Shown here: positions 1 through 57,670 of the stretch, piece by piece
How the letters are laid out: each line of letters begins with the position of its first letter
Position numbering within the stretch: the first letter of the stretch is position 1
Assembly: GCA_903959175.1 (NCBI GenBank)
Contig: CAJBVW010000019.1
Coordinates: 1 to 57,670 of the forward strand
DNA length: 57,670 nt
Source: an uncultured Pseudomonadota bacterium
Lineage (GTDB): Bacteria > Myxococcota_A > UBA796 > SXON01
Direction: 5' to 3'
The notes under the pieces: generated by a model
The model's database searches: none
Told to the model about the DNA's origin: nothing
What the model saw: only the letters and a program-made list of their open reading frames with translations
Position numbers and translations under genes: made by a program

Positions 1-78
1 ACTTTGCAGTTAAATCATCGCACCAGGCGTAATAGGTATTAATCCATTGGCCAAATGGTCCTTCGTTAACGCGGCCCG
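1..78. other. Composition break: AT-rich segment joined in frame to rpoN
   Basis: By my count 25 of the first 60 bases are G or C, against roughly 70% in the rest of the window. The minus-strand reading stays open (ending NTYYAWCDDLTAK) but no longer looks like sigma-54 after LKVLEPWPGR. It could be a chimeric assembly join, an insertion or recombination that truncated rpoN, or contamination at a sequence end. The sequence alone cannot decide. Confidence 0.6.
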
Positions 79-859
79 GCCAGGGCTCCAGCACCTTCAG
101 CATCCGGTGGTACTCGCCCACGTCCTCCATGTCGATCTGAAGGGCGCGGGAGATGGCGCCGTAGTTCCGCTTCTCGAAGTCACCGAGGTGGTTCTTGATC
201 AGCGCTGGGAACGTCGGGTCGTCCGGATAGACGATGCCGATCTGGACCAGCAGGCACTCCTCGAGGTCTCGCGCGCCGCAGCCGAGGGGGTCGAGGTGCT
301 GGACGATGTCGAGGGCGCCCTCGAGGTCATCACGGTCGACGTCCTGCCCAGCGACGAGATCGTCCAGGGGGACGGAGAGCCACCCGCGATCGTCCAGGTT
401 GCGGATGATCAAGAGGGCGGCGGCGCGCTCTCCGTCCGTGCAGCTCTGCATCTGCAGCTGCCACTCGAGGTGCTCGGTGAGCGACTCGCGACCCACGAGG
501 TTGGTCTCGATCGGGGGGAGCTCTTCGAGCCCGCTGGCGCCGCGCGGGGGCCCCGTATCGGAGCCCTGGGCCTCCATGTACTTGTTCCAGTCGATGTCGT
601 CGCCCTGGCCGTTGTTCTGCTCGTCCTGGTCGCGACTCACGTCCGCAGCCTGGGACTCGAGGGCCCGCTCGGCGTCGCTCGTGGTGTCCACGGCGGTGTC
701 GGGCACCTCCTCCAGCGTAGGGTTTTCGAGCATCTCCTGCTGGACCTGCTCGACAAGCTCAAGGTGATTGAGCTGGAGGAGCTTGATGGCTTGCTGCAGC
801 TGAGGCGTGATCGCAAGCTGTTGCTGGAGCCGCAGGTTCTGCTTGATCTCCAACCCCAT
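1..859 (-). CDS. rpoN: RNA polymerase sigma-54 factor RpoN, N-terminal part (C-terminus cut by window edge)
   Basis: Sigma-54 directs core RNA polymerase to -24/-12 promoters and needs AAA+ activators. About 286 residues are visible. Residues 1-50 are the Q- and L-rich activator-interacting region (core LAITPQLQQAIKLLQL, then ENPTLEE). An acidic linker follows (about 51-110), then the start of the core-binding domain with a DPLGCGARDLEECL segment. The ATG at 859 has an AGGGAGGAA ribosome site about 9 nt upstream. The gene follows lptB by 67 nt, the usual lptA-lptB-rpoN order. The last 26 or so visible codons are odd: after PGR the protein no longer resembles RpoN and the DNA becomes AT-rich (see the separate entry for bases 1-78). 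The RpoN call is secure for the part upstream of that point. Confidence 0.93.
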   Translation of the reverse strand, partial: MGLEIKQNLRLQQQLAITPQLQQAIKLLQLNHLELVEQVQQEMLENPTLEEVPDTAVDTTSDAERALESQAADVSRDQDEQNNGQGDDIDWNKYMEAQGSDTGPPRGASGLEELPPIETNLVGRESLTEHLEWQLQMQSCTDGERAAALLIIRNLDDRGWLSVPLDDLVAGQDVDRDDLEGALDIVQHLDPLGCGARDLEECLLVQIGIVYPDDPTFPALIKNHLGDFEKRNYGAISRALQIDMEDVGEYHRMLKVLEPWPGRVNEGPFGQWINTYYAWCDDLTAK

Positions 860-926
860 CGACTACGCGTTCCTCCCTACGGGCGAAAGTCGGGCGATTT
901 GCCCGATGAAGCGGCCTTTTGATTGA

Positions 927-1696
927 CTACTCCTCCATCGTATCGGTCTTGCGGGCGCTTGGCAAAGGCACTCCGAGCACGAAGTCGGGCCCGAGGTACC
1001 GGGCACGGGCGCGGGGGTCGTTGGCGACGGCCGATGGAGTACCTTCCACCTGTACTGTTCCGCCGTCGACCACAGTCGCCCGGTCACAGATCGCAAGGGT
1101 CTCGCGGACCGCGTGATCGGTCACCAACACCGCGATCCCGGTGGCGGCCAGCGCGCGCACGAGCCCCTGCAGCCCGCTCACTGCGACGGGGTCGATGCCC
1201 GCGAAGGGCTCGTCGAGGAGGAGTAGCCGCGGCGAGAGCGCGAGGAGGCGGGCGATCTCGAGCCGCCGGCGCTCGCCGCCGGAGAGGCCGTCCACGCGGC
1301 GCCCGCCGAGGTGGCCGATGCCCACGCGGTCCAGCAGCGCGTCGGGGCTGGCGCCCGCCGGGCCCATCGCGGCGGCGAGGGCGACGTTCCCGCGCACGTC
1401 CAGGTCGCGGAACAACGTGTCCTCCTGCGGCAGGTAGCCGAGGCCCCGCGCCGCGCGCCGATGGAGCGGGAGCCCGTCCAGCGCCTGCCCTCCCAAAGAG
1501 ACGCTCCCCGCGTCCGGCGACTCGACGCCGGCGAGCATGCGGAACACGGTGGTCTTTCCGGCCCCGTTGGGGCCCAGGAGGCCGTGGACGGTGCCCAGCG
1601 GCACGGTGAGGGACACGCCCCCGACGACGACACGCCGCCCGTAGGCCTTCCGGAGGCCCACGGCGACGAGGCCGATCGCCGCGGGGTCGGGGAGGC

Positions 1697-1700
<4 letters not shown>
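927..1700 (-). CDS. lptB: LPS export ABC transporter ATP-binding protein LptB
   Basis: This is the cytoplasmic ATPase that powers LPS extraction from the inner membrane with LptF/LptG. Motifs in order are Walker A GPNGAGKTT, the Q-loop in GYLPQEDTLFRDL, signature LSGGERRR, Walker B LLLLDEPFAG and H-loop TDHAVRET, all in the LptB-typical form. The start is a problem. The family needs the first beta strand (GLVAVGLRKAYG), but the only ATG/GTG/TTG codon near the N-terminus is a GTG at 1661 that would delete most of it. A CTG at 1700 overlaps the lptA stop as CTGA and restores a normal N-terminus, so I chose it. The gene lies between lptA and rpoN, as in many Proteobacteria. Confidence 0.9.
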
Positions 1701-4801
<3,101 letters not shown>

Positions 4802-4811
4802 CGGGCGCTCC

Positions 4812-4851
4812 AAAAACACGAAAGTCCCGCGCGGACGAGCCGCACGGGACT
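4812..4851 (-). terminator. Rho-independent terminator after rpsI
   Basis: On the minus strand, 17 nt past the rpsI stop, a 12-position stem (4840-4851 with 4823-4834, 11 pairs and one mismatch, 5-nt loop) is followed by TT, an interruption and TTTTT. The U-tract is broken, so read-through into kdsB is likely. Confidence 0.7.
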
Positions 4852-4867
4852 GACGTAGTCGACGCGT

Positions 4868-5266
4868 TTAGCGCTTGCTGAACTGGAAGCGCTTGCGGGC
4901 GCCCGGACGACCGTACTTCTTGCGCTCGACCATGCGGTCGTCGCGGCGGAGGAAGCCGGCACGCTTGAGCTCGGTGCGATCGGTCGGGTTGGCGACGCAG
5001 AGCGCGCGGGCGATGCCCATGCGGATCGCCTCGGCCTGGCCGGACTTGCCGCCACCGGCGACGGTGACGAACACGTCGTAACGCTCGGGGGCGCCGACGA
5101 GCTGCGCCGGCTGGCGCACGATCATCTTGGCCGTGGCGCGCTCGAAGTACACCTCGATGTCACGGGCGTTGACCTGGATCTTCCCAGTGCCGGGGCGGAG
5201 GAAGACACGGGCGGCGGCCGTCTTGCGGCGACCAGTCGCGTAGTACTGAACAGGGGAAGTGCGCAT
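4868..5266 (-). CDS. rpsI: 30S ribosomal protein S9
   Basis: Small-subunit protein near the P-site tRNA. It has 132 residues with the characteristic [19 protein letters not shown] start, [16 protein letters not shown] in the middle and the universal C-terminal tail [11 protein letters not shown] that contacts tRNA. It lies 6 nt behind rplM, the near-universal rplM-rpsI pair, and is followed by a hairpin terminator. Confidence 0.98.
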
Positions 5267-5272
5267 GTGATC

Positions 5273-5725
5273 TCAGAGGTGATCGGGGAGGGGGCGGGGC
5301 TGCTGGGCGACGTGGGGGTGCGTCGTACCGGCGTAGACCTTGAGCTTGCCGAGCATGACCCGGCCGAGGCGGGTGCCCGGGACCATGCCCTGAACGGCGG
5401 CCTGGAGGACGCGCTCGGGGTGGATCTCAAGCTGCCGGCGGGCGGTCACGGAGCGAAGGCCGCCCTTGTACCCGGAGTAGTTGTGGTACTTCTTCTGGTC
5501 GAGCTTGCGGCCCGTCAGCACCACCTTCTCGGCGTTGACGACGACTACGAAGTCGCCGGCATCGACATGGGCGGTGTAGGACGCCTTGTGCTTGCCCTGG
5601 AGCACCTTGGAGATGCGGGTGGCGAGGCGGCCGAGGGTCTGCCCCTCGGCGTCGACGATGAACCACTCGGGCGCGAGCTCGGAGGCCTTCGTCGAGTGGG
5701 TGGTCCAGCTGTGATGCTCGATCAT
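5273..5725 (-). CDS. rplM: 50S ribosomal protein L13
   Basis: Early-assembly large-subunit protein. It has 150 residues with WFIVDAEGQTLGRLATRIS, GDFVVVVNAEKVVLTGRK, a K/Y-rich HNYSGYKGGL segment and the C-terminal GMVPGTRLGR. The ATG at 5725 (MIEHHSW) is preceded by AGGGA about 8 nt upstream. It is first gene of the rplM-rpsI operon. In other bacteria L13 or its partner can regulate this leader; a hairpin is present upstream but I cannot show that it binds protein. Confidence 0.97.
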   Translation of the reverse strand: MIEHHSWTTHSTKASELAPEWFIVDAEGQTLGRLATRISKVLQGKHKASYTAHVDAGDFVVVVNAEKVVLTGRKLDQKKYHNYSGYKGGLRSVTARRQLEIHPERVLQAAVQGMVPGTRLGRVMLGKLKVYAGTTHPHVAQQPRPLPDHL

Positions 5726-5744
5726 GGAGAAATCCCTAGGGTGC

Positions 5745-5764
5745 GCCCCTCGTCGGGGAGGGGC
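5745..5764 (-). promoter_or_regulatory. Hairpin in the rplM leader
   Basis: A perfect 7-bp stem (5745-5751 with 5758-5764) and 6-nt loop sit 20 nt upstream of the rplM start, inside the predicted 5' leader. There is no U-tract, so it is not an ordinary terminator. A role in ribosomal-protein autoregulation is only a guess. Confidence 0.35.
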
Positions 5765-5781
5765 AGGATCGGAACCGGCGG

Positions 5782-5810
5782 CGCTTATCCGGAGGCCCAC
5801 CGGACGTCAA
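5782..5810 (-). promoter_or_regulatory. Candidate promoter of rplM-rpsI
   Basis: Minus-strand TTGACG (5805-5810), 17-nt spacer, TAAGCG (5782-5787). The -35 matches 5 of 6 consensus positions and the -10 is weak. The -35 overlaps the stop codon of the upstream lipoprotein gene, giving the ribosomal pair its own start. Confidence 0.4.
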
Positions 5811-7234
5811 GGATCGCGGTCCGAGACGGAGGCCACCGAAGGGGCGGATTGGTAGCGTTCCAGGACCAGCCCGTCAAGCCCCGGATGCACCCGCAGGACG
5901 GCGGAAAAGGCGTCCGAACGCGCCCCTGCCTCCGAGATGGCCCTTGCCGTGCGGATCTGCGAGCCGATCGCGTCGGCACCGCTCGGTGCGTCCGATCGCA
6001 TGCGGGGGTCGGGGCGACGCGCGGCCAGCTCTCCCCACGTCTCGGGGACCAGCGCCGCCCACGGCATGTCGCGGCTGCCCCGCGTCCCGACGGCTGCGAC
6101 GTGGTCGGGATCCTGCGCCGCCCAGTCCGCGAGCGCTCCGCCGACGTCCCCGCCGACGAGGAGGCGGATCGCGACGCGCGCGCGGTGGACGGGCTCCCCG
6201 GCGGGCTCGGCGGTGAGCGCGTCCGCGAGCGCGTCCTCGACGCCGAGGCGGTCGCCCTGCGCCGCCGCGACCCGGGCCCGGACGACCGCGGCCTGCGCCC
6301 CCGGTAGGGCGGCGAGGGCCGTCACGTCGGCGCCCCCGGCGCTCGCCATGGCCCGCGCCAGGCCCGCGGGGACGCTCGCGTCCAGACCGGCCGTGGAGGG
6401 CTCGCCGCTGTAGAGGAGGGCCATCCAGAGGCCGTGCAGGGCGGCGGGCGGCGGGCGCCCCGTCGCGTCGGGTGCCAGGAGGTGCGCAGCCTCGGCGAGC
6501 CGCTCGGGAGTCGGCGACTCCTGGTAGAGGATCGCGGCCCGGTGCACGTCGAGCCCCGCCGCCGCGTAGGCGGCGGCAGCCGCCTCGAATTCACCAGCGC
6601 GATCCAAGGCTTCGGCTCGGATCCGCAGCAGTTCGGGCGCGCGGGGGCCGAGCCCTCCGCACGCGGAGGTCTCGATCGCCCAGGCGAGATCGCCCTCGGC
6701 GAGCGCCGCCAGACCGACGATGCGGCAGGCCAGCACGTCGCGCGGCTCCTCCACGAGCGCGCCCTCCGCGGCGAAGCGGGCGGCGTCACCGTCCCCCTTG
6801 GCGAGCGCGATCCGCAGCCGCGCGGCGTCGTCCCCGCGCTCGCCCAGGATCGCGAGCGCGTCGCCATCCCCGAGCGCCGCCTTCCACTCGGCGCGGGGGC
6901 CGCGCCACCGCGGCTTCCCCTCCCCCCACGTCGCGAGCGCGCTCCCCAGCGCGTCGGTGAGGCACCCGCCGGTCGTCCGCGCCTGCGCGGGCACGCGCGC
7001 CGCGGCCAGGAGCAACATCCGCCAGTCCTCGTCGAGCCCCTCCGCCACGACGCGCGCGCGCAGCCCCGCGCAGGCCGCCGCGATCTGGCCCAGCAGGACA
7101 CGCTCCTCGACAGCGGACGGCGCGGGGACCGACGCGGGGGGCGGCGCGGCGCCGAGGTCCCGGACGATCGCCGGGCGAGGGTCCGGGGGGGCGCCGGGCC
7201 CGCAGGCCAACAGCGCGAGGAGGACCAGGGTCAC
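5807..7234 (-). CDS. Predicted lipoprotein with TPR-like helical repeats, function unknown
   Basis: The 475-residue product starts with a short lipoprotein signal (LLALLACG, Cys11). An Ala/Leu-rich helical region follows, with TPR-like pairs such as LRIRAEALDRAGEFEAAAAA near the middle. No catalytic motif is recognised. The GTG start at 7234 overlaps the stop of the Asp-box lipoprotein gene by 4 nt (GTGA), so the two are coupled and probably work together at the outer membrane or in the periplasm. I cannot name a function. Confidence 0.7.
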   Translation of the reverse strand: MTLVLLALLACGPGAPPDPRPAIVRDLGAAPPPASVPAPSAVEERVLLGQIAAACAGLRARVVAEGLDEDWRMLLLAAARVPAQARTTGGCLTDALGSALATWGEGKPRWRGPRAEWKAALGDGDALAILGERGDDAARLRIALAKGDGDAARFAAEGALVEEPRDVLACRIVGLAALAEGDLAWAIETSACGGLGPRAPELLRIRAEALDRAGEFEAAAAAYAAAGLDVHRAAILYQESPTPERLAEAAHLLAPDATGRPPPAALHGLWMALLYSGEPSTAGLDASVPAGLARAMASAGGADVTALAALPGAQAAVVRARVAAAQGDRLGVEDALADALTAEPAGEPVHRARVAIRLLVGGDVGGALADWAAQDPDHVAAVGTRGSRDMPWAALVPETWGELAARRPDPRMRSDAPSGADAIGSQIRTARAISEAGARSDAFSAVLRVHPGLDGLVLERYQSAPSVASVSDRDP

Positions 7235-8685
7235 GGCTCGGCGGGCTCCTCGGGGGGCACGTACCGGCTCTGCTCCCCGAGGGTGCGACTGGCCGCGAAG
7301 ATGTCACTGGAGCCGAAGCGACCGTCCCCCCACACGGCGAGCACGGCGTCGTCTCCGAGGTGGATCCCGAGGTCTACCGCGTAGGCACTGCCAGGCTCGT
7401 TCGAGTTCAGGCGTAGGTCGTCCGCGCTCCAGTCCTGGCCGCCGTTCTCCGAGTAGTTGTAGAACAGGTCGTTGAAGCCAACCTCTTCCCCGTCCGCGCG
7501 GCCGTCTCCCCAGCCGACGAGCACGGTGTCCCCCTCGACGAGGAGGACCGGCGTGAAGCTCTGGGACTCGCCGCCGGCGTCGGTGTCCAGCCGACGCTCC
7601 TCGCCCCCCCACTCCTGGCCGCCGTCGCGGGAGAAGCGGTGGTAGATGTCGTACCCGCCGGCACGTGCGTCCTGCCAGACGACGTGCACCCGATCTCCCA
7701 CGGCGGCAACCACGGGGTTGATCGACGCGAACTTGCCGGCAGCGTCGCTGTCCACCCTCTTCGGTTCGTCCGGCCAGGAGGCACCCCCGTCGGACGAGGC
7801 GCTCATGAAGACGTCGCGTTCGTCGCCGTTCCGCTCGTCGTGCCATACGACGTAGACGTGGTCCCCCGCCATGGCGAGCGAGGGCAGGAAGCTGTCGTGC
7901 ACGCCGCCGTCATCGCCCCCGTCGAGGCGGGCGTCGTCTCCGGCGAAGGTGACGCCGCCGTCGGTGGAGACGTTCGCGTAGATGTCGGACCCGCCCGCGC
8001 GGCTGTCCTCCCACGCGACGACCACGCGGCCGTCCTCGTTCGCGGCGAGGCGAGGCCATGCGCTGTAGGCGTCTCCGGCGGGGTCCGTGTCGACGCGCGT
8101 GGGCGCTTCCAGCCAGGTGGCGCCCCCGTCGGCGGTAGCCTGCACGTAGATGTCGTAGGCGCCGTCGCGGTTGTCGAACCACGCCACGTACGCCTGGTCC
8201 CCCACCGCCACGACACGCGGCGCGAGGCTCATGGCCTCGCCCTCGAGGTCCCCGTCGATTTGGAGCGGCTCCGCGAGCCAGCTCCGACCGCCGTCCGCCG
8301 ACACGTTCACGTAGATGTTGCGGTAGCGGAGGTCCCCGTCGCGCTCGTCCTCCCAGACCACGTACATGCGCTCGCCCGCGCACGCGATGTCGGGGGCGTA
8401 CGCGCCGGCCTCGCCGAGGGAGAGCGGCACGTCCGCCGTCATCCAGGTGGCGCCCTGGTCGCCGCTCGCGTTGAACCAGATCGCCGGGGCCTCGTCGCGA
8501 TCGTCCTGCCACGCCACGGCGAGGTGCCCGTCCGCGAAGCAGCTGCGGGGCACGATCGACTCGATCGCGGCGTCCTTCAGGTTGTGATCGACCTTCACGT
8601 CCTGCGTCGGCCCCTCGTCCTCGGCGCTCTCGCCGGTGCAGGCAGCGAGGAGGGAGGCCAACAGCAGGGGCGGGGCGACGCGCAT
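7231..8685 (-). CDS. Lipoprotein with seven sialidase-type Asp-box (BNR) repeats
   Basis: The 484-residue protein has a lipoprotein signal (LLASLLAAC, Cys16). I count seven Asp-box motifs about 60 residues apart: SGDQGATW, SADGGRSW, TADGGATW, STDGGVTF, SSDGGASW, SRDGGQEW and SENGGQDW. Each is preceded by a strand of the VVAWEDSR or VYVVWHDERNGD type. This predicts a beta-propeller like those of sialidases and other extracellular carbohydrate-binding proteins. I see no sialidase Arg-triad context, so an enzymatic role is unsupported. The ATG at 8685 has GGAG about 8 nt upstream. It is the first gene of a two-gene lipoprotein operon. Confidence 0.82.
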   Translation of the reverse strand: MRVAPPLLLASLLAACTGESAEDEGPTQDVKVDHNLKDAAIESIVPRSCFADGHLAVAWQDDRDEAPAIWFNASGDQGATWMTADVPLSLGEAGAYAPDIACAGERMYVVWEDERDGDLRYRNIYVNVSADGGRSWLAEPLQIDGDLEGEAMSLAPRVVAVGDQAYVAWFDNRDGAYDIYVQATADGGATWLEAPTRVDTDPAGDAYSAWPRLAANEDGRVVVAWEDSRAGGSDIYANVSTDGGVTFAGDDARLDGGDDGGVHDSFLPSLAMAGDHVYVVWHDERNGDERDVFMSASSDGGASWPDEPKRVDSDAAGKFASINPVVAAVGDRVHVVWQDARAGGYDIYHRFSRDGGQEWGGEERRLDTDAGGESQSFTPVLLVEGDTVLVGWGDGRADGEEVGFNDLFYNYSENGGQDWSADDLRLNSNEPGSAYAVDLGIHLGDDAVLAVWGDGRFGSSDIFAASRTLGEQSRYVPPEEPAEP

Positions 8686-8714
8686 CGACAGGCTCCGAAC
8701 GGGGGGCGACCGCG

Positions 8715-8743
8715 AGGATATCCCACGCTCCCGACCCCGTCAG
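8715..8743 (-). promoter_or_regulatory. Candidate promoter of the Asp-box lipoprotein operon
   Basis: Minus-strand CTGACG (8738-8743), 17-nt spacer, TATCCT (8715-8720); each box matches 4 of 6 consensus positions. It lies 30 nt upstream of the ATG in the divergent gap with the FYDLN gene. Confidence 0.4.
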
Positions 8744-8745
8744 GG

Positions 8746-8773
8746 TTGACGCGCCCTTGGGGGTAAGTAAAGA
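8746..8773 (+). promoter_or_regulatory. Candidate promoter of the FYDLN gene
   Basis: Plus-strand TTGACG (8746-8751), 16-nt spacer, TAAAGA (8768-8773), 24 nt before the ATG. It is back to back with the lipoprotein promoter on the other strand, so the two genes may be co-controlled. Confidence 0.35.
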
Positions 8774-8797
8774 GGGCGGCTCGCGTCTGGGAGACCC

Positions 8798-9115
8798 ATG
8801 CAGGACAAGAGCAAGCTCGGCAAGCGCTACCAATGCTTCCAGTGCGGAATGAAGTTCTACGACCTCAATCGGCCTGAGCCGCTGTGTCCGAAGTGCGGCG
8901 CGGATCAGCGTGAGAACCCGAACCCCGATCCGCGCGAGGCCATCCTCGCCCGCTTCAAGGGCAAGGGCGCCATGACCAAGGGCGCCTCCCGCGAAGAGTT
9001 CGCGGAAGAAGAGGCCGAGGAGTCGGACGAAGACTCCGACACGGACGAGGCAGATGACCTCGAGGAAGAGGAAGAAGACGTCGGCGAGTCCGCCGAGGTC
9101 GAAGAAGAGGACTAG
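8798..9115 (+). CDS. FYDLN acid family protein (zinc-ribbon head, acidic tail)
   Basis: The 105-residue protein has two Cys pairs (Cys13/16 and Cys30/33) forming a probable zinc ribbon around the family motif KFYDLNRP. From residue 66 on it is almost entirely Glu/Asp/Ser. This matches the TIGR02300-type FYDLN_acid family of Alpha- and Deltaproteobacteria, whose function is unknown as far as I know. The ATG has a GGGAGA site 4-9 nt upstream. Its stop shares the four bases CTAG with the converging truA stop. A DNA- or RNA-related role is only suggested by the charged tail and ribbon. Confidence 0.88.
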
Positions 9116-9120
9116 TCCTC
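9107..9120. repeat. 14-bp palindrome at overlapping convergent stop codons
   Basis: A perfect palindrome GAGGACTAGTCCTC spans the stops of the FYDLN gene (TAG 9113-9115) and truA (TAG on the minus strand, 9112-9114). Both genes encode acidic last residues from it. With no loop it is a weak hairpin, but it could help end transcription from both sides. Confidence 0.6.
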
Positions 9121-9927
9121 GTCGTCGGGCTCTTCTTCGGAGGGGCCCGCCGCATCGCCGTCGGCTTCGAGCCGCATTGCCGCCTCCGGATAGCGTACCT
9201 CGACGAGGTAGAGGCCGTCCGGGGGCGCTGTGCGTCCGGCCTTCGCGCGTTTTCCCGTCTCAAGCGCCTCGCGCACGTCCTCGATCCGCAGCCGCCCCAG
9301 GCCGACGTCGATCGCAGTTCCGCTCATGATGCGAACCTGATAGCGGAGAAAACCGCCGCCCTCGAACTCGAGGTGGTGTTCGTCCCCGCGGACCAGGTGC
9401 TCGGCGCGCTCGATGCTCCGCACGGTGCGCGGGTTCTCGCAGCCGGACGACCGGAAGCCGGCGAAGTCGTGCGTCCCCCGGAGGAGCGCGAGCGTCTCCT
9501 CGACGCGGGCCCAGTCGACCGGATGGCGGATGTACCAGGCGCGCCCGACGTGGAAGGGCGAGCGATCCGCCCGCGCGAGGACGACGTAGCGGTACTTCTT
9601 CCCGCGCGCCGACTTGCGGGCGTGGAAGTACTCCGGTGCCACGGCGGCCTCGATGCACGAGAGGTCCCGCGGCAGCATCGTGTTCATCGCGAGCCGGACC
9701 TTGTGCGCCTCGCGCGGGGTCTCCGCGCGGAAGCTGATCACCTGGCCGAGGGCGTGGACGCCGGCGTCCGTCCGGCCGGAGCCGTGGACGATGATGCGCT
9801 CGCCGCCGAAGAAGCGGGAGAGGGCCTCCTCGAGGGTCTCCTGGACGGTGCGCGGGCCCGCCTGGCGTTGAAAGCCGGAGAAGGCGCGGCCGTCGTACTC
9901 GATGACCAGCCGCCAGGTGGTGCGCAT
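9112..9927 (-). CDS. truA: tRNA pseudouridine(38-40) synthase TruA
   Basis: TruA isomerises uridines 38-40 in the tRNA anticodon arm. Key segments of the 271-residue protein are [28 protein letters not shown] (with the catalytic Asp), [14 protein letters not shown] and the C-terminal [15 protein letters not shown]. After the conserved end there is an acidic tail, [18 protein letters not shown], not usual for TruA. The ATG at 9927 comes one base after the stop of the large surface-protein gene. In E. coli the neighbour is usg; here usg is one gene further upstream. The stop overlaps that of the converging FYDLN gene. Confidence 0.96.
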
Positions 9928-9928
9928 G

Positions 9929-12286
9929 TCAGAAGTCGAACTTCAACCCGAAGGAGACCTCGGAGGAGGACAGGTTGAGCTGGTCCTCGCCGTGCACGAG
10001 GAGGGTGTTGCGATACTCGGCGACCAGGAAGGTGTCGTTGATGCCGCTCACGGCCTCGAGCCGGCTCGCCGCGCGGCGATCCACGGCGTCGAGCAGGAAC
10101 ATGAGGCCGCCGCCGAAGTGCCAGCCGTACTTCCCCCCGTTCGCGATGTGGTCGGTGGTCTCCGGGGACGCGACGTACCAGTTCTCCTCCCACATCCAGT
10201 AGTCGACCCCGAGGCGCCCGAACGGGACGATGGGCTGCTCGTCGAAGAGGTCGAGGCGGCCCGTGAGGGTCAGCGCCAGCGGCACCATCGTGAAGGTGTC
10301 GTCCTCGGAGCTGGCCTCTCCGGCCGCGGTCTGCAGGAAGCCCTTCTCCTGGAAGAAGCCGACGCCGAGATTCGCGTCGACGAAGCGGGACGCGTAGCCG
10401 TACTCGAACCAGAGGATCCCGGTGGCGTTCCCACCGAACACGTCCGTGATGTAGGGATCGGCGACGGTGATCGGCCCGTAGCGCAGCTGCACGTTCATCG
10501 TGCGGGGGCTCTCGTCGTCGTCCGTCGCGGCGTGCGCCGGGGTCACCGCGAGGCCGATGGCGAGCAGCGCCGCACCGCCCGCGACGCGCCGACGGCGGGT
10601 CACGAGCGCGGCCGCGAGGGCCACGACCGCCGCGCCGGCTCCGCTCCCGGTGCCGCAGAGCGGGGGGAGATAGCCGCCCTTCTCGCCCGCGCGCGCGCTG
10701 ACGGAGAAGGTCTCTTCGGGCGTGACGGACTGGATCTCGGACATGGGACCCTCGAGGCCACCCTCGTCGGTGGCGCGTACGGCGACGTAGTAGGTTGTCC
10801 CGTTGGTGACGGGGGAGAACGTCCTGCTAACTGACGACCCGGGGTCGGCGGCGAACGAGAGCGGTGCCGTGATGTCGTCTGTGCCGGAGAACTCCGGCCC
10901 CCCCGTAGGGTGATCCGCGGCAGTGAAGGGAGCAACGTCGACGTAGATCGTGTAGCTCTCGATGTCCTCGGCCTCCAGCGCCGTGAACGCGACGGAGAAG
11001 GACTCGTTCCCGAGGCCGACGCCCGACTCGTCGAAGCCCACCTTGCCGGGCGGGTTGTCGACGAGGATGGAGCCCGCGGCGCGGCCGACCAGGCCGTTGG
11101 CGTCCTTCAGGAACACCCAGAGCGTGTTGGCCCCCTCCTCGTAGCCACCGGCGGAGGACACGGTGAAGGACACGCTGGTGGGGGTGTCGGCGGCGACATC
11201 GCCGTCGTCGAGGACGGTGCCGTCCGCGACGGCGGTGCCGCCGCGGCGGATCTCGTAGTAGCCGGCGGTGTCCGTCGAGAAGGTCAGCGTGACCTCGTCG
11301 CCGTCGGTCACCGACGCGGGGCTCACGGAGTCGACCGTGACCCAGGGGTGGTCGGTGAGGACGAGCACCGTACCGTCCGAGGTAGCGCCTAGCGCGTAGC
11401 CCTCGAAGGTCACGATGTCGGTGAGGTTCGTCGCGCCGTCGATGGCGGACTGCTCGGTGCCGGGGAGCCCCGAGTCGAAGCCGTAAAGGAGCGCGTCGGC
11501 GCCCCCCGCGCCGAGGATCATCCAGCCTTCGACGGGCTCGATCCCGACGGCGGAGATCACGTCCGCCACGTTGGTCAGCGAGGCGACGTAGTCGTTCTCG
11601 GTGATCTCGAAGCGCACGAGGCCCCCACCTTCGTCGGCGAGGTACACGTCCAGGCCGTCCGTGTAGGGGTAGGCGTCCACGAGCTGACGGCCGAGGCTGC
11701 TCTGCGGCAGGAGGGCGGTCCCGTCGGTGGTGAGGACCTTCGACACCTCGTCCCCGCCGTGCGCCACGATGAGCGTGGTGCCGACGAGGACGGTGTCCTC
11801 GACGGTGTCGCTCTGGAGGGCGGTGGGGAAACCGGAGAGCTCGTCGCCGTCGACGGTGACGGCCGCGACCATGGCGCCCTCGGTGGGGTCGTCCACGACG
11901 GCGTAGACGTTCTCTCCGTCCGTCTCGACCGCGAGCACGGGGCCGTCGCCGAGAGTGAGCGGGGTGCCGGAGAGCGAGATGTCCCCCGCGGGCGAGACCT
12001 CGATCACCGCGACGGTGCCGTCGTCACAGCCGGTGTAGAAGGTCCAGCCGACGGTGGTGTCCCCCGAGACCGCGGCGCCCGTAGCGCTCGGGCAGGAGGC
12101 GGCGATGACCGTCGGGATGAAGGTGCCGGTGTCGAGGACGGTGAAGTCGCCGGTACCCTGGTCGTTCCAGCCCGCCCAGCCGCCCTCGGCGCTCACGACC
12201 ACATCCGTGACGGAGGTGCCGACGACGTAGGTGGACGCGAGGCGATCGGGGGCTGCGACGGCCGCCGCGACGAGCGAGAGGATCAC
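9929..12286 (-). CDS. Surface protein: propeller- and FN3-like ectodomain, internal sorting signal, outer-membrane beta-barrel
   Basis: This single 785-residue frame looks like two secreted proteins joined. Residues 1-13 are a short signal peptide (LSLVAAAVAA). Residues 14 to about 340 are propeller-like strands, and about 345-533 hold FN3-like modules. Residues 534-566 resemble a C-terminal sorting tail: LPPLCGTG (Cys544), a hydrophobic stretch, then RRRR. Reading continues directly into a second signal-peptide-like stretch (AALLAIGLAVTPAHA, cut about 586) and a 199-residue barrel-like domain ending in SFGLKFDF with the terminal Phe of outer-membrane proteins. The GTG start at 12286 overlaps usg by 4 nt, and truA starts 1 nt after the stop. 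An in-frame GTG at 10603 could start the barrel separately but has no clear ribosome site. Function is unknown. Confidence 0.72.
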   Translation of the reverse strand: MILSLVAAAVAAPDRLASTYVVGTSVTDVVVSAEGGWAGWNDQGTGDFTVLDTGTFIPTVIAASCPSATGAAVSGDTTVGWTFYTGCDDGTVAVIEVSPAGDISLSGTPLTLGDGPVLAVETDGENVYAVVDDPTEGAMVAAVTVDGDELSGFPTALQSDTVEDTVLVGTTLIVAHGGDEVSKVLTTDGTALLPQSSLGRQLVDAYPYTDGLDVYLADEGGGLVRFEITENDYVASLTNVADVISAVGIEPVEGWMILGAGGADALLYGFDSGLPGTEQSAIDGATNLTDIVTFEGYALGATSDGTVLVLTDHPWVTVDSVSPASVTDGDEVTLTFSTDTAGYYEIRRGGTAVADGTVLDDGDVAADTPTSVSFTVSSAGGYEEGANTLWVFLKDANGLVGRAAGSILVDNPPGKVGFDESGVGLGNESFSVAFTALEAEDIESYTIYVDVAPFTAADHPTGGPEFSGTDDITAPLSFAADPGSSVSRTFSPVTNGTTYYVAVRATDEGGLEGPMSEIQSVTPEETFSVSARAGEKGGYLPPLCGTGSGAGAAVVALAAALVTRRRRVAGGAALLAIGLAVTPAHAATDDDESPRTMNVQLRYGPITVADPYITDVFGGNATGILWFEYGYASRFVDANLGVGFFQEKGFLQTAAGEASSEDDTFTMVPLALTLTGRLDLFDEQPIVPFGRLGVDYWMWEENWYVASPETTDHIANGGKYGWHFGGGLMFLLDAVDRRAASRLEAVSGINDTFLVAEYRNTLLVHGEDQLNLSSSEVSFGLKFDF

Positions 12287-13290
12287 GCGACCCCCAGGAG
12301 TCCCGCCGTGGCGAGCCAGGATGCGGCGCGGGCGGCGGCGAGGCCGGCGCCGTGGAGGTCGTCGGTCACCGCCCACACGAAGACGCCGTCGCCGCCGGGA
12401 TCGGCGCGGAGACGCCCCCACCACACGCCGGCCTTGCCGATCGCGGCGCGGGGGCGGAGGCGGGCGGTGCGCGACACGGCGACGAGGCCCGACGCGCCCC
12501 GGAGGGCCTCCTCGGCGGCGTCCAGCGTGACGCCACGCAGATGCAGACCGGCGCTGACGCCGGCGAAGAGCGGCTGGGTCGCCACCTGCACGCCGACGGC
12601 GGTGGCCGGGAGGCCGGTGAGCGCCTGTACTTCCGCCGCCGCGAGCAGCTCGGCGCCGCTCCACTCGTCCATCGCGGTGTCTTCGGGGAGCGTGTCGAAG
12701 GCGAGGCCGTCCACGAAGACGCGCCGGGCAGGATCCTGGTTGTTCAGGGCTGCGACGACCTGCTGCGCGAGCTCCTGCACGCCGGCGCGGCCACGGGCGC
12801 TCGCCGCGAGCGACACGACGCCGGTGCACCCGGTGAGGCCGACCGACATCAGCGGCGCGATGAGCGCGGCGAGGAGCGTCCCCACAGAGGACGGCAAGCG
12901 CACGGCGCCGGCGCGAGCGACCTCTTCGGGGAGGGCCGGGGTGACGCCGGGGAGGACGAGGGGCGCGTCGAGCACGCCGACGGTAGCGTTCCCGACGTCC
13001 ACGACCACGATGCCGCGCGCGACGAGCGTGGGCGCAAGCTTGCCCGCGATCGCCGGCGGCAGGCAGAGGATGGCGAGGTCGGGCTTGACGCCGGTGAGCG
13101 CCGAGAGGGGCTCCACGCCGACGGACTCCCCGCGGAACGTCACGGTGTCGACGCGCGGCGAGCGCGCCGCCGACCCGTACGCACGCAGGGACGCGATGAC
13201 GACGTCCGACGCGTCCAACGCCGCCAGGACCTGGGCGCCGGCGCTTCCTGTTGCTCCGACGACCGCTACTTCCAATGCCGAGCTGCTCAT
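12283..13290 (-). CDS. usg: USG-1-like aspartate-semialdehyde dehydrogenase family protein, probably not catalytic
   Basis: The 335-residue protein has the Asd fold. The Rossmann start is VAVVGATGSAGAQVLAAL. The C-terminal part contains the USG-1-like segments SLAASARGRAGVQELAQQ and VDGLAFDTLP. At the position of the catalytic Cys (PNCST in true Asd) it reads LPSSVG, and the Gln of the second motif is also missing, so dehydrogenase activity is unlikely. In E. coli usg lies next to truA; here one gene intervenes. The ATG is at 13290. It is the second gene of the predicted DUF465-usg-surface protein-truA unit. The USG-1 family has no settled function that I know of. Confidence 0.82.
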   Translation of the reverse strand: MSSSALEVAVVGATGSAGAQVLAALDASDVVIASLRAYGSAARSPRVDTVTFRGESVGVEPLSALTGVKPDLAILCLPPAIAGKLAPTLVARGIVVVDVGNATVGVLDAPLVLPGVTPALPEEVARAGAVRLPSSVGTLLAALIAPLMSVGLTGCTGVVSLAASARGRAGVQELAQQVVAALNNQDPARRVFVDGLAFDTLPEDTAMDEWSGAELLAAAEVQALTGLPATAVGVQVATQPLFAGVSAGLHLRGVTLDAAEEALRGASGLVAVSRTARLRPRAAIGKAGVWWGRLRADPGGDGVFVWAVTDDLHGAGLAAARAASWLATAGLLGVA

Positions 13291-13362
13291 ACCGCGCCAC
13301 CTAACCGGAAACTGGGGAAGACCTCCCCTCTCCTCGCCGGCCGGCGCGGCATCGACGGAACG

Positions 13363-13587
13363 TTACGCCTCGCGGTGCTTGGCGATGATGACCTGGATGC
13401 GGTCCTTGCCGCGGAGCTTGAGACGCTTGATGCGGTTGATCTCGCGCCGCTCGCCCTCGGCGGGGTAGCGGATGCGCTCCAGCCGCATGAGGTCGCGCTC
13501 GTAGTCCTGGTGCTTGCCCACCAGATGCCGAAGCTCGTCGTGGGAGGAGGTGAGCCGGTTGATCAGGTCGAGTTCCGTGGCTTCCAT
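13363..13587 (-). CDS. DUF465/YdcH-like small helical protein
   Basis: The 74-residue protein is almost entirely charged helix. LINRLTSSHDELRHLVGKHQDYERDL is followed by LKLRGKDRIQVIIAKHREA, the end typical of DUF465 (YdcH), whose C-terminus usually reads LKKEKLRLKDEI. The ATG at 13587 has GAGAGG 5-10 nt upstream, a better start than an in-frame TTG at 13602. It lies behind a strong promoter and leads the usg-truA unit. Function is unknown. Confidence 0.78.
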   Translation of the reverse strand: MEATELDLINRLTSSHDELRHLVGKHQDYERDLMRLERIRYPAEGERREINRIKRLKLRGKDRIQVIIAKHREA

Positions 13588-13614
13588 GAGACCTCTCTGC
13601 AAGGTGGCACGGCG

Positions 13615-13644
13615 AGTCTACCGAAACCCGTTTCGAAGTGTCAA
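13615..13644 (-). promoter_or_regulatory. Sigma-70-type promoter with a palindrome between its boxes
   Basis: Minus-strand TTGACA (13639-13644, perfect), 18-nt spacer, TAGACT (13615-13620, 4 of 6). A 14-nt inverted repeat CGAAAC-CC-GTTTCG occupies 13622-13635 of the spacer, well placed for a repressor. The -35 overlaps the tsaB stop codon. The start point would lie about 20 nt before the DUF465 ATG. Confidence 0.6.
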
Positions 13645-14276
13645 ACGCGAGACGGACGGGCGTCGGGTTCACGAAGGTAGCGTAGACCCACCGTTCCCGC
13701 CGAGCGGCCTTCCATCGAACGGCAGAGCGTCGCGCCGGCCCCGACCGGGGAGTCGGCAGGCGTGGCGTGGAGCGTGTGCCCGGCCGCGCGCACCGCGTCG
13801 GCGAAGACCGCCGCGCCCTCCCCCACCGCGATCCCGGGCGCCTGGGCCGAGACCTCGTCCAAGAGGATGTCGAGCTCGGGGCCCAGCGGGAGCGGGAGCG
13901 GCCCGCGCGTGTCGAACCACCCTCCGTAGACCTTGCCTTTGCGGGCATCCAACAGCGAGAGGACCCGCGGCTGTCCGGGCGCGAGGCAGGCCCGGAGCGC
14001 GAGGGAGGAGACGGGCGCGACCTCGACCCCGCGCGCGAAGGCGAGACCGAGCGCCGCCGCCACGCCGACCCGGATCCCGGTGAACGCGCCGGGGCCGACG
14101 CTCACGGCCACGCGGTCGAGCGTGCCGACCGCCTCAAGCGCGGCGGCGAGGTGCTGCTCTATCCACGCCTCGGTGCCCGAGGGCACGCGGGCAGACGCGC
14201 AATAGAGCACGGTGTCCCCCGTGAAGGCGGCGATCCCCGCCACCGGCCCCGCCGTGTCGAGGAGGAGCATCCGCAT
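13641..14276 (-). CDS. tsaB: tRNA threonylcarbamoyladenosine biosynthesis protein TsaB
   Basis: TsaB partners TsaD in forming t6A37 on ANN-decoding tRNAs. The 211-residue product begins MLLLDTAGPVAGIAAF and carries the family motif VSVGPGAFTGIRVGVA, then SLLDARKGKVYGGWF. It lacks the metal-site histidines of TsaD, as expected of TsaB. ATG 14276 overlaps the rseP stop (TGATG). TsaD is encoded at 26.1-27.1 kb in this window. Confidence 0.92.
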   Translation of the reverse strand: MRMLLLDTAGPVAGIAAFTGDTVLYCASARVPSGTEAWIEQHLAAALEAVGTLDRVAVSVGPGAFTGIRVGVAAALGLAFARGVEVAPVSSLALRACLAPGQPRVLSLLDARKGKVYGGWFDTRGPLPLPLGPELDILLDEVSAQAPGIAVGEGAAVFADAVRAAGHTLHATPADSPVGAGATLCRSMEGRSAGTVGLRYLREPDARPSRV

Positions 14277-15964
14277 CAGCCGACGGCCGCGCGATGGATG
14301 TCGAGCACGAGCACGGACAACATAAGTAGGACGAGGAAGATGACGCCGGCCTGCTGGGCGCGCTCACGGAGCACGAGGGGCAGAGGGCGACCACGCACCC
14401 ACTCCGCCAGGTACATCACGAGCTGACCGCCGTCGAGCACGGGGATCGGAAGCAGGTTGATGATCCCCAGGCTGATCGAGAACAATCCGAGCTGACGGGC
14501 CCAGTCGAACACGCCGCGCTCGGCGGCCGCGCGCGTCTGGCGGAAGATCTCCACCGGACCGCCGACGCTCTGGTCGAAGGCGGCCTCGCCCGTGGTGAGC
14601 TTGCCGAGCTGCTCGAGGATGAAGCCGGAGACGAGGACGACCTCGTCGGACGCGCGCCCGAGGGCCTCGGGGAACGGGTAGACCCGCGGGACCATCGGGG
14701 TGAGGACGGTGTCTCCACCGCTGCCGATGCCGAGGAGCGGGCGCCACCGGTAGCGGCCGAGCTCGTCGGTGTCCTCGACGACCTGGGGCTTGACCTGGAT
14801 GTCCCGGACCTCACCGGCGCGGCGCACGGACACGACCATCGAGCGCGTGGTCTGAGCGCTCCCCTCCCCGCTCGCGGAAGCGGCCACGGCGAGCACGACA
14901 TCGCGCCAGACGTGGATGGGCCGCCCGTCGATCGCGAGGAGGCGGTCGCCTTCCTTCACGCCGGCGTCCTTCGCCGAAGACCCGTTCTCCGCGAACTGGC
15001 CCACGGAGACGAGCGCGCTGGCGAGGCCCCAACCCTGCCAGAGGTCGTCGTCGACCGGGGTGAGGGAGGGGGCCCAGGTCGGGTCGGCACGGAGCGTGAG
15101 GGGCTCGGCGGGGGCGTCGGACGCGGCCTCGGCGCGACGGACGGTGACCTGGACCTGGGCGAGCCCGCCGGCCTTCGCGCGGAGGAGCAGGCGGCGGACC
15201 TCGTTCCAGTTGCGGACCGGGGCGCCCTCGATGGCGGTGAGGGCATCTCCGGTGTGGAGGCCTGCCTTCCCAGCGGGGGACGCCGGATCGTCGACGAGGA
15301 CGGTGGTGTCGGGCGCCGAGCTGGAGAGGCCGAAGTCGTACGGGTCGCGCGCGGCGCCGTAGTCCCCCTTCTCGACGGGGATGGCGATGGGGATGCGTGC
15401 CCCTTCGCGGTCGACGACGAGGTCGATCGTCGCGTCCGTGCTCGCCTCGAAGGCCTCGATGACGTCCGACCAGGTGAGCGCGGGGGCGCCCTCGACCTCG
15501 ACGATGCGGTCCTCCGGGAGGACGCCCGCCGCGGCGGCACCGCCCTCGGCGTAGACGGTGCCGACGTCCGCGCGGGGCTGGGGCTCGCCCGCCATTTTGA
15601 GCGAGGTGAACACCACGAACGGCAGCACGAGGTTCATCGCGGGGCCCGCGAACACGATCAGCAGCCGCTTCCAGGCCGGCTGTGCCATGAAGGCGCCGTC
15701 CGCGCGCGGGTCGTCGTCGTCCGCGCCGCCTTCCATGAAGGGGTCCGCGCCGGCCATGCGGACGTAGCCGCCGAAGGGGATCCAGGAGATCCGGTAGTCG
15801 GTGTCGCCCCAGCGGAAGCCGACGAGGCGACCGCCGATGCCGACGCTGAAGACCTTGACCCGGACACCACACGCCTTCGCGACGATGAAGTGCCCGAACT
15901 CGTGGATGGCGATCAGCGCCGCGATGAGCGCGACCGCGGCGAGGCTGGTTCCGAGGACCATCAT
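14276..15964 (-). CDS. rseP: Site-2 metalloprotease RseP with three PDZ domains
   Basis: This intramembrane zinc protease cuts transmembrane anti-sigma factors and signal-peptide remnants. HEFGH (residues 21-25) lies in the first membrane helix and LLPIPVLDGGQ near the C-terminus completes the active site. At 562 residues it is about 110 longer than E. coli RseP because I count three PDZ-like domains instead of two (about 130-200, 205-280 and 310-395; each has a PEDRI, HTGDAL or KEGDRL turn). The start is ATG 15964 (or 15961), 13 nt after cdsA, with no strong ribosome site. In many Proteobacteria dxr lies between cdsA and rseP; here it is absent. Confidence 0.93.
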   Translation of the reverse strand: MMVLGTSLAAVALIAALIAIHEFGHFIVAKACGVRVKVFSVGIGGRLVGFRWGDTDYRISWIPFGGYVRMAGADPFMEGGADDDDPRADGAFMAQPAWKRLLIVFAGPAMNLVLPFVVFTSLKMAGEPQPRADVGTVYAEGGAAAAGVLPEDRIVEVEGAPALTWSDVIEAFEASTDATIDLVVDREGARIPIAIPVEKGDYGAARDPYDFGLSSSAPDTTVLVDDPASPAGKAGLHTGDALTAIEGAPVRNWNEVRRLLLRAKAGGLAQVQVTVRRAEAASDAPAEPLTLRADPTWAPSLTPVDDDLWQGWGLASALVSVGQFAENGSSAKDAGVKEGDRLLAIDGRPIHVWRDVVLAVAASASGEGSAQTTRSMVVSVRRAGEVRDIQVKPQVVEDTDELGRYRWRPLLGIGSGGDTVLTPMVPRVYPFPEALGRASDEVVLVSGFILEQLGKLTTGEAAFDQSVGGPVEIFRQTRAAAERGVFDWARQLGLFSISLGIINLLPIPVLDGGQLVMYLAEWVRGRPLPLVLRERAQQAGVIFLVLLMLSVLVLDIHRAAVG

Positions 15965-15977
15965 CAGTGCACAGTAT

Positions 15978-16781
15978 TCACGGAGCGAGCAGCAGGCGCA
16001 CCTGGAGCACCGCCCAGAGGAGAGGACCGGTGAACAAGAGAGAGTCGATGCGATCCAGGATACCGCCGTGACCCGGCATGATGGACCCGCTGTCCTTCAC
16101 ACCGAACGCCCGCTTCAGCATGGACTCGGCGAGGTCCCCGATGACGCCCGCGACGTCCAGGACCGCGGCGAGCACGAGCACGACCGGCCAGGAGAGATCG
16201 AGGTTCGACACCGACTTGATCAGCGCCGCGCCCGCCACGGCGAGCAGGAGGCCGCCAAAGACACCCTCGCGCGTCTTTTTCGGGGAGACGCGGGGGAAGA
16301 GGGGGGTCTTCCCGAACGCGCGGCCGGCGAAGTAGGCGCCGGTGTCCCCGAGCCAGGTGGAGGCGAGCAGGAAGAAGATGAGGGCCAGGCCGTCGGGCTC
16401 CATGCGGATGCGCGCGAGCGGCGCCATCAGGACCGGGACGTACACGAGGCCGAAGCCGAGGCGCACGGCCTGACGGGCGGCGATGTCGACCTCGGCGCGG
16501 GCGAACATGGGCACGCAGAGGCACGCCATGAACATCACCGCGAGCGCGAGGCCCAGGTGCTCCGGGGCGTGCACCGCGACGGTGACCGTGCCGAGGCCAC
16601 CGGCGAGGTAGGCGATCTTTCCGAGCAGCGACAGCTCGGGGGCGGCCATCCGCACGTACTCGTCGAGCGCGATGAGGACGAACGGCAGCATCAGCCACCA
16701 CACGCTCGGGGCGCCGCCGAGGACGATGATGGGGACCACGACGGCAAGGCCGGTGAGCCCCGCGATGATGCGGGTGCCCAT
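15978..16781 (-). CDS. cdsA: Phosphatidate cytidylyltransferase
   Basis: CdsA makes CDP-diacylglycerol from phosphatidic acid and CTP in the inner membrane. The 267-residue protein is mostly hydrophobic with several membrane helices. It ends with the CDP-DAG synthase signature: SMLKRAFGVKDSGSIMPGHG, then GILDRIDSLLF. The ATG at 16781 overlaps the uppS stop (TGATG). It belongs to the rpsB-tsf-pyrH-frr-uppS-cdsA-rseP run. Confidence 0.95.
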   Translation of the reverse strand: MGTRIIAGLTGLAVVVPIIVLGGAPSVWWLMLPFVLIALDEYVRMAAPELSLLGKIAYLAGGLGTVTVAVHAPEHLGLALAVMFMACLCVPMFARAEVDIAARQAVRLGFGLVYVPVLMAPLARIRMEPDGLALIFFLLASTWLGDTGAYFAGRAFGKTPLFPRVSPKKTREGVFGGLLLAVAGAALIKSVSNLDLSWPVVLVLAAVLDVAGVIGDLAESMLKRAFGVKDSGSIMPGHGGILDRIDSLLFTGPLLWAVLQVRLLLAP

Positions 16782-17533
16782 CAGCCCTTGACCTGGGCGC
16801 CCGTCTGCCCGAAGCGACGCTCGCGCGCGCGGAACGAGGCGAAGGCCTCCTCCAGCTGGGAGCGCCGGAAGTCCGGCCACGCCGTCGGCGTGACGAAGAT
16901 CTCGGCGTAGGCGAGCTGCCAGAGGAGGAAGTTCGAGAGCCGCAGCTCACCCGACGTGCGGATGAGGAGGTCCGGCTCGGGGAGGCCGGCCGTGCCGAGC
17001 TCAGCGGCAAACGCGGCCTCGTCGATGGCGTCCGGGCGGAGGCGACCCGCGGCTGCCTTCTTCGCGAGGGCACGCGCGGCCTCGACGATCTCCGCGCGCC
17101 CGCCGTAGGAGAGGGCCAGGGTGAGCGTCATCCCCTTGTTGTTCCGCGAGGCGTGCGAGAGCTCCTTGAGCGCAGCGCGGACGGCCAGCGGCAGGCGATC
17201 GAGCTGACCAATCGCGTTGAGCCGGATGCCGTTCTCGAGGATCTCGCGCCGCTCCTCGACGAGGAAGCGCCCGAGGAGCCCCATGAGCCCCGACACTTCC
17301 TCGTCGGGGCGACGCCAGTTCTCCGTGGAGAAGCTGTAGAGGGTCAGGGCCTCGACGCCGAGGGTACGGCAGGAGCGCGTGATCTCGCGCACGCTCTCCG
17401 CGCCCGCTTCGTGCCCGGCGAGACGCGGCAGCCCACGGGCCTCGGCCCAGCGCCCGTTGCCATCCATGATGATGGCAAGGTGTCGGGGGACAGCGGATCG
17501 GGGGACAGCGTGGCGAGGGACGGCGTCGCTCAA
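16781..17533 (-). CDS. uppS: Undecaprenyl diphosphate synthase (cis-prenyltransferase)
   Basis: UppS condenses isopentenyl diphosphate on farnesyl diphosphate to give the C55 carrier for peptidoglycan and O-antigen. The 250-residue protein has HLAIIMDGNGRWAEARG with the catalytic Asp, SFSTENWRRP, LTLALSYGGRAEI and DLLIRTSGELRLSNFLLWQ. No ATG or GTG precedes HLAIIMDGN in frame. A TTG at 17533 overlaps the frr stop (TTGA) and gives a 15-residue leader of three AVPR repeats encoded by a 15-nt tandem repeat. Confidence 0.95.
   Translation of the reverse strand: MSDAVPRHAVPRSAVPRHLAIIMDGNGRWAEARGLPRLAGHEAGAESVREITRSCRTLGVEALTLYSFSTENWRRPDEEVSGLMGLLGRFLVEERREILENGIRLNAIGQLDRLPLAVRAALKELSHASRNNKGMTLTLALSYGGRAEIVEAARALAKKAAAGRLRPDAIDEAAFAAELGTAGLPEPDLLIRTSGELRLSNFLLWQLAYAEIFVTPTAWPDFRRSQLEEAFASFRARERRFGQTGAQVKG
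17480..17524. repeat. Three tandem 15-nt units in the uppS N-terminus
   Basis: Units at 17480-17494, 17495-17509 and 17510-17524 share most positions (core CGGGGGACAGC on the plus strand; the third diverges). On the coding strand they give AVPRH, AVPRS and AVPRH just before the conserved UppS start, so copy number would change only the leader length. Confidence 0.75.
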
Positions 17534-18096
17534 ACCTCCAGGACCTCTTTCTCCTTGGCGGCCGCGACCTCGTCGACCTTCTTCACGTGCGCGTCGGTGG
17601 CGGCCTGCACCTTCTCGTTCGCGCGCTTGTGCTCGTCCTCGGTCAGCTCCTTGTCGTCCAACGCCGACTTGAGGAGCTCGTTGTACTCGCGCCGAACCGC
17701 GCGGACGCGCACCTTGGCCTCCTCCGCGGACTTCTTCACGATCTTCACGAGGGCCTGCCGGCGATCGCCCGTGAGCGGCGGGATGGGGATCCGGATGATC
17801 TGCCCGTCGTTGCTCGGGTTGAAGCCGAGGCCGGCGTTGGCGATCGCGCGCTCGATGTCGCGGAGCGTCGACTTGTCCCAGGGGTTGACGATGAGCAGCC
17901 GCGCGTCGGGCGCGGTGATGTTCCCGCACTGCTTGAGCGGCATCGTCGAGCCGTAGGACTCGATGTGGATGGGGAGGTTTTCGACCAGCCCCGGCGTCGC
18001 GCGCCCGGTGCGAACCGCCACGAGCTCGCGCTTGAGGGAGTCGATCACCTTGTCCATGTCTTCGGCAAGGCTGGAGAGGTACTCTTCGGCAGACAT
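17530..18096 (-). CDS. frr: Ribosome recycling factor
   Basis: RRF splits post-termination ribosomes with EF-G. It has 188 residues, close to the usual 185. Features include the three-helix bundle with LKRELVAVRTGRATPGLVE, IVNPWDKSTLRDIERAI, SNDGQIIRIPIPPLTGDRRQ and the C-terminal long helices. The start is ATG 18096, 15 nt after pyrH. The classical pyrH-frr-uppS order is kept. Confidence 0.97.
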   Translation of the reverse strand: MSAEEYLSSLAEDMDKVIDSLKRELVAVRTGRATPGLVENLPIHIESYGSTMPLKQCGNITAPDARLLIVNPWDKSTLRDIERAIANAGLGFNPSNDGQIIRIPIPPLTGDRRQALVKIVKKSAEEAKVRVRAVRREYNELLKSALDDKELTEDEHKRANEKVQAATDAHVKKVDEVAAAKEKEVLEV

Positions 18097-18111
18097 CGCG
18101 GTGGCCTCCGG

Positions 18112-18837
18112 TCAGGGCTTCGGGGAGTTCACATGCGTGCCCACCGTCTCGCCCATCACAACCCGCCGCACGTTGCCGGGGCGATTGAGGTCGAACACGA
18201 TGAGCGGGATTCGGTTTTCCATGCAGAGGCTGATGGCCGTCGCGTCCATCACCTTCAACCCGAGCTTCAGCGCGTCGAGGTGGGTGATGGTGTCGTAGCG
18301 AACGGCGTCATCGAACTTCTTGGGATCCTTGTCGTACACCCCGTCCACCTTGGTGGCCTTGAGGATGACGTCAGCGTGAATCTCCGCGGCGCGCAGGGCA
18401 GCGGCCGTGTCGGTGCTGAAGTAGGGGTTCCCAGTGCCCGCCGCGAAGATGACGACCCGACCCTTGTTGAGGTGGGCCATCGCGCGGCGACGGATGTAGG
18501 GCTCACACACCTGTTCGATGCGCACCGCGGACATGACCCGCGTGTAGCAGCCCTTCTGCTCGAGCGCATCCTGGAGCGCGAGCGCGTTGATGCAGGTCGC
18601 AAGCATGCCCATGTAGTCGGCATGCGCGCGATCCATTCCGCCCTCGGAGGCGGGAACACCCCGAAAGATGTTCCCCCCGCCGATGACGATGCCGACTTGG
18701 ACACCGAGCTTGTGGACCTCGATGACCTCTTCGGCAAAGCGGCCGAGCACGGCTTGCTGGATGCCGAAATCGGCTTCCCCAGCAAGCATCTCCCCCGAAA
18801 GCTTCAGCAGGATTCGGTGGTAGACGGGACCGGCCAC
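18112..18837 (-). CDS. pyrH: UMP kinase
   Basis: PyrH phosphorylates UMP to UDP; it belongs to the amino-acid-kinase fold and is unrelated to eukaryotic UMP kinases. The 241-residue protein has [43 protein letters not shown] and a [11 protein letters not shown] segment. The start is ATG 18837, 10 nt after tsf. It supplies pyrimidine nucleotides in the same operon as translation factors, the standard arrangement. Confidence 0.97.
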
Positions 18838-18847
18838 GATACCTCCG

Positions 18848-19498
18848 TTACTTCAGACCCGCTTGAGCGGCGACCTCGGCGGCGAAGTCACTCGACTTCT
18901 TCTCCAGGCCCTCACCCATCACGTAGCGGACGAAGCGACGAACCTTGATGTTCTCGCCGATGGTGGAGACCGTCTCCTTGACGAGCTGATCGATCGTCTT
19001 GGAGTCGTCCTTCACGTACTTCTGGTCGAGGAGGCAGACATCCTCGTACCACTTGCTCATGCGCCCTTCGACGATCTTGGACGCGATGTGCGCGGGCTTG
19101 CCCTCGGACATCGTCTTCTCGAGCTGGACCGCCTTCTCCTTCTCGAAGGCGTCCGCGGGGACCTCTTCGCGGGAGAGGTACTCGGGCGCGGCGGCCGCGA
19201 TGTGCATCGCGATGTCGCGCGCGAGGCCCTTGAACTTCTCGTTCATGGCCACGAAGTCGGTCTCGCAGTTGAGCTCGACGATGACGCCGATCTTGCCGCC
19301 AGCGTGGATGTAGGCCTCGACGAGGCCCTCGCTGGCGACGCGGCCGGACTTCTTCGCGGCGGAGGAGAGCCCCTTCGCGCGGAGCCAGTCGATGGCCTTC
19401 TCAACGTCGTCACCCGACTCGCCGAGGGCCTTCTTGCAGTCCAGGATCCCGGCGCCGGTGCGCTCGCGGATGTCCTTGATTTGTTCCACGGAAGCCAT
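18848..19498 (-). CDS. tsf: Translation elongation factor Ts
   Basis: EF-Ts recharges EF-Tu with GTP. At 216 residues it is of the short type (E. coli has 283). It has the UBA-like N-terminus ending in the family signature [15 protein letters not shown], then [14 protein letters not shown] with the TDFV motif contacting EF-Tu. It contains one core subdomain and a short C-terminal segment. The start is ATG 19498 with GGAGAAG about 6 nt upstream, 31 nt after rpsB. Confidence 0.96.
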
Positions 19499-19529
19499 GT
19501 TCTTCTCCAGGTGCGTGCTGGTGCCGGCC

Positions 19530-20342
19530 TTAGGCCTGGGTCTCGTCCTTCTCGGCGGCGGCGGCAAGGGCGGCGGTGGGATCCTCGGTCACCGTGCGGC
19601 GGTAGACCTCGACCCCGCGGCCGTCGTCGCCCTGGATGACGGCGGTGGCGTCCGTACGGCCGGCCTGCACACCCTCGGCCGCCGCGTCAGCGATGGCGGC
19701 GGTGAAGAGGCGGATGGACTTGATCGCGTCGTCGTTGCCGGGGATGACGTAGTCGATGCCGTCGGGATCGCAGTTGGTGTCGCAGAGCGCCACGACGGGG
19801 ATGCCGAGCTTGCCGGCTTCCTTGATGGCGATGTGCTCCTTCTTCGGGTCGATCACGAACAGGGCGCCGGGGAGGGCGCGCATGTCCTTGATGCCGCCGA
19901 GGGCCTTCTCCATCTTCTCGATCTCGCGGGTCAGCGTGAGCGCTTCCTTCTTGGTGAGCTGCTCGAACTTGCCCTCGGTGCGCGCCTTGGTGAGGGAGTT
20001 CAGGCGCTCGATGGACTTCTTGACCGTCTGGAAGTTGGTGAGCGTGCCGCCCAGCCAACGGTCGTTGACGAAGAACATCTGGGAGCGACGCGCCTCCTCG
20101 GAGATGATGTCACGAGCGGCGCGCTTGGTGCCGACGAACAGGACCGGCTGGCCACGGCTCACGATGCTCGTGACGTAGCGGGACGCTTCGACGAGGGCGC
20201 GCGCGGTCTGCTGGATGTCGATGATGTGGACGCCGTTCTTCTGCCCGTAGATGTACGGGCGCATGCGGGGGTTCCAGCGGCGGGTCTGGTGACCGAAGTG
20301 GACACCGGCCTCGAGGAGCTCACGAAGGGAGACGTTTGCCAT
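19530..20342 (-). CDS. rpsB: 30S ribosomal protein S2
   Basis: S2 binds late to the small subunit near S1. It has 270 residues starting [20 protein letters not shown], then [12 protein letters not shown] and [14 protein letters not shown], and the [31 protein letters not shown] region in the family position. The start is ATG 20342 with a modest GGAA site. An Ala/Glu-rich tail of about 40 residues follows the conserved part. It heads the rpsB-tsf-pyrH operon after a leader of about 140 nt. Confidence 0.97.
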
Positions 20343-20482
20343 TTTGATTCCGACTCGATGCGGGCAAGGCCCGCGGTATGGTTGTTGCGACCGCCGGAGG
20401 TCGCTGCCCGACCCCTGAATCAGGGGCACCGGGGGCAACGATCCTGTGATCCAGCGTGGATCTCTTCGGGACTCCCCGAAGG
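20343..20482 (-). promoter_or_regulatory. Leader of rpsB with hairpin
   Basis: This is the region between the predicted promoter and the rpsB ATG. It includes a 5-bp hairpin (20412-20416 with 20422-20426) and other GC-rich inverted repeats. rpsB leaders are autoregulatory in some bacteria; whether this one is cannot be told from sequence. Confidence 0.35.
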
Positions 20483-20488
20483 CTCGCC

Positions 20489-20517
20489 CGTCTAACGCGC
20501 GGGCTTCACGGTGGCAA
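20489..20517 (-). promoter_or_regulatory. Candidate promoter of rpsB-tsf
   Basis: Minus-strand TTGCCA (20512-20517, 5 of 6), 17-nt spacer, TAGACG (20489-20494, 3 of 6), between secA and rpsB. Confidence 0.38.
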
Positions 20518-20555
20518 CCGGAGCCGTGGGGCCTCCGGTGCCGAAGCGTGCGGGA

Positions 20556-23312
20556 CTAGGTGGAGGACGAGGCCTCACCCGGCTCTTCGTAGCAGCACTT
20601 CTTGTACTTGAGCCCGCTGCCGCAGGGACAGGGGTCGTTGCGACCGACGCCGTGCTCGAGGGCGAACAGACGGGTCTCCGCGCCCTTCGCGGGACGCGCG
20701 AAGGAGGCCTGGGGCGCCGACATCACGGGGATGGGCTCGTACTCGGGCATCGCCGGCGCGTCCTGCTGCTCGAGCTCGTCGTCCAAGGCGCCGGACGAGA
20801 GCCGCTTCGCCATCGCCTTGCTCGGCGAGCTCGACGCGGTCTCGGCGACCTGCATCTGGATGCGGAGGAGCCGGCTCAGGACCGCTTCGTCGCGGAGCGA
20901 ATTCATGAGCTGGAACATCTGGAACGCTTCCTTCTTGTACTCGAGGAGCGGGTTCCGCTGGCCGTAGCCGCGCAGCCCGATCCCGTCGCGGAGGCGGTCC
21001 ATCGCGAGGAGGTGGTCCTTCCAGAACTGGTCGGCGAACTGCAGGAGCAGCATGCGCTCGAGCTGGCGCATCCCCTCTTCGCCGATCTCCTTCTCCTTGC
21101 CCTCGTAGGCGGCCAGGGCGCTGTCGGTCAGGCGCTGCTTGATCTCGACGCGGGAGAGCTCCTTGAGCTGGGCCGGGGTCTCCTCCCAGGTCACGGTGAA
21201 CACCTCATCGATGCGGCGGAGGAACGCTTCGGTGTTCCATGCCTCCACCGAGGTGGACTCGCCGATGTGCTCGTCCATGAAGTCCGCGATCAGCGCGGCG
21301 ATGCTCTCGAGCATCATCTGGCGCACGTTCTCACCGGTCAGCGCGCGGCGACGGAGGTCGTAGACCGCCTTGCGCTGGAGGTTCATGACGTCGTCGTACT
21401 CGATGAGGTTCTTGCGGATGTTGAAGTTGTGCCCCTCGACCTTCTTCTGGGCGCCCTCGATGGAGGACGTGATCCAGCGGTGCTCGATCGGCTCGTCGTC
21501 CTTGAGGCCCATCCGCTCCATCCAGACGATGATCTTGTCACTGCCGAAGATGCGCAGCAGATCGTCTTCGAGGGAGAGGTAGAAGCGGGAAGAGCCGGGA
21601 TCTCCCTGGCGTCCCGCGCGGCCGCGGAGCTGGTTGTCGATGCGGCGCGACTCGTGCCGCTCCGTGCCGAGGATGTGGAGGCCGCCGGCCGCCATGACCT
21701 TGGCGCGCTCGTCGTCCACCTGCGCGCGGTACTTCGCCACCGCGGCGGACCATTCGTCGGGCGAGGCCTGGAGCCCCACCTCCATCCGGGCGAGGCCCTC
21801 GGGGTCACCGCCGAGCTTGATGTCGGTGCCGCGACCCGCCATGTTCGTCGAGATGGTGATGGCGCCGAGGCGACCGGCCTGGGCGACGATCTCGGCCTCA
21901 CGCGCGTGGTTCTTCGCGTTGAGGACCTCGTGCGGGATCCCCTTCTTGGTGAGGAGGCGCGCGACGAGCTCGGACTTCTCGACGCTGGTCGTGCCGACGA
22001 GGACGGGCTGCTTCTTCTCGTAGCACTCCTCGAGCTCCTGCATGACCTTGCGGAACTTCTCGGCCTGCGTCTTGTAGACGATGTCGTGGTGGTCGAGCCG
22101 CTGCACGCCGCGGTTCGTCGGGATGGGCACGACTTCGAGCTTGTAGATGTTGCCGAACTCCTCGGCCTCCGTCTCCGCCGTGCCGGTCATGCCGGCCAGC
22201 TTGGCGTACATGCGGAAGAAGTTCTGGAACGTGATGGTCGCGTAGGTCTGGCTCTCCTTCTCGACCGTGACGCGCTCCTTGGCCTCGATCGCCTGGTGCA
22301 GGCCGTCCGACCAGCGGCGGCCCGCCATGAGGCGGCCGGTGTGCTCGTCGACGATGACGACCTTGCTCTCCTGGACCACGTAGTCCTTGTCGCGCTTGAA
22401 GAGGAAGTGCGCCTTCAAGGCCTGGTTGACGTGGTGGAGGATCTCCATGTTGTGGGGATCGTAGAGGTTGTCGACGCCCAGGCGGGCCTCGATCTTGTCC
22501 ATGCCCTCGTCAGTGAGGCTCACCGCGCGCTGCTTCTCGTCGACGATGAAGTCGATCTCCTTCTGCAGCAGCGGGATGATGCCGTCGATGATGAAGTACT
22601 TGTCGATCGCCATGTCCGTCGGACCGCTGATGATCAGCGGCGTACGGGCCTCGTCGATGAGGATGGAGTCGACCTCGTCCACGATGGCGAAGTTGTGCCC
22701 CCGCTGGACGTAGTCCTCGATCCGGAACTTCATGTTGTCGCGGAGGTAGTCGAAGCCGAACTCGTTGTTCGTGCCGTAGGTGATGTCCGAGCCGTACGCG
22801 GCGCGCTTCACCGGATCCGAGCGTTCGCCCGAGAGGATCTTGCCGGTCGACAGGCCGAGGAAGCCGTAGATGCGCCCCATCCAGTCGGCGTCGCGGCTGG
22901 CGAGGTAGTCGTTCACCGTGACGACGTGCGCGCCCTTGCCCGACAACGCGTTGAGGTAGACGGGGAGGGTCGCGACGAGGGTCTTGCCCTCGCCGGTCTT
23001 CATCTCCGCGACCATGCCGCGATGGAGCACCATGCCGCCGATGAGCTGCACGTCGAAGTGGCGCATCTCCATCGTGCGACGACCGGCCTCACGCACGGTG
23101 GCGAAGGCCTCGTGCATGATGTCGTCCAGCTTCGCGCCGTTGTCGATCTTCTGGCGGAACGCCGCGGTCTTTCCACGCAGCTCCTCGTCCGAGAGCGCGC
23201 GCAGCGACGCCTCGAACTCGTTGATCCGGACCACGTCGGGGCCCATTTTGCGGATCAGACGGTCGGCGCGTGTGCCGAAAACACGCTTGAAGACGGTATC
23301 GAGGCCCAACAT
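20556..23312 (-). CDS. secA: Preprotein translocase ATPase SecA
   Basis: SecA drives secretory proteins through SecYEG. It has 918 residues. Nucleotide-binding domain 1 has EMKTGEGKTLVA and the DEVDSILIDEARTPL motif. The preprotein cross-linking domain and NBD2 (TNMAGRGTDIKLGG, RRIDNQLRGRAGRQGDPG) follow, then the helical wing and scaffold. The C-terminal zinc/SecB-binding motif CPCGSGLKYKKCC is complete. Start ATG 23312 has GGAG about 8 nt upstream. It lies between a LytM-type peptidase gene and rpsB. The 91 bases before it hold a (CG)n run but no gene. Confidence 0.98.
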   Translation of the reverse strand: MLGLDTVFKRVFGTRADRLIRKMGPDVVRINEFEASLRALSDEELRGKTAAFRQKIDNGAKLDDIMHEAFATVREAGRRTMEMRHFDVQLIGGMVLHRGMVAEMKTGEGKTLVATLPVYLNALSGKGAHVVTVNDYLASRDADWMGRIYGFLGLSTGKILSGERSDPVKRAAYGSDITYGTNNEFGFDYLRDNMKFRIEDYVQRGHNFAIVDEVDSILIDEARTPLIISGPTDMAIDKYFIIDGIIPLLQKEIDFIVDEKQRAVSLTDEGMDKIEARLGVDNLYDPHNMEILHHVNQALKAHFLFKRDKDYVVQESKVVIVDEHTGRLMAGRRWSDGLHQAIEAKERVTVEKESQTYATITFQNFFRMYAKLAGMTGTAETEAEEFGNIYKLEVVPIPTNRGVQRLDHHDIVYKTQAEKFRKVMQELEECYEKKQPVLVGTTSVEKSELVARLLTKKGIPHEVLNAKNHAREAEIVAQAGRLGAITISTNMAGRGTDIKLGGDPEGLARMEVGLQASPDEWSAAVAKYRAQVDDERAKVMAAGGLHILGTERHESRRIDNQLRGRAGRQGDPGSSRFYLSLEDDLLRIFGSDKIIVWMERMGLKDDEPIEHRWITSSIEGAQKKVEGHNFNIRKNLIEYDDVMNLQRKAVYDLRRRALTGENVRQMMLESIAALIADFMDEHIGESTSVEAWNTEAFLRRIDEVFTVTWEETPAQLKELSRVEIKQRLTDSALAAYEGKEKEIGEEGMRQLERMLLLQFADQFWKDHLLAMDRLRDGIGLRGYGQRNPLLEYKKEAFQMFQLMNSLRDEAVLSRLLRIQMQVAETASSSPSKAMAKRLSSGALDDELEQQDAPAMPEYEPIPVMSAPQASFARPAKGAETRLFALEHGVGRNDPCPCGSGLKYKKCCYEEPGEASSST

Positions 23313-23403
23313 GTCAGGTACTCCAACGGACCCGCGCGCATAACCCCGATCCCGCGCGGATGCGCCCCCGACCCCCGCGGCAGCGCGCGCGCGCGCGGCG
23401 GGT

Positions 23404-24357
23404 TCAGGGCAGGTACTCGAGCGGATCCACCTTCTCCCCGTCGATCAGCAGCTCGTAGTGGAGGTGGGGGCCGGTGCTCATCCCCGTGCTTCCCACCAGG
23501 GCGATCACATCGCCAGCGACGACGAGATCGCCCTCGGTGACGAGGAAGCGCGACGCGTGGCAGTAACGAGTCGTAACGTCGTGACCGTGATCCACCACGA
23601 CCGTGTTGCCGTGGCCGGAGTCCCAGTCGGCGAAGGTGACGAGGCCGTCCGCCGTCGCGTAGATCGCGGACCCGTAGGCCGCGCCGAGGTCGAGCCCCGT
23701 GTGGAACTTCCACTTTCCGCCGAAGGGGGCGCGGCGATACCCGAAGGGCGACGTGAGCACGCCGTCCACCGGCCAGAGCTGCGGGAGGGCCGACTGGATG
23801 CCGTCGAACCGGGCGAGGAGGGCCTCGTAGTCGTCGAGCCCGGTCGAGACCGCACGGAAATCCTCCTCCAAGGCGGCGAGACGCGCTTCCACGGGCGGAT
23901 CGTCTCCGCGCTGCGCCGCCCCTACCGAGGGGACGATGCCCTCGATCCACGCCTGTCGGGCCGCGATCTCCTCCGGATCGAGGGGGCCGAAGCCCGGGAG
24001 GGCCTCGCGGGCTTCGATGGCGCGGAGCTGCTCGTCGTACGCACGGACCCGCTCGACGAGGGGTTGGAGGTCTGCGATACGACGGTCCACCTGGTCTAGA
24101 CGCGCCTTGAGCGCCAGGTTCTCGCCGACGATCCGATCGTGGGCGACCACGCGGGGGAGGGTCGCTGCCTGGACAATCGCGAGCACCACCAGCACCGCCA
24201 CGGTCGTGGCCACCGCGGCGATCCCCTGGCGCACGCGGCGCAACGGCACGCTGACCTGCCAGACCTGACCACGCCCCCCCTCGGGCACGAGCATGACCGT
24301 ATAGCGGGCGTTGGACGCCTCATGCTGCGGGACTGGGCTAAGCGAGCTCGTCGACAC
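23404..24357 (-). CDS. Membrane-anchored M23 (LytM) family metallopeptidase
   Basis: The 317-residue protein has an N-terminal cytoplasmic segment with the group-typical YTVMLVPEGGRG, one membrane helix (about 45-68), a periplasmic coiled coil (about 75-130) and a C-terminal M23 domain. The zinc ligands are in KFHTGLDLGA and GPHLHYELLIDG. It should cut peptidoglycan cross-links or activate an amidase. GTG 24357 is the only start that keeps the conserved YTVMLVPEGG region; it overlaps the PP2C gene by 20 nt. A similar peptidase just upstream of secA is common in Deltaproteobacteria, from memory. Confidence 0.9.
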   Translation of the reverse strand: MSTSSLSPVPQHEASNARYTVMLVPEGGRGQVWQVSVPLRRVRQGIAAVATTVAVLVVLAIVQAATLPRVVAHDRIVGENLALKARLDQVDRRIADLQPLVERVRAYDEQLRAIEAREALPGFGPLDPEEIAARQAWIEGIVPSVGAAQRGDDPPVEARLAALEEDFRAVSTGLDDYEALLARFDGIQSALPQLWPVDGVLTSPFGYRRAPFGGKWKFHTGLDLGAAYGSAIYATADGLVTFADWDSGHGNTVVVDHGHDVTTRYCHASRFLVTEGDLVVAGDVIALVGSTGMSTGPHLHYELLIDGEKVDPLEYLP

Positions 24358-25099
24358 GCGTGATCACGGCCGTGATGTTGTCGTCCCCGCCGCGCGCGCA
24401 CGCGAGCTGGACGAGGTGCCGCGCGGCCTCTTGCGGGTTCATCGAGCGGACGGCCTCGCCCAGCTCGGCGGGCTCGACGAGGTTGGAGAGCCCGTCGCTG
24501 CAGAGGAGGAAGCGGTCACCCCGGCGGAGGGCGCGCACCTGGATGTCGATCTCGACGTCCTCGGTGTAGCCCAGCGAACGGGTGATGATGTTCTTGAGCT
24601 TGTGGTGCCGCGCCTGCTCGGGCGTGAGGAGCCCGGCGCGGATGCGCTCGTTGACGAGGGAGTGATCCTCGGTGAGCTGCTCGATGCGGCCCTCGCGGAC
24701 GATGTAGCCGCGGGAGTCTCCGACGTGGGCGACGAAGGCGTTCGAGCCGTCCACGAGGAGCACGAGGCAGGTCGTACCCATGCCGCGGTACTCGGGCTCG
24801 GCGTTCGCCTTCTCGAAGATGCGCTTGCCGGCGAGGCGGATCGCGTAGCGGAGGCGCTCGCGCATGACCTCGACGCTCCCCTCCTCCCGCGCGGCCTCGA
24901 TCTCGGGCGAGGTCTCGAGGTCGGACAGGACCTCCTCCACCGTGTTCACCGCGATGGCGCTGGCGAACTCGCCGCCGGCGTGCCCCCCCATCCCGTCGCA
25001 GACAACGAAGAGGTTGAGCTCATCGTTGATGAGGTAGTTGTCCTCGTTGTTGGTGCGTTTTACGCCAACGTCGGTGATTCCGCAGGAGGTGATCCGCAT
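24338..25099 (-). CDS. PP2C-family serine/threonine phosphatase
   Basis: The 253-residue protein is a stand-alone PPM phosphatase. The metal ligands appear in order: KRTNNEDNYL, VVCDGMGGHAGGE, AHVGDSRGYI, LLCSDGLSNLV and GGDDNITAVI. It probably reverses Ser/Thr kinase signalling in the cytoplasm; no kinase gene is in the window. The ATG at 25099 follows a weak GAAGG site. A promoter candidate lies about 30 nt upstream. It precedes and overlaps the LytM peptidase gene by 20 nt, so the two are co-expressed. Confidence 0.95.
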   Translation of the reverse strand: MRITSCGITDVGVKRTNNEDNYLINDELNLFVVCDGMGGHAGGEFASAIAVNTVEEVLSDLETSPEIEAAREEGSVEVMRERLRYAIRLAGKRIFEKANAEPEYRGMGTTCLVLLVDGSNAFVAHVGDSRGYIVREGRIEQLTEDHSLVNERIRAGLLTPEQARHHKLKNIITRSLGYTEDVEIDIQVRALRRGDRFLLCSDGLSNLVEPAELGEAVRSMNPQEAARHLVQLACARGGDDNITAVITRVDELA

Positions 25100-25125
25100 G
25101 GGCGTTCGCTTGCCTTCCCCTGGGG

Positions 25126-25154
25126 CGAATAGCGCGAGCGGCCCCCCGTGCCAA
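25126..25154 (-). promoter_or_regulatory. Candidate promoter of the PP2C-LytM pair
   Basis: Minus-strand TTGGCA (25149-25154, 5 of 6), 17-nt spacer, TATTCG (25126-25131, 3 of 6), in the 110-nt gap after rsmA. Confidence 0.38.
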
Positions 25155-25209
25155 GCGTCCGGGGCCGAGGTTCCGACAGAAGAGGACGCGCGGCGGCGTC
25201 CGCGCTCCA

Positions 25210-26103
25210 CTACGGCTCGTCTTCCGCGTCGGTCTCGGCGGCGTCGGGCTCCCCCTCGGAGGCGTCGTCCCCGCTTGCTTCCGTGGTGCGCACGGCGTCC
25301 ACCGCGGCCACGAGGCGGCGCCACTCGGGCAGGTCGAGCGTCTCGGCGCGACGACGGGCGTCGACCCCGGCGGCGTCGCACGCGGCCTGGGCGTCCACGC
25401 GCATCATGCCGCTGCCGAGGGAGTTGAGCAGGGTCTTCCTACGGTGGTGGAAGCCGAGGCGCACGATGCGGTCGAACACGCGCGCGGCCACGCCGCCGAA
25501 GTCGGGCTCGGGGAGCAGCTCGAACCCGAGCACCACGGAGTGGACCTTCGGTGCGGGGTGGAACGCGCCGGGCGGGAGGGTGAGGACGTGGCGCACGCGC
25601 GCGCGGACCTGCACCTGGACGGAGAGCGAGCCGCGGGAGGGGTGGCTGGGCCCCGCCTGGATACGCTCGCCCACCTCGCGCTGGAACATCAGGACCATCG
25701 TGGAGAAAATGCCGGGGTGCGCCAGGAAGCGGAGCAGCAGCGGCGTCGCCACGTTGTAGGGCAGGTTGGCGATGACCTTCCAGCCGCCGGGAGGGGGGCA
25801 GATCTCGGGGAGGTCGACGCGCATGGCGTCTCCCTCGACGAGGTCGAGGTCCGGCCACTGCTGACGGAGGCCCGCGGCGAGGTCGCGGTCGAGCTCGACG
25901 CAGCGGAGGGCGGCGCCGCTGCCGCGGATCTGCTCGGTGAGGACGCCGAGGCCCGGCCCAATCTCGAGGACGCGGTCGGTGCGCTGGAGCGAGGCGGCGC
26001 GCACGATGCGGTCGACAGCCTCTTCGGAGACGAGGAAGTTCTGGCCGAAGCGGCGACGGGCGCGTTGTTCGAGCTCGCGGAGGCGGACGGAGGGATGGAT
26101 CAC
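25210..26103 (-). CDS. rsmA: 16S rRNA (adenine1518-N6/adenine1519-N6)-dimethyltransferase
   Basis: RsmA (KsgA) dimethylates two adenosines near the 3' end of 16S rRNA. The 297-residue product has FGQNFLVSEEAVDRIV, the SAM site VLEIGPGLGVLTEQI, the catalytic VIANLPYNVATPLL and the C-terminal FHHRRKTLLNSLG. About 20 terminal residues form an acidic tail (EGEPDAAETDAEDEP). GTG 26103 overlaps the tsaD stop by 4 nt (GTGA); no better start keeps the RRFGQNFL region with a normal N-terminus. Confidence 0.95.
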   Translation of the reverse strand: MIHPSVRLRELEQRARRRFGQNFLVSEEAVDRIVRAASLQRTDRVLEIGPGLGVLTEQIRGSGAALRCVELDRDLAAGLRQQWPDLDLVEGDAMRVDLPEICPPPGGWKVIANLPYNVATPLLLRFLAHPGIFSTMVLMFQREVGERIQAGPSHPSRGSLSVQVQVRARVRHVLTLPPGAFHPAPKVHSVVLGFELLPEPDFGGVAARVFDRIVRLGFHHRRKTLLNSLGSGMMRVDAQAACDAAGVDARRRAETLDLPEWRRLVAAVDAVRTTEASGDDASEGEPDAAETDAEDEP

Positions 26104-27065
26104 GGGGTGCCCACGGCCCATCGGGGGCGCGCATTCGAGGGGCCGGGGACGAGCCCGGCGAGGAGGCGGAGCCGGCCGACGTTGGCGATCATGGCGCCAT
26201 TGTCGGTGCAGCGGGCCCGGGGAGGGAGGAAGGGCTCGAGCCCGCACGCGGCGATGCGGGCGCGGATGCGGCTGTTCGCGGCGACGCCGCCGCCGATGGA
26301 GATGCGCTCGACGCCCGTACGGACGCTAGCCCGTTGGATACGGTCGACGAGCACGTCCGCCACGGCCTCCTGGAAGCTCGCGGCGAGGTCGGCGGGGCGT
26401 GTGTCCGGGAAGCGCTCGAGGCGGGTACGCACCGCGGTCTTGAGGCCGGCGAAGCTCATGTCGAGGTCGCCCACGCGCGGGCGCGGCAGCGGGACGGCCC
26501 TCGGATCCCCACTCTCCGCGAGGGCGTCTACGAGCGGGCCGCCCGGGTAGCCGAGGCCGAGCATGCGCGCGACCTTGTCGAAGGCCTCGCCGACGGCGTC
26601 GTCCACGGTCTCGGCGAGCGTCTGGTAGGAGCCGACGGCCTGGGCGAGGTAGAGCGTCGTGTGCCCTCCGCTCACGACGAACCCGAGGAACGGGAAGGCC
26701 GGCGCGGGGTCGTCCAGGAGGGGCGAGAGGAGGTGGCCCTCGAGGTGGTTCACGGGCATGAACGGCACGCCCCATCCGAGGGCGGCGGCGCGACCAAAGG
26801 AGAGGCCCACCAGGACGGCGCCGATCAGCCCCGGACCGGCGGTCGCCGCGACGGCGTCCGGCCGCTCGACGCCGGCCTGCTCGAGCGCGGCGCGGACCAC
26901 GGGCACGATCTGCTCGGCGTGAGCGCGGCTCGCGATCTCCGGCACGACGCCACCGTACGCCGCGTGGATGGCCTGGCCGTACACCACGTCGGAGAGGACG
27001 CCCTCGGGCCCGACGACGGCCGCGGCGGTCTCGTCGCAGGAGCTCTCGATGCCGAGCACGCGCAT
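26100..27065 (-). CDS. tsaD: tRNA N6-adenosine threonylcarbamoyltransferase TsaD
   Basis: TsaD transfers threonylcarbamoyl to A37 of tRNA. The 321-residue protein has GIESSCDETAAAVV, ASRAHAEQIVPVV and PVNHLEGHLLSPL (metal-binding His residues), VSGGHTTLYLA, and SIGGGVAANSRIR. C-terminal PRARCTDNGAMIA completes the site. ATG 27065 overlaps the CPBP gene stop (TGATG). TsaB is encoded 12 kb away in the window. Confidence 0.97.
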   Translation of the reverse strand: MRVLGIESSCDETAAAVVGPEGVLSDVVYGQAIHAAYGGVVPEIASRAHAEQIVPVVRAALEQAGVERPDAVAATAGPGLIGAVLVGLSFGRAAALGWGVPFMPVNHLEGHLLSPLLDDPAPAFPFLGFVVSGGHTTLYLAQAVGSYQTLAETVDDAVGEAFDKVARMLGLGYPGGPLVDALAESGDPRAVPLPRPRVGDLDMSFAGLKTAVRTRLERFPDTRPADLAASFQEAVADVLVDRIQRASVRTGVERISIGGGVAANSRIRARIAACGLEPFLPPRARCTDNGAMIANVGRLRLLAGLVPGPSNARPRWAVGTP

Positions 27066-27994
27066 CAGACGACCGGCGCCGGGGCGGGAGGTCCGGCGGG
27101 GAAGCGCGCGAAGAGGGCGACCGCGACGAGGAGCAGCACGATGCCGCCGGCGACGCCCATGACGCCGACCACCTGGGGCGCGCCCGCGTGGAGGATGAGC
27201 TCGTGGAAGCCCATCAGCGCGTTGAGGACGCCGTGCGCGACCGCCGCGGCCCACACGGTCCCGCTCGCCTCACGCACCCAGGCGAGGAGCGCGCCGAGCG
27301 GGATGGAGACGCCGATCAGCACGAGCGTGCCCTGGAGCGGCGCGTCGGGGAAGTGCCCGGCGAGCAGGACGAGCGGCGCGTGCCAGATGCCCCAGGCGAG
27401 GCCGATGAGCAGCGCGGCGGGCCAGAAGCCGAGCGGACGGAGCTCGCGGAAGAGCACGCCACGCCAGCCGATCTCCTCGGCGAAGGCGAGCGGCGCGTAG
27501 AAGAACAGGCCGACGATGAGCGCCTGGAACGAGGCGAGGAGCGGGTACGGGACCGAGGAAGCGTCGAGCCCGGCGCGCATCTGGGCCGCGGCCTCCTCCC
27601 CGCGGAGGGAGAGGACGCGCTCGACGATGGGGCCGCCGGTGAGATCGAGGGTGGCCCATCCGAAAGCGTTGGCGACGAACGCCGACGCCCACACGATGAG
27701 CACGGGCGCGAGCCAGGACAGGACGACCACGCCGCCGAAGCGGAGGCTCGTGTCCAGGCTGGAGGCGGGCTCGTGGACGACGAAGCGCTTCCAGAGGAGG
27801 GAGGCGAACAACGGACCGACGAGGAAGGGCACGGCGAGGAGGAGGCTCCAGTAGCCGTCGACCGGGAGGCGAAGGGCGGCGACGAGCGCGGCGATGCCCC
27901 AGCTCCAGGCGAAGACCAGGGCCAGCCACGCGCCCGCGCGGCGGAGGAACGTACGGGAGACGCCCGCTTCGGCCGGATGCGGCTCGGAACTCAA
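27065..27994 (-). CDS. CPBP-family intramembrane glutamic endopeptidase (CAAX/Abi type)
   Basis: The 309-residue polytopic membrane protein has the CPBP motifs: FAEEIGWRGVLFRE (EExxxR), then GIWHAPLVLL and AHGVLNALMGF. Eight or so membrane helices are visible. Family members cut prenylated proteins, process peptides or sort surface proteins. There is no ATG near the N-terminus; TTG 27994 overlaps the preceding stop by 4 nt (TTGA). It sits between a UshA-like cytochrome gene and tsaD. Its substrate cannot be told from sequence. Confidence 0.87.
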   Translation of the reverse strand: MSSEPHPAEAGVSRTFLRRAGAWLALVFAWSWGIAALVAALRLPVDGYWSLLLAVPFLVGPLFASLLWKRFVVHEPASSLDTSLRFGGVVVLSWLAPVLIVWASAFVANAFGWATLDLTGGPIVERVLSLRGEEAAAQMRAGLDASSVPYPLLASFQALIVGLFFYAPLAFAEEIGWRGVLFRELRPLGFWPAALLIGLAWGIWHAPLVLLAGHFPDAPLQGTLVLIGVSIPLGALLAWVREASGTVWAAAVAHGVLNALMGFHELILHAGAPQVVGVMGVAGGIVLLLVAVALFARFPAGPPAPAPVV

Positions 27995-29508
27995 TGGGTC
28001 ACCTTCGGGAGGTAGGTCGCGTGGTCGAAGCGCCCTCCGTCTTGCTTGCCGTCGTGACAGTCGACACAAACGGAGACGTCGGGCTTCGCAATCATCTCCA
28101 CCGTCGGCGGCTTGGCAACGTGCGCCTTGCCGGGACCGTGACATGCCTCACACCCGACGGCCTCGAGGCCCGCGACGGCGCCGGGATCCTGGGGGCCGTC
28201 CGGATGGAAGGCGCCGGTGACGTGGCAGGAGTAGCAGGAGCGATCGCGCTCGTTTCCCGCCGTCACGAGCGTGCTCCAGGCGCGGGAGTGGGCCGTACCG
28301 CCCCACTGGGCCGCCTGCTCGGCGTGGCAGCCCGTGCACGCGGAGGAGCCGGCGAAGGGGCTGTTCGCGAGGGCCGAGACGGTGGACACGGGCTCGGCGG
28401 CCTGGATCGCCACCTTCGCCTTCGCGACGAGCGCGGCGGTCGCGGCGTGGTCGGCGATGTCCGTTCCGAGGTCGACGAGGCGGTTGGTCACCCGGTGCGC
28501 GGGCTCCTTCGCGGTCGCGGCATCGGTGAGCGAGCCCTCGACCTCCACGAGCTTCCCCTCGAAGAAGCTGACCTGCTTCCCGATGCGCTCCCGCGTGGGG
28601 TCGTCCTTCGCCTCGGACTGACGCTTCTTCAGCTCGGCGACGCGGTTGCGGTAGCTCTCGCGCTGGTCCGCGAACTGCTGCAGGGCCTGACCGTCCCGCC
28701 ATTTGGTCGCCCCTGGAGTGAGCGTGTACGAGATCACGCCGACCTGCTTGCCGCGCGAGCCCGCCGCGAGGAGCATGCCCCCGTTCGAGAGCGCGTCCGG
28801 ACGCTCGAGCTGCTTGCGCTCCTGGCCGTTGACGATGAGGGAGACCGTCGGGAAGGTCGCGGCGAGCGCCTCGTCTTCCTGAACCTTCTGGCCCGAGAGG
28901 ACCACGATCACCCCCGGCGGGGCGGCGGCGATGGCGGCGCGCGCGGCGGCCATCGGCTCGGTGGCCCGGCAGCCGGGCTCCTTCGCGGAGTTCCCCACCA
29001 GGCCGATGACGGTGAGGGTCTGCCCGCCACGGTCGACCGACACGGAGGCCGGGAACGGGTTGGAGCCGCCACAGTCAAGGTTCGCGGCGACGTACGGGAG
29101 GGAGTAGGCAGCGGCCAGCTCTCGTACGGTCGCGATGCCGAGGGCGAGGTCACCGGCGCCGGGGAGCATGGCGTCCACGCCGACGAGCGCGTAGCCCTCG
29201 GCGAGGAGCCGCGCCTTCTCGAGCTGCTGCGCGCGCTCGGTGTCGCGGAGCGTTGCCCGGCCCCAGAAGAGGTTGCCGGCGTCGAGCACGACGACGGGGC
29301 CGTCCTTTCGGAGCCCCTCAATCACGGTGTTTCGTCTGGACAGACCGCCCATGGGATGTTTGGGTCAACCACAGGGCTCGATCTCGCCGTCCACGTTGCC
29401 CGTGTAGGCGAGGGTGAGCGCGCCGGGAGGCGCCACGGGGACGTCGGGCGCGCCGCACGCGGTGAAGGCCAGCGCGACGAGGGCGACCATGCGGGGTCCG
29501 AACCTCAC
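27991..29508 (-). CDS. UshA-like tetraheme cytochrome lipoprotein, probable selenoprotein (in-frame TGA at 29365-29367)
   Basis: Read through one TGA, this is a 505-residue lipoprotein. It has a signal with lipobox FTAC (Cys18), a calcineurin/UshA-like region and a C-terminal cytochrome with four CxxCH motifs near residues 391, 425, 453 and 481. The TGA is codon 48 in GEIEPCG-TGA-PKHPMGGL; related proteins as I remember them have EPCGC there, so the TGA replaces a Cys codon. GTG 29508 overlaps the DUF4340 stop (GTGA), the habit of this genome. Starting at ATG 29352, after the TGA, would remove the signal peptide that a c-type cytochrome needs. A SECIS-like hairpin follows the TGA. I recall that a 'UshA-like (seleno)protein' family name exists, unverified. 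The alternatives are a nonsense mutation or a base error. Confidence 0.8.
29337..29367 (-). promoter_or_regulatory. Putative bacterial SECIS element at the in-frame TGA
   Basis: After TGA (29367-29365) come 13 nt, then a stem UGGGC/GUCCA (29351-29347 with 29341-29337, five pairs including one G-U) closing a GGUCU loop (29346-29342). The loop and its distance of 18 nt from the TGA match what I remember of E. coli fdhF, where the SelB contacts are the loop G and U. Confidence 0.6.
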
Positions 29509-30983
29509 TTCTTCATCTCGGCACGCTCGGACTCGATGCGTGAGCGGCGCTCGGTCTTCTCGTCGTCGCCCGTCGCCTTACGACGGTGCTCGCGAAGGAG
29601 GTCCTTCACCACGTCGATGACGCCGCTGTCGATGATGTAGACCTCAGGGAACTCCAGGGCGCGGGCGTAGAAGCGCTCTCGCTCGTGGCCCTCGGGGTCC
29701 GTGACGGGCGAGGCGTTCTTGCCGACGACGACGGTGCGGGCCTCGCCGCTGCGGTCCGTCATCACGATGGTCGCACGGGGGGACTCGAAGCCGTACTCGC
29801 TGCCCTCGGCGACCTCGGCCACGAACTCGTCCGCCTGAACATTCGCCACGCGGGTGGCGAGGCGCTTCGGGGTGCTGCCGGGGACCGGCACGCCGGTGTC
29901 CCATAGCCAGGTGTCGGCCTCCATCGTCACGGTCACGGTGCCGGTGAGATCGGGGTCGCGCTCGTCCCCGGCGTAGGTCGTCACCATGGAGGCGAGCGTG
30001 TTCGGGTCCATGCGCGCGAAGCGCTTGAGCCGGAAGGTCTCGGGCTCCGCGAGGTAGTCGTCGAGCAGGCCGTCGCGGGCGGCGTAGATGGTCGGCTCGT
30101 CCGCGAGCTTGACGTAGGCGAGGGCGTACTCTCCGTCCTTCTCGCCGGTGACGCCGCCGAGGAGCAACGTGAGGGGGTCGCGGCCAGAGAAGCGGATGGT
30201 GATCTGGGCGCGCGGCGCGTCCAGGCCGTACTTCGCGAAGTCGGTCGTGTCCTCGGTGACGAAGTCGACGGCCTTGAGCGCCGAGACGCGACCGAGGAGG
30301 CCGCGGATCTCGCTGTCGTTGGCAGCGAAGGCCTGCGGCGCGAGCATGTCCCAGCTGTTCTCGCCGGTGCGCTGGAAGGCGAGCCGCTTGCCCCCCGGGA
30401 GCTCGGCCGCGAGGGCGTCGACGTCCTTGCTGTCAAAGGAGGCGAAGCGCCGCTCTCGGAACTCGGCGAGCGAGAGGCTGTAGTAGTCCACCGCCGACTT
30501 CTTCACGGTGTAGACGGCGGTGTCGCCCGACTTCCGGATGTAGAAGCTCACGCCGGACGGGTTCGGGTCGCCGGCGTCGAACTCCTCGGTGGAGCCGTCG
30601 CGGAAGGTGAGCTTGACGTGGATGGTGCTGTTGCCGAGGCCGTAGAGGGCGTCGTCCGCGGGGCCGTCCACGACGCTGGCGCGCGCGACGAGGTCGTGGA
30701 GCTGGTGCTTGACGCGGTTGACCATCGAGCGGCTTGCGCGGAGCTCCTCTCCCTCCAGCCACCACCCGTCCGCGCGCTCGGCGAGCACGATGGCGCCGTC
30801 GGGCCGGGTGACCTCGACCTTGACGAGGTTCGCCTTCTCGAAGACGAAGATGGGCTTCTCGTTCTCCTTGAGGGCGGCCTTGCGCTCGGCGGGAGTGAGC
30901 TCGGCGGGGCGGACCATCCACCACGCGCCCAACAGGCCGAGCAGCGCGACGAGCGCCAAGAGGGTGCCGCGAAAGTTCTTCAT
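29505..30983 (-). CDS. DUF4340 domain-containing protein
   Basis: The 492-residue protein has one N-terminal membrane anchor (LLALVALLGLLGAWW) and a large extracytoplasmic region with repeated strand modules. They have the form 'FVFEKANLVKVEV', 'FAKYGLDAPRAQITIRF' and 'EYGFESPRATIVM', typical of DUF4340. ATG 30983 has GGGAGGAAG 6-8 nt upstream. It follows the GldG-like gene by 31 nt and overlaps the UshA-like gene by 4 nt. DUF4340 proteins are recurrent partners of GldG-type ABC exporters; the exact role is unknown. Confidence 0.85.
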   Translation of the reverse strand: MKNFRGTLLALVALLGLLGAWWMVRPAELTPAERKAALKENEKPIFVFEKANLVKVEVTRPDGAIVLAERADGWWLEGEELRASRSMVNRVKHQLHDLVARASVVDGPADDALYGLGNSTIHVKLTFRDGSTEEFDAGDPNPSGVSFYIRKSGDTAVYTVKKSAVDYYSLSLAEFRERRFASFDSKDVDALAAELPGGKRLAFQRTGENSWDMLAPQAFAANDSEIRGLLGRVSALKAVDFVTEDTTDFAKYGLDAPRAQITIRFSGRDPLTLLLGGVTGEKDGEYALAYVKLADEPTIYAARDGLLDDYLAEPETFRLKRFARMDPNTLASMVTTYAGDERDPDLTGTVTVTMEADTWLWDTGVPVPGSTPKRLATRVANVQADEFVAEVAEGSEYGFESPRATIVMTDRSGEARTVVVGKNASPVTDPEGHERERFYARALEFPEVYIIDSGVIDVVKDLLREHRRKATGDDEKTERRSRIESERAEMKK

Positions 30984-31014
30984 GTCGCTTCCTCCCGATC
31001 CGCCGAACCGCGGA

Positions 31015-32469
31015 TCATTGGCCGCGCCTGGACGACCAGACACCCGCGCCCAAGAGGACCGCGAGGAGCGGACCGATGGAGAGCACGAGCCAGCGCACCT
31101 TGCCGAGGTCCTCCGCGGAGAGCGCAAGGCGACGGACCATGCTCGGACGCCCGACGACGGAGAGTCGCCCTTCGTCTCCGAGGAGCCAGCGGAAGGTGTT
31201 GATGGCGAAGCTGGCGTTGCCGGGGCCTTCGGCGAGGAGGCCGTTCGCGATCGCGTCGGCATCGCCGAGGACGACGACGCGAGCGCCGCCGCGCTTGACC
31301 AGCCCGGACTCGGGGCCGAGCTCGAGCGCGAGGGCCATGGCCGCGGGGCCGGCACCGTCGATGTCGGCCTCGAACCTGGCCGCTCCGCTGTCGAGCGCGC
31401 CGCCGCGATCGATCCAGCCGTCGCGCGAGGTCTCGAGGAGAGTGGAGGCGCGGACGCCCTCTTTCGGCGGGACCGAGGCCTGCACGGGCGCGGCGCGCGA
31501 CACGACGGTCACCAGCATCTCGTCGGAGAGATCCTTGGTGATCGGGTGCGACTTGTACCGGGGCACCGGGCGATCGGGGTACGGGAAGACGAGGAGCTTG
31601 TCGAGGACGATACCGTCCGGCACGACCACACCGAGGCGGCCGAGGAGGCTCGGCACGTAGGAGCCGGGCTCCACCGCGACGAGGACCGACCCGCCCGTGG
31701 CGAGGTAGCCGAGGATGAGGTCTTCTTCGAGCGCGGGGATGGCGACGCGCGGACGGGCGATGAGGATGGCCGCGGCGTCGTCGGGGACGCGGGGGGCCAC
31801 CTGATCGCGGTCACGCACGAAGTCGAGCTTCTTGAGGTCGTAGTTCTCCTGGTCGAGCGCAGCGGCGAGCTCGGACAGGCCGTTCGGGTCGTGCCCCTCC
31901 ACGTCGAGCTCGCCGTGGCCGACGAGCGCGTAGACGACGCGCCGGCTGTCGGACATGAGCTGGGAAAAGGCACGGTTTATCCCTGCTTCTCCCAGGAACT
32001 CGATCTTGCGGTCGTCCCCCTTGCCGGAGCGGCGGAAGAGGTCGCGGTCCTGGAGGTCGACGCGGCGGTCGCCGCGCTGGACGACGACGGTGCCGTAGTC
32101 GGTCACACCAAGCTTCTCCGCGGTCAACCTCTCCTTGTCGAAGTCGATGAACCGGGTCTCGACGATCGCCGAGTTGTAGTCCATCTCCTCGAGGAGGTCC
32201 TGGAGCTGGCGGTCCTTGAAGTAGGACTCCTTCTTCCCGCGCTGCGCGGAGAAGGCCGTGACGGTGACCGGCTGCCCGTCCCGGTCGAGGAGGCCGAGCT
32301 TGTTGACCGTGTCGGCGGCGAGGACGCTGCCCTGATCCGCAGATAGATCCAAGCGGATCCGGAAGCGGTCGACCAGGAGGTAGACGACGACGACCGCCGC
32401 GACGACGAGGACCGTCACCGCGGTGGCGTTGGAGCCGACGGCGAGGCGGCGCTGCAGGTTGCGGTTCAT
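31015..32469 (-). CDS. GldG-like ABC transporter auxiliary membrane protein
   Basis: The 484-residue protein has an N-terminal membrane helix (about 14-34), a large extracytoplasmic domain of the ABC-type uncharacterised transporter family (PF09822-like) and a C-terminal helix followed by SSRRGQ. Segments such as YALVGHGELDVEG and ILIARPRVAIPALEEDLILGYLATGGSVLVAVE are typical of GldG. ATG 32469 overlaps the permease stop (ATGA). In Bacteroidota GldG works with GldA and GldF in gliding; homologues in other phyla serve unknown export. Confidence 0.88.
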   Translation of the reverse strand: MNRNLQRRLAVGSNATAVTVLVVAAVVVVYLLVDRFRIRLDLSADQGSVLAADTVNKLGLLDRDGQPVTVTAFSAQRGKKESYFKDRQLQDLLEEMDYNSAIVETRFIDFDKERLTAEKLGVTDYGTVVVQRGDRRVDLQDRDLFRRSGKGDDRKIEFLGEAGINRAFSQLMSDSRRVVYALVGHGELDVEGHDPNGLSELAAALDQENYDLKKLDFVRDRDQVAPRVPDDAAAILIARPRVAIPALEEDLILGYLATGGSVLVAVEPGSYVPSLLGRLGVVVPDGIVLDKLLVFPYPDRPVPRYKSHPITKDLSDEMLVTVVSRAAPVQASVPPKEGVRASTLLETSRDGWIDRGGALDSGAARFEADIDGAGPAAMALALELGPESGLVKRGGARVVVLGDADAIANGLLAEGPGNASFAINTFRWLLGDEGRLSVVGRPSMVRRLALSAEDLGKVRWLVLSIGPLLAVLLGAGVWSSRRGQ

Positions 32470-33176
32470 CGCCACCGGCGCGACTCCAGTGAGCGGAAGG
32501 TCAGGAACAGGAAGACCGCCGTGAAGGCGACGAAGTAGAAGATGTCCGCGCTGTCGAGCACGCCGCGGTTGAACGAGTCGAGGTGGACGAGCACGGAGAG
32601 CGGGCGCACGGTGTCCGCCCACTCTTCCGGCAGGAGCGCCTCGGCCCGGCCCACGAGCCAGAACGGCAGGAGGAGGACGATGCCGACGAGGCCAGCCGCG
32701 ACCTGGTCATCCGTGAGGGAGGAGGCGAACAAGCCCGCGGCGCAGAACGCGGCGGCGACGCCGACCAGCCCGAGGTAGCTCGTGAAGACGACGCCCCAAT
32801 CCGGGTCGCCGTAGTAGGCGAGCACCGCCGGGAAGACGAGCGTACCGAGGAACATCAGGAGGCAGAGCGTCAGCGAGGCGAGCCACTTGCCGAGCACGAT
32901 CGCCCCGAGCGAGACGGGCGCCGTCATCAGCAGCTCGAGCGTGCCGAGGCGGCGCTCCTCAGCGAAGTGGCGCATCGTGAGCATCGGGAGCACGAAGAGC
33001 TGGGTGATCGCGAGGTTCCCGAGGAGGACGCGGAGCGAGGCCTCCCCCGTGAGGGTGACGCCCAGGTAGAAGAACAGGCCCGCCAGGAACAGGAACGCCG
33101 AGAGGAACACGTACGCGAGGGGGCTCACGAAGTAGATCCGCATCTCCTTCTTCCACAAGGTCCAGATCGCCCTCAT
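32466..33176 (-). CDS. ABC transporter permease, GldF/ABC-2 type
   Basis: The 236-residue protein has six membrane helices and an ABC-2 permease layout. It starts with WTLWKKEMRIYFVSPLAYVF, has the conserved RHFAEERRLGTLELLMTAPV loop after helix 2, and ends with FLTFRSLESRRWR. This EERRLGTLE motif is characteristic of NosY/GldF-like permeases. It overlaps both neighbours by 4 nt (ATGA), so ATPase, permease and auxiliary protein are made together. Confidence 0.93.
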   Translation of the reverse strand: MRAIWTLWKKEMRIYFVSPLAYVFLSAFLFLAGLFFYLGVTLTGEASLRVLLGNLAITQLFVLPMLTMRHFAEERRLGTLELLMTAPVSLGAIVLGKWLASLTLCLLMFLGTLVFPAVLAYYGDPDWGVVFTSYLGLVGVAAAFCAAGLFASSLTDDQVAAGLVGIVLLLPFWLVGRAEALLPEEWADTVRPLSVLVHLDSFNRGVLDSADIFYFVAFTAVFLFLTFRSLESRRWR

Positions 33177-34090
33177 TCACGCCCCACGATGGAGACGAAG
33201 GCCTCCTCCAGGGTCGGGAGGCGGTGCTCGAGGGTGCGCACGCGGGCACCGGCCTCGCGGGCGAGCTCGGCGACGGCGGGGCGGGGGTCGACCCGGGCGT
33301 TGAGGCGGAAGGTGCGCCAGGCGCCGTCCGCACCGAGGGGCTCGACGAGATCGACCTGCGGGAGCGCGCCGAGGCGGGGGCCGTCGAGCCCGTCGACCTC
33401 GACGAGGTACCAGTCGCCCCGGGGCGCCATCGCGCGGAGCTCGTCCAACGAGCCCTGCGCCACGAGCTGGCCCTTGGTGATGACCAGGGCGCGCGGGCAG
33501 AGCGCCTCGACCTCGGAGAGGATGTGCGTCGAGAGGATGACGGTGTGCGTGCCGGCGAGGGACTTCACGAGGTCCCGGATGCCGACGAGCTGGGCCGGAT
33601 CGAGGCCGCTGGTGGGCTCGTCGAGGATGAGCACGGGCGGATCGTGGAGGAGCGCCTGAGCGAGCCCGACGCGCTGGCGGTAGCCCTTCGAGAGCGAGCC
33701 GAGGATGCGACGCTCCCAGCCCGAGAGCCCGACGCGCTCCATCACCGAGCCGGTGCGCTGGTGGCGTGCCCGCCCGGTGAAGCCGCGAAGCTCGGCGATG
33801 AACCCAAGGTAGTCGCCGACGCTCAGCTCGGGGTACAGCGGCGGGGACTCCGGCAGGTAGCCGACGCGACGCTTGACCTCCATCGGGGACTCGAAGACGT
33901 CGAACCCCGCCACGCGCGCGTCTCCCCCGGTGGCCGGGAGGAACCCCGTGAGGATCCGCATCGTGGTGGTCTTGCCCGCGCCGTTCGGCCCGAGAAACCC
34001 GACGATCTCGCCCCTTTCGATCGTGAAGGAGACGTTGTTCAGCGCGAGGCGCGGACCATAGGACTTGGTGAGGGCGATGGCTTCAATCAT
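33173..34090 (-). CDS. ABC transporter ATP-binding protein, GldA type
   Basis: This 305-residue ATPase pairs with the permease. Walker A is GPNGAGKTT, the Q-loop is GYLPESPPLYPELSV, the signature is LSKGYRQRVGLAQA (GYRQR form common in ABC-2 drug, Nos and Gld exporters), Walker B is VLILDEPTSGLDP and the H-loop is ILSTHILSE. An approximately 80-residue C-terminal extension follows. ATG 34090 follows a 56-nt divergent gap with no clear promoter box. Confidence 0.94.
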   Translation of the reverse strand: MIEAIALTKSYGPRLALNNVSFTIERGEIVGFLGPNGAGKTTTMRILTGFLPATGGDARVAGFDVFESPMEVKRRVGYLPESPPLYPELSVGDYLGFIAELRGFTGRARHQRTGSVMERVGLSGWERRILGSLSKGYRQRVGLAQALLHDPPVLILDEPTSGLDPAQLVGIRDLVKSLAGTHTVILSTHILSEVEALCPRALVITKGQLVAQGSLDELRAMAPRGDWYLVEVDGLDGPRLGALPQVDLVEPLGADGAWRTFRLNARVDPRPAVAELAREAGARVRTLEHRLPTLEEAFVSIVGRE

Positions 34091-34146
34091 CAGAACGGCC
34101 GACCATCTAACGGGTACCCGCCCAGCCGCTACCCCCGGGTTAATCC

Positions 34147-34650
34147 ATGCCGATGCTTTGGGTCGTACTCGCGGCGCTCGCGCGCGCCGAGGTCGTCGAC
34201 GGGATCCTCCACGTCGTGGGGGATCGCATCGTCACCCGCTCCGATCTCGCGTTCGAGCAGGACTTCGACGCGCGGGACCGCGGTCCCCTCGTCCCCTTCG
34301 AGGACCCGAACTATCCGCTCGAGCAGCGGCTGATCGACTTCGCGATCCTCCGCGAGCTCGCGGGGGACATCGAGATCTACAAGCCCCCCGCCGGCGACGT
34401 GCGCGCGCGGTGGGAGCGCTTCCGGGACGGATGGCCCCATCCCGAAGATCATGCGGCGTTCCTCACGCGGTGGGGCCTGGACGACGAGCAGCTCCTCGGG
34501 TTCGTCTACAGCCGGATGGTGGTCGAGCGGTACGCGGCCCGCAACGCCGGTCAGGCGGTGGCGCTGGACCGCGGAGAGCTGACTCCCGAGGCGTACCAGG
34601 CCTGGATGGGCGCGCTCCGGGAGCGGACCAGCGTCCGGAACACGCCATGA
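34147..34650 (+). CDS. Small secreted protein resembling a SurA N-terminal domain
   Basis: The 167-residue protein begins with a signal-peptide-like MLWVVLAALARA. Then comes VVDGILHVVGDRIVTRSDLAFEQDF, the typical start of SurA/PPIase chaperones (VNDxVITxSD). A helical region follows and the protein ends without any parvulin domain. It may be a free-standing chaperone-type domain. ATG 34147 or 34153; there is no strong ribosome site. Its stop overlaps rimI by 4 nt. The family call rests on one motif and size, so it is tentative. Confidence 0.62.
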   Translation: MPMLWVVLAALARAEVVDGILHVVGDRIVTRSDLAFEQDFDARDRGPLVPFEDPNYPLEQRLIDFAILRELAGDIEIYKPPAGDVRARWERFRDGWPHPEDHAAFLTRWGLDDEQLLGFVYSRMVVERYAARNAGQAVALDRGELTPEAYQAWMGALRERTSVRNTP

Positions 34651-35087
34651 GCGGCGTCCCCCGTCGGGCGACCGCCGCGGACATCGACGCGGTGCTCGCG
34701 CTCGAGCAGTCGTGCTTCTCGGACGACCCGTGGACCCGCAACATGCTCCAGGAAGAGCTGGGCCGCGCCGGCGGCGTCTTCGTCGCGCTCGGGGACGAAG
34801 GGCGGCCCGTCGCGTTCGCGATCGGCTGGTCGGTGCTGGACGAGCTCCATGTGCTGCAGGTCGCCGTGGATCCGGCACAGCGCCGCGGGGGGCTCGGGCG
34901 CCGCATCATGGAGGCGCTCGAGGCGGGCGCGGGCAGCGCGGAGACGGCGTGGCTCGAGGTCCGACGCGACAACGCCGCGGCCATCGGGATGTACGAGGCC
35001 CTCGGCTACCGCGCGGTGGGCTGCCGCCAGCGCTACTACACCGACGGTTGCGACGCGCTGCTGCTCCGGAAGACGCTCAAGGGCTGA
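34647..35087 (+). CDS. rimI: Ribosomal protein S18-alanine N-acetyltransferase (RimI-type GNAT)
   Basis: The 146-residue GNAT protein has LEQSCFSDDPWTRNML at the N-terminus (RimI-like), acetyl-CoA loop VDPAQRRGGLGRRIME, ARRDN-type WLEVRRDNAAAIGMYEALGY and the terminal CRQRYYTDGCDALLLRKTL. All are RimI features. ATG 34647 overlaps the SurA-like gene (ATGA). In many bacteria rimI is next to tsaB or tsaD; here it is 7.6 kb from tsaD. Confidence 0.88.
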   Translation: MSGVPRRATAADIDAVLALEQSCFSDDPWTRNMLQEELGRAGGVFVALGDEGRPVAFAIGWSVLDELHVLQVAVDPAQRRGGLGRRIMEALEAGAGSAETAWLEVRRDNAAAIGMYEALGYRAVGCRQRYYTDGCDALLLRKTLKG

Positions 35088-35111
35088 GCGGGGGGGCGCC
35101 GCGCTCCCCGT

Positions 35112-35997
35112 TCACCAGCTGCCCGCGCCGAAGCGGTAGGTCTTCTTGACGGGCTGATCCTTGATGATCTTCTGGAACTTCCAGCTCAAGACGGCGCGCG
35201 TCATGCAGCCCTCGAGGTCGCGGTCGGACCCGTTCACACCGGTGACGCGCACGTTCTTCGACGTGCCGTCCTTCGCGACGGTGAAGGAGACCTCCCACGC
35301 GCCCTTGAGGCCCTCGACCTGCTTGAGGCGCTGGTTGTAGCACCCCTGGAGCTGCGGGCTGGACGCGTTGATGACCGCCTTGGCCATGGCGAAGATCTCG
35401 TCGTCGTCCGAGAGGACGCGGTCGCTCGCGGCGAAGGAGACCTTGATCTGGTCGGCACGGACGCCGCCGCCGTCCCCCAGGGCGGAGCCGACCGCGGGCG
35501 CGAGCTGGTCCACGCCGGGCTCGGAGGGCGGGCGGGGCCGGACGCTCATGTCGCCAACGGGGGTGCCAACGCCGATGGTCGGCGCCTCGGTGGCGGGCCG
35601 CTTCGCGCTCGGGCGGGTGCCCGTTGCCGGGGGTGACGACCGGGGTGTCCGCGGAGGCCACGGGGACCGGCGCGGCGGCCTCGAGCTCGGAGAGCGGCGT
35701 GGCGTAGTAGTCGTCCATCTCGTAGGTGAGGGCTTCCTGCTGGTCCTGCCACACCGCCGTGCCCGCCCCGGCGACGCCGATCAGCGCCACGAGCGCGACG
35801 ACGCCCAGAATCCGGCTCTTCTTCTTCTTCTTCTCGAGGGCGAGCTGGTCCTCTTGCTCCTTCTTCAGGCGGAGCTGCAGGCCAGGGTCGGTCGGCGCCT
35901 CTTCACCCGGGATCTCCAACATGCAATGAGGGCAATTGCCCCCAAAGCGGAGGGTGTCCGATGGGATGGCGCCCTTGCAGAAGGGACATACGGGCAA
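35112..35997 (-). pseudogene. Zinc-ribbon, membrane-anchored protein with AgmX/PglI C-terminal domain, split by a 1-nt frameshift
   Basis: Two minus-strand frames together give one protein. The first has a zinc ribbon (CPFC near the N-terminus, NCPHC), a Lys-rich segment, a membrane helix (ILGVVALVALIGVAGAG) and a Pro-rich linker. The second frame continues with GTRPSAKRPATEAP, then an AgmX-like domain (QLQGCYNQRLKQVEGLKG, VRVTGVNGSDRDLEGCMTRA, SWKFQKI). One extra base between 35620 and 35636, most simply in the run GGGGG at 35629-35633, separates them. It may be a base-calling error, a real mutation or slippage. The start is TTG 35997 (MPVCPFC); no better start was seen. AgmX in Myxococcus takes part in gliding. 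The 133 bases upstream hold no gene. Confidence 0.72.
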
Positions 35998-36130
35998 GGG
36001 CGAGGCCAGGGACGGCTCCAGGAAGAGGTGCGAAGGGTAGCAAGACGGCCGGGGACAAGGCAAGGCGGAGGAGGTCGGGCACGCGCATTGTCCCGACTGC
36101 CGGCCGCAGATCGACGCAGCGAGCCAGCCG

Positions 36131-37012
36131 CTACGCCGAGGTTCGTCCGGCGCGTTCGCGCGGACCGGTCCATTGGGACATCCCGCCGACCACGTTGTAG
36201 ATGCTCGACGAGCCGACGCTCGTCATGAACTCGGCGGCAGCGGCGCTACGCCCCCCACCCTGGCAGACGAAGATGAGGTGGTGGGTCTGCCCGAGTTCGC
36301 CGTAGCGGTGCGGCAGCTCGTCCACCGGGATGTGGCGCGCGAGGGGGGAGCGGTCACCCTCGAACTCTCCCTTCGTGCGGACGTCGACGAGGAGGTAGGG
36401 GGAGTCGTCCTCGCCGAGGAGGGCGAGGGCGCCCTGGGAGTCGACCTCGAGCACGGCCGCAGAGGGCTTCCCCGGGGTGCGGATGGCGCCGGACGCGGCG
36501 GAGGGCGGGGGCGGCTCGACGACGGGCGGCTCCTTGCCCTCGGCGCGCGCGGCGGCCGCGAGGATGGCGGAGACGTCGACCCGACCGCGCTCGGACATGC
36601 ACACCTTGCCGTCCTTTCCGACGAGCACGACGGTGTCCTTGCAGAAGGGGCGCACGCGCCCGGAGGCGCGAAAGCCGCGCGCGGCGAGGGCCAGAGGGTC
36701 GTAGAGGAGGAAGAACTCGGTGGCGATGCGGGCACGGTAGGCGCGGAGCTCGTCCGTGCGCGAGGTGTGGACGCCGAACACGGCGGTGTCCAGCCCCTCG
36801 AGGGCCGGGCGCGCGCGGTCGATCGTGCGGAGCCAGGCCTCGGTGTCGGCGTCCGTCACGGAGCGGAAGAAGACGAGGAGCACGTTGAGGTGCCCCTTGA
36901 AATCGTTCAGCTTGATCCAGGTACCATCGTCCGCCGTCAGCGAGAGTGGGGTGGCCGCCTCCCCCACTTCGAGCGGCTTCCACGAGAGGAAGTTCGTCAG
37001 CTTCGAGCCCAT
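36131..37012 (-). CDS. Redoxin-like domain fused to a rhodanese domain
   Basis: The 293-residue protein has an N-terminal peroxiredoxin/thioredoxin-like domain (about 15-165; PLSLTADDGTWIKLNDFKG, VFGVHTSRTDELRAY). The C-terminal rhodanese domain (about 205-285) has active loop FVCQGGGRSAAAAEFM, whose Cys can carry a persulfide. The redoxin position that normally holds the peroxidatic Cys reads FFRSVTDADTEAW, without Cys; a Cys in RPFCKDTVVLV lies elsewhere. ATG 37012 has CGGAGGTC about 6 nt upstream. There is no signal peptide, so the protein is cytoplasmic. A role in sulfur transfer or redox sensing is an inference. Confidence 0.85.
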   Translation of the reverse strand: MGSKLTNFLSWKPLEVGEAATPLSLTADDGTWIKLNDFKGHLNVLLVFFRSVTDADTEAWLRTIDRARPALEGLDTAVFGVHTSRTDELRAYRARIATEFFLLYDPLALAARGFRASGRVRPFCKDTVVLVGKDGKVCMSERGRVDVSAILAAAARAEGKEPPVVEPPPPSAASGAIRTPGKPSAAVLEVDSQGALALLGEDDSPYLLVDVRTKGEFEGDRSPLARHIPVDELPHRYGELGQTHHLIFVCQGGGRSAAAAEFMTSVGSSSIYNVVGGMSQWTGPRERAGRTSA

Positions 37013-37059
37013 CGCGGACCTCCGGAGCGACCGTCTATCCGAAATCCGGAAGCCCGGCG

Positions 37060-38982
37060 CTACGTGCGCTGCTCGTCGCGACGTCGGAGGGCGTCGAGCA
37101 GCAGGAGGTCGGCCGCGCCTGCGAGGTTCGTCAGTCCAGCGTCCTCGAACCGCACCTCGAAGCGCCCCTCGCGCACGGCGACGAGCGTCTGGAGCGCGGC
37201 TTCGCCCGCGCGGATCCCGTGGGTCGCGGCGACGAGCCGCCCGTCGCGGACCTGGATCGCGCCGAGGTCGGCCGTCCCGATGATGACGACGCGCGCGGGG
37301 CGCCCGCCGCGGAGGAAGGTCTGGAGGAGGTCCACCAGGGGCAGCTCGGAGAGGCGGCCCGTCACCGCCGCCGGCGGCTCGGGGCGACGCCGGAGCACCT
37401 TCCGGAGCGCGCCGAGGAGGGCGGGGATGGCGGTCTCGCCCGGCGCGGCGGCGGACTCCATACGGACGACCGGGATGCCACCGTCCGCACGGAGGGCTGC
37501 CTCGAGGTCCTCCTCGCCGGGCGGGTTGGGCTCGGCGAGGATGGCGCCGGCGCGCAGGCTGTGGGCGAGCCGCAGCGCTTCGGGCGCGCCCTCGGCGGTC
37601 GCGACGGTGAACCCCTCGGCGGCGAGCTCGGCGCGCGCGGCGGCGGCGAAGGACGAACGCTCGGAGGCGACGACGACGACCGCGCCGGGCGCTGCCTCGG
37701 CCGCCTGGACCCGCTCGCTGAGCCCCCGGCGGCGCAGGACCGCGGCGAGCGCGTGGAGGGCCGTCGCGTCGTGACGCGTGGCGTCCACGCCAAGGGCCGC
37801 GACGGCGTCGTCGCCAGGGCCTAGCGAGGCGCGCACCGCGGCGCGGGCCGTGTACACGATCTCGGCCCCGAGGTGGGGTCCCGGCCCGGACTCTCCCCGC
37901 ACGCGCACGAGCAGGGCGTCGAAGAGCGCCTGAACCTCGTACGGCGGAGACCAGACGCGCAGAAGGTCGGCGGCCCAGCGGATGCCGGCGGCCTCGTCGC
38001 GATCCCCGGAGCGGTCGGGGCCCTCGCCGAGCGCGGTGAACATGGCGGCCAGCGTGACGGTGTCGCGCTGCTCCGCCGGCAGCTCCGCATACTCTGCCAT
38101 CTCCCGCACGAGCTCCGCGGTGCGCCGGCCCGCGCCCGAGCGCCCGTCGGCGTCGACGAGGAGGTGGCCGAGGAGGCCGAAGAAGAAGTCTCGTGTGCGA
38201 TCGTAGGGAATCCCGATCCGCCGCCCCGGACCGAACCCGTCCAGCGCGCAGATCTGGACCATCGGGCGCAAGCGGCGCCAAGAGAGCAGGTAGGGCTCCA
38301 CCTCGGGGAGCACCGCGCGGCGAAGGAAGACGCGATCGGCCTGATTTGCCTCGATGAAGGCGCTCACCTGCTCGGGATCGCCCACGATCTCGGAGCTCCC
38401 GCCCTCGAGCGCCTCGAGGCGCCGGAGCGCGGCGGCGCGATCCGGATCGGGCTCGAACACCACCGTGAGCCCAGCGGCGGCGTTCTCGGCCTCCACCTCC
38501 GGCAGGGGCGCGACCGAGCGATCGTCGGTGTGCTCCATCGGGAGGAGGCGATCGACGAGGATCCGCATCGCGCCCCGCGGCGCGACGAACAGGCGGAGGC
38601 GGGCCGCACGGGCAGAGGTCTGGGCCGCGCGAAGTGATGGAATGTCGGTCGGATCAGCGGTGAGGAGCGACAGGACGCGCTTCTCTTCGTCGAGGAAGGT
38701 CGGCAGGAGGAGCCGCTCGCGGATGAGGCCGTGCGGCAGCAGGTCCAGCACCTCCGGCGCGATCGAGAGCCGCGCGAGCCGCTCCTCGGGCACCATGTTG
38801 AGTCGGAACTGGTGGGCGAGGGCGCGCGCGAGCCCGTCGTCGTCGAGGAGACTGAGCTCCATCGCGACCTCGCCGAACCGGGAGCCCCCGCCGTCCCGCA
38901 GGCGAGCGAGCACCTGCTCCACGTCGTCTTTGCTCATCAACCCGAGGGTGAGGCAAACCTCCCCCAGCGGCGTGTGACTCAT
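37060..38982 (-). CDS. Multidomain regulator: MshEN, degenerate HD, REC-like and DUF4388 (PATAN)
   Basis: The 640-residue cytoplasmic protein has four parts. Residues 1 to about 140 resemble MshEN/GspE-N, a c-di-GMP-binding domain (PLGEVCLTLGLMSKDDVEQVL, LDLLPHGLIRERLLLPTF). The middle (about 230-440) resembles an HD-GYP helix bundle that has lost the HD and GYP residues. About 440-540 resembles a receiver domain (AVVVVASERSSFAAAARAEL). The end (about 545-630) is DUF4388/PATAN (LSELPLVDLLQTFLRGGRPARV). Such architectures occur in Myxococcota. ATG 38982 has GAGG 6-9 nt upstream. It is divergent from the HEAT-repeat and HD-like genes. A regulatory role in motility is only suggested. Confidence 0.78.
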   Translation of the reverse strand: MSHTPLGEVCLTLGLMSKDDVEQVLARLRDGGGSRFGEVAMELSLLDDDGLARALAHQFRLNMVPEERLARLSIAPEVLDLLPHGLIRERLLLPTFLDEEKRVLSLLTADPTDIPSLRAAQTSARAARLRLFVAPRGAMRILVDRLLPMEHTDDRSVAPLPEVEAENAAAGLTVVFEPDPDRAAALRRLEALEGGSSEIVGDPEQVSAFIEANQADRVFLRRAVLPEVEPYLLSWRRLRPMVQICALDGFGPGRRIGIPYDRTRDFFFGLLGHLLVDADGRSGAGRRTAELVREMAEYAELPAEQRDTVTLAAMFTALGEGPDRSGDRDEAAGIRWAADLLRVWSPPYEVQALFDALLVRVRGESGPGPHLGAEIVYTARAAVRASLGPGDDAVAALGVDATRHDATALHALAAVLRRRGLSERVQAAEAAPGAVVVVASERSSFAAAARAELAAEGFTVATAEGAPEALRLAHSLRAGAILAEPNPPGEEDLEAALRADGGIPVVRMESAAAPGETAIPALLGALRKVLRRRPEPPAAVTGRLSELPLVDLLQTFLRGGRPARVVIIGTADLGAIQVRDGRLVAATHGIRAGEAALQTLVAVREGRFEVRFEDAGLTNLAGAADLLLLDALRRRDEQRT

Positions 38983-39071
38983 CTCGGCCTCGCGGACCCG
39001 TAGCATACGCCATCCGACCGACCGGGACGGCCGCGCGCACAGGCCCGCGTCAATGCGGTATCGTCGCCGGG

Positions 39072-40796
39072 ATGTCCATCCCCGGTGCAGCAGGCAGGGC
39101 GCCGAACCGGCCCACAACGTCCGCGAACGACGTTGCCGCCAACCTGCGGGACGCCTTCGAGCACCTGGCGCGCGCCACGCGCACCGCGCGGCCCACCGCG
39201 GGCGGCATCGCGCCGGCGCGGCTCCCCGCCGCGGAGCGCACGGGGTGGATCGAGGGGCTGACGCACGCCCTCACCGACGCCCAGGCAATCACGCTGCATG
39301 TGACATCCGCGGCGATCACGCTCGGGGACCTCCCGGTGCTGGACGGCGCGGAGCGGCCCCTCGCCGAGGGCCTGTACGTCGCGGGGATGCGCGCCCTCAC
39401 CGTCTTCGCGGGGGCGCCCCAGGCCGAGCTCGTGGCGGTGGGCGCGATCCTCGCCACCGACTGGAGCGGGCAGGGCGCGGCCGGCCTCGCCGACGCCGTG
39501 TGGCGCGCCGAGCTGAACCAGGTGCACGTCGACCTCGCCGCGCCGCTCGCCGACCCGACGCAGCCGCCTCCGACGCCCGCCCCGGTTCCGCACCTCGCGC
39601 TGCTCGCGCGCGCGCCGGCAGAGGCCCAGCGCAAGGGCACGCTCCACGGGGACGCCCTGCAGGCCCTCCGGCAGCTCAGGGAGACGGCAACGCCGGATAC
39701 GACCTCCTTCCTGGACGTCCATCCGACCGCCAGCGTGCTCCCCGCAGAGCTCGTCGCGGCTGTGGCGCTCGTCCGGGGGGGGACGGACCTCGACACCGCC
39801 GACCTCGCGAGCGCGCTCCTCGCGGCGATCGGCCGCGCGCCCACGGCGAACGCCGCGCGGCGGGTGGCGCGAGAGGTCCTGGGCGTCGCGGTCGACCTGC
39901 TCGGGAGCCCGATCGACGGGACCCCGGTGCTCCACGGCCTCCTGCAGGCGGTGGATCCCGAGCTCGGTCCCGACGAGGAGGTCCGCGACGCGACGCGCGC
40001 CGCCCTCGGCGACCTCGCGAAGGAGCCGCTGCGCGCCGCGCTCGCGGCCCGACTCGGGGCCGTCGCGACCCCCGATCTGCGCGGCCAGCTCTTCTCGCTC
40101 CTCTCCCTCCCGCTGGCCGACGAGGACGTGCGAGCCCTCGCGCCGCGCCTCCCGCGCTGGGCGGTCCAGGTGTTGGCGGACACCCAGCTCCTGCGCGAGA
40201 TGGACGAGTCCACCACGCGCGTGGAGCGGGTGCGCGCCCGTCTCGGGAGCGAGGAGCCCGGCGTGCTCGCCCTCGGCCTCGCCATGGCCGCGCGCCTCGA
40301 CGACACGCGCCTCCTCGACCCGGTCCTGGCGCTGGCCGGCCACCCCCGCGCCGACGTACGCGAGGGCTCGCTCTTCGCCCTGCGCCAGCAGACAGGACGC
40401 CGGGTGCGGGCGCTCGTCCTGCAGCGCCTGACCGACGCCACGCCGGACGTACGCGTCGAGGCGCTTCGGTACGCCGTGGCGCACCGGCTGCCCGAGGTGC
40501 TGCCGTACCTCGAGGCGCGCATCGTCGATCCGGCGCTGGAGACCCTCCAGGAGCCCGAGATCCGCGCCCTCTGCATCGCGTTCGGGCGGGTCGCCCGCGA
40601 ACGCGCCGAGCCGACGCTCTCCGAGCTCGCCCTCGGCCGACGCCGCCTGGGGCACCCTGCGCTCGCACGCTACGCGCTCCACGGCCTGCGTGCGATCGGC
40701 ACCCCGCGCGCACGGGCCGCCCTCCAGCACGTCGCGGCGGAGATCCCCCGACTTCGCCAGGAAGTAGAAGCTTTGTTGGCGGGAGACGGCCGATGA
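39072..40796 (+). CDS. HEAT-repeat-containing protein, function unknown
   Basis: The 574-residue protein is Ala/Leu/Arg-rich and helical. The C-terminal third has HEAT-like pairs: DPVLALAGHPRADVREGSLFAL, then LVLQRLTDATPDVRVEALRY, and HPALARYALHGLRAIGTPRA. The N-terminal part (about 20-200) is not recognised. The ATG overlaps no other gene. Its stop overlaps the next gene by 4 nt (ATGA), so it is co-translated with the HD-like protein. It is probably a protein-interaction scaffold, divergent from the MshEN/DUF4388 gene. No signal peptide. Confidence 0.72.
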   Translation: MSIPGAAGRAPNRPTTSANDVAANLRDAFEHLARATRTARPTAGGIAPARLPAAERTGWIEGLTHALTDAQAITLHVTSAAITLGDLPVLDGAERPLAEGLYVAGMRALTVFAGAPQAELVAVGAILATDWSGQGAAGLADAVWRAELNQVHVDLAAPLADPTQPPPTPAPVPHLALLARAPAEAQRKGTLHGDALQALRQLRETATPDTTSFLDVHPTASVLPAELVAAVALVRGGTDLDTADLASALLAAIGRAPTANAARRVAREVLGVAVDLLGSPIDGTPVLHGLLQAVDPELGPDEEVRDATRAALGDLAKEPLRAALAARLGAVATPDLRGQLFSLLSLPLADEDVRALAPRLPRWAVQVLADTQLLREMDESTTRVERVRARLGSEEPGVLALGLAMAARLDDTRLLDPVLALAGHPRADVREGSLFALRQQTGRRVRALVLQRLTDATPDVRVEALRYAVAHRLPEVLPYLEARIVDPALETLQEPEIRALCIAFGRVARERAEPTLSELALGRRRLGHPALARYALHGLRAIGTPRARAALQHVAAEIPRLRQEVEALLAGDGR

Positions 40797-42094
40797 CGTC
40801 GTACCCGGGGCGCGACACCGCAGCCGCCCACGCGGTCGCGACGGCCTTCGCGGCCCACCTCGCGGCCTTGGCGCGGGCCCCGGAGCCCGATGACCGCGTC
40901 GTCTCTCGCGTGCTCGGCGACGTCGTCCAGGACTGGACGGCGCTGGCCGCCTCGGCCACGCCGACCTTCGAGCTGGACGGCGCCACGCTCTGGGTGGGCA
41001 CGACCGCCGTCGCGCTCCCGTCCTCGTGGCGGGACGCCCTCGCGCCGCTCGAGGCGGCGCTCCGTTCGCACGGCGTGGGCGGGGTCCAGATCGGCGCCCC
41101 CGTGGACCGCGGTACGGTCCGCGCGCTCCTCCGCGGGGTCCGCGCGCTCCCCGCGCACGCGCAACGCGAGGAGCTCCAGCGCTGGCTCCTCGCGCACGGC
41201 GGGGCCTCGCTCTCCCTGATGACGCCGCGCCCGCCGACGGGGCATGACGCCCGCGCGGCGCTGCGCCCCGTGTTCGAAGCCTGGGCCACGTTCGCCGGCG
41301 CCGCCGACCGCCCCCTGTCCGATCCGCACGCGGCGCCCCCGCTGAAAGCCGCCCTCCGATCGCTGGTCGACCGCGCCCGTCAGGAGCCCCGCGCGCTCCC
41401 CGTCGTGCTCGCGCTCGCCGGGCCGGGCGCTTCCCGCCGCGCGGTCGCCGTGGTGACGCTGGCGCTCATCGTCGGGCTCCGGTTGGGCCTGCCGCGCGCC
41501 GCGCTCTTCGACCTCGCGCTCACCGCGCTCGAGGTCGCGCACCTCCCGCCCGGCTTCGACGCCGAGGAGGCCGCGCGCGTCGCCGCCCGTCGGGCCACGC
41601 GCGGCGTGGGCCAGACCGACGCGCGCGTCCTCTGCACGCTGTGGGGGCTCTCGGCGGACACCGGGAGGGGCGCCGGGTGGCCCCACCTCTTCGGCCGCAT
41701 CGTGTCGCTCGCGCTCCAGGCCGAAGGCCTGCTCCGGGGCGACGATCCGGCGCGCCTCTTGCCGGACGAGGCCGTCGCCCGGCTCCAGTCCGAGGTGGGC
41801 CGCGCGCACGACGGGGCGCTGGTCGAGGCGCTCGTGTCCAGCATCGGCCGCTACCCCGTCGGGAGCACGCTCGTGCTCGACAGCGGAGAGGTCGGCATCG
41901 TCTGCCGCCCCCCGGCGTCGGGTGACCAGGTCGCTCGCCCGGTCGTGCGCGTCGTGGTCGACCGCGCGGGCGCCCTCCTTGGAGGTGGCCCCGTGCTGGA
42001 CCTCGCGCAGCCGGCGCGCGCGCGCGCCCGCATCATCGCGACGGTCGATCCGGTGCGCCTCGGGCTGTCGGTCGCGGATGCCGTCCTCGGGTAG
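40793..42094 (+). CDS. Degenerate HD-GYP-like protein
   Basis: The 433-residue protein has in its centre VVTLALIVGLRLGLPRAALFDLALTALEVAHLPP, reminiscent of the HD-GYP helix but with no HD pair. The terminal part ALVSSIGRYPVGSTLVLDSGEVGIV and RPVVRVVVD is the beta cap seen after HD-GYP domains. Catalytic metal ligands (HD, H, HH, D) are not found, so c-di-GMP hydrolysis is unlikely; nucleotide sensing or a structural role is possible. Start ATG 40793 overlaps the HEAT gene. Family call is by pattern only. Confidence 0.66.
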   Translation: MTSYPGRDTAAAHAVATAFAAHLAALARAPEPDDRVVSRVLGDVVQDWTALAASATPTFELDGATLWVGTTAVALPSSWRDALAPLEAALRSHGVGGVQIGAPVDRGTVRALLRGVRALPAHAQREELQRWLLAHGGASLSLMTPRPPTGHDARAALRPVFEAWATFAGAADRPLSDPHAAPPLKAALRSLVDRARQEPRALPVVLALAGPGASRRAVAVVTLALIVGLRLGLPRAALFDLALTALEVAHLPPGFDAEEAARVAARRATRGVGQTDARVLCTLWGLSADTGRGAGWPHLFGRIVSLALQAEGLLRGDDPARLLPDEAVARLQSEVGRAHDGALVEALVSSIGRYPVGSTLVLDSGEVGIVCRPPASGDQVARPVVRVVVDRAGALLGGGPVLDLAQPARARARIIATVDPVRLGLSVADAVLG

Positions 42095-42159
42095 CGCGAC
42101 GCGGTTCCGGACGGGACCTCCGGACCCCACCGGGGTAGACGAAGGGCGGAGAATCGTCG

Positions 42160-42891
42160 CTGCCTCCCCTCGCCCTCCTCACCGACTTCGGCCTCTCGGA
42201 CCCCTACGTGGGCGTGATGAAGGGCGTCCTGGCGACGCGGGCGCCCGGCGTCCCGATGGTCGACGTGACGCACGGCGTCCCGCCGCAAGACGTGCGCGTG
42301 GGCGCGCTCTTCCTCGAGACGGCGTGGCCCTGGTTCCCCATCGGTACGGTCTTCCTGTGCGTGGTGGACCCCGGCGTCGGCACCGCGCGTCGCCCCCTGG
42401 TCGTCCGGGCCGCCGAGCGCCTCTTCGTGGGCCCGGACAACGGGCTGTTCGGGCTCCTCCCCGACCCCGTGGCGCGCGAGATCACGGCCCCGTGGGGCTT
42501 CCCCGTCGCCTCCGCCACGTTCCACGGTCGGGACCTCTTCGCGCCGGTCGCCGCCCGCCTCGCCATCGGTGCCGCCTTCGACGAGGTCGGTCCGATCGTC
42601 GACGACGCCGTCCCCCTCACGATCCCCGTCGCGGTCCACGGTCGCGGCGAGGTCCTCTACGTCGACCACTACGGGAACGCCGTCACCAACCTGCCCGCCG
42701 CGGACTCTGGCGTCGTCCGCCTCGGCGCCGCGCGCCTTCCCGTCGTCCGCACGTACGGTGCGGCCGCACCGGGCCAGCCCGTCGCCCTGACCGGGAGCAC
42801 CGGCCGGCTGGAGCTCGCGGTGCGCGACGGCGACGCCGCCCGGACCCTCGGCGTCGCGCCCGGATCGCCCGTGCACTGGGAGCCCGAATGA
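42160..42891 (+). CDS. SAM hydrolase / SAM hydroxide adenosyltransferase family protein (DUF62)
   Basis: The 243-residue protein has the family motifs LLTDFGLSDPYVGVMKG, DVTHGVPPQDVRVGALFLE, CVVDPGVGTARRPLVV, VGPDNGLF, TFHGRDLFAPVAA and YVDHYGNAVTN. Characterised members cut S-adenosylmethionine to adenosine and methionine; related enzymes are halogenases. No ATG, GTG or TTG lies between an upstream in-frame TAG and the conserved TDFG. The only fitting start is CTG 42160, with GGAG 8 nt upstream. An ATG at 42217 would delete the TDFG motif. Its stop overlaps larE by 4 nt. Confidence 0.9.
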   Translation: MPPLALLTDFGLSDPYVGVMKGVLATRAPGVPMVDVTHGVPPQDVRVGALFLETAWPWFPIGTVFLCVVDPGVGTARRPLVVRAAERLFVGPDNGLFGLLPDPVAREITAPWGFPVASATFHGRDLFAPVAARLAIGAAFDEVGPIVDDAVPLTIPVAVHGRGEVLYVDHYGNAVTNLPAADSGVVRLGAARLPVVRTYGAAAPGQPVALTGSTGRLELAVRDGDAARTLGVAPGSPVHWEPE

Positions 42892-43805
42892 CCGACCTCT
42901 CCCCTCCCCTCTCGCCCGAGCTCGCGGCGAAGCTCGACACGCTCAGGAGCCTCCTCCGCGCGATGGGGGACGTCCTGGTGACCTTCTCCGGCGGCGTGGA
43001 CTCGGCGCTCGTCCTCAAGGTCGCGGTCGACACCCTCGGGGACCGCGCCCTCGCGCTCACCGCCGACTCGCCGACCTTCCCGCCCGAGGAGTGCGCCGAG
43101 GCCCGTCGCTTCGCCGCCGAGATCGGCGCCCGGCACCTCGTGGTGGCCGCGCACGAGCTCGAGCGCGAGGGCTACGCGCGCAACACCGGCGACCGTTGCT
43201 ACTTCTGCAAGACCGAGCTGTTCGACCTCGCGCGGGACACCGCCCGGGCACGCGGCATCGGCGCGATCGTCGACGGCACGATCGTCGACGATCTCGGAGG
43301 GCACCGCCCCGGGCTGATGGCCGCCGCCGAACACGCCGTCCGCCACCCCCTCGTCGAGGCCGGCTTCACGAAGAAGGACGTCCGCGCCGCCGCCCTGGCG
43401 CTCGGCATGCCTGTGTGGGACAAGCCCAGCTTCGCGTGCCTCGGGAGCCGCTTCGCCGTCGGGACCCGCGTCACGCTCGGGCGCGTCACGCGCGTCGGAC
43501 GTATCGAGAGCGCGATGCGCGCCCAGGGGTTCCGGCAGTTCCGCGTCCGTTTCCATGAGCTCGGCGGGACCGAGCTCCTGCGCATCGAGGTAGAGATCGG
43601 CGACCTCGGGCGGCTCGTCGCCCCCGGCGTGCGCGAAGACATCGTGGCCGCGTGCCGCGCGGAGGGATTCTCGTGGATCACGCTGGACCTGGAGGGCTAT
43701 CGAACGGGCAGCACGTCGGGGGCCCACCCGAGCACCCCCTCGGCATCGGCGACCGCGTCGAGCGCGTCCCCCCCGGGCTCCGGAACCGCGTCTTCCTCGA
43801 GCTGA
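42888..43805 (+). CDS. larE: LarE-like ATP-dependent sacrificial sulfur transferase
   Basis: LarE puts sulfur into the nickel-pincer cofactor precursor. The 305-residue protein has PP-loop FSGGVDSALVLK (residues 34-39 SGGVDS), TADSPTFPPEECAEA, NTGDRCYFCKTELFD and the KPSFACLGSRFAVG segment with the Cys expected in this family. The family ends about DLEGYRTGS; here 30 further residues rich in Ser, Ala and Pro follow, in DNA that also encodes the next gene. ATG 42888 overlaps the SAM hydrolase stop. No larB or larC is in the window. Confidence 0.9.
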   Translation: MTDLSPPLSPELAAKLDTLRSLLRAMGDVLVTFSGGVDSALVLKVAVDTLGDRALALTADSPTFPPEECAEARRFAAEIGARHLVVAAHELEREGYARNTGDRCYFCKTELFDLARDTARARGIGAIVDGTIVDDLGGHRPGLMAAAEHAVRHPLVEAGFTKKDVRAAALALGMPVWDKPSFACLGSRFAVGTRVTLGRVTRVGRIESAMRAQGFRQFRVRFHELGGTELLRIEVEIGDLGRLVAPGVREDIVAACRAEGFSWITLDLEGYRTGSTSGAHPSTPSASATASSASPPGSGTASSSS

Positions 43806-44458
43806 CCGCACTCTGGCTCGCGACGCTCCTGCTCATCCGCGCGGTCGTCGCGCTGCAGGGCGCGGGCCTCCCGGAGTGGACGCTCGCCGCGGTCCCGTTC
43901 CTGTTCATCTACGCGCCGGTGCTGCTGTGCCGCTGGCGGAACGTCGACAGCTACGGCTATCGCATCGCGATCCCCGCCTTCTCCGACCTGCCGGCGTGGC
44001 GCGAGGCGTTCGTGAGCGCGGGCCTCGTGGTCGCCGTCATCCTCGTGCCGTGGCTGGTGGGCTACCACCTCTACCAGACGACGCTCTTCCACCTGACGCC
44101 GCACTGGCGCCTGCCGAAGGACGCCGCGCTCCTCGTCCCGTACCACCTGTTCTTCGTGGCGATCCCGGAGGAGTTCTTCTACCGCGGCTACTTCCAGACG
44201 CGGCTGAACGAGATCTTCCCGAAGAAGTTCCTGATCTTCGGGGTGCCGATCGGCTGGGGGCTGGTCATCGCCTCCCTCTTCTTCGCCTTCGGCCACTCAC
44301 TCGTGGTGTTCCGGTGGTGGCACTTCGCCACGTTCTTCCCCGGGCTCCTCTTCGGCTGGCTCCGCGAGAAGACGGGGCAGCCGGTCGCCGGCGCGTTGCT
44401 GCACGCCTGGGCGAACGTGACGGTCACCTGCCTCGATACGCTCTACGGCGTGATCTGA
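43673..44458 (+). CDS. CPBP-family membrane protease, myxosortase-like
   Basis: The 261-residue membrane protein has IPEEFFYRGYFQTRLNEI (EExxxR), FAFGHSLVVF, FFPGLLFGWLREKTG and HAWANVTVTCL, the four CPBP segments, with about seven helices. FFYRGYxQ and the FPGLLFGWLR motif recall, from memory, myxosortase MrtC, which processes MYXO-CTERM proteins. The start is uncertain. GTG 43673 has GGAGG 7 nt upstream and gives a 133-nt overlap with larE; CTG 43802 overlaps the larE stop (CTGA). It ends 3 nt before the converging TPR gene. The substrate is unproven; the surface protein at 9,929-12,286 is a candidate. Confidence 0.8.
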   Translation: MDHAGPGGLSNGQHVGGPPEHPLGIGDRVERVPPGLRNRVFLELTALWLATLLLIRAVVALQGAGLPEWTLAAVPFLFIYAPVLLCRWRNVDSYGYRIAIPAFSDLPAWREAFVSAGLVVAVILVPWLVGYHLYQTTLFHLTPHWRLPKDAALLVPYHLFFVAIPEEFFYRGYFQTRLNEIFPKKFLIFGVPIGWGLVIASLFFAFGHSLVVFRWWHFATFFPGLLFGWLREKTGQPVAGALLHAWANVTVTCLDTLYGVI

Positions 44459-44461
44459 GGC

Positions 44462-46369
44462 CTACTTCAGCAGCTTCTGGAGGCCGCGCATGTGCGCCTC
44501 GACCTCGCCGACGCGGTAGCCCGGATCCAGGTCGCGGAGCTCCTCGAGCAGCCGTACAGCGGCGCGGTGCTTGCCCGTGGCGGTGTAGAGCGCGGAGAGC
44601 TCGAACAGCGCTTCGGGGTAGGCCGGATCGGTCTCGGCTGCGTCGTTCGAGGCCTCGCGCAGCAGATCGAGCGCGCGGGACACCTCGCCGAGCCCGCGCA
44701 CGGCCTGGGAGCGGAGGACGGCGGCCTCGAGCCCCTCGAGCTCCTCGAGCATCGCGAGGGCGTCGGTCCACATGCCGACGGCCACGAGGGAGCGGGCCTC
44801 GTCGACGTCTCCGAGGGGGGACACCTCGTCCAGGGCGTCAGGGAGGACCTCGGCGAAGGTGCCGTCCTCGAGCGGTCCGAAGTCGGCGAAGGCGTCCTCC
44901 TCGGAGGGCTCGGGCGGGGCGACGGCCGCGGCGGCGCGGGGGGCGCTGCGGAGGGCGGCGATCTTGCCGAGCACGGTGTCGTCGAGGGGGTTCGTGGCGA
45001 GCGCCTCGCGGTAGGCCATCACGGCGCCCACGAGGTCACCGGCGGCGGCGAGGCGGTCCCCCTTCGCTTCGGGGCCGGACGCGTCGGGGGCGGCCGGTGC
45101 GGGCGCAGCCAGCGGAGAAGCCGCCGCGGAGGCTGGAGCGGATTGGGAAGAAGCCGGCTCCAGGCCCGCCGCGAGGCGCACCAGCGCGATGCGCTCGCGG
45201 ACGGCGTCGGCCTCGGTGCCGGCGCGGAGGAGGATGCGCTCCATCGTCACGAGGGCGGCGGCGGCGTCCCGCGTGGCCTCCACTTCGGCCTTCGCGGCGA
45301 GCAACCCGAGCGCGTCCGGCGCCTCGGCCAGGGCCTCGGTCAGCGCGCCGTCCGCACGATCGGCGAAGCCGTAGCGGAGGTAGACCTCGGCGCGCACCTG
45401 GGCGCGGAGCTCGGCCTCGGTGGTCGGCTCGGCGAGCGCGAGCTGCGTGAGGCGGCGCTCCATCCGCGTGATCTTCTCCTCGGCGACCCGGAGCCGGGCG
45501 AGGAGGTCCGCTTCGCCGGGGGCGAGGCGCAGGGACCGTCGGAGCGCTTCGGCTTCGAGGGCGGGCTGGCCGCGCTCGGCGGCGACGCGCGCGAGCTCAC
45601 CGAGCACCTTGAGCGCCTTGTCCGCCTGGCCCACGCCTTCGAAGGCGCGAGAGAGGAGGTCGAGCGTCTGCGGGTCGCGGGGCGCCTGACCGAACGCGAG
45701 CTGGAGGTGGGCGAGCGCACGCTTGTACTCGCCGGCCTCGACCCGGGCACCGGCGGCATCGAGGAGGAGGGGGAGATCGTCGGGCTTCAGCCGGAGCGCC
45801 ATCTCGGCGATGCGACCGACCTCGTCGGGGCGGCCGCGCCTGCGGTACTCCTCCGCGACCTCCTGGTAGGCCGCGGCGGCGCCGAGGGCGTCTCCCCCGG
45901 CCTCGAGGAGCTCGGCCACCTTCAGGCGCAGCGGGGGCTCCCCCGGGCTCAGCTCCGCGACGCGCCGGGCCGCCTTCGCGGCCTCCAGCGGCCGTCCCGC
46001 GCCGATCCACAGGCGCATCGCCATGTCGAAGTGCGGCCGCGCGTCGTTCGCGTACCCGGAGGCGACATAGCACTCGGCGAGGTCCATCTGGATGGCGGGA
46101 TCGTCCGGTCGAAGCGCCAGGAGCTGCTTGAGGACGGCCACGGCGGCGCGGTGCGCGCCCTCCTTCATCAGCCCCTCGGCCACCTCGCGGAACTGCTTCT
46201 CCGCGTCGATAGGGCGGCCGAGCTTCAGCATCAGCTCCCCGACCTTCTGGCGGATCCGGCGATCGCGAGGGTCGAGCTTGAGGATGGCCGAGTAGGCGCG
46301 CAAGGCGCCGTCCTGGCTGCCGAGGTTCAGTTGGCGCATCGCCTCCTGTTCGAGCTGGTTCCGATCCAT
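44462..46369 (-). CDS. TPR-repeat protein
   Basis: The 635-residue cytoplasmic protein has at least six TPR-like pairs in residues 1-260 (for example DGALRAYSAILKLDPRDRRI and EYKRALAHLQLAFGQAPRDP) and more near the C-terminus (RALDLLREASNDAAETDPAY). A charged segment and an Ala/Pro linker (about 415-450) separate them. There is no signal peptide. ATG 46369 has GGGAG about 6 nt upstream and follows accC by 8 nt. It is the last gene of the pil-aro-acc run; the role is not known. Confidence 0.8.
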   Translation of the reverse strand: MDRNQLEQEAMRQLNLGSQDGALRAYSAILKLDPRDRRIRQKVGELMLKLGRPIDAEKQFREVAEGLMKEGAHRAAVAVLKQLLALRPDDPAIQMDLAECYVASGYANDARPHFDMAMRLWIGAGRPLEAAKAARRVAELSPGEPPLRLKVAELLEAGGDALGAAAAYQEVAEEYRRRGRPDEVGRIAEMALRLKPDDLPLLLDAAGARVEAGEYKRALAHLQLAFGQAPRDPQTLDLLSRAFEGVGQADKALKVLGELARVAAERGQPALEAEALRRSLRLAPGEADLLARLRVAEEKITRMERRLTQLALAEPTTEAELRAQVRAEVYLRYGFADRADGALTEALAEAPDALGLLAAKAEVEATRDAAAALVTMERILLRAGTEADAVRERIALVRLAAGLEPASSQSAPASAAASPLAAPAPAAPDASGPEAKGDRLAAAGDLVGAVMAYREALATNPLDDTVLGKIAALRSAPRAAAAVAPPEPSEEDAFADFGPLEDGTFAEVLPDALDEVSPLGDVDEARSLVAVGMWTDALAMLEELEGLEAAVLRSQAVRGLGEVSRALDLLREASNDAAETDPAYPEALFELSALYTATGKHRAAVRLLEELRDLDPGYRVGEVEAHMRGLQKLLK

Positions 46370-46377
46370 GCCGCTCC

Positions 46378-47724
46378 CTACCCCGGACGGTTCTTCAACC
46401 ACTCGTCGATGTACCGCGTGTGGAACTTCACGTCGCGAAAAGCCGGGTCCGAAAGCAGGAGCTTCTGGAGCGGCAGCGAGGTGCGGATGCCCTCGACGAC
46501 GTACTCGTCCATCGCGCCGAGGAGCTTGCGGATGGCCGCTTCGCGGTCGGGCGCGTGCACGATGAGCTTCGCGACGAGCGAGTCGTAGTAGGGCTGGACG
46601 AACGCGCCCTCGTGGACCGCGCTGTCGACCCGCACGCCCGGCCCGCCCGGCGCGTGGTAGCCGACGATCCGGCCCGGGGACGGCGTGAACTTCCAGGGGT
46701 CCTCGGCGTTGACGCGCACCTCGATGCTGTGCCCGTCCAGCTTCACCTCGGACTGGGTGAACGGCATGCGCTCCCCGGCCGCTAGGCGGATCTGGAGCTG
46801 GACCAGGTCGATCCCGGTGACCATCTCGGTGACCGGATGCTCGACCTGGATGCGCGGATTGACCTCGAGGAAGAAGAACTCGTCGCCTTGGACGAGGAAC
46901 TCGCAGGTGCCGACGGTGACGTAGCCGGTGGACGCGACGAGGCGCGCGGCGGCGGCGCGGATGCGGTCCCGCAGGCCCTCGTCGAGGTTGGGCGCGGGCG
47001 CCTCCTCGATGATCTTCTGGTGGCGGCGCTGCATCGAGCAGTCGCGCTCGCCGATGTGCACGGCGGCGCCGTAGCGATCCCCGGCGAACTGGACCTCGAT
47101 GTGGCGCGGCGCGCGCAGGAAGCGCTCGAGGAAGACCTCGCCGCTGCCGAACGCCGCCTTGGCCTCGGCCGAGGTGATCGCGAAGACCTTGCGGAGCGTG
47201 TCCTCGTCCTCGACGACGCGCATGCCCTTGCCGCCGCCACCGGCCGCGGCCTTGAGCATGAGCGGGTAGCCGGACGCCCGGGCGACCTCGACGGCCTCCT
47301 CGAGCACCTCGACGGCGCCGTGGCTGCCCGCGAGCAGCGGCAGGCCGGCCGCGCGGGCGGCTGCCTTGGCGGAGAGCTTGTCGCCGAACTGCCGAAGGTG
47401 CTCGGGGGACGGACCGATGAAGGTCATCCCGTGGGCGTTCACGGCCTCGGCGAAGGTGGCGTTCTCGGCGAGGAACCCGTAGCCGGGATGCACCGCGTCG
47501 ACGCGGGTGATGTCGGCGGCGGAGATGACGGCCGGGAGCGAGAGGTAGGACTGCCGCGCCTGGGCCGGGCCGATACACACGCTCTCGTCCGCGAAGCGGA
47601 CGTGCGTGGCCTGGCGGTCGGCCTCCGAGTACACGGCGACGGTGCGGATGCCGAGCTCGCGACACGCGCGGATGACGCGCATGGCGATCTCGCCGCGGTT
47701 CGCGATGAGGATTTTGCGGAACAC
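46378..47724 (-). CDS. accC: Acetyl-CoA carboxylase, biotin carboxylase subunit
   Basis: AccC carboxylates the biotin on AccB with ATP and bicarbonate, the first step of fatty acid synthesis. The 448-residue protein starts FRKILIANRGEIAMRVIRA, with ATP-grasp loop AAAGGGGKGMRVV, HIEVQFAGD, ERDCSMQRRHQKIIEEAPAP and FFLEVNPRIQVEHPVTE. C-terminal domain is complete. The ATG is 3 nt after the accB stop. The accB-accC order is standard. Confidence 0.98.
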   Translation of the reverse strand: MFRKILIANRGEIAMRVIRACRELGIRTVAVYSEADRQATHVRFADESVCIGPAQARQSYLSLPAVISAADITRVDAVHPGYGFLAENATFAEAVNAHGMTFIGPSPEHLRQFGDKLSAKAAARAAGLPLLAGSHGAVEVLEEAVEVARASGYPLMLKAAAGGGGKGMRVVEDEDTLRKVFAITSAEAKAAFGSGEVFLERFLRAPRHIEVQFAGDRYGAAVHIGERDCSMQRRHQKIIEEAPAPNLDEGLRDRIRAAAARLVASTGYVTVGTCEFLVQGDEFFFLEVNPRIQVEHPVTEMVTGIDLVQLQIRLAAGERMPFTQSEVKLDGHSIEVRVNAEDPWKFTPSPGRIVGYHAPGGPGVRVDSAVHEGAFVQPYYDSLVAKLIVHAPDREAAIRKLLGAMDEYVVEGIRTSLPLQKLLLSDPAFRDVKFHTRYIDEWLKNRPG

Positions 47725-47727
47725 CGC

Positions 47728-48177
47728 CTACCTCGCGGCGAGGCGGAAGAGATCCTGCCCGAACTGCACGGGCTGACCGTTCTCGATGAGGATCTCGGTC
47801 ACGACGCCGTCGACGTCGCTCTCGATCTGGTTCATCAGCTTCATCGCCTCGACGATGCAGACGACCTGGCCTTTGCGTACCGAGTCCCCGACGTTGACGT
47901 AGGCCTGCGCGTCCGGCGAAGACGATCGGTAGAATGTACCGACGATCGGGGCCTTGATCACGCGGCCGTCAGCGGCGGCGGGCTTCGCGGCAGCGGCGGG
48001 TGCGGCGGCGACCGGCGCGGCCTGGGCGGCAACCGGGACCTGCATGTACCCGGACGGCGTGGCGCCCTCGAACCGGACCTTGAGCTTCGAGCCGTCTTCC
48101 CCGGTCTCGTAGGTGAACTCGGCGACGCCCTGCCGCTTCATCATCCGGATGAGTTCCGCCATCTCCTTGCGTTCCAT
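47728..48177 (-). CDS. accB: Acetyl-CoA carboxylase biotin carboxyl carrier protein
   Basis: AccB carries the biotin between AccC and the transferase subunits. The 149-residue protein has the N-terminal helix [15 protein letters not shown], an Ala/Pro linker (about 45-72) and the biotinyl domain with [13 protein letters not shown], where Lys is biotinylated. It also has the thumb [16 protein letters not shown] of AccB proper. The ATG at 48177 overlaps the aroQ stop (TGATG). Confidence 0.97.
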
Positions 48178-48638
48178 CAGCTCTCCTCCCCCGTCGTCAA
48201 CTCGGGGGCCGCGCAGCCTAACAGGCCGCGGAGCCCAAGCTCGTAGCTGGTCGCTCCGAATCCACAGACGACGCCCACCGCGGCGTCACTGAAGTAGGAG
48301 TGGCGCCGGAACGGCTCGCGCGCATGGACGTTCGAGAGGTGCACCTCGACGAACGGCAGAGCGACCGAGAGCAGCGCGTCCCGGAGCGCGACGGACGTGT
48401 GCGTCAGCCCGCCGGGGTTGATGACGATGCCGCGCACCCCCTCGTCGGCGGCGGCGTGCACCCGGTCGATCAGCGCGCCCTCCCAGTTGGACTGGAAGGT
48501 CACGACGCGCACCCCGAGCTCAGCGCCCAGCGCCACGAGCCGCGCGTCGACGTCGGCGAGGGTGGCGCGGCCGTAGATGTCCGGCTCCCGCTTCCCCAAC
48601 CGGTCGAGGTTCGGACCGTGGACCACGAGGATCGTCAT
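48177..48638 (-). CDS. aroQ: 3-dehydroquinate dehydratase, type II
   Basis: AroQ dehydrates 3-dehydroquinate to 3-dehydroshikimate. The 153-residue type II enzyme has [17 protein letters not shown] with the catalytic Tyr, [32 protein letters not shown] and [19 protein letters not shown] with the catalytic His. The position before accB is common in bacteria. The ATG overlaps the TPR gene stop (ATGA). With aroK and aroB nearby the operon carries three shikimate steps. Confidence 0.97.
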
Positions 48639-49330
48639 CCCGCCCTCCAGAAGTGGCGCGCGTAGCGGAGCAGCGGGGCGGGCCCCGCGGTCGGGGCGGG
48701 CCCGGCGGCGTCGAGCGTCACGTCCTCAGGGGGGCTCCGCGCCGCGAGGGGCGTGCGCGCCACGGCGGCCAGGGCCTCCCGCGCGGTGGAGGAGTCGGGG
48801 TCGACCGAGGCGAGGCGGCGCCAGAGCGCGACCGCGCGCTCCGGGTGGCCCGCACGGGCGAACCGATCCGCGAGACGGGGGTGATCGAAGGGGTCTCCGC
48901 CGCGCGCGGAAGGCGCCTCGACCCGCTCGCCGGTTGGCGGCAGGTGGGCGCGGAGGGCGGCGTCCGGATGGTTCGCCATCTCCAGCCGCTCGATGAGCGG
49001 GCGCGCCTCGACCATGCGGCCGTCCTCGACGAAGAGGCGGGCGAGCAGGGAGGCGGCGGCGAGGTTCTCGGGGTCACCCGCGACGACGTCCTGGAGGACC
49101 TCGGCGGCAAGGGGGCGGTTCCCCATCTCGAGGTGGATGCGCCCGAGGACGACGCGCGCGGGGGCGTGGTCGGGGTGCACGCGGAACCCCTCGCGGAGCA
49201 CCTGGAGGCCCTCGCCGAAGCGACCGCCCCGCCGAAGCGCGTCAGCGAGGGCGACGAACACCGTCGACCTGGGCTCGTCGCGCAGGCGCCTGGAGAGGCG
49301 AGCGATGTCCGCCTCGGCCGCGCTGGTCAT
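48635..49330 (-). CDS. TPR-like protein
   Basis: The 231-residue protein has TPR-like pairs ([31 protein letters not shown], then [20 protein letters not shown]) and a Pro-rich C-terminal part. No signal peptide. The stop overlaps aroQ by 4 nt and the gene is 3 nt after a lipoprotein gene. Function unknown; probably co-expressed with the aro and acc genes. Confidence 0.75.
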
Positions 49331-49333
49331 CGG

Positions 49334-49900
49334 CTACTGGAAGTCGTAGGTCCAGGAGTCCGCGGCGACGCCGATGCTGGCGAAGATGGGGATGGGGAAG
49401 ACCTCCCCCTCGTCGTCGACGGGGATGGAGTCGATGAACACGTAGAAGTCGAGGATCCCACGGTTGTCGGTGCCGCCCCGGTAGTACGTCGGGCGGAGGC
49501 CCCCGAGGTCGGTGTAGTCGCCGCCGAACTCGACGTAGCGGTCCTCGCCGATGTCGAACCAGGCCGCGCACTCCTCGGAGCCGTCGGTCTCGCAGGCCTC
49601 TTCGTACTCGGTCACGGTGGTCACCGCGGTGGCCGGGATGATGTAGGCCTCCGACCACCCCGAGGTGAGCTCCACCAGGATGTTGTTCAGGGGCATGGTG
49701 CGACCCTGCTCGGTGTCCTCGATGGTGACCATCACCTGCTCGCGGAGGAGGAGGCCGACGCCGTCGTCCGGGTCGTTGTAGGCGAGGTCGAAGATCGGGC
49801 CCGTTTCGTCGCTACCCGTGAGGTACACGATCTCGGCGCCGACCGGCGCGCCGTAGGGGCCCATGGCGCAACCGAGGGTGAGGGCGAGGAGGATGGACAT
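49334..49900 (-). CDS. Predicted lipoprotein, function unknown
   Basis: The 188-residue protein has a short signal LLALTLGCAMG (Cys11, weak lipobox). The mature part is rich in Asp, Gly and Tyr and beta-type (VMVTIEDTEQGRTMPL, ILDFYVFIDSIPV). ATG 49900 has GGAG about 8 nt upstream. It sits between aroB and a TPR gene in the pil-aro-acc run. I recognise no family. Confidence 0.72.
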   Translation of the reverse strand: MSILLALTLGCAMGPYGAPVGAEIVYLTGSDETGPIFDLAYNDPDDGVGLLLREQVMVTIEDTEQGRTMPLNNILVELTSGWSEAYIIPATAVTTVTEYEEACETDGSEECAAWFDIGEDRYVEFGGDYTDLGGLRPTYYRGGTDNRGILDFYVFIDSIPVDDEGEVFPIPIFASIGVAADSWTYDFQ

Positions 49901-49927
49901 CGGCGACTCCGTGTTGCCCGCGGGCGG

Positions 49928-51016
49928 CTACCGGTCGATAGGAAGGGCCTGGATGAGCGTAGGCACCTCGTCCAGGGGGAGCGAGCGCAGCTCGATCCGA
50001 CCCGGCGCGTACGGCACCACGATCCGGAGCATACCACGCAGGCGCTTCTTGTCATAGCCGACGGCCCGCGCGAGTGCGGCGGGGTCGACATCCGCCGGCG
50101 CGGAGATCGGAAGTCCGAGGGCGGCGATCAGCGATTCCAGGCGCCGCGGCAGGGACGGCTCGGTGAGCCAGCCCTCGGCCTCCGCGAAGCGGGTGATCCC
50201 GAGCAGGCCCAGCGCGACGGCCTCGCCGTGGCGGAGGACGCCGTAGCCACAGACCGACTCGAGCGCGTGGCCCAGCGTGTGGCCGAGGTTGAGCACGGCG
50301 CGACGGCCCTGCTCGTGGGGATCGTCCGCGACCACGGCGGCCTTCGTGCGCACCGAGTCCGCGACCATCCGCGCGAGGGCGGCGGGATCGCGCGCGACGA
50401 GCGCTGGCGCGAGGGCCTCGCAGGTGGCGAGGGCCTCCTCTCCGGCGAGCACCGCGTGCTTGACGATCTCGCCGAAGCCGCAGCGGAGCTCGGCGTCGGG
50501 CAACGTGGCGAGCGTGTCGAGCGCGGCCCACACGAGGATCGGCTGGTGGAACGCGCCGACGAGGTTCTTCCCGCTCGCGGTGTTCACCCCGGTCTTCCCG
50601 CCGACGGAGGAGTCGACCATCGCGAGGAGCGTCGTCGGGACCTGGACCAGCGGCACGCCGCGCAGCACGGTGGCCGCGGCGAACCCGACGATGTCGCCGG
50701 TGACGCCGCCGCCGAGCGCGAGCACGGGGGTCTGCCGGTCGACGCGCGCCGCGAGCAGGCCGCCCACGAGCGCTTCCCAGGTCGCGAGCGTCTTGTTGGC
50801 CTCCCCGTCGGGGACCTCCAGCTGCTCGACGTGCCAGCCCGCGCCCTCCAGCTCCGCGCGGAGGCGTGCAGCGTGGAGCGGCGCCACCACGGGGTTGGTG
50901 ACGACGACGCACCGCCCGGGGCCGCGCCCCACGGCCAACGCCGCGCCGAGGCCGGTCAGGCCCTCCGCGACCACCACGTCGTACTCCGCTCCGCCCGCCA
51001 CTACGGGGATGTGCAC
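49928..51016 (-). CDS. aroB: 3-dehydroquinate synthase
   Basis: AroB converts DAHP to 3-dehydroquinate with NAD and a metal ion. The 362-residue protein has VLALGGGVTGDIVGFAAAT, PTTLLAMVDSSVGGKTGVN, ELRCGFGEIVKHAVL and LNLGHTLGHALES (metal-binding His). GTG 51016 has GGAGG 4 nt upstream and overlaps aroK by 16 nt; GTG 51001 is an alternative. It is part of the classical pilQ-aroK-aroB order. Confidence 0.97.
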   Translation of the reverse strand: MHIPVVAGGAEYDVVVAEGLTGLGAALAVGRGPGRCVVVTNPVVAPLHAARLRAELEGAGWHVEQLEVPDGEANKTLATWEALVGGLLAARVDRQTPVLALGGGVTGDIVGFAAATVLRGVPLVQVPTTLLAMVDSSVGGKTGVNTASGKNLVGAFHQPILVWAALDTLATLPDAELRCGFGEIVKHAVLAGEEALATCEALAPALVARDPAALARMVADSVRTKAAVVADDPHEQGRRAVLNLGHTLGHALESVCGYGVLRHGEAVALGLLGITRFAEAEGWLTEPSLPRRLESLIAALGLPISAPADVDPAALARAVGYDKKRLRGMLRIVVPYAPGRIELRSLPLDEVPTLIQALPIDR

Positions 51017-51480
51017 AGCGCCTCCACGCGATCCGCGACTTCGCGCGGATCCCGGCCCTCCGTATCCACCCAGGGCCCCGCCGCGCGGTGCGCCGCGTCC
51101 CTCGCAGCCAGCAGCGCCTCCAGGTTCGGCGCGAGCGGGCGGCCGACTCCCTCGCCGATCCGGGCGCGCAGGGTCGGCGCGGCCCCCATCAGGACCACCA
51201 CGCGCCACCCCTCAAGCCGGCGGCGGTTGGCGGGGTCGACCACGGTGCCCCCGCCGAGCGCGAGCACGCCGTGGCCGGCGACCGCGCGCACGAGAACCTC
51301 GGCCTCACGTCGTCGGAACGACGCCTCACCACCGGACGCGAAGAGCGCGGGAATGTCCCCGATCTCGGAGTCGAGATCCAGGAAGGGCACGCCCCAACGC
51401 TCCGCGAGGAGCCGCCCGACGGTCGACTTGCCGGCGCCCATCGGGCCCGCGAGGGCCAGGCGAACCGGCGCGTGGACCAC
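51001..51480 (-). CDS. aroK: Shikimate kinase
   Basis: AroK phosphorylates shikimate at the 3-hydroxyl. The 159-residue product has P-loop LAGPMGAGKSTVGRLLAE, LDLDSEIG (shikimate-binding Asp), FRRREAEVL, LALGGGTVV and the lid Arg in GVGRPLA. The GTG start at 51480 comes directly after the pilQ stop with no intervening base. It overlaps aroB by 16 nt. Confidence 0.95.
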   Translation of the reverse strand: MVHAPVRLALAGPMGAGKSTVGRLLAERWGVPFLDLDSEIGDIPALFASGGEASFRRREAEVLVRAVAGHGVLALGGGTVVDPANRRRLEGWRVVVLMGAAPTLRARIGEGVGRPLAPNLEALLAARDAAHRAAGPWVDTEGRDPREVADRVEALCTSP

Positions 51481-53781
51481 TTAGTCCTCCGACTCCAGCG
51501 GGACGATGCGCGGCGTGATGAACACCAGCATCTCGTCCTGGATCCGGGCCTTCTCCGAGTTCTTGAAGAGCAGCCCGATGATGGGAATGCTCCCGAAGAA
51601 CGGGACCCGCGTCTGCTTCTGGCTCTCGCTCGTGGCGTAGACGCCGCCGAGGACCGTGGTGTCGCCGTCCGGGACGAGCACGCGCGTCGAGATCGACTTG
51701 GTGGTGATCGCCGGGTTGCCGCCCACGCCCGCCGCGAAGTCCGGGCGGTCGTTCGACACCTTGATGTCGAGGAAGATCGTGCCGTCCGACGTGATGTGCG
51801 GGGTCACGGCCAGCTCGAGGTTCGCCTCGACGAACTGGACCTGGGTGCCGTTCTGGCTGGTCGAGACGAACGGGATGCGCGCGCCTTGGATGACGGTCGC
51901 CTCCTCGTTGTCCAGCGCGGTCACGCGCGGGCTCGAGATGATCTTGCCCCAGCCCTCGGCCTCGATGGCGGAGAGACGCGCGTCGAGGTTGAGCAGTCCG
52001 GGGATGCTGCCGAGCGAGAAGCCGAGCGCGCCCGCCGAGCCGGTCGCGGCGAGGTCGACGAGGAGGTTGTCCGCCGCCGAGTCGAAGCCGACGTTGCCGC
52101 CGCTCCCGCCGCTGACGCCGACGCTGCTCGGGAAGAACGCGCCGGTGGGGTACCCGGTCGCCGCCGAAGCATCGACCGCGCCGCCCCACTCGATGCCGAG
52201 GCTGCGGGAGAAGTTGCTGGTCGCCTCGACGAAGCGGGCCTCGATGCTGACCTGCCGGTTGGGCTTGTCGAGCGTGCGCAGCAGCTCGCGGATCTGGGCG
52301 ACGTTGTCTTCCTGGTCGCGCACGATGAGCTGGTTGCCGCGCGAGTCGACCTGGACGCTGCCGCGCGCCGAGAGCACCGAGGTGACCTGCTCGACGAGCT
52401 CGTCCGCCTGGGCGTAGTTGAGCGGCGCCACGTAGAGCTGGAGCTCGGCGAGGTCGTCCTTGGTCTTCTCGGTCTCGAGGGAGGCCTGCTGCTCCGCCTT
52501 GATCGTCTCGAGCGGCGCGATGCGCACGATGTTGCCGAGGCGCTCCGCGCCGAGGCCCTTGGCCTGGAGGACGGCGCCGAGCGCCTCGTCCCAGGGCACG
52601 TCCTTCAGGCGCACCGTCACCTTCCCCGAGACGTCGTCGGAGGTGATGATGTTGATGTCCGCGAAGTCCGCGATGAAGCGGAACACCACATGGATGTCCG
52701 CTTCCTGCAGATCGATGCTCATCCGCTTGCCGTTCGAGCGGGAGGAGTTGGAGCTCTTCACGTCGGAGGCGAAGCCGAAGGAGCCGGGGGCGGAGGTGCC
52801 GCCGCCGCTGCCGAAGACGGCTTGGGGGTCGACCGAGCGGCCGTTCCCCGTGATGAGGACCTCGGAGCCATTGGAGTTGGAGAGGCCCTCGCCGCCGTTG
52901 GTGGCGGGCGTGCCCGGCGCGGCCGGGACCGCACGGCTCACCGCCGCGCCCTGGAGCGCAGCCTCGCGCTTGGCGAGGATGTCGGCCGGGATGCGGATGG
53001 AGAGCACGGTGAGGCCGCCCTCGCGGGAAACCTCGTACTCGGCGCCTTCGCGCAGGCCGACGGTGATGCGCGCGCCCGCCGCGGTAGGCGCGGCGCGGAC
53101 GGAGTCGACCGCGCTGTAGAAGAAGCGGGTGTCGATCTCGCGGCCGAGGCTCTCCGCGATGCGGGCGCCGGGGAGGTCGATCGCGATGGTGTTCCGCGAC
53201 GGCTGGGACACGGCGGGCTCCACGTCCTTCGAGCCGATGAGGATGCGGCTGACGCGATCCTTCTGCTGGAAGTCGAGCGTGGTGAGCGCGGGGCCACTGA
53301 TCGCGGCCAGGGGACCGGAGAGCTTGACGCCGTCCACCGTGGGGGCGCCGAGGGCGTCCGCGAGGGGGTCGGAGACGGCGCCCGCGGTGAGCGTCAACAC
53401 GATCGCGCCAGGCTCGCTCTTGATGTCCCACTGGGCGGGCCCCGTGAGCCACAACGTCACGCGCACGTTGTCCGTGCCGTCGTTGAACGTGCCGTACTCG
53501 GCGCGCGAGACGATGCCGCCGCTGCCGAGCGCGGCGTCGGCACCGAGGCGAGCGCCCGCGATGTCGAGCACGAGGCGCTCGGGGTTGGTCTGACGGAACG
53601 GGCTGACGGACGGCTGTCCGCTGGTCGCGTCGACCGCGATGCGGACGACGGTCACCCCCGACGCGGTGCCGATCTGGGCGCTACCGACCGTGAGCGGATC
53701 CGCCGCGAAGGCGGGAGCGACAGCGAGCGCGGAGAGCAGGACGATCCCGGCCACACGACCGGCGGGGAGGAGCCTGCGCAT
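51481..53781 (-). CDS. pilQ: Type IV pilus secretin PilQ
   Basis: PilQ forms the outer-membrane pore through which pili pass. The 766-residue product has a signal peptide cut about SALAVAPAFA-A, two AMIN-type peptidoglycan-binding domains (about 25-120 and 145-255), a Gly/Ser/Asn-rich linker, a secretin N domain (ISIDLQEADIHVVFRFIADFADINI type) and the secretin core with VTALDNEEATVIQGARIPF and PFFGSIPIIGLLFKN. I chose ATG 53781, preceded by GGGGA, because the signal peptide starts there; ATG 53811 overlaps pilP by 4 nt and is possible. Confidence 0.96.
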   Translation of the reverse strand: MRRLLPAGRVAGIVLLSALAVAPAFAADPLTVGSAQIGTASGVTVVRIAVDATSGQPSVSPFRQTNPERLVLDIAGARLGADAALGSGGIVSRAEYGTFNDGTDNVRVTLWLTGPAQWDIKSEPGAIVLTLTAGAVSDPLADALGAPTVDGVKLSGPLAAISGPALTTLDFQQKDRVSRILIGSKDVEPAVSQPSRNTIAIDLPGARIAESLGREIDTRFFYSAVDSVRAAPTAAGARITVGLREGAEYEVSREGGLTVLSIRIPADILAKREAALQGAAVSRAVPAAPGTPATNGGEGLSNSNGSEVLITGNGRSVDPQAVFGSGGGTSAPGSFGFASDVKSSNSSRSNGKRMSIDLQEADIHVVFRFIADFADINIITSDDVSGKVTVRLKDVPWDEALGAVLQAKGLGAERLGNIVRIAPLETIKAEQQASLETEKTKDDLAELQLYVAPLNYAQADELVEQVTSVLSARGSVQVDSRGNQLIVRDQEDNVAQIRELLRTLDKPNRQVSIEARFVEATSNFSRSLGIEWGGAVDASAATGYPTGAFFPSSVGVSGGSGGNVGFDSAADNLLVDLAATGSAGALGFSLGSIPGLLNLDARLSAIEAEGWGKIISSPRVTALDNEEATVIQGARIPFVSTSQNGTQVQFVEANLELAVTPHITSDGTIFLDIKVSNDRPDFAAGVGGNPAITTKSISTRVLVPDGDTTVLGGVYATSESQKQTRVPFFGSIPIIGLLFKNSEKARIQDEMLVFITPRIVPLESED

Positions 53782-53807
53782 ACCCGAATCCCCAATAAAG
53801 AAGCGGA

Positions 53808-54296
53808 TCATTTCCTTGCCTCGGTGGGGAAGCACACCGTTACGGGGTTGACGACGAGCTCGCCGTCGAGTGTCTGGTACTCCTCGGTCACCACGACGCA
53901 GCCGTCGGAGATGGACGTGACCTTCCCCCAGTTGCGACCGACGTAGGTACCGACGCGAATCGAGTGCCCGGTGCCTTCCGGATCGACGAGCAGGGCCTGT
54001 GGCCGCGTCGTGTTCCAGATGACGCCCGCGAGCGTGTACTTGTCGATGTCCCAGCGCTGGAGAGCGGGCGCGTCCTCCCGAATTTCTTCGGCGGTGCCCC
54101 GCTTGATGAAGCTCTGGAAGGGATCACGCTTGCCGGCGGGGTTGTAGAAATACTCCTGCACCCCCTCCGTGCTGGCGGCGGCCACCGCGGCCTTGGGAGG
54201 CGGCTTGGGGGGGGTGATCGCACCGCCACCCGACGGCACCGGCTCGCCGCAGCCCACCACCGCGACGACACACAGGAAGAGCGGGAACCTACTCAT
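53808..54296 (-). CDS. pilP: Type IV pilus lipoprotein PilP
   Basis: PilP ties the inner-membrane PilMNO complex to PilQ. The 162-residue protein has a lipoprotein signal (CVVAVVGCGEP, Cys16), a Pro-rich linker, then YNPAGKRDPFQSF, the PilP landmark, WDIDKYTLAGVIW and IRVGTYVGRNWGKVTSI in the beta domain. It overlaps pilO by 8 nt. Confidence 0.95.
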   Translation of the reverse strand: MSRFPLFLCVVAVVGCGEPVPSGGGAITPPKPPPKAAVAAASTEGVQEYFYNPAGKRDPFQSFIKRGTAEEIREDAPALQRWDIDKYTLAGVIWNTTRPQALLVDPEGTGHSIRVGTYVGRNWGKVTSISDGCVVVTEEYQTLDGELVVNPVTVCFPTEARK

Positions 54297-54924
54297 CGCC
54301 GCCCCCTCCCGCTGCTTTCTTCGGCTTCTTCGCGTTGCGGCCGGCTTCGATCTCCGCCTCGGTGAGGAAGCGGTAGGTCACCGCCTGCGCGCTCACCTTC
54401 AGGCTCGTCTCGGAGCCAGACTGGACCGGGTCCGTCATCTCGATGTCCTGCACGGAGACGATGCGGCCCATCTTGCGGACCTTGTCGAAGAAGATGCCGA
54501 TCTCGTGGAAGCTCCCGTCCATGACGAGCTGCACCGGCACGTCCGCGAAGTACTCGTGGAGCACCTCGGGGAGCGGCTGGAAGCGGCGCACGTCCAGGCC
54601 GGACTTGCGCGCGTGCCCGTCGATCTCGGAGAGCAGCCCGGGGATCTCGCGATCGTTCGGGAGTTCCTTGAGGGCCTGCTTGAGCTCGGTGGCGAGGGTC
54701 TCGAGCTCGGCCTCGAAGGAGGCGCGGTTCTCGGCGCGGGTACGCACCTGATCCCGCTTGGTTGTGAGCTCGGCGCGGGTCGCGTTCGCCAGGTCGATAT
54801 CTGCCAGGGTCGGCGAGATCAACGAGAAGAAGAACACCACACAAATCAGCAGGTACCCGAGCCCGACCAGCAACAACCGTTGCGAGCGGGGGAGCTTGGT
54901 GTACCGATCGAGGAACTGGCTCAC
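54289..54924 (-). CDS. pilO: Type IV pilus assembly protein PilO
   Basis: PilO is the inner-membrane partner of PilN. The 211-residue protein has one membrane helix (LLLVGLGYLLICVVFFFSLI), a coiled coil (about 45-95) with LKELPNDREIPGLLSEIDGH, and a ferredoxin-like domain (VPVQLVMDGSFHEIGIFFDK). The C-terminus is KKPKKAAGGGGDE. Its ATG overlaps pilN (ATGA). Confidence 0.95.
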   Translation of the reverse strand: MSQFLDRYTKLPRSQRLLLVGLGYLLICVVFFFSLISPTLADIDLANATRAELTTKRDQVRTRAENRASFEAELETLATELKQALKELPNDREIPGLLSEIDGHARKSGLDVRRFQPLPEVLHEYFADVPVQLVMDGSFHEIGIFFDKVRKMGRIVSVQDIEMTDPVQSGSETSLKVSAQAVTYRFLTEAEIEAGRNAKKPKKAAGGGGDE

Positions 54925-55613
54925 GCGCCACCTCCGGTGGCCGGCGCAGGCGCCGCGCCGTCAGCAGGAGCGACCGGGGCGGGCGCCGCCGGCGCGGGGG
55001 CCGGCACCGCGCCCGCAGGTGCCGCGGCACCCTCGACCGCCGGGGTCGCCTCGGCCACGACCGCGGGGGTGACCAGCTTCGCGGTCAACTTGAACTTCTT
55101 CAGGGTGATCGAGATGTTCTTCTCGGGGGGCATCGCCTCGATGTCCACGAGGTAGACCTTCTCGAGGTAGGGCGAGTCGTCCAGGGCGCGGAGGAACTGG
55201 CTGATCACGTCGTTGCTGACGGAGACGCCGCTGAGCTCGAGCTCGCCCGCCTTCTCTTTGACGCTCGTGATGAAGAGCTTCTCCGGCGTGGCGACGGCGA
55301 TCTCGTCCAACATGTGGACCGGACCGGCCTTCTTGTCGCGGAGGCTCTGGATGACCGCGAGCTTGCGCTCGAGCTCGGCCTTGAACTTCTCCATCTCGTC
55401 GACCTTCGCAACGTCGGCTGCGAGGCGGTCGATCTCGGCTTGGAGGGCCGCGTTCTCGTCCTGGGTGGCGCTGAGCTGCCAGGTGAACAACGCCCAGGTG
55501 GCGCCGGCCAACACCGTGACCAGAAGCCCACCCGCGACCGCGAGGGAGAGCTCCAGACGAGCGGCTTCGAGTTTACGGGTCTGCCGGACAGGCAGGAGGT
55601 TGATGCGGATCAT
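54921..55613 (-). CDS. pilN: Type IV pilus assembly protein PilN
   Basis: PilN binds PilM through its N-terminus. The 230-residue protein starts MIRINLLPVRQTRKLEAAR, with the conserved INLLP PilM-binding motif, then a membrane helix, a coiled coil and a domain with ISQFLRALDDSPYLEKVYLVDI. An Ala/Pro-rich tail of about 50 residues follows, longer than usual. ATG 55613 overlaps pilM by 4 nt (ATGA). Confidence 0.95.
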   Translation of the reverse strand: MIRINLLPVRQTRKLEAARLELSLAVAGGLLVTVLAGATWALFTWQLSATQDENAALQAEIDRLAADVAKVDEMEKFKAELERKLAVIQSLRDKKAGPVHMLDEIAVATPEKLFITSVKEKAGELELSGVSVSNDVISQFLRALDDSPYLEKVYLVDIEAMPPEKNISITLKKFKLTAKLVTPAVVAEATPAVEGAAAPAGAVPAPAPAAPAPVAPADGAAPAPATGGGA

Positions 55614-56680
55614 TTGTCGTCCGGCCTCCGCAACCCGAGCCCGACCACCACGGCCGCCTGCGGGGCCACATCCTGGAGGAAGCGCGGCTTGAACGCGCGC
55701 TCGTCCACCTGGATCTTCTTGAAGGGGTCCACGATCTCGACCGCGCACCCGCACAAGCGCTGGAGCGCGGTGCGCAGACCGGGGGTCGACGCGGCGCCGC
55801 CCGAGAGGGCGACCTTCGCGAGGGGCGCGCCGCCCGAAGTGGACAGGAAGAAGTCCAGCGACCGATGGATCTCGCCGGCGATGGTGTCCGAGACGGTCGA
55901 AAGCACGCGCTCGACCTCTTCCGGGACGACCGCGGAGCGGTCCTTCTCTCCGCCGCCGACCTTGAAGGCCTCGGCCTCCTCGTAGGAGACGTTCATAGAG
56001 CGCTGAATCTCCTCGGTGTAGGCCCGGCCGCCCATCGCGATGTCGCGCGTGAACGCGCTGACACCGTTGCGGAGGACGTTGAGGTTCACCGTGGAGGCAC
56101 CCACGTTCACGAGCGCGGTGGGCTCGCGGGGGGTGTCGTAATTGAGGTTGTACTGGTTCTCGAGGGCGAAGGCCGCCACGTCGATCACCGCGGGGCGCAG
56201 GCCGGCTTCGAGCACCAGGCTCTGGTACTCGTTGATCAGCTCCTTGCGGGCCGCCACGAGGAGCACTTCCATCTGCCCGGCTTCGTCGGCCTGGCCCTTA
56301 AGGATGTGGGCGTCGATGTTGACGTCGTTCACATCGAAGGGGATGTACTGCTCCGCCTCCCAGGTGATGGACTCCTCCAGCTCCTGCTGGGTCATCACCG
56401 GAAGCGAGATCCGCTTGATGATGACCGAGTTGCCCGCGACCCCGACGATCGCGTCCTTGGACTTGACGCGGTGTCGGGCGAGCAGCTCGCGGATGGTGGC
56501 GACCACCGCGCTGGTGTTCATGAAGGCGCCGTCGACGATGGCCTCGGGAGGCACAGGAGCGATGCCGAAGTGCTTCAGGCGGCGACGCCCGGCACGATCG
56601 GTCTCAAACTCCAGGAGCTTGACGTGGCTGGACCCGATGTCCAGTGCGACTGCATTTCGGGGACGGGCAAACAGGGCCAA
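55610..56680 (-). CDS. pilM: Type IV pilus assembly ATPase-fold protein PilM
   Basis: PilM is the cytoplasmic actin-like protein of the pilus platform. The 356-residue product has VALDIGSSHVKLLEFE (phosphate 1), VGVAGNSVIIKRISLPVMT, WEAEQYIPFDVNDVNID, LVNVGASTVNLNVL (phosphate 2) and VALSGGAASTPGLRTAL. The start is TTG 56680 with AAGGA 6-10 nt upstream; no ATG is present before the conserved start. It is the first gene of the pilMNOPQ-aroKB series. Confidence 0.95.
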   Translation of the reverse strand: MALFARPRNAVALDIGSSHVKLLEFETDRAGRRRLKHFGIAPVPPEAIVDGAFMNTSAVVATIRELLARHRVKSKDAIVGVAGNSVIIKRISLPVMTQQELEESITWEAEQYIPFDVNDVNIDAHILKGQADEAGQMEVLLVAARKELINEYQSLVLEAGLRPAVIDVAAFALENQYNLNYDTPREPTALVNVGASTVNLNVLRNGVSAFTRDIAMGGRAYTEEIQRSMNVSYEEAEAFKVGGGEKDRSAVVPEEVERVLSTVSDTIAGEIHRSLDFFLSTSGGAPLAKVALSGGAASTPGLRTALQRLCGCAVEIVDPFKKIQVDERAFKPRFLQDVAPQAAVVVGLGLRRPDDK

Positions 56681-56706
56681 ACCAATTCCTTCGAAAGGCT
56701 GGAGGC

Positions 56707-56736
56707 TTTGTAGCAGGAAGCGTTCCCGCTGGTCAA
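56707..56736 (-). promoter_or_regulatory. Candidate promoter of pilMNOPQ-aroKB
   Basis: Minus-strand TTGACC (56731-56736, 5 of 6), 18-nt spacer, TACAAA (56707-56712, 4 of 6). It lies 27 nt before the pilM start in the divergent gap with the membrane-protein gene. Confidence 0.55.
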
Positions 56737-56755
56737 CCTTCGGGCGGGCCGCGAT

Positions 56756-57670
56756 ATGATGGAGGCCGTGCGTAGCCCCTCTTTCGTGTCCCTCGCGCCC
56801 TGGCTCGCCGCCGCCGGCGCGGGGGGAGTCGTCTCCCTCGCAGTGCGGCTTTCCAACGACTTGTTCGCCGCCGGTCCCGTCGCGTCGACCGTGGGCGCGG
56901 CCGTAGGGCTGGTCTGGCTCACCCCGGTCACCGCGAACAAGCGCAGTCGTTTGTTTCTGGCCACTGCGGCCGCAGGAATGGTGCTTGCACGCGATCCTTT
57001 TGCGCGCGCCGCGGTGTGGGTGGGGGGCTACACCGCGCTCCCCTTCGTAGCGGCGGGCCTCGGCGCCCTGATCGCCACCGGCTTGAGCGCGCCGCTCCAG
57101 ATCGCCGTGGCGCGCGCGGCGCGCGGGCCCCGAATTTTGGGGGTCGCGAGCTTCGTGGGGGGCGCGTGGCTCGATCCGCGCGCGTTGCTCGCCCTCGTGA
57201 TCCTCCTGGGTGGCGGCGCGCTTCTCGGCGAAGGCCCGCCCGGGGCATCTCCGCGCGCCACGGCGGCGTCCCGCGCGCCACGCGCCCTCGCCGCCGCGCT
57301 CCTCGGCGCGCTCGTGTGTGGCGCGTGGGCCCTCGGCCGAAGCGCGCTGGATCCGACGCCGCTCGGCTTCGTCGCGCTCGGCGCGGGGTTGGCGCTCGGC
57401 GCCACGCTCTTCGGCGCGGCCCGGAGCGCGGTGTTCGGCGTGGTGGTGGCGGCTTCTACCGCCTACTTCACGACTGCGCGCCTCCCCGATCTCCTGGGCG
57501 CGCACCCCTACGCCGGCACCCTCGCCCTCGGCGTCTTCGGCCTGGGCGTGGGGCCCCTCTTCGGGGCGCTCCGCCTCGACCGCGGGAGCGCGGCCGCGGC
57601 GCTCGGGGCCGTCGCCCTCGCGCTCGCGCCGCTCCTCGGGGCGCTGCCCGCCGACGTCGCGGCGCGTGCC
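56756..57670 (+). CDS. Polytopic membrane protein, partial (runs off the right edge)
   Basis: The frame is open from ATG 56756 (or 56759) to the window end, at least 305 residues. It is dominated by Ala/Gly/Leu/Val hydrophobic stretches with short loops, about nine or ten membrane helices (for example FVALGAGLALGATLFGAA and TLALGVFGLGVGPLFGAL). I recognise no family. A membrane-domain-first fused protein such as some spermidine-synthase-like proteins is one possibility. It is divergent from pilM. Codon use, with G or C in most third positions, supports coding. Confidence 0.7.
   Translation, partial: MMEAVRSPSFVSLAPWLAAAGAGGVVSLAVRLSNDLFAAGPVASTVGAAVGLVWLTPVTANKRSRLFLATAAAGMVLARDPFARAAVWVGGYTALPFVAAGLGALIATGLSAPLQIAVARAARGPRILGVASFVGGAWLDPRALLALVILLGGGALLGEGPPGASPRATAASRAPRALAAALLGALVCGAWALGRSALDPTPLGFVALGAGLALGATLFGAARSAVFGVVVAASTAYFTTARLPDLLGAHPYAGTLALGVFGLGVGPLFGALRLDRGSAAAALGAVALALAPLLGALPADVAARA

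Follow-up and report, generated by a model that had tools for sequence, protein, structure and literature searches.

A UshA-like tetrahaem cytochrome lipoprotein gene with an in-frame UGA codon that is very probably read as selenocysteine

Is a TGA at the 48th codon of a tetrahaem cytochrome gene the end of a reading frame, or a site at which selenocysteine (Sec) is inserted? The question is raised by a gene on the minus strand of the window, that is, the whole stretch of 57,670 nucleotides analysed here, from an uncultured bacterium. The frame is opened by GTG 29508 and closed by a TGA stop codon at 27991-27993, and its start overlaps the stop of the upstream gene as GTGA. Along the frame come MRFGPRMVALVALAFTAC, GEIEPCG, the in-frame TGA, PKHPMGGL and then four CxxCH motifs (residues 391-395, 425-429, 453-457 and 481-485). 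The lipobox Cys18 is kept in relatives and is invariant in the alignment. The default open reading frame listing places the gene start at ATG 29352, so that the export signal and the pair formed by Cys46 and codon 48 are lost. The initial annotation had described this frame, from the lipoprotein signal to the haem motifs, and had warned that default calling would drop the signal and the pair; every element was found again on re-reading the sequence, and the listing agrees with the warning. Coordinates are collected in Table 1.

Table 1. Features of the UshA-like gene and of its predicted product, in positions of the window.
Feature	Coordinates	Strand	Remarks
UshA-like tetrahaem c-type cytochrome lipoprotein gene, predicted to contain selenocysteine	27991..29508	-	505 residues with Sec48, GTG start
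Lipoprotein signal peptide MRFGPRMVALVALAFTAC	29455..29508	-	lipobox Cys18
Cys46 codon, partner of predicted Sec48	29371..29373	-	invariant in 42/42
In-frame TGA, codon 48, predicted Sec of the Cys46-Gly47-Sec48 motif	29365..29367	-	
Probable bacterial SECIS hairpin UGGGC-GGUCU-GUCCA	29337..29351	-	loop GGUCU 29342-29346
UshA/5'-nucleotidase/SoxB-like metallophosphatase-fold domain, eroded metal ligands	28699..29421	-	about residues 30-270
Long helical hairpin between the two domains	28513..28686	-	residues 275-332, AlphaFold2 model
Cytochrome c554-like tetrahaem domain	28039..28347	-	about residues 388-490; CTGCH, CYSCH, CEACH, CVDCH

Evidence about codon 48 was obtained from relatives of the gene. 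When 284 genomes of the phylum were scanned for homologues and in-frame TGA codons, exactly one such codon was found in the homologues, scored at full length, of all 18 other genomes of the same family and of all 8 of the same class. A single in-frame TGA is also present in 17 of the 19 same-order genomes among those listed, and none is present in the homologues of the other two; it is absent from most full-length homologues of other classes. Where the sequence was read, the TGA lies at the identical column; genes with TGA encode EPCGU, in one case DPCGU, and those without it encode EPCGC. A motif search of the homologue sequences did not locate EPCGU/EPCGC in L026, L043 and L046. In a second collection the UGA forms belong to Desulfobulbaceae and other Thermodesulfobacteriota, and the Cys forms to Myxococcota, Planctomycetota, Poribacteria, Nitrospinota and others. 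In the gene of the window, UGA thus stands in frame where other homologues have Cys, as expected of a selenoprotein. Since a single in-frame TGA recurs across same-family, same-class and same-order genomes, its occurrence in the window is not due to chance. The initial annotation had pointed to this column and had given EPCGC for related proteins; the homologues do show Cys or UGA there, and most other classes read EPCGC.

The two same-order exceptions (G195:C409:26213-27598 and G200:C63:12278-13717) are full-length homologues without an in-frame stop, and they suggest that Sec and Cys have been exchanged within the order. Separately, one in-frame TGA each was counted in homologues from four genomes of other classes (G098:C71, G206:C15, G226:C219 and G079:C74). 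Their match to the profile is confined to roughly its first 385 positions and does not reach the haem part.

A hairpin with a GU-containing apical loop, as in bacterial SECIS elements, lies just downstream of the UGA. Counting from the U of UGA, its GGUCU occupies positions 22-26, the same positions as the GGUCU of Escherichia coli fdhF (verified in 5,388 genomes of E. coli). Two variants of the hairpin were seen among relatives. One, CUGGGC-GGUCU-GUCCAG or a near form, is found in the order of the window and in many Thermodesulfobacteriota; the other, CCU[C]GGC-GGUCUC-GCCAGG, contains a bulged base and belongs to sister families of the class. GGT encodes the second Gly of LGGL in 36 of 39 UGA genes versus 3 of 61 Cys genes, and it accounts for 13.9% of the other Gly codons in UGA genes; the value computed for this statistic (8e-28) is not a true probability, since the sequences are related. 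We consider this codon choice the strongest evidence for the putative SECIS element. At the outer pair 16/32, U-A replaces C-G in five sequences; covariation of the pairs is moderate overall, and inside the subgroups the pair counts vary too little for covariation to show. The folding energy of the window hairpin, taken alone, indicated no greater stability than that of shuffled sequences. As the hairpin is no stabler than its shuffles and covariation is only moderate, the case for a SECIS element rests on conservation. Two UGA homologues lack GGUCU (L125:833-2374 and L096:5941-7548) and have GGCCU and GGGGU at those positions; they suggest that other SECIS loop sequences exist or, in the case of L125, perhaps that the UGA was gained independently.

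The genome was also searched for the machinery of Sec insertion. It contains selB, which has SelB winged-helix domains and scores 283.9 bits (cut-off 242), selD at 272 bits (cut-off 125) and a whole tRNA-Sec gene (selC) with anticodon UCA, while a profile search of the assembly found no complete selA. The missing complete selA would speak for the TGA being a real stop, a sequencing error or a pseudogene mutation in a gene that once had Cys, with the shorter protein of the ATG 29352 frame as the true product; that frame is also what default calling gives. However, selA scored above the cut-off in 34 of the 38 genomes of the search, including both other genomes of the same genus. The gene is complete in sister genomes, and alignment of the selA region of one of them to the genome of the window revealed that contig C511 ends inside selA and contig C22 starts after it. 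The end of C511 encodes MDPRRSLPSVDRLLRLVPELPRAAATRAARALVAA, which matches the N-terminus of the sister's SelA. Because these contig ends flank the position of the sister's selA, and 35 codons can still be read from the start of the gene, the apparent absence of selA is an assembly gap, and we rejected it as evidence against Sec. Of the four genes that the initial annotation had named as informative, selB, selC and selD are whole, and selA is represented by its first 35 codons only. A real stop or a mutation is also at odds with the presence of the same TGA in dozens of independent genomes, where the remainder of the frame is conserved, and the shorter protein would lack the signal required for export and haem attachment. 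We regard this explanation as very improbable. Two kinds of additional match were discarded in these searches: a second SelB-like match (G000 contig C353:1-1119, L058) is an EF-Tu gene truncated where the contig begins, and the other tRNA-Sec matches are Ser, Leu and Gly tRNAs.

Decoding of the TGA as some other residue, by Trp or Gly recoding or by plain readthrough, is more improbable still, given that non-TGA homologues have Cys, the usual replacement of Sec, at the aligned position, that TGA also terminates genes here (including the UshA-like gene itself and its upstream neighbour) and that the conserved GGUCU hairpin and the tRNA-Sec(UCA) fit Sec decoding. Judging from the sequence data, UGA codon 48 is almost certainly read as selenocysteine, in a member of the NCBIfam family NF041198. 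The initial annotation had assigned Sec to this codon, and the assignment is backed by the Cys/UGA column, by selB, selD and tRNA-Sec, and by the NF041198 score. The UGA would be decoded by SelB and tRNA-Sec, directed by the GGUCU hairpin just downstream, and the product would be a secreted lipoprotein.

With codon 48 entered as C for profile scoring, the protein reaches 291.1 bits against NF041198 (UshA_like_PCGU, UshA-like (seleno)protein; cut-off 275), over profile positions 5-513 of 519, and it contains the PCGU/PCGC (CxU) motif of that family. The EPCGU/EPCGC motif, the UshA-like domain and the C-terminal tetrahaem domain are the same, and nothing essential differs. In the alignment, the same-genus homologue shows 76% identity, the next one 50% and no other more than 43%. 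The gene belongs to a selenoprotein family already described in databases and papers, a fact that the initial annotation did not have: a 2008 survey of Global Ocean Sampling data counted 76 sequences of UshA-like CxU selenoproteins (PMC2398784), and the UshA-like protein (CxU) is listed in reviews (PMC9312934, PMC13188914). No reported function for the NF041198 family was found in the literature. Two other families resemble the protein in part. UshA-like (seleno)protein family 2 (NF049981) is matched over its first 87 profile positions, that is, in the N-terminal part only, with 38.3 bits against a cut-off of 140, and is listed with a CxxU motif, whereas the window protein has CxU. ExtKL (multihaem (seleno)protein, NF040886), another family of c-type cytochromes some of which contain Sec, is weakly matched in the haem region; with 21 bits, below the cut-off of 250, the window protein does not belong to it.

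What the protein does is a separate question. In the window's family, an ABC ATPase, a Gld-type permease, a GldG-like gene and a DUF4340-like gene (window 29505-34090) precede the selenoprotein gene, and tsaD-rsmA-PP2C lies downstream of it across much of the class. The context differs in Thermodesulfobacteriota, so the neighbourhood gives no clear functional hint.

More was learnt from the predicted structure. The AlphaFold2 model, built from a 42-sequence alignment, has a mean pLDDT of 91.2. A PDB comparison of its N-terminal domain gave matches to UshA, CD73 and SoxB, profile comparison agrees, and a Pfam search recognised the cytochrome c554-like haem region. Cyclic phosphodiesterases are also matched by both sequence and fold. 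The protein could on these grounds be a secreted hydrolase of the 5'-nucleotidase/phosphodiesterase type carrying a haem domain, with the Cys/Sec pair in a structural role, a reading that would leave Sec decoding untouched. However, the di-metal ligands of UshA-type enzymes (D-x-H, GD, GNH, H, GHxH) are not conserved. At the ligand positions, taken from a profile alignment to 2Z1A, Asp is present in 20/42 sequences at column 38 and in 10/42 at column 79, His in 7/42 at column 206 and in 9/42 at column 229, and the Asn-His pair of the metal site is replaced. Whereas the Asp, His and Asn positions lack conservation, all 42 sequences keep Cys46, Gly47 and Sec/Cys48, and we consider a hydrolase unlikely.

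UshA, 5'-nucleotidase (CD73) and SoxB thus share the fold of the N-terminal domain, but in the window protein the metal ligands are not conserved, a Cys-Gly-Sec pair has been gained and a haem domain is attached. In the 2Z1A alignment, EPCGU directly follows the loop that bears the D-x-H metal motif of true nucleotidases. The eroded ligands, together with the invariant Cys-Gly-Sec/Cys, suggest that a former nucleotidase fold became a haem-wired redox protein. In such a protein, a UshA/5'-nucleotidase-type fold with most metal ligands lost would carry the Cys-Gly-Sec/Cys pair on a loop adjacent to where the metal site had been, and would be joined through the helical hairpin to the tetrahaem c554-like domain. 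Thiol/selenol redox chemistry could then take place in the cell envelope, with electrons passing to or from the haems. We think a redox role of this kind, with thiol/selenol chemistry wired to haems, rather likely. The fuller proposal, put forward tentatively, is that a metallophosphatase fold no longer has its metal centre and now serves as a selenol/thiol redox enzyme, wired to the tetrahaem module that it carries.

As a discovery the gene is ordinary, since both the family and the presence of Sec in it are already on record. A reading of the raw sequence nevertheless found what is very probably a real selenoprotein gene, one that would be cut short by default gene calling. The family is widespread, and its invariant Cys-Gly-Sec/Cys, set against an eroded metal site, offers a testable guess at its chemistry. 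If the proposal is true, the UshA/SoxB fold would have been put to a new enzymatic use, perhaps with sulfur or selenium species of the envelope as substrates.
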